Source: Bacillota bacterium
GTDB taxonomy: Bacteria; Bacillota; Sulfobacillia; JAJYWN01
Assembly (NCBI GenBank): GCA_021791495.1
Contig: JAJYWN010000058.1
Span: 48,259-87,685, forward strand
Reading direction: 5' to 3'
Length of the DNA: 39,427 nt
The notes beneath the pieces were generated by a model, which did no database searches, was not told where the DNA came from, and worked only from the letters and a program-made list of their open reading frames with translations. Shown piece by piece: positions 1-39,427 of this stretch. Made by a program: the position numbers and the translations under genes. Each line of letters opens with the position of its first letter. The stretch's first letter is position 1.

Positions 1-56
1 GCTGGACGAGTCTATTATCCCAAGGGCCTAGACCGCTCCCTTCACCACCCACCCCA

Positions 57-83
57 GCATACAGAAGGTATGCTTGGCATACC
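57..83. promoter_or_regulatory. Interleaved inverted repeats upstream of first gene
   Basis: GCATAC (57-62) can pair with GTATGC (68-73). GGTATGC (67-73) can instead pair with GCATACC (77-83) across a 3-base loop. The shared middle arm makes two mutually exclusive hairpins or two overlapping operator half-sites. They lie 50-130 bases upstream of the first gene. No flanking promoter could be assigned, so an operator or attenuator role is inference only. Confidence 0.35.
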
Positions 84-188
84 CTGGCAACGGCGGTCCT
101 TACGCCAAACGGGGTTGGGGGGTGTCTTACCTTGGCAGGTAAAGCGCGGGAATCCTTGCTTGACGCCGGAGGGGCCGGAGGACAGGGA

Positions 189-545
189 GTGCAGTGGAAG
201 TGCATTGCCGCTGGCGTCATCGCCGCGTACGCGGTGTCACTGGTGGCGTCGGCCGTGGTGGGGGCCATGGTTTTACGGACCACGCTGGCCCAAGGCAACT
301 TGACGTCGGTCATGACCTGGATCGGGCAGGCCAGCATCTTGCTGGGCGCCTTCTATGCCGCCCGAAAAGCAAGGAGCGCGGGGATTGTCAACGGAGGCCT
401 GACCGGTTTATGCTACGTGGCGGTGACCTTCATCCTTGGAGCCTTGATTTTCCCTGAACCGTTCAACTTCGCCCTTTTCGGCCAGAGGCTTCTGGTGGGT
501 GTCATCGTTGGGGCGCTGGGTGGAACGGCGGGGGTAAGTCTCTAG
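189..545 (+). CDS. TIGR04086-like small membrane protein (YrzE type)
   Basis: A small integral membrane protein with about four hydrophobic helices: the segment beginning CIAAGVIAAY, then WIGQASILLGAFYAA, then CYVAVTFILGALIF, then LLVGVIVGALGGTAG. Gly-rich helices and an Ala/Arg loop after helix 2 resemble the TIGR04086 family of Firmicutes, whose function is unknown. I place the start at GTG 189 because GGAGGA lies six bases upstream and the resulting 118 residues suit the family. TTG 132, preceded by a G-run, would add 19 hydrophilic residues and is the alternative. A strong hairpin terminator follows, so it is probably not cotranscribed with the patatin gene. Confidence 0.7.
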   Translation: MQWKCIAAGVIAAYAVSLVASAVVGAMVLRTTLAQGNLTSVMTWIGQASILLGAFYAARKARSAGIVNGGLTGLCYVAVTFILGALIFPEPFNFALFGQRLLVGVIVGALGGTAGVSL

Positions 546-582
546 AAGCTCGAAGCGCCCGACGAGTACGCGACAAGCAGAG

Positions 583-624
583 GAAGCCGGGGCGGGGGAG
601 GGTACCCGCCGGCTTCTTCTATTT
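583..624 (+). terminator. Rho-independent terminator
   Basis: GAAGCCGG (583-590) pairs perfectly with CCGGCTTC (609-616). An inner GCGGG/CCCGC pairing is also possible, and the T-rich tail TTCTATTT follows. It separates the small membrane protein from the patatin gene. Confidence 0.75.
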
Positions 625-667
625 CCGGACGGTGGACAGGCTAGGCAAGGTTGGGAGGGACGGAGAG

Positions 668-1471
668 GTGCGGGTCGGTCTGGCCTTGGGTGGCGGGGCA
701 TCGCGCGGGTTCGCCCACATCGGTGTCCTTGAGGTCCTCGAACGCGAAGGGTTCCGGGCCGACATGGTGGCCGGGACCAGCGCGGGAGCCATGGTGGGCT
801 CCTGCTACGCGGCGGGAGTGCCCGTGGCCCGGCTGAAGGACGTGGCCATGCGGCTATCGCACGGCGGCTGGCTCAGTCTCTCCATGCCCGCTCTCAGCCG
901 CCAGGCCCTCCTCGACCTGCGACGCGCCCGCGGCCTTTTCCTTGACCTCTTCGGAAAGAAGAAGATCGAGGAGCTGCCGGTGCGCTTTTTTGCCGGTGTG
1001 TGCGACCTCAAGACGGGAGAAGAGATCTACCTCACCCGCGGCGACCTTGTCCGCGCCGTTCTGGCTTCCGCCGCGGTCCCCGGGGTCTTCCGGCCGACCC
1101 GGTGGGGCGAGCACCTTCTGGCCGACGGTAGCGTCCTGGCGAATGTGCCCGTACGCCCGCTTCTGGAGTACGAGGCCGACACCATTGTGGCCGTTGACCT
1201 GTTCGGCCACTACCGCCACGACCGTTACCCGGCCACGCTCTTGGAGGCGGGGACCTACTCCTTAGAGCTTATGCTGGGCCGAATGACTCACGACCAGCTG
1301 CAGCCCGCCGCGGAACGGTGCAACCTCATCGTCATCTCCCCCGACCTTCATGACATAAACATGGCCGCCATCGACCCCAAGGGGGCGGCCACTGCTATCG
1401 AACGGGGACAGATGGCGGCAGAGCTAACCCTCGACCGGCTGGCCGCCGCCGGCCTCCTGCACCGGACCTAG
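668..1471 (+). CDS. Patatin-like phospholipase family protein (RssA/YchK type)
   Basis: Predicted cytosolic serine acyl-hydrolase of about 267 residues. The N-terminal oxyanion motif GGGASRGFAHIG (residues 8-19) is followed by the nucleophile elbow GTSAG with Ser38. The catalytic Asp lies in ADGSVLANVPV (about Asp153). These are the three hallmarks of the patatin fold, and the length fits the short bacterial RssA-like subgroup. GTG 668 is preferred because GGAGGGA lies seven bases upstream; the GTG at 632 lacks an SD. The family hydrolyses acyl esters of phospholipids, but the substrate of RssA-like members is mostly unknown. It sits alone between a terminator and a wall-enzyme gene. Confidence 0.85.
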   Translation: MRVGLALGGGASRGFAHIGVLEVLEREGFRADMVAGTSAGAMVGSCYAAGVPVARLKDVAMRLSHGGWLSLSMPALSRQALLDLRRARGLFLDLFGKKKIEELPVRFFAGVCDLKTGEEIYLTRGDLVRAVLASAAVPGVFRPTRWGEHLLADGSVLANVPVRPLLEYEADTIVAVDLFGHYRHDRYPATLLEAGTYSLELMLGRMTHDQLQPAAERCNLIVISPDLHDINMAAIDPKGAATAIERGQMAAELTLDRLAAAGLLHRT

Positions 1472-1587
1472 ACCGGGAGCTGCACCCCTGCACCCGGACC
1501 TGGACCTGTCCACCTTCCGGTCATACTTGTCCATCCGGACGTATATAGATGGCCCTGGAAGACACTGGTCCCAGGGGGGCGGCGTGG

Positions 1588-2844
1588 ATGAGAAGGACGC
1601 TGACCGTGGCATTGGCCTCAGCGTTGATCCTGGCAGAGACTCTGGTCTACGGCCAGATCGTGGGCTGGGTGCTAGCTCTGGGCGCCGGTCAGGCAGGGTG
1701 GGTAGGAAGGATCAAGACCATACAGGCCGCGGCGGCGACGCAGGCGGCCCCAGCCCCCGACCCTCACCCACTGCTCCGACTTGGAGACCGCGGCAGCTCG
1801 GTGATCGTCCTGCAAACCGTCTTGAAAGAAGTAGGTTTGGACCCCGGGCCCATCGATGGCATTTTCGGGCCGCAGACGGAGAGGGCAGTTCGGGAGATGC
1901 AGAAGGCGGCCGGCCAGAAAGTGGACGGCGTGGCCAGACCCGAGACTTGGGAGTCTGTCGCTGTTCGCCGCCAGATCCGCGCCGGGGTCTGGCAGGTGAA
2001 ACCGGGGGAGAGCCTCTGGGCAATTTCGGCGCGCACCAGCATCCCTCTGGAAGATCTAGTGGCTTGGAACAAGCTGGCCGATCCTCGCTTGATTTGCTCC
2101 GGGCAGAAGATTGCCCTTAAGGCACCCCAGTCTGGATCGGGGGCAGCGGCGGCGCTGGATGCCATCGTGCCGCCGCCCTCCGCCGCCGACGGGGGCCTGA
2201 GGAATGGCGACGTGGCCGCCCCCGATGATTCCGAAGAGGATGTCGCCATCCCGGCCATGGCGCCGGCAGCCCCCAAGCGCTCCCCCCGGGTGGCCTTGAC
2301 CTTTGACGACGGCCCGACTCCGCAGACGGCCGCCATACTGAAAGCTCTGGCCGAATACGGTGCACCGGCGACCTTCTTCATGGTGGGGGAGAAGGCGGCG
2401 AACTACGCGACTATCGCCCGTTCGGTCACCCTGGCGGGGCAAGACGTCGGAAGTCACGGCTATCAGCACCGTGTGCTGACGGGGCTTTCCGAAAGCGACA
2501 TCATCACTGACGTGGCCAAGGCCCAAGGGATCATTTTCGCCGTTACCGGCCATCGTCCCCAGATGTTCCGCCCCCCCGGTGGAGCCAGCGACGCATCGGT
2601 TGCCGCTGCCCTTGAGAGGTTCGGTCTGACCACGGTCTACTGGTCCAATGCCTTCGGCGACGAAGAGGATGACCCCACCAAGGTCGCCGCGGATCTGCTG
2701 GGCACTACTCGTGACGGCGCCATCCTTATGCTACGCGAAACCAACCCGGCCGAGGTAGCCGCACTGCCGCTTTTCCTACAGGCCGCGCGCAAAGCGGGCA
2801 TCAGTTTTGTCCCCTTGGATGAAGTACTGTCTATCGATCGTTGA
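1588..2844 (+). CDS. Polysaccharide deacetylase family protein with PG-binding and LysM domains
   Basis: A cell-envelope protein of about 418 residues. In order: an N-terminal signal anchor (about 5-33), a PG_binding_1 domain (about 61-125, with PIDGIFGPQTERAV), a LysM domain (about 135-178, QVKPGESLWAI...), a low-complexity Ala/Asp linker (about 183-232), and a NodB/CE4 fold (about 234-410). CE4 motifs visible are TFDDGP (238-243), SHGYQH with metal ligands His290 and His294, and RPPGG (328-332). Family members deacetylate peptidoglycan GlcNAc or MurNAc. Motif 5, normally Leu-x-His-Asp, reads MLRE (381-384) here, so the usual catalytic His is absent and activity is uncertain. Start ATG 1588 has AGGGGGG eight bases upstream; ATG 1549 would add 13 polar residues before the anchor. 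Confidence 0.88.
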   Translation: MRRTLTVALASALILAETLVYGQIVGWVLALGAGQAGWVGRIKTIQAAAATQAAPAPDPHPLLRLGDRGSSVIVLQTVLKEVGLDPGPIDGIFGPQTERAVREMQKAAGQKVDGVARPETWESVAVRRQIRAGVWQVKPGESLWAISARTSIPLEDLVAWNKLADPRLICSGQKIALKAPQSGSGAAAALDAIVPPPSAADGGLRNGDVAAPDDSEEDVAIPAMAPAAPKRSPRVALTFDDGPTPQTAAILKALAEYGAPATFFMVGEKAANYATIARSVTLAGQDVGSHGYQHRVLTGLSESDIITDVAKAQGIIFAVTGHRPQMFRPPGGASDASVAAALERFGLTTVYWSNAFGDEEDDPTKVAADLLGTTRDGAILMLRETNPAEVAALPLFLQAARKAGISFVPLDEVLSIDR

Positions 2845-2859
2845 CGACATAAAACAACT

Positions 2860-2891
2860 GCGGCCGGACCAGAGGTTTCCGGTCCGGCCGC
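2860..2891. terminator. Bidirectional-type terminator hairpin between convergent genes
   Basis: A perfect 11-bp stem, GCGGCCGGACC (2860-2870) with GGTCCGGCCGC (2881-2891), has a 10-base loop. Read on the minus strand it is followed by AGTTGTTTTA, a U-rich tail, so it best serves the spore-protein gene. On the plus strand no T-run follows. It sits between two converging genes. Confidence 0.75.
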
Positions 2892-2947
2892 GTGTGCGGT
2901 GATCTGTTCGGCGCGAACTACACTTGCCCCTCAATAACGCCTGGTCG

Positions 2948-3181
2948 CTAGACCGGCGGGAGCTGTTCGCCGCGAGCCAGGGCTTCCTCGGCGTGCCGGA
3001 TCATAACTCGGACCATCCGGCCGCCAATGTTCCCACCGATGGCTCCCATATCCCGTGAAGGCATGTCGGCCCATCCCCGGCGCTGTATTTCGCCGGAAAG
3101 ACCAAGCTCAGACGCAATCTCGTATTTGAAACGGTTCAGAGTGTCTTGAGATAGAAGCTTCGCACCGTTGTTGTTCGCCAT
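2948..3181 (-). CDS. Alpha/beta-type small acid-soluble spore protein
   Basis: 77 residues with the SASP signature: FKYEIASELGL (residues 18-28) holds the Glu-Ile-Ala germination-protease site, and the second conserved block is GAIGGNIGGRMVRVMI. The family coats DNA in the dormant spore, converts it to an A-like form that resists UV and heat, and is degraded at germination. The start is clear: AGGAGGTGATTCGAC lies directly before the ATG on the minus strand. It is monocistronic with its own terminator. SigG control is expected for the family, but I could not assign convincing -35 and -10 boxes. It is the main evidence that the host sporulates. Confidence 0.95.
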   Translation of the reverse strand: MANNNGAKLLSQDTLNRFKYEIASELGLSGEIQRRGWADMPSRDMGAIGGNIGGRMVRVMIRHAEEALARGEQLPPV

Positions 3182-3254
3182 GTCGAATCACCTCCTCAAA
3201 CAACGTTAGCTTGTGACGGCGTGGCGGCGTTATGAACGACAGTGTTCGCCAGCC

Positions 3255-3273
3255 CAGCCATGGCCAATGGCTG
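3255..3273. repeat. Inverted repeat CAGCCAT/ATGGCTG
   Basis: CAGCCAT (3255-3261) and ATGGCTG (3267-3273) are perfect arms around GGCCA. The repeat lies about 75-90 bases upstream of the spore-protein start and about 100 bases before the zinc-ribbon gene. It may be an operator or an incidental hairpin. Confidence 0.3.
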
Positions 3274-3370
3274 AAAAACACGCCGTCTACATAACATGAA
3301 CTGGTGGCGTCCAAGCACCGGGAGGAAACAGGTGCCGCCCAGTAGAATGCAAGCGCCCGGAGGAGATACC

Positions 3371-3619
3371 ATGCCCATCCTTGAGTTCCATTGCCCGTCG
3401 TGCGACAGCCGGTTCGAGAAGCTGGTCCTGGGAAGCCTCCCACCCGATTTCGCCTGCCCGAAATGTGCCGGGAAGGAAGTCCGCCGCGTTTTCTCCCGGT
3501 TCGCGGCCACGGGCGGCGGTGGCGCGTTGGGAAACGGGGCAGGGGATTCCGGCACGGCTTCGGCCGGCGCTTCCGGATGTTCGGCTTGTTCATCTCGGAA
3601 CTGCGCCTCGTGCCACTGA
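3371..3619 (+). CDS. FmdB-type zinc ribbon protein
   Basis: 82 residues opening MPILEFHCPSC. Four cysteines form two CxxC knuckles (Cys8/Cys11 and Cys29/Cys32), as in FmdB-family regulatory zinc ribbons. A Gly/Ala/Ser-rich stretch follows, then a second Cys-rich tail (CSACSSRNCASCH), also usual in FmdB-like proteins. GGAGGAGA lies five bases before the ATG, which fixes the start; an in-frame upstream ATG at 3296 has no SD. FmdB was proposed to regulate formamidase or amidase genes, but most homologues have no proven role. No partner gene is adjacent. Confidence 0.85.
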   Translation: MPILEFHCPSCDSRFEKLVLGSLPPDFACPKCAGKEVRRVFSRFAATGGGGALGNGAGDSGTASAGASGCSACSSRNCASCH

Positions 3620-3662
3620 TCGTCCCTGGGTCCCCCGGGGATCCGACTCGCAAGACTCTGCC

Positions 3663-3683
3663 GGCCCCGGCCTGTCCGGGGCC
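3663..3683 (+). terminator. Hairpin after zinc ribbon gene
   Basis: GGCCCCGG (3663-3670) pairs with CCGGGGCC (3676-3683) over a 5-base loop. The downstream sequence TCAGCTTGTTG is only weakly T-rich, so terminator function is plausible but not certain. Confidence 0.45.
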
Positions 3684-4493
3684 TCAGCTTGTTGACAAAG
3701 AAGTCTGCCCGGCGCGAACCACCTCATCTCGTGTGAATCGTGGCGACCGATAAGGTTCGCGTGCCGTCGGTAATGGGGGGTGGGGGAGTATCCGTCGCCG
3801 TGGGATCGCGGGAGTCAATTCGGGATACTCTTCCATGACCAACAGAGTATCTTGGGTTTACCCCAGGCTTACCCCAGGGTATTGTGCTGGCGTTCATGGT
3901 GAGGCGGCACGTCTCTGGAGGCGAGGGAAGGACGGCCTTGCCTTCTTGCCCGCTGCTAGGAGGCATGAGTCCACTTTCGGGTTGGCGGACGGCGGACAAT
4001 CCGGGGCATGAGTGGGTTCCGACGGGGCCCGGGCAGGTTTCGACGGTTGGCGGCAGAGGCTCAAAAGGGTTTCCCGGTACCCCTTGGAGTATTCCAAATA
4101 CCCCCATGGGGTATGGTTCCACGGCAGGGGCCAAACCCAAGATACCTTGCTGTCGAACGAAAAGTGTCTGGGATTTACTCCACCCTTGCTTCTTCTGACC
4201 CACGGTCGAAGCCACGTCCGGAATAGCACTCAGGGGCCAGTTGCCCTGTCTGTCAACCATCTGGGACCCCGGCCGGGCCGGGGCCTTTCTCTTTGGCGCC
4301 GACCCCTTGAGATCCACCCGGCAAGGAAAAGCCGCGTTTCGGGCGAACTCTTTCTTGAACTGGCGGTTCGCCAGCCGCCGGTTCCCGTGTTGAAAACGAC
4401 AAAGAAACAAAAAAACAAGAAGACTAGGGACGGGGGACCAAACAGCAGCAACATCATGTTTGCCGACCCGCGCGCTAAAGAGGGAGGGTGCCG
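3684..4493. other. Gene-free region with several hairpins
   Basis: About 810 bases with no credible gene on either strand. Open frames here lack domains, SDs and coherent composition. Visible structures: GAGTATCC (3786-3793) with GGATACTC (3823-3830); an 11-bp G-U-tolerant stem, 3846-3856 with 3873-3883; tandem hairpins TTGGA/TCCAA (4084-4097) and ATACCCC/GGGGTAT (4098-4114); CTGGCG/CGCCAG (4360-4374); and a terminator-like hairpin at 4267-4283. The words GAGTAT and GGGTAT and their complements recur. An A-rich segment (about 4398-4425) precedes the redox operon. I cannot match it to a known riboswitch class. Confidence 0.5.
4267..4296 (+). terminator. Terminator-like hairpin upstream of redox operon
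   Basis: CCCCGGC (4267-4273) pairs with GCCGGGG (4277-4283) across a 3-base loop. CCTTTCTCTTT follows. It could end a leader transcript (attenuator) or a non-coding RNA from the region before it. No gene immediately upstream needs it. Confidence 0.45.
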
Positions 4494-4802
4494 GTGCGGA
4501 TCCAAGATCATCCCATTCTTGATTTCTCCAAGGGCCGCAAAGTCAGGTTCTGGTTCGAAGACCGCGAACTGGAAGGCTATGAGGGCGAGCCCATTGCCGC
4601 GGCTCTCCATGCCGCCGGTGTACGCGTCCTCAGTGAGAGTCCCGTGAGGCATCGGCCGAGGGGCTTTTTTTGTGCCATCGGCAACTGCTCATCGTGTCTG
4701 ATGACCGTCGACGGCCGCCCCAACGTACGCGTCTGCGTCGAAGCCCTGCACGAAGGCATGCGGGTGCAGAAGCAGCGCGGTGGACGGGGGGACCTGGCAT
4801 GA
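4494..4802 (+). CDS. (2Fe-2S)-binding subunit, HcnA-like, of amine/amino-acid dehydrogenase
   Basis: 102 residues forming a plant-ferredoxin-like domain with Cys60, Cys65, Cys68 and Cys81 (C-x4-C-x2-C-x12-C), the ligands of one 2Fe-2S cluster. The motif GYEGEPIAAALHAAGVRVL is typical of the small subunit of hydrogen cyanide synthase (HcnA), octopine oxidase and D-hydroxyproline dehydrogenase complexes. It would pass electrons between the two flavoprotein subunits encoded downstream. GTG 4494 is chosen because AGGGAGG lies six to seven bases upstream; the GTG at 4488 overlaps the SD. Its stop overlaps the next start (ATGA), implying translational coupling. It is the first gene of the redox operon. 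Confidence 0.85.
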   Translation: MRIQDHPILDFSKGRKVRFWFEDRELEGYEGEPIAAALHAAGVRVLSESPVRHRPRGFFCAIGNCSSCLMTVDGRPNVRVCVEALHEGMRVQKQRGGRGDLA

Positions 4803-6559
4803 GCGGGGGCCCGAAGAAGTACGACGCGATCGTGGTGGGCGCGGGGCCGGCAGGCCTCTCGGCCGCCGCTGAGTTGGGGCGGGCGGGCGCTCGGACACTG
4901 GTGCTGGACCGCGATACCAGACCGGGCGGTCAACTGGTCAAACAAACCCACAAGTTCTTCGGCTCCGAAAAGCAGCGGGCCGGGACCAGAGGTGTCGAAA
5001 TCGCCCGCCTCCTGCGCGAGGAAGTGGCGGCCTTGCCGGCGGTCGAGATGTGGTTGAACTCCACCGTCCTTGGGTTCTACAGTGACCGGGTTATCACGGT
5101 GGAGCGGGTGAAAGACGCGCCGGGCGAAGAGCGCCGGGAATGGCTGGAGAAAGTGACCGCCCCCGTCTTCGTCCTGGCCACCGGCGCCGCCGAGCGCTTC
5201 TTGCCTTTTCCCAACAACGACCTGCCGGGTATCTATGGGGCCGGTGCCGCGCAGACATTGATGAACGTGCATGGGGTCCGACCTGGGCGGCGCGTGGTCA
5301 TGGTGGGAGCCGGGAACATCGGGCTCATCGTCAGCTACCAATTGCTCCAGGCGGGCGTCGAAGTGGCCGCCATCGTCGAAGCGGCCCCGGTTATCGGCGG
5401 GTACCTTGTCCACGCCGCCAAGGTCCGGCGCGCCGGGGTCCCCATCCTGACATCCCATACGGTCAAGGAAGCCCACGGCCGCGAGGCCCTGGAGGGAGTC
5501 ACCGTCTGGCGGTTGGACGAGAAGTGGCAACCCGTTCCCGGAACGGAGAAGTACATTGCGGCCGACGTGCTCTGCCTGGCCACCGGGCTATCGCCCTTGG
5601 CCGAGCTGCTGTTCCAGGCAGGGTGCCAGATGGCCTATGTCCCCGAACTGGGCGGACATGTACCCGTGCACGGCGAAGACTTGGAAACGTCGGTGCCTGG
5701 GGTTTTCGTGGCCGGAGACGTCTCGGGCGTGGAAGAGGCCAGCGCCGCCATGGTGGAAGGCCATCTGGCCGGGTTGGGCGCCGCGGCCCGGCTGGGCCTG
5801 GTCCGAGATCTGGCAGCGGTCGCCGCCGGTTGGCGAGCCGAGCTTGCCTCGCTGCGGGCAGGGCCGTCGGGCGAAAAGATCCGGCGGGGGCTGGCTAAGC
5901 TGGCAGGCCAGACTGCCGGCATGGCCGCGTCGTCCCCGGCCGGCAGTCCGGTGTCGCCGGCCTCCGCACCGGCGGCCTCCGCACCGGCGGCCCCCCCACC
6001 GGCCACCTCGGCGCCCAAGCCAGGCAAGCCGGGGCGCACCTTGTCGCCACAGCTGACCTCCACCGGCGAGCCGGCCGCCTCCGAACTCGAGTCGTCCTTG
6101 CCGCCGGCCGACCGCCGTCGTCAGGGGCCCTACGCGGTCATCGAGTGCTTTCAGGAGATCCCGTGTGACCCTTGCCACAAGGCCTGCCGCACCGGCGCCA
6201 TCGGTCCCTTCCCCGATATCAACCTGACACCCGCCTATGAAGCGGCACACTGTAACGGCTGCGCGCTGTGCGTGGCCCAATGCCCCGGACTGGCCTGTTT
6301 CGTCGTGGACGAGAACTACTCCCCGTCGGAGGCACTGCTGAAGCTGCCCTACGAATTCCTGCCGCTCCCGGCGGCCGGGCACACGGTGGACCTCCTCGAC
6401 CGTACCGGGGCGCTGGTAGGTTCCGGGCGCGTCGTCCGCGTGGTGCGCAGCCGTTCGAAACTAGCGACGCCGGTGGTGTGGGTGACTGTCCCCAGTGAGA
6501 AAGTGGGGACCGTCCGCAACATCCGGGTCCCGGCGACGAAAGGAGGTGCGGCAGAGTGA
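4799..6559 (+). CDS. HcnB-like FAD/NAD(P) oxidoreductase with C-terminal 4Fe-4S domain
   Basis: 586 residues. The N-terminal FAD Rossmann motif is GAGPAGLSAA (14-23), a second dinucleotide motif is VMVGAGNIG (about 166-174), and the FAD-closing segment is VPGVFVAGDVSG. To about residue 370 it matches the alpha subunit of HcnB, octopine-oxidase and hydroxyproline-dehydrogenase systems. The C-terminus departs from these. A Pro/Ala-rich linker (about 375-437) built from short repeats leads to an Fe-S region starting about Cys450, with CDPCHKAC and CNGCALCVAQCP, then a small beta domain (VDLLDRTGALVGSG). The BFD-like domain usual at the HcnB C-terminus is the next gene. Overlaps at both ends (ATGA, GTGA) mark tight coupling. 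Substrate unknown. Confidence 0.85.
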   Translation: MSGGPKKYDAIVVGAGPAGLSAAAELGRAGARTLVLDRDTRPGGQLVKQTHKFFGSEKQRAGTRGVEIARLLREEVAALPAVEMWLNSTVLGFYSDRVITVERVKDAPGEERREWLEKVTAPVFVLATGAAERFLPFPNNDLPGIYGAGAAQTLMNVHGVRPGRRVVMVGAGNIGLIVSYQLLQAGVEVAAIVEAAPVIGGYLVHAAKVRRAGVPILTSHTVKEAHGREALEGVTVWRLDEKWQPVPGTEKYIAADVLCLATGLSPLAELLFQAGCQMAYVPELGGHVPVHGEDLETSVPGVFVAGDVSGVEEASAAMVEGHLAGLGAAARLGLVRDLAAVAAGWRAELASLRAGPSGEKIRRGLAKLAGQTAGMAASSPAGSPVSPASAPAASAPAAPPPATSAPKPGKPGRTLSPQLTSTGEPAASELESSLPPADRRRQGPYAVIECFQEIPCDPCHKACRTGAIGPFPDINLTPAYEAAHCNGCALCVAQCPGLACFVVDENYSPSEALLKLPYEFLPLPAAGHTVDLLDRTGALVGSGRVVRVVRSRSKLATPVVWVTVPSEKVGTVRNIRVPATKGGAAE

Positions 6560-6909
6560 GCGAAGGCGGGGAAAGGGACGAGAATACCATCATCTGCCGT
6601 TGCGAGGATATCAGCCTGGCGGATATCCGCCGGCTCGTGGAGCGCGGTTACACTACTATTGATGAGATAAAGCGCCTGTCGCGGACGGGGATGGGGCCGT
6701 GCCAGGGTAAGACCTGCCGCCTGCTCCTCATGCAGGAATTGGCCCGCGCCACAGGCAGGCCCCCCGGAGAAGTCGCCCTGGGGACCTTCCGGCCTCCGAC
6801 AAAGCCCTTCAAGCTGGGGCTCCTGGTTGGCAAAGAAGGGGAGACCCGCGATAGCCAGGATACCGGGGGCGGCGAGGACGACGGCGGCCAAGGGGGTGCG
6901 GCCCGATGA
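6556..6909 (+). CDS. BFD-like (2Fe-2S)-binding protein
   Basis: 117 residues. The N-terminal half is a bacterioferritin-associated-ferredoxin-like domain with C-x-C (Cys14, Cys16) and C-x4-C (Cys49, Cys54 in GPCQGKTC), predicted to hold one 2Fe-2S cluster. The RPPTKPFKLG segment (about residue 76 on) resembles the end of HcnB-type subunits, where this domain is normally fused. Here it is free-standing. The hydrophilic Gly/Asp tail (about 92-117) is probably disordered. GTG 6556 overlaps the previous stop and its own stop overlaps the next ATG, so it belongs to the same complex. Electron relay between flavin subunits is inferred from the family. Confidence 0.85.
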   Translation: MSEGGERDENTIICRCEDISLADIRRLVERGYTTIDEIKRLSRTGMGPCQGKTCRLLLMQELARATGRPPGEVALGTFRPPTKPFKLGLLVGKEGETRDSQDTGGGEDDGGQGGAAR

Positions 6910-8054
6910 AGACCACGGCCGATGCCGTCATCATCGGCGGCGGCATAACGGGTTGTGCCACCGCCTTCGAACTCGCCCGCAATGGGATGAAGAACGTCGT
7001 CCTCCTTGAAAAGGAGTACCTGGCCAGCGGGGCCACGGGACGCTGCGGCGCGGGAGTCCGCCAGCAGTTCGGCACACGCATCAACTGCCTGATGTCCAAG
7101 GCCAGCGTAGAGCTGTTCGAGAACCTCAACGACTATCTGGGCTTCGATGGAGACATCGAGTTCAACCAAGGCGGTTACCTGCTCCTGGCCCACTCGGAAG
7201 CCACCATGGCCCAGTTCGCGAAGAACGTGGCCTTGGAAAACAGCTTGGGCATCCCGGCGCGCCTGTGCACGCCCGAAGAGGCGAAGGAGATCGTCCCGCA
7301 CCTGAACACCGAAGGCCTGGTAGGTGCCAGTTTCTGCGCCGAAGACGGCCACCTGAACCCCTTCAAGGTGACCCAGGCCTACGCCGAGGCCGCCCAACGG
7401 CTCGGGGTGGAGGTCCGGAAGTTCACCGAGGCCACGGGCCTGATCATGGAAGGCGGTCGTGTGGCCGGTGTCCGGACGGCGGCGGGTGACCTCGCGACGC
7501 CCTTGGTCTTGAACGCGACCGGTTCCCACGCCCCGCTCATAGCCAAGACGGCCGGGGTGGACCTACCCATCATCGGCGAGCGCCACCAGATCCTCGTCAC
7601 CGAACCAGTGGCGCCGCTCCAAAAACCAATGGTCATCTCCTTCCAGTACGGCGTCTATTGCCAGCAGACACCGCACGGCAGTTTCATCATGGGCGTCGGC
7701 GACCCCCACGAACCCAAGGGGTTCGACCAGGGTCACAGTTGGGATTTCCTCCATCGTGTCGCCGAGAAGATCGCCTGGCTGCTTCCACCTCTGGCTGGTA
7801 TCCGCATCGTCCGCCAGTGGTCGGGCATCTACGACCTGACCGAGGATAACCAGCCGGTGCTGGACGAGGCACCGGCCGGTTGCGGCCACTTCATCGCCGC
7901 CGGCTTCTCCGGGCACGGGTTCATGCTGGGCCCGACCGTGGGGCGCATCATGGCGGCGAAGATGTTGGGGCAGACGCCACCCATCGACGTGTCGGCGCTG
8001 AACCTGGGGCGGTTCGCCCGCCGCGAACTGGTGTTGGAACCTTCTGTGGTCTGA
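6906..8054 (+). CDS. DAO-family FAD-dependent amine/amino-acid dehydrogenase (HcnC-like)
   Basis: 382 residues of the D-amino-acid oxidase superfamily (glycine oxidase, sarcosine oxidase beta, HcnC). The FAD motif IIGGGITGCATAFEL begins at residue 9, a Glu-Lys pair (VVLLEKEYL) ends beta-2, and the flavin contact GATGRCGAGVRQQFG follows. The C-terminal block with DEAPAGCGHFIAAGFSGHG is typical of the catalytic subunit. It should oxidise an amine C-N bond (D-amino acid, glycine, sarcosine or an N-substituted amino acid) and pass electrons to the 2Fe-2S and NAD-linked subunits rather than to oxygen. Start ATG 6906 overlaps the preceding stop. The substrate cannot be set from sequence alone. Confidence 0.87.
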   Translation: MKTTADAVIIGGGITGCATAFELARNGMKNVVLLEKEYLASGATGRCGAGVRQQFGTRINCLMSKASVELFENLNDYLGFDGDIEFNQGGYLLLAHSEATMAQFAKNVALENSLGIPARLCTPEEAKEIVPHLNTEGLVGASFCAEDGHLNPFKVTQAYAEAAQRLGVEVRKFTEATGLIMEGGRVAGVRTAAGDLATPLVLNATGSHAPLIAKTAGVDLPIIGERHQILVTEPVAPLQKPMVISFQYGVYCQQTPHGSFIMGVGDPHEPKGFDQGHSWDFLHRVAEKIAWLLPPLAGIRIVRQWSGIYDLTEDNQPVLDEAPAGCGHFIAAGFSGHGFMLGPTVGRIMAAKMLGQTPPIDVSALNLGRFARRELVLEPSVV

Positions 8055-8103
8055 AGTTGGAAGTGTACGTCTTCCAGGTCTTTTCTTCCGGAGGTGAGCG
8101 CTC

Positions 8104-8535
8104 TTGAAACTGGTGGTCCATAACGAAATGTGCTCCGGCTGCCGGGCCTGCGAGGTGGTCTGTGCCCTGCGGAACCTGGGCGAAGTGAACCCGAAGAAGG
8201 CGGCTCTGCGCATCACCGGCCAGTTCCCGCGGCCGGGCCGCTACTCCGTGACCGTGTGTGACCAGTGCGGCATTTGCGCCGAAGTCTGCCCGGTCCAAGC
8301 CATCTCCTTCACCGACGGGCACTACCGTATTGATGAGGAACTCTGCACCGGATGCGGCCTTTGCGTAGAAGAATGCCCCCAAGGGGTCATGCGCGTCCAC
8401 CGCGACCGCTCGGCGCCCATCAAGTGCGTCCTCTGCGGCGACTGCATCCGCTATTGCCCGCGTAACGCCATCACCGACGCCGACGAGGAGGTCGCGGCCC
8501 ACAAGGCCGTGACGGCCCCGCCGGCCCGCTCGTAA
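8104..8535 (+). CDS. Polyferredoxin-like protein with four 4Fe-4S motifs
   Basis: 143 residues with four complete CxxCxxCxxxC motifs: Cys10/13/16/20, Cys52/55/58/62, Cys81/84/87/91 and Cys108/111/114/118. The third and fourth carry the ferredoxin-type Pro after the last Cys. This HycB/NapG-like arrangement is common for electron-transfer subunits beside AOR-family enzymes. It probably takes electrons from the AOR encoded 17 bases downstream, or links AOR to the flavoprotein complex. Start is TTG 8104, supported by GGAGGTG seven bases upstream; no ATG is available near the N-terminus. A 49-base gap separates it from the DAO gene. Confidence 0.88.
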   Translation: MKLVVHNEMCSGCRACEVVCALRNLGEVNPKKAALRITGQFPRPGRYSVTVCDQCGICAEVCPVQAISFTDGHYRIDEELCTGCGLCVEECPQGVMRVHRDRSAPIKCVLCGDCIRYCPRNAITDADEEVAAHKAVTAPPARS

Positions 8536-8552
8536 GGGAGGTGCCGAGGAAC

Positions 8553-10409
8553 ATGACAAATGCCCTGTACGGCTACGCCGGGAAGATCCTGCGCCTGAAC
8601 CTGACCGAGAAGACTTCACATACGACGCCCCTTCCGTCCGACTGGCCCGATAAGTACATCGGCGGCCGCGGCTTCGTCGCCCGCCTCCTTTATGATGAGG
8701 TACCGGTGAACGCCGAGTCCTTCGACCCCGAAAACCTTGTGGTAATGGCCGCCGGTCCGCTCTCCGGCACGTTCCTCCCCGGCGGCGGCAAGGTCCACTT
8801 CGGCGCCAAGTCCCCGGCTTCCGGCGGCTACGCCGACAGTAACATGGGCGGCCACCTGGCGCCCGAGATCAAGTACGCCGGGTACGATGCCGTGGTCTTC
8901 GACGGGGCGGCCGACCGGCCCGTGACTGTGGTCATCGACGACGACCGCGTCGAGTTCCGCGATGCCTCGAAACACTGGGGGAAAGGGTGCTTCCAGGCCG
9001 AGGAAGACCTGAAGAAAGAGCTGGGCGACGACTTCCAGATCGCCGTGGTCGGCCCGGCCGCCGAACGCCTGGTCCGCTTCGCCTGCATCCAGCACGACTT
9101 CGGGCGGCAGGCCGGCCGCACCGGGGTGGGGGCCGTCCTCGGGTCCAAGAAGATCAAGGCCATCGCCGTGCGCGGCACCAAGAGCATTCCCATGGCCGAT
9201 CCGGCCGGGGCGTTGGCCAAGGGGCGGGAGATGTACGACGCCGCCTTCGCCAAGCCCGGTTTCGCCGACTGGACTCCCCAAGGTACCGCCGGCGTTACCG
9301 ACTGGGTGAACGAGGTGGGCTCTTTCCCGACCCGGAACTTCAAATCGGGCTTCTTTGAGAGCCACAAGAACATCAACGGCCAGGCTCTGCGCGACCGCAT
9401 CCTCATCACCGACAAGGGCTGCTTCGGGTGCCCCATCCCTTGTGGAAAGTACTCGAAGTTCACCCACGACGGCAAGGAGTACGTGGTGGAAGGGCCGGAG
9501 TACGAGACCATCGCCATGATCGGCGGGAACTGCGCCATCGGCCAGATCGAGGACGTCGCCTACCTAAACTGGATCTGTGACGACCTGGGTCTGGACACTA
9601 TCTCGGGCGGGAACGTGGCGGCCTTCGCCATCGAGTGCTTCCTGAACGGTGTCATCACCGAGGAGGAAGTGGGGCGGAAGCTGGCCTTCGGTGACGTCGA
9701 GAGTGTGGAATACCTGCTCCGGAAGATGGCGGCGCGCGAGGGCATCGGGGCCGTGCTGGCCGAGGGCGTGCGGCACGCCGCCTCCGTATTCGGTAAGGGC
9801 TCGGAGAAGTACGCCATCCACGTTAAAGGCCTGGAATTCAGCGGGTACGAGCCACGCTACGCCCCGGCCATGCTCCTCTCCTACATGACGGCCGACATCG
9901 GCGCCCATCACAATCGGTCCTGGGCCATCACCCACGACGTGGCGTCGGGGCGTGACAGCATCGAGGGCAAGGCCAAGAAGGTCATCGAACTGCAGCACAC
10001 CCGTCCGGTCTTCGACGCCTTGGGCGTCTGCCGCCTGCAGTGGGTGGAGATCGGGTTCGAGCTGCGGTGGTACGAGGAAGTCTTCCCCTTGGTGACGGGA
10101 ATGAAGAAGGACTGGAACGGCCTGCTCCGCTGTTCAGAACGCATCTGGAACCTCACGCGCGCCTTCAACATGAAGCACATCAAGGGCTTCGGGCGCGCCT
10201 ACGACATGCCGCCGGCCCGGTTCTACGAAGAGCCCATGCCGGAAGGCCCGGCCAAGGGCAAGTTCACCACCCGAGAGAACGTGGAGAAGCTCTTGGATGA
10301 ATACTACGAGCTGCGCGGGTGGGATAGGGAAGGCCATCCGACGGAGGCGAAGTTGCGTGAGCTGGACCTAGGCGATGTTGCGGCCGATCTCTACGACGCC
10401 AAGGGTTGA
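8553..10409 (+). CDS. Aldehyde:ferredoxin oxidoreductase family protein (tungsten enzyme)
   Basis: 618 residues, the full AOR length. The N-terminal start YGYAGKILRLNLTEK and the pterin-binding region with IGGRGFVARLLYDEV are characteristic. The 4Fe-4S ligands are CFGCPIPC (Cys290, Cys293, Cys297) plus a later Cys near 493 (GVCRLQW), and DDLGLDTIS matches the conserved D-x-x-G-L-D-x pterin contact. The family oxidises aldehydes to carboxylic acids with a tungsto-bis-pterin and ferredoxin. ATG 8553 follows GGGAGGT by ten bases; an upstream GTG (8541) would overlap the SD. The neighbouring polyferredoxin is its likely electron partner and the next gene may serve cofactor assembly. Substrate unassigned; glyoxylate or formaldehyde are guesses from the amine dehydrogenase. 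Confidence 0.92.
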   Translation: MTNALYGYAGKILRLNLTEKTSHTTPLPSDWPDKYIGGRGFVARLLYDEVPVNAESFDPENLVVMAAGPLSGTFLPGGGKVHFGAKSPASGGYADSNMGGHLAPEIKYAGYDAVVFDGAADRPVTVVIDDDRVEFRDASKHWGKGCFQAEEDLKKELGDDFQIAVVGPAAERLVRFACIQHDFGRQAGRTGVGAVLGSKKIKAIAVRGTKSIPMADPAGALAKGREMYDAAFAKPGFADWTPQGTAGVTDWVNEVGSFPTRNFKSGFFESHKNINGQALRDRILITDKGCFGCPIPCGKYSKFTHDGKEYVVEGPEYETIAMIGGNCAIGQIEDVAYLNWICDDLGLDTISGGNVAAFAIECFLNGVITEEEVGRKLAFGDVESVEYLLRKMAAREGIGAVLAEGVRHAASVFGKGSEKYAIHVKGLEFSGYEPRYAPAMLLSYMTADIGAHHNRSWAITHDVASGRDSIEGKAKKVIELQHTRPVFDALGVCRLQWVEIGFELRWYEEVFPLVTGMKKDWNGLLRCSERIWNLTRAFNMKHIKGFGRAYDMPPARFYEEPMPEGPAKGKFTTRENVEKLLDEYYELRGWDREGHPTEAKLRELDLGDVAADLYDAKG

Positions 10410-10442
10410 CGAGAGTTCAGTGAAAGGTCGATGAACTGACCG

Positions 10443-10736
10443 TTGGTGAACGATGGAAAGGGCGAGAGCGATATCCGCGGAGGGGCAGGGGAGTTCACCT
10501 TGCTCCTCCGTGGCACCTTGAAGGATCTGGCCCGCTCGGGATCGGCTGCCAGCGGCCGCGAGGCGCTGCGGGTGGCTGTCCGTCCTGGTGCATCTGTCCG
10601 CGTCTACTTGGACGAGATCGGTCTGCCCTCCGACCTGGTTATGGCGGTCCTGATGCGAGGGAGATCGGTGGGAAAAGATTATGTGCCAGCGAGAGATGAC
10701 GAGCTAACCTTGTTGGCTCCCCTCTCCGGAGGTTAG
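10443..10736 (+). CDS. ThiS/MoaD-like beta-grasp sulfur carrier
   Basis: 97 residues ending in LLAPLSGG. The terminal Gly-Gly after an acidic/hydrophobic DDELTLLAPL strand is the signature of MoaD/ThiS-type sulfur carriers, which are adenylated and thiocarboxylated to deliver sulfur to molybdopterin or other products. Next to an AOR the natural reading is sulfur transfer for tungstopterin. No MoaE or MoeB partner lies nearby, so these would have to be encoded elsewhere. The start is uncertain: TTG 10443 and GTG 10446 are adjacent and no strong SD is seen, so translation may depend on the upstream gene. The N-terminal 14 residues are polar and could be extra. Confidence 0.75.
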   Translation: MVNDGKGESDIRGGAGEFTLLLRGTLKDLARSGSAASGREALRVAVRPGASVRVYLDEIGLPSDLVMAVLMRGRSVGKDYVPARDDELTLLAPLSGG

Positions 10737-11344
10737 CCGATCGAACAAGGAGTTCTGGCGGCAGATCCAGGCTTAGAAGTTCGCTCTTGCCGCCGGCAGC
10801 CGGCTGCCGCCAGGCGACACCATTCAGGAACGCATCCTGCCCAAGATCCGCCAGGCTCTCCAGTGCTTTGCCCCTCCGTGGTTCTGATAACCAGCCGGCC
10901 TGATCCACGAGGCCTCTATGTACTCATGCATACCCTTGTTGTACTTGGTTCTTGTTTGAGTGGGAAATCTTGTATACACGGCCTTTTGAAAGAGCATTTT
11001 TTCCTCATTCTCAGTAGGCCAGCCCGAGAAGTGGACAAGAATCACCGGATTATGGTTACTTGACACGACCTTACGAGAACCAGGCCGCCATTCTTGGACC
11101 GTGGAACCGTCGCCACAGCCCCTTCTGACGCTTCCCGAAGTGAAAAGAGCAAGAAATGTACATTCCATGATCCTCCTTGGCATGAATTCCCACTCCCTAC
11201 GAAACACGGGTCGGCCAAAGCCCGGCCTCACTCCAGGAAACTTGCAGGGGCTGGTCATACCGGACTCGAAATAAGCCTCTGGCACGACCAGTCAACCCGG
11301 TCGCAATCACGATCAGTCTTTCTTGGATGGGGGGCCCTTTTGCC
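10737..11344. other. Gene-free region with possible gene remnant
   Basis: About 600 bases between the redox operon and the deacylase. From about 10740 to 10887 one plus-strand frame reads like decayed protein (NKEFWRQIQA, stop, then KFALAAGSRLPPGDT and ERILPKIRQAL), but I recognise no family. GGCAGCC/GGCTGCC (10795-10808) is a perfect palindrome inside it. The rest (about 10880-11200) is less G+C-rich than its surroundings and has no coherent gene on either strand. It must hold any promoter for the deacylase, though I could not assign one. Confidence 0.4.
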
Positions 11345-12985
11345 GTGTTCGATGTTTTGTTCCATAACTGTCGCTTGGTGGATGGCACTGGAAACGCCTG
11401 GTTCTGGGCAGATGTCGCCGTGAAGGGCAAGAAGATCGCCGCCATCTGGCCGCTGCCGGCCACGCCAGGGATAGCCGGCACACCTACCACCGCTCCGACC
11501 ACCGACGCAGGGCTGCCTCCGGCCCGCCGCACCATCGACCTGGCCGGGCGTTATCTGGCGCCGGGCTTCATCGACATCCACACCCACTCCGATTTCACGA
11601 TCCTCATCGGACCGAAAAACGAAAGTAAGATCCGCCAAGGAGTGACCACCGAGGTCACCAATAACTGCGGCGGCTGGGCTGCCCCGTTGCACGGTTACGC
11701 CCGCAAGGTGGCGGAGAACGATGTCGTCCGCTACGGCGGCGACCCGTCCATGCTCACCTGGACCACCATGCCCGAGTACCTGGACCACCTCGAACGGACG
11801 CCGCACACAGTGAACGCCGTCACCCTTGTCGGCCACGGTACCGTCCGTACCGCCGTCCTTGGGCATGAGAACCGCGAACCGACCGCCGCCGAACTGGAAA
11901 AGATGAAGGCTTACGTGGCGGAAGCCATGGAAGCCGGGTGCGCCGGCATGTCCACCGGCATCTACTACACGCCCGGCGCCTTCGCGAAGACCGACGAGTA
12001 CATCGCTCTCGCGCAGGTTGTCGCGCGCTACGGCGGCATGCACGCCTCCCACATCCGGGACGAGTCGAACTACAACATCGGGCTCCTGGCAGCCATCGAT
12101 GAGATCGTCGACATTGCCAAGGGTTCGGGCGTCCGCACGCAGATCGCCCACGTCAAGTGCCTGGGCCCCGCCACCTGGGGTCAGGGCGAGCAGGTGCTGG
12201 CGAAGATCGATGCGGCGCGCGCCGCCGGGTTCGACGTCACCGGCGACCGCTATCCCTACGACGCTTCGGGCAGCAGCATTGCCAGTTCGCTCTTGCCGCG
12301 CTGGGCGCAGGAGGGCGGCAAGGCCGAGATGGTCAAGCGCCTGAAGGACGCCGACACCGCGGCCAAGCTGGCAAAAGAGATGGAAGCCAACCTGGCCCGC
12401 CGCGGCGGCCCCGACCGGCTCTTCCTGTCCCAATACCTGCCGAACCCGGCCTACGACGGCATGTCCCTGGCCCAGGTGGCGGCGAAGATGGGGAAGGACC
12501 CCATCGCGGCGGCGCAGACCCTGCTGCACGAAGGCGACGCCCCGTTGGTCTGCCACGTCATGGACGATGCGGACACGGCCAAGATCATCGGCCACTCCGC
12601 CATCATGGCCGGCTCCGACGGCAGCTGCCTGGCCACCGAAGGTCCTCTGGCCGGCGGCATGCCGCACCCACGTCACTTCGGCACTTTCCCGCGCTACCTG
12701 GCTTACTGGGCGCGCGAGCGCGGCGTCCTCAGCATGGAGGAGGCCGTCCGGAAGATGAGCGGATTCCCGGCGCAGAAGCTCCAGTTGAAGGACAGGGGAC
12801 TGGTCAAGGAAGGGTATTGGGCCGACCTGGTGGTCTTCGACTACGAGAAGGTCAAGGACGCGGCCACCTTCAACAATCCCAAGCAGTACCCGGAAGGCAT
12901 CGACCTGGTCATGGTGAACGGCGAGGTCGTGGTGGAAGACGGCCGGCACACCGGCAAGTTCCCCGGGGCCACCATCCGGTTCTAG
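11345..12985 (+). CDS. N-acyl-D-amino-acid deacylase (D-aminoacylase) family amidohydrolase
   Basis: About 546 residues, usual length for the family. It starts FDVLFHNCRLVDGTG, reaches the metal-binding strand APGFIDIHTHSD (two His near 79 and 81), and carries the bridging-Cys segment TTEVTNNCGG. Downstream landmarks are MHASHIRDES, AHVKCLG, DRYPYDASGSS and the GSDGSC Asp motif, then the family C-terminal beta domain (GYWADLVVFDYEKV). These zinc amidohydrolases hydrolyse N-acyl-D-amino acids, and relatives act on N-acyl-glutamate or dihydroorotate-like amides. I take GTG 11345 because family members begin at this strand and a G-run lies ten bases upstream; ATG 11327 adds six residues without an SD. 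It lies after the redox operon and could feed it amino acids. Confidence 0.87.
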   Translation: MFDVLFHNCRLVDGTGNAWFWADVAVKGKKIAAIWPLPATPGIAGTPTTAPTTDAGLPPARRTIDLAGRYLAPGFIDIHTHSDFTILIGPKNESKIRQGVTTEVTNNCGGWAAPLHGYARKVAENDVVRYGGDPSMLTWTTMPEYLDHLERTPHTVNAVTLVGHGTVRTAVLGHENREPTAAELEKMKAYVAEAMEAGCAGMSTGIYYTPGAFAKTDEYIALAQVVARYGGMHASHIRDESNYNIGLLAAIDEIVDIAKGSGVRTQIAHVKCLGPATWGQGEQVLAKIDAARAAGFDVTGDRYPYDASGSSIASSLLPRWAQEGGKAEMVKRLKDADTAAKLAKEMEANLARRGGPDRLFLSQYLPNPAYDGMSLAQVAAKMGKDPIAAAQTLLHEGDAPLVCHVMDDADTAKIIGHSAIMAGSDGSCLATEGPLAGGMPHPRHFGTFPRYLAYWARERGVLSMEEAVRKMSGFPAQKLQLKDRGLVKEGYWADLVVFDYEKVKDAATFNNPKQYPEGIDLVMVNGEVVVEDGRHTGKFPGATIRF

Positions 12986-13003
12986 GGCTAGGGTATTCGT
13001 AGC

Positions 13004-14029
13004 TTGGCCGCGAAGATCAGGGCGTTCGGGACAGGCGACTACGAGCGAGTGGTCGCCCTCCGGAACGCCATCAACCCGAGGAGACCGGTCACGGTCGAGG
13101 ACTTCATGAACGAGGATGCCCGGCAGAGCGCCGGCGCGGAGTCGGCCTGGGTCCGCTTCGTGGCCGACGACCAAGGCAGTGGCGTTATCGGCTACGGCTA
13201 CGCCGGACATCATATCGGCATGTCACCGGGTCGGTTCCAGGTGTCCGTGGTCGTGGCCCCAGAGGCGCGGGGCCGGGGCACAGGCTCGGCCTTGCTGGCT
13301 TCGGTTGAGGATTGGATCGGCGGCCAGGCCGTCCGGGATAGGGATGGTCTGGCGGCGCCGGCGGCCCGGTGCGAGCTGGTGGCTTTCGCCCCAGGGGATG
13401 ACGGGGACTCGCTGGCCTGGGCGCAGAACCGCGGGTACCGCCTGGACTTGGAACGGTCCGAGGCAGTGTTAGATCTGAAATCCTGGGACGACGAGGCTTT
13501 TCTTGGACATCTCGATCAGGTCCAAGGTGCCGGCGCGGAAGACGGTGTCAAACTGACTGTACTGCTCACGGAGGAGCCCCTGCCACTGGGGCTCCTCCGC
13601 GGTGTCTACGCGGTAGAAGCCGACGCTTCTCAGGACGAGCCGGGCTTCGACGGGGGCATTCCTTCCTGGGAAGAATGGCTGGACGAGTTCAGGCGGTCCG
13701 GGAGCACGAAAGTCCTGGCTCTGGCGATGGGCGGGGAAGACGGAAAGCGCGTCGTGGGGGTGAGCCAGGTGTCCATGCCGGCGGTGCCGGGAGCAGGCGC
13801 CCACACCAACTTTACGGGAGTACGGCGCGACTACCGTGGCCGCGGCATTGCCCTCGCCCTAAAGGTCCTTACCATCGAGGCCGTCCGCGCCCGGGGGATA
13901 GAGACCATGACCGCCAACAACGATTCGGCCAACCTACCTATGCTGGCCGTAAACCGGAGGCTCGGCTACCGCATCCTGCCCGGGCCGCGCCGCCTCAAGA
14001 AAGACCTCCAGCATCCTTCGCCGCTCTAG
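13004..14029 (+). CDS. Tandem GNAT acetyltransferase
   Basis: 341 residues with two GNAT modules. The N-terminal module (about 1-150) carries the acetyl-CoA loop in VVVAPEARGRGTGSALLAS. The C-terminal module (about 175-335) has FTGVRRDYRGRGIALALK followed by the Asn-rich TANNDSANLPM and NRRLGYR, typical of bacterial double-GNAT proteins of the mycothiol-synthase-like class. The C-terminal acetyl-CoA site looks more canonical. Start TTG 13004 lies 18 bases after the deacylase stop with only a weak SD, suggesting coupling to that gene. Acceptor unknown; an amine made by the upstream deacylase is one possibility, but this is inference. Confidence 0.82.
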   Translation: MAAKIRAFGTGDYERVVALRNAINPRRPVTVEDFMNEDARQSAGAESAWVRFVADDQGSGVIGYGYAGHHIGMSPGRFQVSVVVAPEARGRGTGSALLASVEDWIGGQAVRDRDGLAAPAARCELVAFAPGDDGDSLAWAQNRGYRLDLERSEAVLDLKSWDDEAFLGHLDQVQGAGAEDGVKLTVLLTEEPLPLGLLRGVYAVEADASQDEPGFDGGIPSWEEWLDEFRRSGSTKVLALAMGGEDGKRVVGVSQVSMPAVPGAGAHTNFTGVRRDYRGRGIALALKVLTIEAVRARGIETMTANNDSANLPMLAVNRRLGYRILPGPRRLKKDLQHPSPL

Positions 14030-14044
14030 CTGCTCTTCCACTCC

Positions 14045-14866
14045 CTAATCCGCAGTGGAGAACGTCACCGCCGCCACCGACGCCAGGAGCACGGCCAGCC
14101 CAGCTAGCACGGCTGCGTCCAGTGCCAGGTCCCACCGGATGAGACCCGCCGCCCTGGCCACCTCCACCAGAGGCCGCGTCACCGGTCCCACCTGGATCAT
14201 GGTGTCGGAGAAGATCACGTTCCGGATGGCGTCCACGCCGTAGCTAAGCGGGTTTATCGTCATCACCGACTTCATCCACTGGGGTGAGGTGGTGATGGGG
14301 AACATGGCGCCGGACAGAAAGTATAGCGGCATGATCATGAAGTTCATGATCATCTGGAACCCTTGCATGGAGTCCATCCGGGCGGCGATGGCCACACCCA
14401 GTCCGGTCACGGCGAAGCTGAGAATGAAGGACAAGGCGATCAGAAGGAGCACCATTTTCGCGGTGACCCCGACCCCGATCATTGGCGCCAGGACGATGAT
14501 GATCACCGACTGCAGCACCGCCACGGTGGAGCCGCCCAGGATCTTGCCGACCGCCACCGCCCACCGCGGGACGGGCGCCACCAGGACTTCTTTCAGAAAC
14601 CCGAACTCCCGGTCCCAGATGATGGAGACGCCCGAGAAGATAGATGTGAATAGCAGCGACATGCCGATGATACCGGGGTACATGAACTTCAGGTAGTCCA
14701 TGCCGCCGGGCGCCCCGTTGATGGACATGGTCGAGGCGATGCCCTTGCCGACCACGGCCAGGTAGAGCAGGGGTTGGGCGATAGTCGCCACGATGCGCGC
14801 CGGTTCGCGCACGAAGCGTAGGAGCTCCCGGAACCAGATAGTGTAGATACCCCTCAGTGACGCCAT
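14045..14866 (-). CDS. ABC transporter permease (ABC-2/DrrB type)
   Basis: 273 residues with six predicted membrane helices, including AVVGKGIASTM, the first long periplasmic loop, ALSFILSFAVTGLGVAIAA and the signature MPLYFLSGAMFPI followed by INPLSYGVDAIR. This is the ABC-2 permease fold of drug, lipid or peptide exporters (DrrB, NodJ, YadH). Start ATG 14866 is taken because GGGAGGGA lies upstream; an in-frame ATG at 14902 would add 12 residues. It lies 58 bases after the ATPase gene and is presumably cotranscribed. It ends convergently, 15 bases from the GNAT gene. Substrate unknown. Confidence 0.9.
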   Translation of the reverse strand: MASLRGIYTIWFRELLRFVREPARIVATIAQPLLYLAVVGKGIASTMSINGAPGGMDYLKFMYPGIIGMSLLFTSIFSGVSIIWDREFGFLKEVLVAPVPRWAVAVGKILGGSTVAVLQSVIIIVLAPMIGVGVTAKMVLLLIALSFILSFAVTGLGVAIAARMDSMQGFQMIMNFMIMPLYFLSGAMFPITTSPQWMKSVMTINPLSYGVDAIRNVIFSDTMIQVGPVTRPLVEVARAAGLIRWDLALDAAVLAGLAVLLASVAAVTFSTAD

Positions 14867-14924
14867 GACGCTCCCTCCCGGCTGCCTGCCGTTGGACCAC
14901 ACCGCGCCGCCGCCATACCGTCGG

Positions 14925-15899
14925 CTATCGTCTGGCGCGGTGCATCCGCATGTTCTGCCGCATGATGTCCCGCTCGGAAACGTCCTCCTCGCGGATGGCC
15001 CGGCCGGTGAGGTTCAGGAAGACATCGTCCAAGGAAGGCTGCTTCACCTGGATAGCGGTGATGCGCCCGTCGAAGTCGCCCATGACCCGGGGAACGAAAT
15101 GGGCCCCCTGGGCCACCTGGAAATGATAGGCGTCGCCCACTTCCTGGACCCGGACGTGGTAGGCGTCGGCCAGGTCGCGTTTCAACGCGGGGTCGCCTTC
15201 CACCACGATCTTGTCACCGCCCAACTGCTCCTTGAGCCCCTCCGGTGTGTCCAGACCCTGGATGCGCCCGTGGTCGATGATGGCGATGCGGTCGCAGTTC
15301 TCCGCCTCGTCCATGTAGTGGGTGGTCATGAAGACCGTGATGCCCACCTCATTCCGCAGCCGCCGCACATGCTCCCATATGGCGCTGCGAGTCTGCGGGT
15401 CCAGGCCCACGGTGGGTTCGTCCAGGAAAAGCACTTTGGGGTAGTGAAGCAGTCCGCGGGCGATTTCCAGGCGGCGCTTCATGCCTCCCGAGTAGGTCCT
15501 CACCAAAGACTTCCGGCGGTCGGATAGCTGAACCATTTCCAAGACCTGGTCCATCCGCTCCTCGAGCTTGTCACCGGGAACGTTGTACAGCATGGCGTGG
15601 AACCGCAGGTTCTCTTCTCCCGTCAAACGGTCGTCGAGAGAGGGGTCCTGGAATACCATGCCGATGGAGTGCCGGACCCTGTCGGGTTGCGTGGCTACGT
15701 TGTACCCGGCCAGGAGGGCCTGGCCGGAGGTGGGTTTGAGGAGCGTCGAGAGAATCTTGATGGTGGTGGTCTTGCCGGCCCCGTTGGGACCGAGGAAACC
15801 GAAGATCTCGCCCGTCTCGACGGTGAAGTTGATGCGGTCGACTGCCGTGAAATCGCCAAACCTCCTGACCAGGTCCTTCACTTCGATGACGTGCGGCAT
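14925..15899 (-). CDS. ABC transporter ATP-binding protein (DrrA type)
   Basis: 324 residues. Walker A is GPNGAGKT (37-44), Q-loop Gln84, signature YSGGMKRR (136-143), Walker B VLFLDE (156-161) and H-loop His194. The C-terminal extension (about 225-300), with PSLDDVFLNLTGR, is the DUF4162-type domain of daunorubicin-resistance-like ATPases. Together with the permease it forms an exporter of the ABC-2 class. ATG 15899 is supported by GGAGGTGGCCGC before it; the open frame continues upstream but has no family match. It is transcribed away from the Cys-tail membrane protein, so the two units share an upstream region. Confidence 0.93.
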   Translation of the reverse strand: MPHVIEVKDLVRRFGDFTAVDRINFTVETGEIFGFLGPNGAGKTTTIKILSTLLKPTSGQALLAGYNVATQPDRVRHSIGMVFQDPSLDDRLTGEENLRFHAMLYNVPGDKLEERMDQVLEMVQLSDRRKSLVRTYSGGMKRRLEIARGLLHYPKVLFLDEPTVGLDPQTRSAIWEHVRRLRNEVGITVFMTTHYMDEAENCDRIAIIDHGRIQGLDTPEGLKEQLGGDKIVVEGDPALKRDLADAYHVRVQEVGDAYHFQVAQGAHFVPRVMGDFDGRITAIQVKQPSLDDVFLNLTGRAIREEDVSERDIMRQNMRMHRARR

Positions 15900-16183
15900 G
15901 CGGCCACCTCCGTCCATAGGGTTCCGCAAGGCCGCCCGCCGAATGCCAAAAACGGTTCGGAATTCCACCGGGGGTGGGGCTCTAGCGTGGCCGACATTGC
16001 CCACTGGACTGAAAGCGGGCGGTAGGCGTCTTAGACCTTCAGGGCGACAGCCCAAACGGACCATAGCGGGGCAGTTCGCTTGGCGGCGGCTTTGGCCTTC
16101 GGGTGATAATGCAGGGCGCCCCCACCATCGTGTCGAAACCCTGGTCGAAACTGGCCAGACTTGAGCCAGGCGGAGGATGGGTA
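15900..16183. promoter_or_regulatory. Divergent intergenic region, candidate plus-strand promoter
   Basis: This 284-base spacer must hold promoters for the ABC exporter (minus) and the Cys-tail/radical SAM pair (plus). On the plus strand GATAAT (16105-16110) is a plausible -10, with TTGGCG (16080-16085) as a weak -35 at 19 bases. This assignment is tentative. No clear operator was found. Confidence 0.35.
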
Positions 16184-17929
16184 ATGAAGAACACACGCAG
16201 CTTTCGTTGGGATAGCTTCCCAAGTCAGAACACGGCCCGGATGAGGTCGTCGCCACGGCGCCGGCAAGCCGTGGCCGTGGCCCTTCTGGTCCTTTTGACC
16301 GTCGTGGCTCTCTCCGTCACCACGGCGTATGTCGCCTTCGCCTCCTTCGCCTACTCTATTCCTATCCAGCGCGACCAATTAACCATCGAAGCCGACGGCA
16401 AGGTCAAACTGCTACGCTACTTCGATTTCGCTGTGAGCGCGAACTCCACCGACAACGGAACCGAAATCTGGGCCGGACTACCGACGGCGACGACGAAGAT
16501 CACCAAGGTGACGGACAGCCAGGGTAATCCGGTGAAGTTCAGTCAGCAGACCCAGAGTGGCAATTTCATTCTCGTCCTGAAGGGCTTCCCGGCCATCAAA
16601 CCCGGCGCCAAACAGGGGTTCTACGTGCAGGGGGAAATCTCGGATTTCCTGTTCGAGGAATCGGGGGATCCGACCCGCGTCACTATCCAGTACATCCCCG
16701 GCTGGTGGAGCGCCCCTGTGGACAAACAAGAGATCATGTTCGTCATGCCGACCGGGGTAACACAGAGTGAAGTCCGGACGGGGACACGGCAATGGGATGC
16801 CGCGGGCAACGGTGACGACGGACGGTTTGGGGTCTTCTGGCGCGCGGGCCCTCTGGCGTCGAACGAGAAGGTTGCGGTCAGTGCAAGTTTTCCCGCCAGG
16901 TATGTGACCAGTTATGTCAAGAAGGCGACCCCGCCCAAGCCCGGCAACTACCAGCCTGGCCCCAATCCCGTGCGCCGGCCGTCGAATGGCGGTTTCGGGC
17001 AAGTCATGGTCGGGATCGTCATGGGACTGGTGGCCTTTGGGCTCTTGGCGTCCTTCGTCGGCGCGATTACCGGCAACGCCCGCCGTGAACCCTATAGCCG
17101 GCCGCGGTTGTCTATGGACGGGGTGGGGGCGAACAAGAGCCTATCCGTCTTCGAAGCCGCCACGCTCTTGAAGGAAGATCCGGGGCGAGTCCTGACGATG
17201 ATTCTGTTCGAGCTGTGCCGGAAGAACGCCATCCGGGTGATACAGAAGGATCCCCTTAAGGTCGAGAAGCTCCCGGCGGCGAGTAACCCCGAGGCCGCCA
17301 AGACCTTCACCGTCCCAGAGAAGAGCGTCCTGAAAGCCATCGATGACGACGGCTCGTTGGACGGAGAAGCCATGGTGGCCGTCTACCTGCGACTGGCACG
17401 GCAGGCCGTGGAGAAAACGAAACCCTATTGCCGGAAGGACACTGAGGAGTATTACCGCGCCAAGGCGGCCACCGCCTGGTCCGAGGTGGAGGCGGCGGGT
17501 ACGCCAGAAGTCAGGTTCTCCGAGTACGATAAGAACCTCCTCTGGTGCCTGCTCGATAAGGACGCCGCAGGGAAGACCGAGCGGGTGTTCCCGCGGAACG
17601 CCAGCTACCCCATCCCGGCCAACTACTGGTTCTGGCGGAACTTCATGGGCGGATACTACCTGCCGTGGCAGCCTTATTACGGCTTTCCCTTCTTCCACAC
17701 TCTGAACCGCAGCTACTACGACCTCTCCGGGCAGGTGGCGCCCGGACGGGACGGGGACATGCGTCAAGGGCGTGACGCCATCTTCAACCCCCCGCCGCCG
17801 CCCGTCACCAAGGGGGGGTGGCGAGGTGGCGGGGGCGGGTTCGCGCCACCTCCCAGCTGCGCCTGTGCCTGCGCCTGCGTGTCGTGCGCCTGCGCCTGTG
17901 CCTGCGCGGGGGGAGGGGGATGCACCTAA
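16184..17929 (+). CDS. DUF2207-like membrane protein with Cys-Ala repeat tail
   Basis: 581 residues. The N-terminus is Arg-rich, followed by a membrane helix (about 29-52), a beta-rich ectodomain (about 55-265), a second helix (about 274-298), a cytosolic domain starting SVFEAATLLKEDPGRVLTM that resembles the winged-helix part of DUF2207 proteins, an aromatic-rich stretch, a Pro/Gly linker, and finally CACACACVSCACACACA (559-575) then four Gly, Cys580 and Thr581. Nine Cys lie in the last 23 residues. By the positive-inside rule the tail should be cytosolic. ATG 16184 has GGAGGA eight bases upstream. The radical SAM gene starts on the base after its stop, which makes the tail the likely site of enzymatic modification or metal binding. 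Function unknown. Confidence 0.82.
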   Translation: MKNTRSFRWDSFPSQNTARMRSSPRRRQAVAVALLVLLTVVALSVTTAYVAFASFAYSIPIQRDQLTIEADGKVKLLRYFDFAVSANSTDNGTEIWAGLPTATTKITKVTDSQGNPVKFSQQTQSGNFILVLKGFPAIKPGAKQGFYVQGEISDFLFEESGDPTRVTIQYIPGWWSAPVDKQEIMFVMPTGVTQSEVRTGTRQWDAAGNGDDGRFGVFWRAGPLASNEKVAVSASFPARYVTSYVKKATPPKPGNYQPGPNPVRRPSNGGFGQVMVGIVMGLVAFGLLASFVGAITGNARREPYSRPRLSMDGVGANKSLSVFEAATLLKEDPGRVLTMILFELCRKNAIRVIQKDPLKVEKLPAASNPEAAKTFTVPEKSVLKAIDDDGSLDGEAMVAVYLRLARQAVEKTKPYCRKDTEEYYRAKAATAWSEVEAAGTPEVRFSEYDKNLLWCLLDKDAAGKTERVFPRNASYPIPANYWFWRNFMGGYYLPWQPYYGFPFFHTLNRSYYDLSGQVAPGRDGDMRQGRDAIFNPPPPPVTKGGWRGGGGGFAPPPSCACACACVSCACACACAGGGGCT

Positions 17930-19345
17930 ATGCCTATTCTTAGGCCCAAGCCTATGTCCGCACCCGCCACCATGCGCAGCATCTTCTTCGGCCCGTTGAA
18001 GCTGCACCTCCGCCAGGACCCCGATGGCCGGGGGACGCTGGTGATCAACGCGGCGGCCGTCCTATACCTTGACAAAGTGGCCGTCCGCTTCTTCGAGGCC
18101 TTCGCCGACGCATGGCTGGAGACCGGCGTCTGGTCAACGGGAGCAGCGGCCGTACCGGACATGCCTCCCAAGGTTATCGACCGCGTCGCCCGCACCATCG
18201 CCAAGCACTATCGGGTGACTCCGGCGCGGGCCAAGGCCGATTGGGAAGACCTCTGGGCACGCGTCCTGGCCGTGGCGGGCGGTGGCGCCTGCCCCTTCTC
18301 CGATGTCGGGGTGGGACGGGTCGATCCTTTCTCCATCGAGGCGTCGGCCCCGTACCGCGTCGACCTGGCCTTGACCTACCGCTGTAATAACAACTGCCCG
18401 CACTGCTACGCCGGCGGACCGCACCAGACGGCCGAGCTGGACACGGCCGCCTGGCAGAAGGTCATCGAGAAGCTGGCGGCTTTCCAGGTCCCGAACATCG
18501 TCTTCACGGGCGGCGAGGCCACCTTGCGACCCGACCTACCCGAACTGGTAGCCCACGCTCAGGCTCAAGGCGTGGTCACCGGGCTCATCACCAACGGACG
18601 CCTGCTCACCAGGGAGATGGTGGACCGGCTGGCCGGGGCCGGGCTGGACTACGTCCAGATCACCCTGGAGTCGGTGGACCCGGACATCCACAATGCCATG
18701 TCGGGCGGCGGATCGGCGGCGAACCGGCCCTCCGGAGAACATCGGGATGCCTGGCAGGAAACCGTGGCGGGGATAAGGAACTGCTCCGGCCGCATCTTCA
18801 CCAGCACCAACACCACCTTGACCAAGGCCAACGCCCACACGGCCCTGGACACGGCACGATTCCTCAAAGAGCTGGGCGTGGCGCGCTTCGGCATGAATGC
18901 CGTCATCCGGGCGGGGCGGGGGAAAGACACCGACGAAGCCCTTCCGGTGGAGGAAGTCGAAGCCATCCTGGAAGACGTAACCGCGTTCGCCCACGAGATG
19001 GATTTCCCGTTCCTCTGGTTCACCCCTACGTGCTATCACGTGTTGAACCCGGTGGGGCTAGGGCTCGGCGTCAAGGCCTGCTCGGCGGCATCTACCGTCC
19101 TGGCCGTGGAGCCGGACGGGGCCGTCATGCCCTGCCAGTCTTTCTTCCAGTCCCTTGGCAACGCCGTGACCGACTCCTTCGAAGCCATGTGGCAGTCGGA
19201 ACTGGCGGTTTCCTTGCGGCGGCGGCAGCGCCTGCCGGCCAAGTGCACGGGTTGCGAGGAACTGCACGTGTGCGGCGGCGGTTGCCCCCTGGAGGAAGAG
19301 GGCCTATACCAGGGCGCCGGTGAGCCCCATCTCTGCCGCACTTAG
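17930..19345 (+). CDS. Radical SAM/SPASM enzyme with PqqD-like N-terminal region
   Basis: 471 residues. Residues about 16-107 (with LVINAAAVLYLDKVAVRFF and a later helix-rich part ending in ADWEDLWARVL) resemble a PqqD-type peptide recognition element. The radical SAM core begins at LTYRCNNNCPHCY, with Cys152, Cys156 and Cys159 for the SAM cluster, followed by VFTGGEATLR. The SPASM region has Cys384, Cys402, Cys439, Cys442, Cys448, Cys452 and Cys469, enough for two auxiliary clusters. Such enzymes typically modify a ribosomal peptide or protein encoded next door, by thioether, C-C or decarboxylative chemistry. Start ATG 17930 directly abuts the previous stop; ATG 17954 is an alternative. The obvious candidate substrate is the Cys-Ala tail of the upstream protein. 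Confidence 0.88.
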   Translation: MPILRPKPMSAPATMRSIFFGPLKLHLRQDPDGRGTLVINAAAVLYLDKVAVRFFEAFADAWLETGVWSTGAAAVPDMPPKVIDRVARTIAKHYRVTPARAKADWEDLWARVLAVAGGGACPFSDVGVGRVDPFSIEASAPYRVDLALTYRCNNNCPHCYAGGPHQTAELDTAAWQKVIEKLAAFQVPNIVFTGGEATLRPDLPELVAHAQAQGVVTGLITNGRLLTREMVDRLAGAGLDYVQITLESVDPDIHNAMSGGGSAANRPSGEHRDAWQETVAGIRNCSGRIFTSTNTTLTKANAHTALDTARFLKELGVARFGMNAVIRAGRGKDTDEALPVEEVEAILEDVTAFAHEMDFPFLWFTPTCYHVLNPVGLGLGVKACSAASTVLAVEPDGAVMPCQSFFQSLGNAVTDSFEAMWQSELAVSLRRRQRLPAKCTGCEELHVCGGGCPLEEEGLYQGAGEPHLCRT

Positions 19346-19437
19346 CTGCCCGCCCCTCGTACGGCGGCGTCGAGAGCGGCTTGCATGAGGAAAAAACCGT
19401 AGACCGCAGTGTAACAAACAGGCGGCTACTGGTACTA

Positions 19438-19829
19438 CCATACCGGAGACAGGCCCTTGATCAGCGGGCAGTCCGGCAATACGGCCCTACATCGGCAACG
19501 TGGCGGTAGACTCTGTTGGACGACCTCGCGCTGCCCCGCTACGCCGGGCGTTCTTCGGTGAGGACCTGGCTTTTCGGGATCGCCCGCCGCGTCCTTCTAA
19601 ACACCTGCGGCGGAGGGAACGGGGACGCCGGCGTGACCGGGCCCTCCAAGCCGCCGCTTTGACCGGCGCGGGGGAGAGTGCCGGCCCCGAGGATCACCTG
19701 GTGAAGGCCGAGGAGGTCAAGGAACTGGACCGCGCGCTGGCCGGCCTGCCGGCGCAATACCGGGAGGCACTCGTGCAGTGGCCGCGGCCTGAAGAAACAA
19801 GACCGGGGAGAAGGGACTTCTGTTCATGA
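19438..19829 (+). pseudogene. Broken ECF sigma factor
   Basis: Fragments of one ECF sigma factor lie in two frames. Frame 1 holds an end-of-region-2 segment GRSSVRTWLFGIARRVLL (about 19546-19599). Frame 2 continues KHLRRRERGRRRDRAL and the region-4 start VKELDRALAGLPAQYREALV (to about 19777). A frameshift near 19600 joins them. A TAG at 19507-19509 interrupts the first frame upstream. After REALV the helix-turn-helix of region 4 is missing and the frame ends within about 17 unrelated residues, so the DNA-binding part appears deleted. The last codons overlap the intact anti-sigma start (ATGA), the usual sigma/anti-sigma arrangement. It cannot make a working sigma factor as it stands. Confidence 0.8.
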
Positions 19830-21058
19830 GGGATTGCGCCTTGGTGCGGGATCTACTTCCGCTGTACCTTGATGGGGAAGTGAGCGAGGAGAGCCGGCAG
19901 GCTATCTCCGCGCATCTGGAGGGGTGCGCGGACTGCCGAATGGCCCTGGCCCGGTTGCGGGCCGCGGCCGTGGCGAACCCCATTGCCTGCGACGGCTGGC
20001 GGCCGCCCTCCGCCGGAAGGACTTTCCCCGGCCGGCAGCCCGAGGAAACGCCGTCAAGAGGTGTGGCGGTCGTCGTGCGGCGGTTGCGGCGCCGGCTCCT
20101 GGCCTTGATGGCCTTGGTAGCACTGATCCCGATGGTGGTAAGTTTCTCGATTCGGCGCTATGACGACTGGAGCCGGCGGCGGGCCGTGCTACGTGAGCAG
20201 CAGGAGATGCGGATCCAGCAGAACGGCGCCTTGGAGAGCCTGGCCCGGTTGTCGCCGCCGGCCAAGGAAATGTACGAGCGTCTGGGGGTCTCTTTCACCG
20301 TCCAATCCCAACGCCTTGGAGAGAACGCACTCCGCGTGAGCTATCATTGGGGTCGACCCGGGGAGAGCGTCGACGAACCACCGACCACCGGCCCGGATAC
20401 CAGGCTTTATGCCTTTGAGGTCTGGGGCCGGAACCTCAGGCTTTCCCCGGTCGACCCGGCCACCGGGAGTGAAGTCCGCTTCAGCGGAGGACAGGGTTCG
20501 GCCGGCTGGGGACACGGTGGGGGCAACGGCTACCAGGAGTTTGTCGGGGTGCCGGCCGGCAATCTCCGTGTCAAGGCCGACATCCCGCCCGTACTGATAT
20601 ACGATACTCCGACTTCGCCGGTACGCCTGGATCTGCAGCTTTCGGGGCCGCAAGGTGAGACCGCCATCAACCGGAAACTCACGTCAAACGGTGTGGAGTT
20701 TCTGATCTCACGGATAGTGGTGCAGGGCTCCAAGGCCACCGTCGAATACCAGCAATTGACGCCGGTGGAGACCGTCGGGGTGCGCTTCTTGTCGTTCCTC
20801 CTGTATCCATCGGCACCGGCAGGAATCGGGACGAGAGCGGGGATGCCGGGTGGGGTAGGGGGAAAGGGAGATGTTCCTCATGAGGAGATACCCCTTAAGC
20901 CGGTGCCCGATCCCGCCAGACCGCAGCAGAGTTTTGACCTTGGTGACCTGGGCGACCTCGCCGCCGCGGGGGACCGCCTGACGCTGGAACTGCAGCATGT
21001 GGTCACGGCGATCCCAGGCACGACCATTCTGAGCAGCCTCGGAAGCGAAGGCAAGTAA
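19826..21058 (+). CDS. Zinc-finger anti-sigma factor, membrane-anchored
   Basis: 410 residues. The N-terminal ZAS/zf-HC2 domain has Cys4, His30, Cys34 and Cys37 (HLEGCADC) and opens in the typical way with LVRDLLPLYLDGEVS. A single membrane helix lies at about 90-109 (LLALMALVALIPMVVSFSI). The extracytoplasmic part (about 115-410) is beta-rich and of no known family to me, with a Gly-rich loop (SGGQGSAGWGHGGG). Normally it would hold its cognate ECF sigma at the membrane until a signal arrives. Here the cognate sigma gene just upstream is broken, so it is an orphan unless it binds another sigma. Start ATG 19826 overlaps the sigma remnant. Confidence 0.85.
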   Translation: MRDCALVRDLLPLYLDGEVSEESRQAISAHLEGCADCRMALARLRAAAVANPIACDGWRPPSAGRTFPGRQPEETPSRGVAVVVRRLRRRLLALMALVALIPMVVSFSIRRYDDWSRRRAVLREQQEMRIQQNGALESLARLSPPAKEMYERLGVSFTVQSQRLGENALRVSYHWGRPGESVDEPPTTGPDTRLYAFEVWGRNLRLSPVDPATGSEVRFSGGQGSAGWGHGGGNGYQEFVGVPAGNLRVKADIPPVLIYDTPTSPVRLDLQLSGPQGETAINRKLTSNGVEFLISRIVVQGSKATVEYQQLTPVETVGVRFLSFLLYPSAPAGIGTRAGMPGGVGGKGDVPHEEIPLKPVPDPARPQQSFDLGDLGDLAAAGDRLTLELQHVVTAIPGTTILSSLGSEGK

Positions 21059-21109
21059 GAAGTCGCCTTAAACGTGAGTGTGCCTGCATGGGAATGGAGA
21101 GGTTGTCAA

Positions 21110-21466
21110 GTGGACGGCGTTCAGACGTTCTATGATTCCCGAGCCGACTATGAGTGGGAGAGGCTGAACAGGCACCGTCTGGAATTTGCCTTGAATATGC
21201 GTTTCCTGAGCGAACACCTCCCGGTACCACCGGCACGAGTGCTGGACGTGGGGGGCGGTCCCGGGCGCTATTCCATAGCGCTCGCGGAGAAGGGCTACCG
21301 CGTGACCCTCCTTGACCTGTCCAAGCCCCTCTTGGAGTTCGCCCTGGGAAAAGCGGCGGAGGCAAGGGTAACGCTGGACCGCGCCATCCACGGGAACGCG
21401 CTGGCTCAGGACCCGTCCATTCACGGAGCGGCGGTCCACCTCCTGGCCGTGGCCCGGAAGGCATGA
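21110..21466 (+). CDS. Internally deleted class I SAM methyltransferase
   Basis: 118 residues. It begins FYDSRADYEWERLNRHR and contains SAM motif I, VLDVGGGPGRYSIALA, and the motif II Asp in VTLLDLS. After residue about 90 it jumps to DPSIHGAAVHLLAVARKA, which looks like the extreme C-terminus of the same family (usually about 250 residues). Motifs IV to VI and the rest of the fold are therefore missing, apparently by an in-frame internal deletion of 100 or more codons. GTG 21110 has GGAGAGG seven bases upstream; an earlier GTG (21074) lacks an SD. The stop overlaps the next start. It is unlikely to be a functional methyltransferase. Confidence 0.72.
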   Translation: MDGVQTFYDSRADYEWERLNRHRLEFALNMRFLSEHLPVPPARVLDVGGGPGRYSIALAEKGYRVTLLDLSKPLLEFALGKAAEARVTLDRAIHGNALAQDPSIHGAAVHLLAVARKA

Positions 21467-22365
21467 GTCAAGGGATGAAGGTGAGACTCGCCACCAGCGC
21501 CGCCATTGTTCTGAGTGATTTGAGCCGGCTGGAGCGGCTGCTCTGGCCCGGCATAAACGCCGTAGAGATCGGGGCCGTCGCCGGACCAAAAGTCATCGGC
21601 CTGGTGGCGCGTACCCTGCGCGTAAAGGGTCTCGGACTTGGGCTTCACTCACCCGTCGTGGCCGGCGGGGTCAAGCTCTTGAAACCGGGTGACGGCGGCC
21701 TTTCCGACTCTGTACTGGCCCAGATCCGCGGCGAATTGGCGCTGGCCCAGTCCGTCTCGGCGGACTACCTTCTCTTGCATTACCCCTGGTTTGAGGCATC
21801 CCCGCCCACCCAGGAAGTGGCTGGATGGATCACCTTGGCCACGCGCCAGCTTGAGTCGCTAATGGAGTCACCCGCCAACCAGTCGGGAGAGTCGTCGGGT
21901 GAGTCGGCGGGACCTGGCGGTGGCGTGCCCCTGATCTTCGAGATGAAACTGGGCCGGAGCCGGCACCCTGGGATTATCGCCAGCCTGATCAATGGTGGCC
22001 CGGTCGCCCTGGGGCTGGGTGGGTCGCGGTTGTGCCTGGACGTGGGCGACTGGCTCCTGGCCTGCGAGGAGCTGGGTGTGGACCCGGTCGCGGCTTTCCA
22101 ACCGCTGGCCTCCTTGGTCAGCGTCCTCCACGTCCATGCCGTGGAGAGGCACCCGGGAGGCCGTTACAACTATGTCTGGAAACCCATCCATCCAGAAGAT
22201 CCGGATGCCGAGGCAGTTCTGGCCTTATGTCACCTCGCCGTTGAACACGGAACGACGAAAACGATAGTGTTTGAGCACACGCCGCACCTGGACCCCGGCG
22301 TCGAGTACGACCTCCAGGGCTTTGCCTGGCTTCGCGGGGAACTCGACGGAGACTATAGGGAGTAG
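21463..22365 (+). CDS. Sugar phosphate isomerase/epimerase-like TIM barrel protein
   Basis: 300 residues resembling the xylose isomerase-like/AP endonuclease 2 superfamily. The order is a beta strand MKVRLATSAAIV, alternating beta/alpha units, LGLGLHSPV, ADYLLLHYPWF, PLIFEMKLGRS with a candidate metal-ligand Glu, LCLDVGDWLLA with Asp, LHVHAVE with paired His, and TIVFEH near the C-terminus. These could form the divalent-metal site of the barrel. A Ser/Gly-rich insertion (about residues 140-155) separates two barrel strands. The overlap with the upstream methyltransferase remnant (ATGA) shows an operon. The specific reaction cannot be named. Confidence 0.6.
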   Translation: MSQGMKVRLATSAAIVLSDLSRLERLLWPGINAVEIGAVAGPKVIGLVARTLRVKGLGLGLHSPVVAGGVKLLKPGDGGLSDSVLAQIRGELALAQSVSADYLLLHYPWFEASPPTQEVAGWITLATRQLESLMESPANQSGESSGESAGPGGGVPLIFEMKLGRSRHPGIIASLINGGPVALGLGGSRLCLDVGDWLLACEELGVDPVAAFQPLASLVSVLHVHAVERHPGGRYNYVWKPIHPEDPDAEAVLALCHLAVEHGTTKTIVFEHTPHLDPGVEYDLQGFAWLRGELDGDYRE

Positions 22366-22674
22366 GCGGTGCCGTGGGCCGGGTAGACCGTTGCCGCCCG
22401 GAAGCCGCGGATGCGCCTCCAGCCGTCTTGGACGTCCTCGGCACCGTCTCCGTATGCCAGGGCTGCCGGAGGAAGGTCGCCGGTGAAAGCGCAGCAACCG
22501 TCTCATGCCGTCCAAAGGACCGCACCTCCCAAGGCTTACCATGCATCTACAACGCGATTCGTCGATTTCCTTCCGGCTGCCAACGCTGTGCTTTGACCCT
22601 TTGGGAAAGAGGATGTCACTCGGTGGAGGCCAATTACACTGTAGTCAAGACGATGCCGAGGAGCGGGACTTCGT
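22366..22674. other. Gene-free spacer before Nudix genes
   Basis: 309 bases with no credible coding frame. Short open frames here lack SDs and conserved features. No convincing promoter or terminator was identified, though the change in gene content suggests a transcription start for the Nudix pair lies here. Confidence 0.4.
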
Positions 22675-23730
22675 ATGGGCGACTATATACGGGAACTGAG
22701 AGCGCTGGTGGGGCACCGCCCCTTGGTCATGGCCGCCGCCGGTGTGGTGGTCCTTGATCAGGAGGGGCGGGTTCTTCTACTCCGTCGCTCGGACGACGGC
22801 GCCTGGGGCCTGCCAGGAGGCGCAATGGAACCGGGCGAGAGCGCCGAGGAGACGGCCAGCCGTGAAACCATGGAGGAGACTGGTCTGACCGTGGGCAGGC
22901 TGGATCTATTCGGGGTTTTCTCGGGGCCAGAGATGGCCCACACCTACCCCAATGGCGACCAGGTGCATATCGTGTCGGTGGTCTTCTCGGCACGCGAATG
23001 GCAAGGGAGACCTTTCCCGGCGGACGGGGAGAACTTGGAGACCCGCTTCTTCGGACCGTCGGAGCTTCCAGCAGATATCTCCGGGCCGAATCGGCCGATA
23101 TTGCGGCGGCTCATCGAGGCCGCCGGCAATCTTCCGGGCCGCGATCTGGCTCTCTCCGGTGTCAGTGCTGCGTCCAGTGACGACCGTCGGCACCCGCTCT
23201 CCCCACATGGCTATATTCGGGATTTGAGAGGTCTGGTGGGACACCGCCCTTTGACTATGACCGGTGCCTGCGTGCTCGTCGTCGACGCGCTGGACCGGGT
23301 TCTTCTTCTGCGCCGTTCCGATGAGGCCTCATGGGGCCCCCCAGGAGGCATGACCGAACCAGGTGAAAGCATCGAGGCGACGGCCCATCGTGAGACAAGC
23401 GAGGAGACGGGTCTTACCTTAGGTAGGTTGGAGTTGTTCGGGGTCTTTTCGGGGCCAGAGGTGGCACACACCTACCCGAACGGAGACCACGTCCATAACG
23501 TGACCGTGGCCTTTCGGGCCCGCGACTGGCAAGGGACACCCTTCCCAGCCGATGGAGAGAACTTAGAGGCCCGCTTCTTTGGGCCGACAGAACTTCCCGG
23601 CAACATCGCCTCCCCTGTCAGACCGATATTGCGGCGGTACGTGGAGATGGTAGGGAGGGGGCAGAGCGAGACTCGCCCAGTGGTCGACCATGGCATTCTG
23701 CGCAACCCCCAAAACGGGGGACAGCGGTGA
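22675..23730 (+). CDS. Tandem two-domain Nudix hydrolase
   Basis: 351 residues made of two similar Nudix modules, about 1-155 and 178-335. Each starts with a matching leader (YIRELRALVGHRPL and YIRDLRGLVGHRPL) and has a near-complete Nudix box GX5EX7REUXEEXGU. The first runs from GGAMEPGE to RETMEETGL and the second from GGMTEPGE to RETSEETGL. The substrate-side segment GVFSGPEMAHTYPNGDQVH is almost identical in both, so they arose by duplication. They resemble YjhB-like hydrolases of nucleoside diphosphate derivatives; the substrate is unknown. ATG 22675 is preceded by GAGGAG at a rather long distance. The stop overlaps the GTG of the next, related gene. Confidence 0.85.
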   Translation: MGDYIRELRALVGHRPLVMAAAGVVVLDQEGRVLLLRRSDDGAWGLPGGAMEPGESAEETASRETMEETGLTVGRLDLFGVFSGPEMAHTYPNGDQVHIVSVVFSAREWQGRPFPADGENLETRFFGPSELPADISGPNRPILRRLIEAAGNLPGRDLALSGVSAASSDDRRHPLSPHGYIRDLRGLVGHRPLTMTGACVLVVDALDRVLLLRRSDEASWGPPGGMTEPGESIEATAHRETSEETGLTLGRLELFGVFSGPEVAHTYPNGDHVHNVTVAFRARDWQGTPFPADGENLEARFFGPTELPGNIASPVRPILRRYVEMVGRGQSETRPVVDHGILRNPQNGGQR

Positions 23731-24587
23731 AGGACTACATCCGGGAATTGAGGGGGCTGGTGGGGCACCGCCCCTTGGTCATGGCCGGTGCGGCGGTTCT
23801 GATTCTTGATGCGGACGACCGGGTTCTTCTGGTCCGCCGGTCGGATGATCTCAAATGGGGCCTCCCAGGAGGCCTGACCGAACTGGGTGAAAGTGTCGAG
23901 GACACGGCCCGTCGTGAGGTGCACAATGTGACGGTGGTGTTCTCATCCCGCAAATGGCAAGGGGTGCCTTCTCCGGCAGATGGCGAAAGCGTAGAGACCC
24001 GCTTCTTCGCCCGGTCGGAGGTACCGGAGGATATCTCCGGCCCGGACCGGCCGATAGTGCGACAGTACGTGGAAGCTGCCGGGCGCCGCTTTTCGACTCT
24101 CGATGGCGATCCGCTCTCCAGCAGCAGTTCTGCATCCAGCAATGGCCGCGAGTACCCGGCTCATCCCTTGGTCGGGGTCGCCGCGGTGGTGATCGATAAG
24201 AGCAGGCGCATTCTCCTGGTCAAGCGCGGAAAAGAGCCGGCCAAAGGCCTCTGGAGTGTCCCAGGGGGCATGGTGAAAGCGGGGGAAACCATGCGCCAGG
24301 CCGTGCGCCGAGAGACGTTGGAAGAGACGGGTCTTCTGGTCACGCCCGCGGAGATAGCCACCGTGGCCGAGTCTATCATCCCGGACGGCGAGGGGAGAAC
24401 GAGGTTCCACTACGTCTTGGTGGATTTCTTCGCCAAACCGGTCGGCGGACCGGGCGACGGTCTTCTTGAACCGGGGGACGATGCCGATGATGTCCGGTGG
24501 ATGGACGCCGCGCGGGCTTTGGAGATGGAACTCACGGCCGGAGTGCGGGAGCTCGTCCAGCAGCTCATGAACCGTCGTATCCTCTAG
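23727..24587 (+). CDS. Two-domain Nudix protein, first domain deleted internally
   Basis: 286 residues. The first module (about 1-120) is a third copy of the preceding Nudix unit (YIRELRGLVGHRPLVMAGA, WGLPGGLTELGES), but after TARRE it jumps to VHNVTVVF. About 32 residues are missing, comprising the EExGU half of the Nudix box and the following loop, so this module should be inactive. The second module (about 147-286) is a different, complete Nudix domain with SVPGGMVKAGETMRQAV and RETLEETGL, closer to MutT or ADP-ribose pyrophosphatase-like proteins. A Ser-rich linker joins them. GTG 23727 overlaps the previous stop by four bases. With its neighbour this gives four Nudix units in tandem. Confidence 0.8.
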   Translation: MKDYIRELRGLVGHRPLVMAGAAVLILDADDRVLLVRRSDDLKWGLPGGLTELGESVEDTARREVHNVTVVFSSRKWQGVPSPADGESVETRFFARSEVPEDISGPDRPIVRQYVEAAGRRFSTLDGDPLSSSSSASSNGREYPAHPLVGVAAVVIDKSRRILLVKRGKEPAKGLWSVPGGMVKAGETMRQAVRRETLEETGLLVTPAEIATVAESIIPDGEGRTRFHYVLVDFFAKPVGGPGDGLLEPGDDADDVRWMDAARALEMELTAGVRELVQQLMNRRIL

Positions 24588-24656
24588 CCAAAACTCCACC
24601 GGCGACGGCACACTTCCTTCAGTTGCCAGAAATCAAGGAGGAATCCCAAGCCCCAC

Positions 24657-25433
24657 ATGAAGCCGATAGCCCCTTTCGTCCTCGTTGTTCTTCTGGTCCC
24701 GGCACTGGCGGCCTGCAAAGCCAGGCCGGCGATACCGCCCACCGAAGTGTTGGTCTCCGCGGCCGCGTCTCTCACCGACGTCTTGAGGGAAGCCCAGCGG
24801 CAGTTTGAGGCTGAGAACAAGCCGGTAAAGATTCGCTTTAACTTTGGTTCTTCCGGCGCTCTCCAGCAACAGATCGAAAAGGGTGCTCCGGTGGACCTGT
24901 TTATCGCCGCCTCCACGGCTCCTGTGGACGCTTTGGTGCGGAAGGGGTCGGTCTCGGCGACAGCGGTAAGGGTCATTGCCTCCAACGAGGTCGTGCTGAT
25001 CCAGAGCGCATCCACCCCCGCCCTTGTCAGATCCTGGGATGATCTCAGGCAGTCCCAGGTAACGAAGATTGCCATCGGGAATCCCGAGCACGTGCCCGCC
25101 GGCATGTACGGTAGAGAGGTGCTGGAAAGGCTGGGCCTGTGGCCGGCCGTCGAGAGGAAGCTGGTCTTCGGGGAGGACGTCCGGCAGGTGCTGCACTTCG
25201 TGGAATCTGGGGAGGTACAGGCTGGCATCGTGTACGGTACCGACGCCGCCTCTTCGAAGAAGGTAACTGTCGTAGCGCCGGCGCCGGCTGCCAGCCATGC
25301 GCCTGTGGTCTATCCGGCCGCCATTCCGATTGACGCCAGGAACGCGGCCGGGGCCAAGGCGTTCACTGATTTCTTGATTTCCCCGAAGGGGAAGGCCATT
25401 CTCGGCAAATTTGGTTTCGGGACGGTCGACTGA
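24657..25433 (+). CDS. modA: Molybdate/tungstate ABC transporter substrate-binding lipoprotein ModA
   Basis: 258 residues. A lipoprotein signal with lipobox LAAC (Cys20) anchors it outside the membrane. The mature part matches ModA: VLVSAAASLTDVL at the start, FNFGSSGALQQQIEKGAPVD around the oxyanion pocket, IAIGNPEHVPAGMYG, and the later GIVYGTDAASSKKV. It captures molybdate or tungstate for import, which fits the tungsten enzyme encoded 15 kb upstream. The SD AAGGAGG sits unusually far (about 14-15 bases) before ATG 24657, and no other start lies between. modB follows after one base. Confidence 0.92.
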   Translation: MKPIAPFVLVVLLVPALAACKARPAIPPTEVLVSAAASLTDVLREAQRQFEAENKPVKIRFNFGSSGALQQQIEKGAPVDLFIAASTAPVDALVRKGSVSATAVRVIASNEVVLIQSASTPALVRSWDDLRQSQVTKIAIGNPEHVPAGMYGREVLERLGLWPAVERKLVFGEDVRQVLHFVESGEVQAGIVYGTDAASSKKVTVVAPAPAASHAPVVYPAAIPIDARNAAGAKAFTDFLISPKGKAILGKFGFGTVD

Positions 25434-25434
25434 C

Positions 25435-26121
25435 GTGAATTCGCTCTTGTGGACTCTCTGGATTTCGCTCCGGATATCCCTCTTGGCAACGGCCCTGGTG
25501 ATGGTGGTGGGGTTGCCTCTTGCCTGGATGCTTTCCCGCCCAAGGTGGAAGGCGAAGGGTTTGTTGGACGTAGCGGTTAACCTGCCGTTGGTGTTACCCC
25601 CGACAGTGGTCGGCTATTACCTGTTGCTGCTGATGAGTCGCGGCGGACCCGTGGGGGCGCTGACGCAGAGACTGTGGGGTGCCTCCCTCATTTTCACGCC
25701 GACGGCCGCGGTGCTGGCCTCCGCCGTTCTGGGACTGCCGCTCTTTGTGCAGGCGGCCCGAAACGCCCTGGAAGGAGTCCCTCCTGAGGCCTACGAGGCC
25801 GCCCAGATCGATGGAGCGGACCGGTGGTCCGCCATCCGGCGTATCTATATCCCGCTCGCCTGGCCGGGGATTTGGACCGGCCTGCTCTTGGCCTATGCCA
25901 GATCGCTGGGGGAGTTCGGGGCCACGATCATGGTGGCGGGCAACATTCCGGGAAAGACTCAGACCATGTCGCTGGCCATCTACTCCGCCGTCCAGGCGGG
26001 CCACGATTCCGCCGCTAACTTGCTCAGCCTGATCCTGACGGCCGTGGCGAGCTTCTCCATGTGGGTGGGGCTCCGCTGGAGAAATCCCGCTCGTGCCCGC
26101 CGCGGCGGCGGCTCGCCGTAG
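25435..26121 (+). CDS. modB: Molybdate ABC transporter permease ModB
   Basis: 228 residues with about five membrane helices. The cytoplasmic EAA motif EAYEAAQIDGADRWSAIRR contacts the ATPase. LARSLGEFGAT-like features (AYARSLGEFGATIMVAG) and NLPLVLPPTVVGYYLL are typical of ModB. GTG 25435 is used, one base after the modA stop, implying coupling; an upstream in-frame ATG at 25411 lies inside modA. The expected ATPase ModC is not next: a PadR regulator follows. Transport must rely on an ATPase encoded elsewhere. Confidence 0.92.
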   Translation: MNSLLWTLWISLRISLLATALVMVVGLPLAWMLSRPRWKAKGLLDVAVNLPLVLPPTVVGYYLLLLMSRGGPVGALTQRLWGASLIFTPTAAVLASAVLGLPLFVQAARNALEGVPPEAYEAAQIDGADRWSAIRRIYIPLAWPGIWTGLLLAYARSLGEFGATIMVAGNIPGKTQTMSLAIYSAVQAGHDSAANLLSLILTAVASFSMWVGLRWRNPARARRGGGSP

Positions 26122-26165
26122 TGGTTCGGAGCAAAAGCCAACAAAGAAAAAGGACCTGAATCCCC

Positions 26166-26194
26166 TTGACAAGCGGTCGGCTAGACGAGATTAT
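26166..26194 (+). promoter_or_regulatory. Sigma-A-type promoter for padR
   Basis: TTGACA (26166-26171), a perfect -35, lies 17 bases from GATTAT (26189-26194), a fair -10. It precedes the PadR gene by about 85 bases and lies just after modB. Confidence 0.65.
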
Positions 26195-26202
26195 TATGTC
26201 AG

Positions 26203-26213
26203 ACTTACTAAGT
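26203..26213. promoter_or_regulatory. Candidate operator ACTTACTAAGT
   Basis: A perfect 5-bp inverted repeat around a central C, sitting at the expected transcription start of the promoter just upstream. It could be an autoregulatory site for the PadR protein encoded downstream, but no experiment or second copy supports this. Confidence 0.35.
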
Positions 26214-26280
26214 TTCGCGATATAGTGTGCGGCGAAGTAGAAGAAACGGGACCGTGGCAAGAAGGCGCGGGAGGTTAATC

Positions 26281-26598
26281 GTGAGCAGTGGACTGTCCGA
26301 TCTGGGGCGCTTTTCCGACCCGTCGATTCTGATTCTGGCTAGTCTGTCGGAAGGGCCGAAGCATGGATACGCGATGATGCAGGATATCCAGGCTTTCGCC
26401 GGGGTCTCCCTGGAGCCGGGAACGCTGTATGGGGCGTTGGCCCGCCTAGAGCGGCGAGGCTGGATCAAGTCAGAACCGGCGGAAGACCGCCGCCGCCCGT
26501 ACAGCCTGTCCGGCGAAGGGGCCGCCGCGGCGCGGGAACAGCTGCTCCGCCTGGAACGGATCGCCACGGTTGGGTTGGGCCGCTTGCGGACGACCTAA
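26281..26598 (+). CDS. PadR family transcriptional regulator
   Basis: 105 residues, a winged-helix protein: ILILASLSEGPKHGYAMM, the recognition region LEPGTLYGALARLERRGWI, and the wing EDRRRPYSLSGEGAAA are diagnostic of PadR. Proteins this short usually lack the long C-terminal dimerisation domain and often control a neighbouring membrane protein gene. GTG 26281 has GGGAGGT five bases upstream; upstream in-frame codons are Arg-rich and unlike the family. The two related membrane proteins downstream are the likely targets. Confidence 0.9.
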   Translation: MSSGLSDLGRFSDPSILILASLSEGPKHGYAMMQDIQAFAGVSLEPGTLYGALARLERRGWIKSEPAEDRRRPYSLSGEGAAAAREQLLRLERIATVGLGRLRTT

Positions 26599-26668
26599 CC
26601 AACGGCGGTGGACAGGGGGTGGACATGGTTCGTGGAAAAAGGGGTGGGGAAGGAAAGGGGAGACCTGG

Positions 26669-27577
26669 ATGAAGGTCGAGTGGCTGCTCCGGTTATATCC
26701 CCGTGCTTGGCGAGGAAGGTATGAAGACGAGTTCCGCGCGTTGCTAGAACAGCACCACGTCACGGTCGTAACGTTTCTGGACGTGCTGTTGGGCGCCTTA
26801 GACGCTCACCTGTTTCCGCAACTTGAGGCAGGGAGGATTCTGAACATGACGGCAAGGATCCGCACGGCGGTCATTATGGTTCTCTGGGGATGGGTGGGTT
26901 TCTACCCGGCTGGGCATCACGTCTATTCGCTGATGTTCTCTTCTCCTTTCATGGCGGCCACGCAGATGAACCCGGCGACCGCCATCGCCTACACTTTCGT
27001 GGTGGTTGGTGTCATGGTGTCTTTCCTTGCCGTCGCCGCCGGCGGAATTCCCGTCGCCTGGTCTGCTCTAGCGTCGGCCATCAAGGGGCGGCGCATCGGC
27101 ATCCTGATCCTGGCGGCTCTGCCCATACTGCTGATGCTGGCGGCCTGGGAAGTTACGGCCTGGTTGGTTCGGATCCTGCCGCTGGTCGGACGTGGCCAAG
27201 CCACGCTGCCCGAGATCGGTCCTATCCGGCTTACAGCGGCCGGCATATTGGGGCTCCTTTGGACGGGCGGAGCTTTGGCCGGTACCTTTGCGATCACCCT
27301 TGTAACGGTAAAGAGCTCCATCGGTGAAAGGATCTTCCGGTGGACCCTCAACTGTGCTGTCGCCGCCACCCTGGCCATGGTTGTCGCACTCGGCGCCACT
27401 CTTCTCTGGGGACTTGGTCTCCGATACGTACCCGGGGCACTTCGTAGCCTTAATGTGTCGGAAGCTAACCTCGTGGCGGCCTGGACACGTGTTGTCGTCC
27501 AAATGGGCCTCTTTGCAGGGCTTTCCGTCTGGGGTGTGGTCCGCGGATTGAGAGAAGGTTCTCGCCACGCAGCGTGA
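26669..27577 (+). CDS. PadR-linked multi-pass membrane protein
   Basis: 302 residues. It begins MKVEWLLRLYPRAWRGRYEDEF, a cytosolic amphipathic start often seen in membrane proteins encoded after PadR regulators. At least six hydrophobic segments follow (including AVIMVLWGWVGFYPAG, VVGVMVSFLAVAAGGIPVAW, ILILAALPILLMLAAW and GILGLLWTGGALAGTF). I know no function for the family; a role in membrane stress or export is only a guess. ATG 26669 follows GGGGAGA by six bases. The next reading frames are a decayed copy of this gene. Confidence 0.72.
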   Translation: MKVEWLLRLYPRAWRGRYEDEFRALLEQHHVTVVTFLDVLLGALDAHLFPQLEAGRILNMTARIRTAVIMVLWGWVGFYPAGHHVYSLMFSSPFMAATQMNPATAIAYTFVVVGVMVSFLAVAAGGIPVAWSALASAIKGRRIGILILAALPILLMLAAWEVTAWLVRILPLVGRGQATLPEIGPIRLTAAGILGLLWTGGALAGTFAITLVTVKSSIGERIFRWTLNCAVAATLAMVVALGATLLWGLGLRYVPGALRSLNVSEANLVAAWTRVVVQMGLFAGLSVWGVVRGLREGSRHAA

Positions 27578-27600
27578 GAGGCTAACTGAAAGGACGGACG

Positions 27601-28523
27601 CGGGTTGCGGGCAAGCGCCGGAAGGGGAGGATTCGAAACCAAACCTGGCTGCTGCGCCTCTACCCCCGAGCCTGGCGCGACCGGTACGGGGAGGAGTTTC
27701 AGGAAGTTCTCGATCAACACCGCGTCACGGTCATGACGTATCTGGACGTGTTTCTGGGCGCCCTGGACGCCCACCTATATCCGCAACTCGACTCGAGGAG
27801 GATCCTAAACATGACGGCAAGGCTACGCACAGCTGTGATCACAGTTCTCTGGGCGTGGGTCGGCTTCGTCATCGCGGGGACCGGGTTCCAGAAGATGACG
27901 GAGGACCCACCTTTCAAGGCGGCCGCGGGTGCCCACGCCGGCATCGGTCTGCCCTTCAATCTGGCGCCGGCGCGGTGACGTCTCTCGTGGCACTGGCTGC
28001 CGGTGGACTTCCTATCGCCTGGACCGCCTTCAGGACTGCCATCGCCGAGAGGCGCTACGGGATGCTGGCCCTTTTCGCTTTGCCCGTGCTGGCTGCGGCA
28101 ACGGCCGTCGGAGGCACTCAGTTGTTGGTCCGGAACCTGCCGCCGGCCCAGTCTCCCCACGCTCTATCGGACATGCTGGGCTTCGGAATCGTCGTCACCC
28201 TCTGGCTCGGCGCCGCCATCGCCAGCACCTCGGCGGCATCGTTGGTCACGGTAAGGAGTCGCATCGGCGAGAACCTGTTCCGCCTCGCCTTGACGTGGGC
28301 CGTCCCCGTCACGGCCGCCATGGCTGTGGTGACCGCCGCCGCCGTGGCTTGGGGAATCGGACCGCATCGCTACGCGCCAGATCTCTATGCCGGAAACGGC
28401 GGCGTTCTCCGCACCAGCCTGGCCGCCAGTTGGATCCGCATCGTGGTGATGATGGGCCTATTTACCGTGATGGCTACCTGGGCCGTCATTCGCGGGTACC
28501 GCCGCGGACCTGCCCCTGCGTAA
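27601..28523 (+). pseudogene. Frameshifted paralogue of PadR-linked membrane protein
   Basis: A second copy of the preceding gene. From about 27643 the frame reads TWLLRLYPRAWRDRYGEEF, then VTVMTYLDVFLGALDAHLYPQ and ILNMTARLRTAVITVLWAW, all close to the first copy. There is no ATG, GTG or TTG start before the conserved block, although an SD-like GGAAGGGGAGG is retained. The frame ends at TGA 27976-27978 within the third helix region. The protein continues in another frame from about 27975 (VTSLVALAAGGLPIAW) to 28523. A lost start plus one frameshift indicate decay, unless sequencing error explains the frameshift. Its end overlaps the helicase gene by 66 bases. Confidence 0.75.
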
Positions 28524-30647
28524 GGTAGTACGACGACGCGGGCTGGGGTTCCGCCCGGCCGCCCGCCCGCCATCGCCGGACGCACGCTCCGCGGGCCCTT
28601 GCTTTTCCGCGAAACGGGCGACGCGACGAAGGTCGCCGGTGCGCTCCGCCCCCTCCGGTAACGCCTCTTCCACCGACCTCTCCCAAGGGATTCCGACGTA
28701 CGACGTATCAAGCAGGGCCACGACGCCACGGTCTTCCACCGTGCGGATGAGGCGGCCAATCCCTTGCTTCAGTTTCAGGAGCATTTCGGGAAGGTCCACG
28801 TCCAGGAAGGGATCCCTCCCGGCTTCGGTGGCGCGCCGGCGGCGATCCGCGATGAGCGGGTCATGGGCGGGGAAGGGGAGCCGGGGAATAATGACGCACG
28901 ACAGCGACTCCCCAGGTACGTCCACCCCTTCCCAGAAAGTCGCCCCGAAAAGAACGGAAGACACATCTTCCCGGAACCGCCGTACCATAGATCCACGGTC
29001 AGCGTCACCTTCGAAAAGGACCGGCCACGGAAGGGAAGCCGGAAGGCCAAGGATGGCCTCGCGGTAGCGGCGCACTTCTTTCATGGAGTTCAAGAGCACT
29101 AGTGAACGCCCTTGCATGGCCCGGATCACTGCCAGGACTTGCTCGATCTCCTTGTCGCCGTCGCCCTCCCCGCGGCCGTCCCCGTCACGGTTGCCGCCGC
29201 CACCAACGCCTCTGCCAATGCCCTCTCCCAAGCAAACCAAGGCCTGCTTGGCCAGGTTAAAGGGAACTCCCACCCGGGCGGCGTCGAACTGGGGCAGACG
29301 TAGCACACCGGCGGCATATTCGGACTGGAGCGTCGCCGAAGAGAAAAGGACCGGCATGGCGGCCGGGATGTGCCGCGGGCCCACAAAGGCCGAGGTATCC
29401 CTTGGTACCACCCACAGGTTGCCGCCCTCCACCCAAGAAAGCGCTTCTTCGGAACGGAAGAGGCCGAGCGCGGCGACCAGTTCGTCCAGGCGCCCCTGGT
29501 GGGTGCGGAGGACCAACTCGTCCTCGGTCTCTTCCAACATCGCCTCGTCCACCACTAGCGCTTCTTGAACGGCCTCGACCGCCCGGGCCAGGTCGGCCGC
29601 AGCCTCCAGGGCCGCGCGATCCTTCGTTACAGCCTGCCTGCCCTCGGCGGGACCGCAGTGTGCCTCTGATTGCGACCAGACTTGGCCGAGGAATTTCTCC
29701 ACTTCAGTCTGGGCTTTCCTTACGAGGACTTCACCCAAGAAGATATGCTCCTGCCACCGGGCTTCGGCGAAAGACCGGCCCCGCGCCGGCCGGTCCGCGT
29801 AACCCGCCAGGTTCTCGATGGTCTTGCGCAGCTTCTCCGGACTAATTTCGAACCCCTGACTGCGCTGCCAGGCGTCGGGCACGTGGTGACCCTCATCCAG
29901 CACCACGGCGGAGTAGGAGGGGAGGAGCGGCAGCAGCCCGAGGTCCTGCCGTTCCGCCCTTGTGAGCAAATCGCGGCAGAAGAAACGGTGGTCCGTAACC
30001 ACCAGGTCCGCCGCCGCCCGGTAATGGCGTCTGGCAGCCGTGACATGGCAGGTGCCGCGCCGGCGGCAGGTGTCACAAGGGAGGGACAGATCCCAGGCAA
30101 CCCGTTCCCATAGCTCATCTGGAACGCCCGGAACCTCCGACCGCCGTCCGGTTTCGGTACGCCCGGCCCAGTTGTGCAGGGCCTTCCAGCCCTTCATCGG
30201 CCTGTCTACCGGGAGGTCGTCGGCCTTCAGCTGGCACAGGTAGTCCGTGGGGTCGACGGCTAGGCGGGCATCGATGTCCAGTTCCAGAATCCGAGAAAGG
30301 GTTTGAATGTCACCCTTTGGGTCTGCTAACTGGGCTTGGAGGGTGGGGGAGGCCGATGCCACCACCACGGGCTTGCTCCGAAAGCGCGCGTAGCACACGG
30401 CGGGGAGAAGGTAGGCAAAGGTCTTTCCTGTTCCCGATCCGGCCTCGGCGAAGAGCAAGGTGCCGTCCGCCATCGCCTTGGCCATCCGAAAAGTGACGAA
30501 GATCTGCTCTTCCCGCACCTCGAAGCCATGGGAGGGCAGGATTTCGTAGAAGACACGCCCCAGCCAATCGGCCAGCCCTTGACGGAACTCTCCGTTGGTC
30601 CGGGCGGGAAAAGGTAGGTTAGTCCAACCCATCGGCCGGCTTGTCAA
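28458..30647 (-). CDS. DinG-type ATP-dependent helicase with Fe-S domain
   Basis: About 729 residues of the XPD/DinG superfamily 2 group. Walker A is EAGSGTGKT (68-76). Four cysteines, Cys138, Cys191, Cys194 and Cys200 (CDTCRRRGTC), are placed like the 4Fe-4S ligands of DinG. The DEGH box is at 251-254 in VVLDEGHHVPD. The helicase C domain has FGATFWEGVDVPGESL and the motif VI-like QGIGRLIRT. An acidic Gly/Asp-rich insertion (GDGRGEGDGDKE) interrupts the middle. Such enzymes unwind 5'-to-3' and resolve D-loops, R-loops or G-quadruplexes. TTG 30647 has GGAGGG eight bases upstream; ATG 30632 has none. The C-terminal tail is basic, low-complexity and antisense to the pseudogene. Confidence 0.88.
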   Translation of the reverse strand: MTSRPMGWTNLPFPARTNGEFRQGLADWLGRVFYEILPSHGFEVREEQIFVTFRMAKAMADGTLLFAEAGSGTGKTFAYLLPAVCYARFRSKPVVVASASPTLQAQLADPKGDIQTLSRILELDIDARLAVDPTDYLCQLKADDLPVDRPMKGWKALHNWAGRTETGRRSEVPGVPDELWERVAWDLSLPCDTCRRRGTCHVTAARRHYRAAADLVVTDHRFFCRDLLTRAERQDLGLLPLLPSYSAVVLDEGHHVPDAWQRSQGFEISPEKLRKTIENLAGYADRPARGRSFAEARWQEHIFLGEVLVRKAQTEVEKFLGQVWSQSEAHCGPAEGRQAVTKDRAALEAAADLARAVEAVQEALVVDEAMLEETEDELVLRTHQGRLDELVAALGLFRSEEALSWVEGGNLWVVPRDTSAFVGPRHIPAAMPVLFSSATLQSEYAAGVLRLPQFDAARVGVPFNLAKQALVCLGEGIGRGVGGGGNRDGDGRGEGDGDKEIEQVLAVIRAMQGRSLVLLNSMKEVRRYREAILGLPASLPWPVLFEGDADRGSMVRRFREDVSSVLFGATFWEGVDVPGESLSCVIIPRLPFPAHDPLIADRRRRATEAGRDPFLDVDLPEMLLKLKQGIGRLIRTVEDRGVVALLDTSYVGIPWERSVEEALPEGAERTGDLRRVARFAEKQGPAERASGDGGRAAGRNPSPRRRTTLRRGRSAAVPANDGPGSHHGK

Positions 30648-30735
30648 GAACAGCGCCCTCCGTTCTTCCGATCTCCGTGTTTCCTCGCCCCTTGCGTCTC
30701 CCCAGTTTACCCCGACGAGGCCGGAATCACCAGTC

Positions 30736-30764
30736 TGGAAATAGCAGGGAATACCTGCTATAAT
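30736..30764 (+). promoter_or_regulatory. Extended -10 promoter with palindromic operator
   Basis: TGGAAA (30736-30741) and a perfect TATAAT (30759-30764) are 17 bases apart, with TGC before the -10 (extended -10). A perfect inverted repeat, ATAGCAGG (30741-30748) and CCTGCTAT (30754-30761) around GAATA, fills the spacer and overlaps the -10, as expected for a repressor site. It drives the methyltransferase gene 26 bases further on. Confidence 0.75.
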
Positions 30765-30790
30765 ACTTGTAGAGCAAACGAGAAAAACCG

Positions 30791-31426
30791 ATGCGCATCC
30801 AGAGCAAAGAACAGACATCCTCGGCCTTCGACCGCTGGGCCAAGTGGTGGAACTGGGCCAGACCGGTCAATGAAGCCGTCTACCAGGCTGTAATCTCACG
30901 CCTGACTGGCGAGCACCTCCGGGTTCTGGATGTGGCTTGCGGTACAGGCCTGCTCGGCCGACTCCTCTGCGATGCAGAGCCCGGGCGCTCCGTTACGGGC
31001 GTCGACCTTTCCCCGGCCATGATCGAGCAAGCGCGGCGCCTGTCAGCCGGCTACGACCCCAGCCGCCTCCGGTTCGAGCAGGCCGATGCGGAGAATCTGG
31101 CTTTCCCGAACGGCAGTTTCGACGCGGTGGTCAACACCCTCTCCCTGCACCATTTCCCCAACCCCGGGGTGGCGTTAGCTCAGTTCCGGCGGCTGACGCG
31201 GGAGGGGGGAAGGGTCATCATCGTCGACGTCGCCACTCCGGTGTGGTTTGCCCGCACTTACACCGGAATCAACCGCGTCTGGGCCCGCTGGACCGGCCAG
31301 GAGTGGTTGCGGACCCCGGAGGAAGTGGCCGATATGCTGGCTGCGGCTGGGCTGCGAGTAACCGAGGTCGCTCCAGTGAGGTACTTCCTGCCGACCAGGG
31401 TTTTCGTCTCAACCCCCTCAGAATGA
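30791..31426 (+). CDS. Class I SAM-dependent methyltransferase (UbiE-like)
   Basis: 211 residues. Motif I is VLDVACGTGLLGRLL (about 44-58), with the acidic motif II in VTGVDLSPAMIEQAR, QADAENLAFPNGSFDAVV as motifs III and IV, and HHFPNPGVAL and EGGRVIIVDVATP as later motifs. This is the Methyltransf_11/UbiE-like fold and looks complete. The acceptor is unknown. It has its own promoter with a palindromic operator and is divergent from the helicase. No obvious SD precedes ATG 30791; GAGAAAAACCG is poor, so translation may be weak. Confidence 0.85.
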   Translation: MRIQSKEQTSSAFDRWAKWWNWARPVNEAVYQAVISRLTGEHLRVLDVACGTGLLGRLLCDAEPGRSVTGVDLSPAMIEQARRLSAGYDPSRLRFEQADAENLAFPNGSFDAVVNTLSLHHFPNPGVALAQFRRLTREGGRVIIVDVATPVWFARTYTGINRVWARWTGQEWLRTPEEVADMLAAAGLRVTEVAPVRYFLPTRVFVSTPSE

Positions 31427-31525
31427 GGTGTATACCCCTTCATGCGGTGGCATTCTCAAAGGCACCATGAAGACCTTGTCTCTCCAGGCCTTCTCCTATT
31501 CCTCTTCTGTTTCTCTCCCTTCTAC

Positions 31526-31556
31526 TTAACATAAGATACATTATCGGACGTAAATA
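31526..31556 (+). promoter_or_regulatory. Possible promoter for phosphotransferase gene
   Basis: In an A+T-rich patch, TTAACA (31526-31531) and TAAATA (31551-31556) are 19 bases apart. The spacing is long, so this is tentative. A start near 31563 would leave a leader of about 95 bases before ATG 31657. Confidence 0.35.
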
Positions 31557-31656
31557 GGGCCTAGAAGAAGTGGGCCACAAGGAACAAGGAAAACCGAGGC
31601 CGACACTGGCGATCCGGGGGGAATCGCCGCGCCGCGGCGCGAACACAACCAACATC

Positions 31657-32598
31657 ATGAGCGCCACCGTTCTCCTGCCGCCAAACCCATCCCATCCGGC
31701 GGATGTTCGCCGCTTGATCGAGGCGGCCTTCCCGGGGTTCGCTGTGGCTTCGGTCCGTTTGTTCGGCCAGGGTTGGGTCAACGCCGCCTGGATAGTGAAC
31801 GAGGAGTGGCTGTTCCGCTTTCCGAAGAACGCCGACGCCTCCAAGAACGTGACCAAGGAAATGCGCCTATTGAAGGAATTGGCCTGCGACCTGCCGGTAC
31901 CGGTGCCGAGTTACCCCTTCCAGGCCTTGGGCGGCGTCCTGGACTATCCTTGGTCCTTCGGAGGTTACCGCTTCATCCGAGGCCAACCGCCGCTACAGGA
32001 AGTCCCGCCGGCCGACGGAGATTGGGTCGGGCTGGCTAACCCGGTCAAGGTGGCACCCGTCCTGGCCTCGTTTCTCGATTCTCTGCACTCGTTCCCCGTT
32101 GAGCGTGCCGCGGCCCTGGGCGTCCCTGGCCTGGGCCGGTCGTGGTGGCTGACCCATTACCGTGCCAGTTTTGCCCGGGATCTCGAACGGCTACGACCGT
32201 ATCTATCACTGGTCGAAGTGTCGGCTTTGGAGGAATCCATCGGCGGTTTCCTCGCCGACGAGGGCAATTTCGCCTTCCAACCTGTCCTGGTCCACCACGA
32301 CCTCGGCCCCTATAACATTCTCGTGGCTCCCGAGACGGGAGAGATCACCGGCGTCATCGATTTCGAGGACGCGGCCATCGGAGACCCGGCTTTCGACTTC
32401 ACCGGGATCTTGGATTTGGCGCCGAAGGTCTTGGACCTGTACGGCGGCCCCCGGGATTCCGGTTTCGACCGACGTATCCGCTTCTACCGATCCCTGTGGC
32501 CCATCAATGAGGCGTGTTACGGAATCGAAGTGGGCTCGGTTGCAGGCCGCGAGAGAGGGTTGAAGTATCTGCGTGAGGGGCTGGACGCACGTAGATGA
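31657..32598 (+). CDS. APH-family phosphotransferase
   Basis: About 313 residues with the aminoglycoside phosphotransferase/choline kinase fold. The N-lobe includes GWVNAAWIVNEEWLFRFPK. The catalytic loop is HHDLGPYNILV (His-x-Asp-x4-Asn) and the metal-binding Asp is in VIDFEDAAIGDPAFDF. It resembles macrolide 2'-phosphotransferases and related kinases of small molecules, but the substrate cannot be told; resistance is possible, not shown. ATG 31657 suits the family N-terminus but has no SD; GTG 31570 would add 29 polar residues. It converges on the methyltransferase gene downstream. Confidence 0.8.
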   Translation: MSATVLLPPNPSHPADVRRLIEAAFPGFAVASVRLFGQGWVNAAWIVNEEWLFRFPKNADASKNVTKEMRLLKELACDLPVPVPSYPFQALGGVLDYPWSFGGYRFIRGQPPLQEVPPADGDWVGLANPVKVAPVLASFLDSLHSFPVERAAALGVPGLGRSWWLTHYRASFARDLERLRPYLSLVEVSALEESIGGFLADEGNFAFQPVLVHHDLGPYNILVAPETGEITGVIDFEDAAIGDPAFDFTGILDLAPKVLDLYGGPRDSGFDRRIRFYRSLWPINEACYGIEVGSVAGRERGLKYLREGLDARR

Positions 32599-32606
32599 GC
32601 ATGCCC

Positions 32607-32623
32607 CAGGTCAGGGCGACCTG
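32607..32623. terminator. Hairpin between convergent genes
   Basis: CAGGTC (32607-32612) and GACCTG (32618-32623) form a perfect 6-bp stem with a 5-base loop, nine bases past the phosphotransferase stop. No T-run follows, so terminator function is weakly supported. Confidence 0.35.
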
Positions 32624-32646
32624 TCTGCGCCGGTCTGTTAGTCCTG

Positions 32647-33252
32647 CTACACGACTCCAAACTGGCCCAGGTTCGGCGGCGCCGGGAACGGCTTGGCAGG
32701 ACTGGCCAGGATCAGCTTCACCAAGCTGGGACGGAGTGTCTGCACGGAAATGAGCCGGAAACCAGCCGCCTTTACGTTGGCGACGGTATCGCGGTTGGGG
32801 TTGCATCCGGCCGCCCAGCGAAACATTGGAGCCACTAGGTCCGTGACCGGTCCCAACCAACCCTCACCTCGGCAGTGTTCAAGGAGAATGGCCGCCCCGT
32901 GCGGCCGAAGGACGCGGCGAATCTCGGCCAACCCCAGCGCCGGGTCGGGAACGGTACAGAACACATATGAGCATACCACCGCGTCAAAACAGTCGTCCGG
33001 AAAGGCCAGGGCCTGGACGTCCATTTCCAGAAGCCTCACGGGCCTTCGGCAACGGGGGAGTTGTCGGCGAGCCCTCTCGAGCATGTGGGGGCTGATGTCG
33101 ATGGCGGTCACGCTCCGGGCCTGATCGTAGAAAGGGAGCCCCCCACCCGTTCCCACGCCGACTTCGAGGACGTCGCCGCTGGTAGCCATGCGAGTCAGGT
33201 TCAACCGGTCCTGTTCTTGAGGACGTTCAAGGGAGGCGAAGACCCCAGCCAA
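32647..33252 (-). CDS. Class I SAM methyltransferase with uncertain N-terminus
   Basis: 201 residues from TTG 33252. Motif I is VLEVGVGTGGGLPFY, then TAIDISPHMLERARR, MDVQALAFPDDCFDAVV and HGAAILLEHCRGEGW, all typical of the small UbiE/phosphatidylethanolamine methyltransferase-like group. The conserved sequence continues upstream of this start (ALRHIRNRYRFLAGVFASLE) in a frame with no ATG, GTG or TTG. An ATG at 33293 lies one base out of frame right where family members start. A one-base deletion there would explain it, so the true start is either non-standard or lost. Substrate unknown. Confidence 0.7.
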   Translation of the reverse strand: MAGVFASLERPQEQDRLNLTRMATSGDVLEVGVGTGGGLPFYDQARSVTAIDISPHMLERARRQLPRCRRPVRLLEMDVQALAFPDDCFDAVVCSYVFCTVPDPALGLAEIRRVLRPHGAAILLEHCRGEGWLGPVTDLVAPMFRWAAGCNPNRDTVANVKAAGFRLISVQTLRPSLVKLILASPAKPFPAPPNLGQFGVV

Positions 33253-33542
33253 GAACCGGTACCGGTTCCGGATGTGCCGCAGGGCCGCGGCATTGGCACC
33301 GGTCTTGGCATCGATCGCCCCGGAAGCGGCTACCCGGTCCTGATTCGCGGTGTAGTCGGTCTTATTCTGGGGAATGGCACTCTCCGAATTACGGATACCG
33401 GTCTCCCCTTCCCTGCCCTACGTCTACACTGTCAGGTACATTCTCAGGCATATGCCCGATGGCAACTGCCATTCGCCAAGTGGCAGCAATATCCTGTCGG
33501 AGCAGGGGTTGGGATATGCGCCTTTCTTTGGGCCCAGGTTTC

Positions 33543-34331
33543 TTACATCCCCAGCCGGAACCACCGGGGCACCAGCCGGGGGACCATTCCGGCTAACGAC
33601 GTGAACCGGCCGGTAGCCACCAAGAGGCCGAACAAAACCAGGAGGTATCCGGTGGCGCGTGTCAGGGCTTTCTGGTGACGGGCCAGCCACCGCACCTTCG
33701 GCAGCCCGGAACCGAGGGTCGCCGCGACCAGCAGATAAGGCACCGCCAGACCAAAAGAGAAAGCCGCCATGACCGCGGCGCCCGTGGCCGGAGAGCCGGT
33801 CGCGCCGGCGAACAGGAGTACGGAGTATAAGGTGTAGGCGATACAATGTGAGCAAGCCAGTGCGAAAAAGAGCCCGCCCATAAGGCCACGAGTCCCCGGG
33901 CGGCCCTGAGCCCACAGGGGGATGGCAGTCTCCCGGTGCCGGAAGAGCCACCGGAAGTGCTCCTCGCGGATGATCCCCGCGAGACCCAAACCGAGCACCG
34001 TGATGGCTATGCCCCCGAAGACGTTGATGACCGGCAGGTAGGTTTGGAGCGCCTGCCCCAGACGGCCGGCAGCGGCGCCCGCTCCAGTGAAGACAAGCGT
34101 GAAGGCCAAGACGAACGTGGTTCCGCCCCACAGGGCGGCTGCGCGGGCCTTGCCTTCTGCCTCTCGATCTTCCCCGCTTCATGCCTGCCGCGCTCCCGCC
34201 ACCGCGGCCAGCTCCTTACTGGACAGGCCGGTGAGGAGGGTCAGGTACGCGGTAAGCATGGGGACGATGCAAGGGGACAAGAAGGATACCGCGCCCGCCG
34301 CTACCGCTGCCGAAAGAAGGCCGGAAGTCAC
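33543..34331 (-). pseudogene. ccdA: CcdA-like thiol transporter interrupted by in-frame TGA
   Basis: Read in a single frame from GTG 34331 (GGAGGT three bases upstream), the protein begins VTSGLLSAAVAAGAVSFLSP, then CIVPMLTAYLTLLTGLSSKE, the classic first CcdA helix with its redox Cys. It meets TGA at 34181-34179 after 50 residues, then continues without frameshift through ALWGGTTFVLAFTLVF, ALACSHCIAYTLYS (second redox Cys) and three more helices to residue about 262. CcdA carries reducing equivalents across the membrane to extracytoplasmic thioredoxin-like proteins. The TGA lies in the poorly conserved loop after helix 1, so a nonsense mutation is likelier than functional selenocysteine. The start is one base after the preceding gene's stop. 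Confidence 0.8.
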
Positions 34332-34332
34332 C

Positions 34333-35484
34333 TTACCTCCCCTCCCCCAGCGTGGCCAGATACTCCCCCACCCAGCTAAACTCGCGAGTGGGGACGTCCG
34401 CGATGCCCTTCAACACCAAAGAGATGGATCCACTCTTAGCAGTGGCAAAGGGCTTGCCGTCAAGCTGATTGGCCACTTTCAGGAAGCCCGAGCGGTGGTG
34501 GGAGTCATCCGATTCCGAAACCCAGGTGAGCCCCGACAGGGTCCGGCCGTCCTTGTCTCTGACGGACACCAACTTGGCCAGATCGTATTGGGACAGGTTC
34601 ACGCTGTGCGTGGTGAACCCGACGTAGAAGCTCAGGGTGTCGGGCTTCTCTTTGCCCAGGGTGTTCAGGAGAAGCACCTGGATTTCGACGGCGTTGGCCG
34701 AATTGGCTCGGACCACTTGCTGCTCAGTGAAGCTGGGAGCGGGTGGTTTGTCCGGCGCGGGTCCGCCCGCGGCCGGGGTACCAGTAGTAGCCGTGCCCAT
34801 CGGATTGGTCGCCGAGGGTGAGGCGGACGCGGTGGGCCCGGGGGAGGAGGCACCCGTGGTCTGGGACCCGACTGAGGCCATTCCGCCAGGCCCACCGGTC
34901 ACCGGTGAACCACCCCCGGTCGTGCCGGAGGAGACAGCGGAGGCCGTCGGAAGACCCGCCCAGACCGCCTCAAGAATGGGTTTGGCCGCCCAGGAATCGG
35001 CGGGCACGGGCAAGGCCAGCCAATAGACACTCTTCCCGTAGACGCCAAACCAGTGGACCGCCCCCTGCCCTGTCGTGGTGTAGACCTCACCCGCCAGGTT
35101 CCTGTCGCGGTCCGGCCTCACGAACTCCGTCGACACGGCCATCTTCTGAAGCATGGTCTGGTTCAGTCCGTTGGCCTCCGCCGGCGAATCACTGGCGGCC
35201 ACCCAAAGAAGGGCCTGCTGATTGGTGTTGGTTAACCGGTAGACTACGTAGTAGGCGTCCGCCAGCGGAATGTCCTGCCCGTGCAACTGTTGGATGGCCT
35301 CCAGGGCATCCTTTCCCGCCATAGTCTGGACCGCCCTGTAGCCGTTCAGCCGCGGCGGCATTAGCTTGGTCCCTCCGGCGAGAGCTTCGGGACGGATGGC
35401 GGCGCGGAAAACCGAATACACGTTGAAAGCTACAAAGACCGCGGCCGCCAGGCCGATGATCCAAAACGGCCACTCTCTCCTCAA
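34333..35484 (-). CDS. Membrane-anchored protein of unknown function
   Basis: 383 residues not assigned to a family. An N-terminal helix (about 6-28, WIIGLAAAVFVAFNVYSVF) anchors it outside the membrane. An alpha/beta ectodomain (about 40-185) follows. A long Ser/Thr/Pro/Gly low-complexity linker (about 190-255) precedes a C-terminal beta-rich domain (about 260-383) with VEIQVLLLNTLGKEK and SFYVGFTTHSVNLSQYDL. Start is TTG 35484, with GGGGAAG six bases upstream and a four-base overlap with the gene before it. The adjacent CcdA frame suggests an extracytoplasmic redox or metal role, but this rests only on position. Confidence 0.65.
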   Translation of the reverse strand: MRREWPFWIIGLAAAVFVAFNVYSVFRAAIRPEALAGGTKLMPPRLNGYRAVQTMAGKDALEAIQQLHGQDIPLADAYYVVYRLTNTNQQALLWVAASDSPAEANGLNQTMLQKMAVSTEFVRPDRDRNLAGEVYTTTGQGAVHWFGVYGKSVYWLALPVPADSWAAKPILEAVWAGLPTASAVSSGTTGGGSPVTGGPGGMASVGSQTTGASSPGPTASASPSATNPMGTATTGTPAAGGPAPDKPPAPSFTEQQVVRANSANAVEIQVLLLNTLGKEKPDTLSFYVGFTTHSVNLSQYDLAKLVSVRDKDGRTLSGLTWVSESDDSHHRSGFLKVANQLDGKPFATAKSGSISLVLKGIADVPTREFSWVGEYLATLGEGR

Positions 35485-35921
35485 CTGGGTCTTCCCCTTT
35501 CCTCTAAGGTAGATGCAAGAGCTTCCATCAACTGGCGCTTGAGATTCGGGCGAAGCCGCTCGTACTCACCGACTCCCATCTGGCCGGAGCGGTAGGCCGC
35601 ATCCAGGCGGGCAATCTCCCTGGCCAGGAACTGGCTCCTACTCTCAGGAACTAGCGTTTCGGCACGGGTATCACCACCTTGCGGCCTTGCCCGCCCGGGG
35701 GCAGTCGCGTGGTTAGTCCGGCGGACCTGGATCATGGCCAGAACTACACCGCCTGCGAGCGTGGCGAAGGCCAGCACCTCGGCCAGGCCGAAGTGGCCGG
35801 TAATACCCGCAAACCGTTGCCAGAGCATGATAATGGTGGGGCCACCGTGGTAGGACTTGTTCAAGATGCGTTCGGTGGCCTCAGCCAGGAAGATGGCGAT
35901 GCTGCTAGACCAAGTACCCAT
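35481..35921 (-). CDS. Small membrane protein with SHOCT-like C-terminus
   Basis: 146 residues. The N-terminus carries two hydrophobic stretches (about 25-40 and EVLAFATLAGGVVLAMIQV at about 48-66). A polar linker leads to a C-terminal helical hairpin, IARLDAAYRSGQMGVGEYER, resembling SHOCT domains (short C-terminal oligomerisation domains). ATG 35921 has AAGGAGA nine bases upstream. It overlaps the downstream gene by four bases. The gene before it encodes another protein with a SHOCT-like end. Confidence 0.65.
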   Translation of the reverse strand: MGTWSSSIAIFLAEATERILNKSYHGGPTIIMLWQRFAGITGHFGLAEVLAFATLAGGVVLAMIQVRRTNHATAPGRARPQGGDTRAETLVPESRSQFLAREIARLDAAYRSGQMGVGEYERLRPNLKRQLMEALASTLEERGRPS

Positions 35922-36010
35922 GCCGCTCTATCTCCTTGGAAGACGCTGCCCGCAGTTCTGGCAAAAGTGCTGGGCCGGTTCTTGTCTCCTCTCCCGCCCG
36001 CGGACGACCT

Positions 36011-37066
36011 TCAGCGGACCTCCTCGTCCAAATCACGGATGATGTCCCGGTATGTTGCTTCACTGATCTTCCCAGCTAAGAGCAGCCTGCGGGCCGCCTC
36101 TCTCTGCTGGACTCGATCACTCTTCTCCGCCCGGGCCAGTGTGGGACGCGCCCCGACCTCCGGGTCCCTGTGAGCCGGAGCCCGCCGGACGCGGTTCCCT
36201 TTCGAAGCTGAATGGGCCAGATGTCCCCTGGAGCTGCGGTTAGCGACGATGAACACCCCACCGAAGACGGCAACCATGATGCCCAGGACGGCCAGCAGCG
36301 CACTGCGGGATGTCGCACCTCCACCGCCGGACCCCTGGCCACGGCCGCCCACCTGGCGTGATATGGACGGCCGGTTGTCCGGCTTCACATAGGTAGCTTT
36401 GAACCCGATTGTGGAGCCTGGTTGAAGGTTGTTCTGGGAGTAGACGAAGTGGTTGAAGCCTCCGGTCTCTTTCCCTGACTGCAGGGGAACCGGATCCAGC
36501 TTGAAAGCTGATGCCCGGAGGGGTTCTAAGACACTCAGGTTCAAAGACGCGACTGTATAGGCGGGGTGGTACTTGAACTCCATCTCGCGGCTGGTCCCGG
36601 ACATCTTCAGCGGGTTGTAGTAGTACTCGATGTAGATGGGGTATTTGCCGTTCACCGGAATTGGTTGGCGGGCCTTCCATGTGAATGTCAGGAAGTCATT
36701 GCCCTGGTCCGTCCTGTAGGGAGCACAGAAGGAATGCAGGTTCGACCCTTCCACCTGGCAGATGTGTACTTCGTTGGTGGGACCGGCGGGCGACACCCCC
36801 TTGGGGACATGGAAGAGGATGTCACCGTCATACGGCGTGGACCCGCGGTTAAGGAAGGAAGCTTCATAGACCACCAAGACGTCGGTGCTGTCGTATTCCG
36901 GCTCTACCGAGACGTCCAGACTGTCCAGGGTCAGCGGCCCGGCCGTCGGTCCGATGACCGCTTGCTCGGCCACTGCCGGAGCCGGTAGCACCACCGCGAC
37001 AAGGATCAGGCCGAGAGTGAAGTAGCCGACACACCTGATGATGGGCGCAAGAAGGGAACGGTACAA
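36011..37066 (-). CDS. Exported beta-domain protein with TM and SHOCT-like C-terminus
   Basis: 351 residues. A signal peptide (about 1-33, ending APAVA) leads to a beta-rich ectodomain (about 35-240) with a possible disulfide pair (ICQVEGSNLHSFC) and the aromatic strand YPIYIEYYYNPL. A Gly-rich spacer and one membrane helix (LLAVLGIMVAVFGGVFIVA, about 257-275) follow, then a basic cytosolic segment ending in EAARRLLLAGKISEATYRDI, a SHOCT-like motif. Start is TTG 37066 with GGAGGT eight or more bases upstream. I do not recognise the ectodomain. It is the first membrane protein after the two-component system and may be its target or sensor partner. Confidence 0.68.
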   Translation of the reverse strand: MYRSLLAPIIRCVGYFTLGLILVAVVLPAPAVAEQAVIGPTAGPLTLDSLDVSVEPEYDSTDVLVVYEASFLNRGSTPYDGDILFHVPKGVSPAGPTNEVHICQVEGSNLHSFCAPYRTDQGNDFLTFTWKARQPIPVNGKYPIYIEYYYNPLKMSGTSREMEFKYHPAYTVASLNLSVLEPLRASAFKLDPVPLQSGKETGGFNHFVYSQNNLQPGSTIGFKATYVKPDNRPSISRQVGGRGQGSGGGGATSRSALLAVLGIMVAVFGGVFIVANRSSRGHLAHSASKGNRVRRAPAHRDPEVGARPTLARAEKSDRVQQREAARRLLLAGKISEATYRDIIRDLDEEVR

Positions 37067-37134
37067 CTAGACCTACCTCCAATCGGGGTGGCTTGACGGC
37101 TGGGGTTGGACTATACCCTTACTTGTCTTTCGCA

Positions 37135-38538
37135 CTAAGTTGAATCGAGAGGCAATGTCAAGGTAAACGTGGAGCCCGCGCCGGGACTGCTATCTACGGA
37201 CAGACGCCCCCCGTGGCGCTCGGCCAGGGCACGGGCGATCGATAGGCCAATTCCGGCACCGCCAGTGGCCCGCGACCGTGAGCGGTCGCCGCGGAAGAAC
37301 CTCTCGAAGACCATGGATCTCTCGTCCTCAGGAATCCCGGGCCCGTTGTCGGAGACGTAGAACGAAATCGACCCTCCACGATCGTTACGCCGCGCCCCCA
37401 GGGTGACGACCCCGCCTTCCGGGGTGTACTTCATGGCGTTGGACATCAGGTTGACGAGAACCTGGACTACCTTATCCGAGTCCACCTGGATCGTGCCCGA
37501 GTCGGCGGGAGCCTCCATTCTGAACTGCATGCCCTTCTCCGCCATCTGCGGGGTGAAGACACTCCCCACCTGGTTCAGCAGGTCGCTTACTCGTGTTTCA
37601 GCCAGTCTGAGGGGTAATGTCGGGTTTTCCGCTTCGTTCAGGCGTTCGAGGTCCTCGACCAAACGGACCAACCTCATGATCTCGTTCAGGCAGCTGGCGA
37701 GGCGTTCAGGGGTGGGCTCCCAGACCCCATCCACCAAGGCCTCCAACTGCGCGCGCACGCCGGCAAGAGGTGTGCGCAGTTCGTGGGCTACGTCGGCCGT
37801 GAGCGACCGGCGGAAACGCTCCTCATGGCCCAGGGCTTCAGCCATATGGTTCAAAGAGGCGGCTAGAGTCCGGAACTCGTCGCTGCCTGTCAGCTCCAGG
37901 CGCGACTCCAAATTTCCGCGCCGGATACGCTTGGCCATGCGATCGATGTCCTCGATGGGCGACGTCAGATTCCTGGCGAGCACGTTGCCCACGGCCACTC
38001 CTAGGAGAGCGCTGGCAAGAGCGGCGGCTACCAGTATCAAGGCAGACACGGATAGGAAGGAAAGGTCGTCCTCGCTATACATTCCCGCCGCCCGGCTTCC
38101 CGTGACGGTTAAGTATCCAACCAACCGGCCCGCGGCCATGACCGGGGAACGTGTGGTATGCGGAGCCACCACACCGACGGAGACAGGTTTGGAAATCCCC
38201 ATCATCCTCCGCATGTTGTCAAGATCGGCGGGCGTGGGCTGCCAGATCAGATGGCCGTTGGGGTCGTCCAGGCGGATTTGCAGATCGTCGAGGACTGCCC
38301 AGTGAGTCATCTGAACCGCAGCCCCCGTGGTCCACGTGCCCTCCCTGTCCAGGAGATCTCCGGCTATTCGAGCCAGGCGGTCGGCGTGCTCATCCAGCCC
38401 ACTCTTAACGTACTTCTCAAAGCGCCACCGGAAACTGGTGTTGACAAGGATACCCGCGACGGCCACAGATAGCAGTGCCACCGCCGCAAAGGCCAGCGAT
38501 AATCTGCCCCGAAGAGTACGCGGAAGCAGCCTAGTCAT
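37135..38538 (-). CDS. HAMP-domain sensor histidine kinase
   Basis: 467 residues. Membrane helices at about 12-33 and 162-186 flank an extracytoplasmic sensor domain (about 34-160). HAMP (about 187-240) follows, with NLTSPIEDIDRMAKRIRRGN. The HisKA H-box is DVAHELRTPL with His252. The ATPase part shows the N-box NLMSNAMKYTPEGG, G1 DNGPGIP, F-box VFERFFRGD and G2 GGAGIGLSIARAL. All motifs for autophosphorylation are intact. ATG 38538 overlaps the response-regulator stop by eight bases, so both are made together. The signal is unknown. Confidence 0.93.
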   Translation of the reverse strand: MTRLLPRTLRGRLSLAFAAVALLSVAVAGILVNTSFRWRFEKYVKSGLDEHADRLARIAGDLLDREGTWTTGAAVQMTHWAVLDDLQIRLDDPNGHLIWQPTPADLDNMRRMMGISKPVSVGVVAPHTTRSPVMAAGRLVGYLTVTGSRAAGMYSEDDLSFLSVSALILVAAALASALLGVAVGNVLARNLTSPIEDIDRMAKRIRRGNLESRLELTGSDEFRTLAASLNHMAEALGHEERFRRSLTADVAHELRTPLAGVRAQLEALVDGVWEPTPERLASCLNEIMRLVRLVEDLERLNEAENPTLPLRLAETRVSDLLNQVGSVFTPQMAEKGMQFRMEAPADSGTIQVDSDKVVQVLVNLMSNAMKYTPEGGVVTLGARRNDRGGSISFYVSDNGPGIPEDERSMVFERFFRGDRSRSRATGGAGIGLSIARALAERHGGRLSVDSSPGAGSTFTLTLPLDST

Positions 38539-39247
38539 CCGGTGATCCCCCGAACTTGTAGCCGAGGCCGTATACTGTCTGAACGTATACGGGCTCTTTC
38601 GGGTCTGCCTCCACTTTTGCCCGGAGGTTCTTCACGTGGGTGTCCACGGTCCGTTCGAAGCCCTCATAATCGTAACCTTGGATCATGTCCAGCAGCTCGA
38701 TCCGCGAGTAGACCCTTCCCGGGTATCTGGCCAGAGTGACGAGAATCTTCCACTCCGTCGGGGTAAGTTCAATCGGAACACCGTTCCGGCTCAATTCGTG
38801 GCGGGCAACATCGATGATCAGTTCACCGTGGTTGAAGGACAGGACATCGACCAAGACTGCGGATTCCCCATCCGTACGACGGATGACCGCCCTGAGTCTG
38901 GCCGTAAGCTCTTTCGGGGAAAAGGGCTTGGTGATGTAATCATCCGCACCAAGGCTCAAACCGGCCAGTTTGTCCTGTTCCTGGTTCTTGGCCGTCAACA
39001 TGATAATGGGGACCGACGATTCCCGGCGCAGCGTACGGCAGACCTGCTCTCCAGATAGATCCGGCAGCATCAGATCAAGGATGATAGCCACCGGTCGGTA
39101 CCGCCTAGCCATAGTTATGGCATCGGTCCCATTGTGAGCCACGTAGACGTGGTAGCCGTCCTTCTCAAGGTAGGCGCCCACTACCTCCGTGATAGACGGT
39201 TCGTCGTCTACTACCAGCACCCGCCTGTTTCCACCACCGACCGCCAT
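38531..39247 (-). CDS. OmpR/PhoB-family response regulator
   Basis: 238 residues. Receiver domain: acidic pair Asp14/Asp15 in VLVVDDEPS, phospho-acceptor Asp58 in ILDLMLPDLSG, Thr in PIIMLTAKN and Lys in YITKPFSPKEL. The C-terminal winged helix (about 135-232) has ELTPTEWKIL, ERTVDTHVKNLRAKV and VQTVYGLGYKF. Phosphorylation by the kinase next door should drive dimerisation on direct-repeat DNA sites. ATG 39247 is preferred (GGAG eight bases upstream in GGAGGCGGA); an earlier in-frame start at 39316 adds 23 residues unlike the family. It is the first gene of the minus-strand cluster running down to 33.5 kb. Confidence 0.94.
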   Translation of the reverse strand: MAVGGGNRRVLVVDDEPSITEVVGAYLEKDGYHVYVAHNGTDAITMARRYRPVAIILDLMLPDLSGEQVCRTLRRESSVPIIMLTAKNQEQDKLAGLSLGADDYITKPFSPKELTARLRAVIRRTDGESAVLVDVLSFNHGELIIDVARHELSRNGVPIELTPTEWKILVTLARYPGRVYSRIELLDMIQGYDYEGFERTVDTHVKNLRAKVEADPKEPVYVQTVYGLGYKFGGSPDD

Positions 39248-39350
39248 CTTGGAATCTCCGCCTCCAATGTCCTGGGCCCTTTGTCCCGGGCCCCCCCACG
39301 AGACGAATGCTACCACCGAATTGTGGAGAAACGGTGTGCCGCTATGAGAA

Positions 39351-39372
39351 GAGCCACGGAGGACCGTGGCTC
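39351..39372 (-). terminator. Hairpin near window end
   Basis: GAGCCACGG (39351-39359) pairs perfectly with CCGTGGCTC (39364-39372) over AGGA. On the minus strand TTCTCATAG follows, a short T-rich tail. It would end a minus-strand transcript entering from beyond the window, upstream of the response regulator. Confidence 0.5.
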
Positions 39373-39427
39373 AAGTGGGCTGCAGCTTCGTCCTAGATAC
39401 GTTCAGTTCGACGGTGGCAATCTCCGT

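Follow-up and report, generated by a model that had tools for sequence, protein, structure and literature searches.

Bacterial genomes encode radical SAM (rSAM) enzymes with a SPASM region that modify peptides encoded beside them, and the locus examined here raises the question of whether such an enzyme might instead act on the end of a large membrane protein. The window, a stretch of 39,427 nucleotides from a Bacillota bacterium (GenBank assembly GCA_021791495.1, contig JAJYWN010000058.1, positions 48,259 to 87,685), includes a gene for a membrane protein that ends in a cysteine-alanine repeat and, starting on the base after its stop codon, a gene for an rSAM enzyme. An earlier note, made from the sequence alone, had proposed that the enzyme modifies this tail. 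Here, we asked whether the pairing is real, whether it extends beyond this genome, and what it implies for the tail.

The gene pair

The membrane protein gene lies on the forward strand at 16184-17929 (581 aa plus stop), and a Shine-Dalgarno-like GGAGG at 16172-16176 supports ATG 16184 as the start rather than the upstream GTG 16103. The last 23 residues (aa 559-581; 17858-17926) are CACACACVSCACACACAGGGGCT and include nine Cys, whereas only three are found in the other 558 residues. The stop codon, TAA, is at 17927-17929 and the rSAM gene (17930-19345, forward strand, 471 aa plus stop) begins in the same frame with the ATG at 17930. The Gly codons of the tail (GGGGGGAGGGGG, 17908-17919) may double as the ribosome-binding site of the rSAM gene, though this is an inference from the sequence. 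The tail is not a DNA microsatellite, as it mixes TGC with TGT and GCC with GCG, and only 1 of 112 tails found elsewhere (see below) uses a single hexamer throughout. The only other DNA match to such a tail in the same genome falls within the antisense strand of a histidine-kinase-like gene, and no Rfam RNA family was found in the window. Hence, the features of the two genes described in the earlier note are confirmed, with the exception of the label 'DUF2207-like', which is not supported by sequence: the window protein has no DUF2207 (PF09972) hit and only one of 26 relatives has one, at E 0.01.

The predicted structure of the enzyme

The enzyme contains the motif CNNNCPHC (C152, C156 and C159; 18383-18406) and seven Cys from residue 384 on (384, 402, 439, 442, 448, 452 and 469), with the SPASM region cysteines C384-C452 encoded at 19079-19285. 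Pfam finds Radical_SAM (2e-25) and SPASM (3.7e-10), and in an alignment of 38 relatives C152, C156, C159, C384, C402 and C452 are invariant. However, NCBIfam places the enzyme in no named rSAM family, the best score being 131 bits against a cut-off of 500. The earlier note had also described the N-terminal region as PqqD-like and, though Pfam PqqD gives no hit, this is supported by the predicted structure. The AlphaFold model (pLDDT 85, pTM 0.86) has four strands (14-47) then three helices (49-116), forming an RRE/PqqD-like domain at aa 14-116 (17969-18277; pLDDT mostly 80-97), followed by the rSAM barrel and SPASM. The two best matches among solved structures are SuiB (Z 28.4, model residues 16-461) and SkfB (Z 28.0, residues 23-457), both RiPP maturases and both aligned through the N-terminal domain, while PqqE, CteB, anSME and most others align only from about residue 136 on.

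The predicted structure of the membrane protein

The AlphaFold model of the membrane protein (mc1c58e97ee80; pLDDT 78) has an N-terminal signal/anchor helix (aa 25-46; 16256-16321) after an Arg-rich N-terminus, an extracytoplasmic beta domain (aa 57-240; 16352-16903), a transmembrane helix (aa 273-298; 17000-17077), a predicted cytosolic helical domain (aa 322-468; 17147-17587) and a tail that is predicted to be disordered from residue 542. The beta domain matches the folds of ribophorin I/Ost1 and the N-terminal domain of M1 aminopeptidases. The Arg-rich residues before the first helix and after the second place the C-terminus in the cytosol and, in 96 relatives, positive charges after the last hydrophobic segment outnumber those before it in 52 cases against 19, though the method is a crude one. 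The cytosolic domain is partly covered by a match to TIGR04222 (aa 289-390) that, at 21.7 bits, is below the curated cut-off of 43 bits, and 4 of 26 relatives match weakly, the best at 7e-5. Neither Pfam nor NCBIfam names the tail proteins.

Distribution of the pair

A search for related loci using the single rSAM protein gave none. Public genomes were first scanned for the tail alone. After chance matches were dropped, 112 in-frame C-terminal tails remained, and the phylum labels cover 13 phyla (Bacillota, Armatimonadota, Chloroflexota, Thermoplasmatota, Heimdallarchaeota, Planctomycetota, Krumholzibacteriota, Mycoplasmatota, Actinomycetota, Myxococcota, Fibrobacterota, Methanobacteriota and Hydrogenedentota). 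With the window enzyme as query, 83 have an rSAM on the same strand, 70 upstream and 13 downstream, and five more were seen when all family members were used as queries, giving 88 in total. Most of the others are cut by the edge of the fetched DNA, and in 22 of the 29 genomes checked because the first query showed no rSAM on the strand of the tail, the family is present in the genome. Of the 34 tails with at least 3.2 kb upstream and 1.5 kb downstream, 33 have the rSAM adjacent. The gene at the one exception (locus L063) lacks the signal peptide and no rSAM remnant is upstream, so it looks like a truncated or chimeric locus. It should be noted that these loci were chosen by a tail pattern and the invariance of the (CA)4GG core within this set is, therefore, by construction. 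Only the two searches described next, which made no reference to the tail, avoid this.

When 398 genomes of the phylum were searched with the rSAM (E <= 1e-38), 18 other genomes were found. Sixteen have a Cys-repeat tail protein alongside, one (locus L167) has the membrane protein with its tail lost in an assembly gap, and one (locus L175) is an rSAM at the edge of the cut-off that has no tail gene and falls in the tree with other non-tail rSAMs, and is unrelated. Hence, 16 of 17 family members found without reference to the tail are paired with a tail protein. This search also revealed variants that the tail pattern could not have found, namely CACACACASSGGCT in loci L159-L161 and (CHSA)n ending CVSGGAR in loci L172-L174. 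Two further pairs lie outside this set. In one genome (G074) the two genes are neighbours but convergent, so the link is not just co-transcription, and a genome of the same order (G002) has the pair with a 57 % identical enzyme.

Finally, a profile of the membrane protein without its tail found 11 of the 398 genomes, and ten are among the rSAM genomes (p=4e-14, or 8e-13 without the genome that includes the window). In the eleventh (G033), the membrane domain is at a contig end and no rSAM was found. No tail-less homolog appeared at this threshold. Low-complexity Ser/Gly/Cys tails are common in TIGR04222 proteins (PMC12452194) and it could be supposed that a tail of this type simply lies next to an unrelated rSAM gene. 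However, the same pair was recovered in three independent searches and in 13 phyla, and coincidence is effectively ruled out. The tail does not occur widely without the rSAM gene, and the closest relatives of the enzyme do not pair with unrelated peptides, in support of the interpretation in the earlier note.

Co-variation of the tail and the enzyme

In a tree of the rSAM proteins with 53 rows, the seven tail labels require six changes, which is the least possible, while shuffled labels average 27.3. The tree was a quick one with several weak and long branches, so single placements are uncertain. The clade with tails ending in GGGR spans Asgard archaea, Thermoplasmatota, Armatimonadota, Hydrogenedentota and Planctomycetota, whereas the archaeon Methanocella, with a GGGGGCT ending, is closest by path to the group that includes the window and not to the archaea of the GGGR clade. 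In the GGGR group, a class I methyltransferase gene lies nearby in 24 of 32 loci, against 0 of 80 others, and nine bacterial loci of this group carry a second rSAM-like gene without CxxxCxxC just upstream of the tail gene.

What the enzyme may do to the tail

The pairing seen in three searches, its retention when the gene order changes (rSAM upstream, downstream or convergent), and tail endings that follow the enzyme clade make the tail the most likely substrate, and we consider this likely, though there are no biochemical data and gene pairing shows a functional link rather than which residues are changed or how. In the explanation we favour, and hold to be probable, the two genes are a substrate-maturase pair. 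The enzyme would bind the membrane protein through its RRE, make a 5'-deoxyadenosyl radical, abstract hydrogens from the cytosolic tail and, with its SPASM clusters, oxidise it. Binding by the RRE is unproven, as the presumed substrate is a 581-residue membrane protein and not a small peptide with a recognisable leader.

If the tail is the substrate, it is marginally more likely than not that the products are thioethers of the sactionine/ranthionine type, joining Cys sulfur to carbon of nearby residues and turning the disordered tail into a rigid, partly crosslinked element at the inner face of the membrane. The closest enzymes by structure crosslink peptides, and SkfB forms Cys S-to-C-alpha bonds (PMC6231123). 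In the tails, Cys is followed by Ala in 722 of 748 positions (96 %), and the Cys are spaced mostly by two. However, uninterrupted (CA)n tails do not suggest an obvious hairpin for nested crosslinks.

Modification of the tail by a different chemistry, such as oxidation of several Cys to formylglycine (as anSME does at one site), epimerisation or C-C bond formation, is less likely but possible. The fold is also close to anSME and PqqE (Z about 25), the SPASM family covers many reactions, and Cys, Ala and Gly are the abundant tail residues. Against this, the two best structural matches, aligned through both RRE and SPASM, are SuiB, a C-C crosslinker, and SkfB, a sactisynthase, and strict retention of many Cys suggests that sulfur is used and not removed. 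It is more doubtful that the tail is an unmodified metallothionein-like metal site (Cu, Zn or Fe-S), with the rSAM acting on something else in the same pathway or on the metal site. CxC repeats are typical of thiolate metal sites and the membrane anchor would place a metal store at the membrane, but a metal site alone does not need a dedicated rSAM, yet the pairing is near absolute, tail endings co-vary with enzyme clade and, in other lineages, the spacing changes to (CHSA)n with the partner rSAM diverging in step. It also appears improbable that the tail is only a docking site and the enzyme works on another segment. Though the RRE must bind something and the tail ending co-varies with the enzyme clade as a recognition tag would, the ectodomain is on the wrong side of the membrane, and the cytosolic domain is absent from the short homologs, which still keep tail and enzyme. 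TPM and LemA genes follow the tail gene in three related loci of one lineage, but do not settle whether the modified tail has a structural, redox or metal-handling role.

Comparison with known systems

The enzyme shares the domain plan of RRE, barrel and SPASM with the RRE-rSAM-SPASM/Twitch maturases SkfB, SuiB and CteB, and the presumed substrate gene is likewise adjacent, with a Cys-rich target in the sactipeptide cases. However, the substrates of those enzymes are small peptides with leaders, while the conserved neighbour here is a membrane protein of about 320-650 aa in all lineages seen, and no leader is recognisable. A precedent for modification of a protein is QhpD, an rSAM enzyme that makes several Cys-to-Asp/Glu thioethers in the QhpC subunit encoded in the same operon (PMC7876137). 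QhpC has a cleaved 28-residue leader, and neither a Cys-Ala repeat nor a membrane anchor in the modified chain is described there.

The closest published idea is that TIGR04222 membrane proteins with low-complexity Cys-rich C-terminal tails are substrates of a neighbouring oxidative peptide-modifying enzyme, an MNIO (DUF692) (PMC12452194). Those tails are Ser/Gly/Cys and predicted to be periplasmic, whereas the tail examined here is Cys-Ala and predicted to be cytosolic, and the neighbour is an rSAM enzyme. The one MNIO homolog in the genome is on a different contig, and no MNIO-like neighbour cluster recurs in the tail loci. The MNIO landscape paper mentions radical SAM only in its reference list. 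No paper containing the protein motifs (the hits were DNA strings) or describing the pair was found in the open-licence literature that could be searched, which does not exclude a description elsewhere.

Radical SAM/SPASM maturases are known mainly from small peptides, and here the same enzyme plan is tied, across 13 phyla and both prokaryotic domains, to the tail of a conserved membrane protein that no Pfam or NCBIfam model names. It is about as likely as not that this is an unnamed, cross-domain system in which the Cys-Ala tail is rewritten into a crosslinked module that stays part of the membrane protein and is not released as a peptide. In one clade running from Asgard archaea to Planctomycetes and Chloroflexi, it would be extended by the associated methyltransferase and, in the bacteria, by a degenerate second rSAM acting as partner subunit. 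If the tail is modified, cells carry an unrecognised covalent element at the inner face of the membrane, present in gut Lachnospiraceae and Oscillospiraceae (including Gemmiger formicilis ATCC 27749), methanogens and Asgard archaea.

Genes surrounding the pair

The predicted ectodomain of the membrane protein (window 16352-16903, aa 57-240) matches ribophorin I/Ost1 and the N-terminal domain of M1 aminopeptidases by fold, and Heimdallarchaeota carry members of this family. Directly downstream of the rSAM gene, at window 19500-21058, a short ORF that resembles a sigma factor C-terminal part, though without a Pfam hit, overlaps a zf-HC2 anti-sigma-like protein. A short methyltransferase-like ORF (130 aa, Methyltransf_25) at window 21074-21466 is followed by a 300 aa ORF without a Pfam hit, and may be a broken gene. 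Further along, at window 22675-24587, are two adjacent ORFs with two NUDIX stretches each, though the first repeat of the second ORF looks shortened. In the genome G002, which also has the tail/rSAM pair, a single NUDIX-like gene lies beside the pair (3211-3663 in that locus, L013). The genome from which the window derives also includes an MNIO (DUF692) homolog (E 3.8e-11), which is found on another contig (C69, 14745-15170; locus L189).

Additional genes and repeat types in related loci

In nine loci (L132, L088, L087, L064, L045, L121, L018, L058 and L094) from Armatimonadota, Chloroflexota and Planctomycetota, the gene just upstream of the tail gene encodes a second rSAM-like protein that shares 21-26% identity with the window enzyme and does not include the CxxxCxxC motif, and this protein is possibly a non-catalytic partner. 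When the loci were grouped by tail ending, a class I methyltransferase gene was found near the pair in 24 of 32 loci with tails ending in GGGR, in both archaea and bacteria, and in none of the 80 others. Examples are at 2027-2794 in locus L042, at 5171-5953 in L132, and in L088. This methyltransferase is a possible tailoring enzyme. In three further loci (L172-L174), a related membrane protein has a tail made of CHSA repeats ending CVSGGAR and lies beside a more divergent rSAM (33-35% identical to the window enzyme), representing a second repeat type of the same system.
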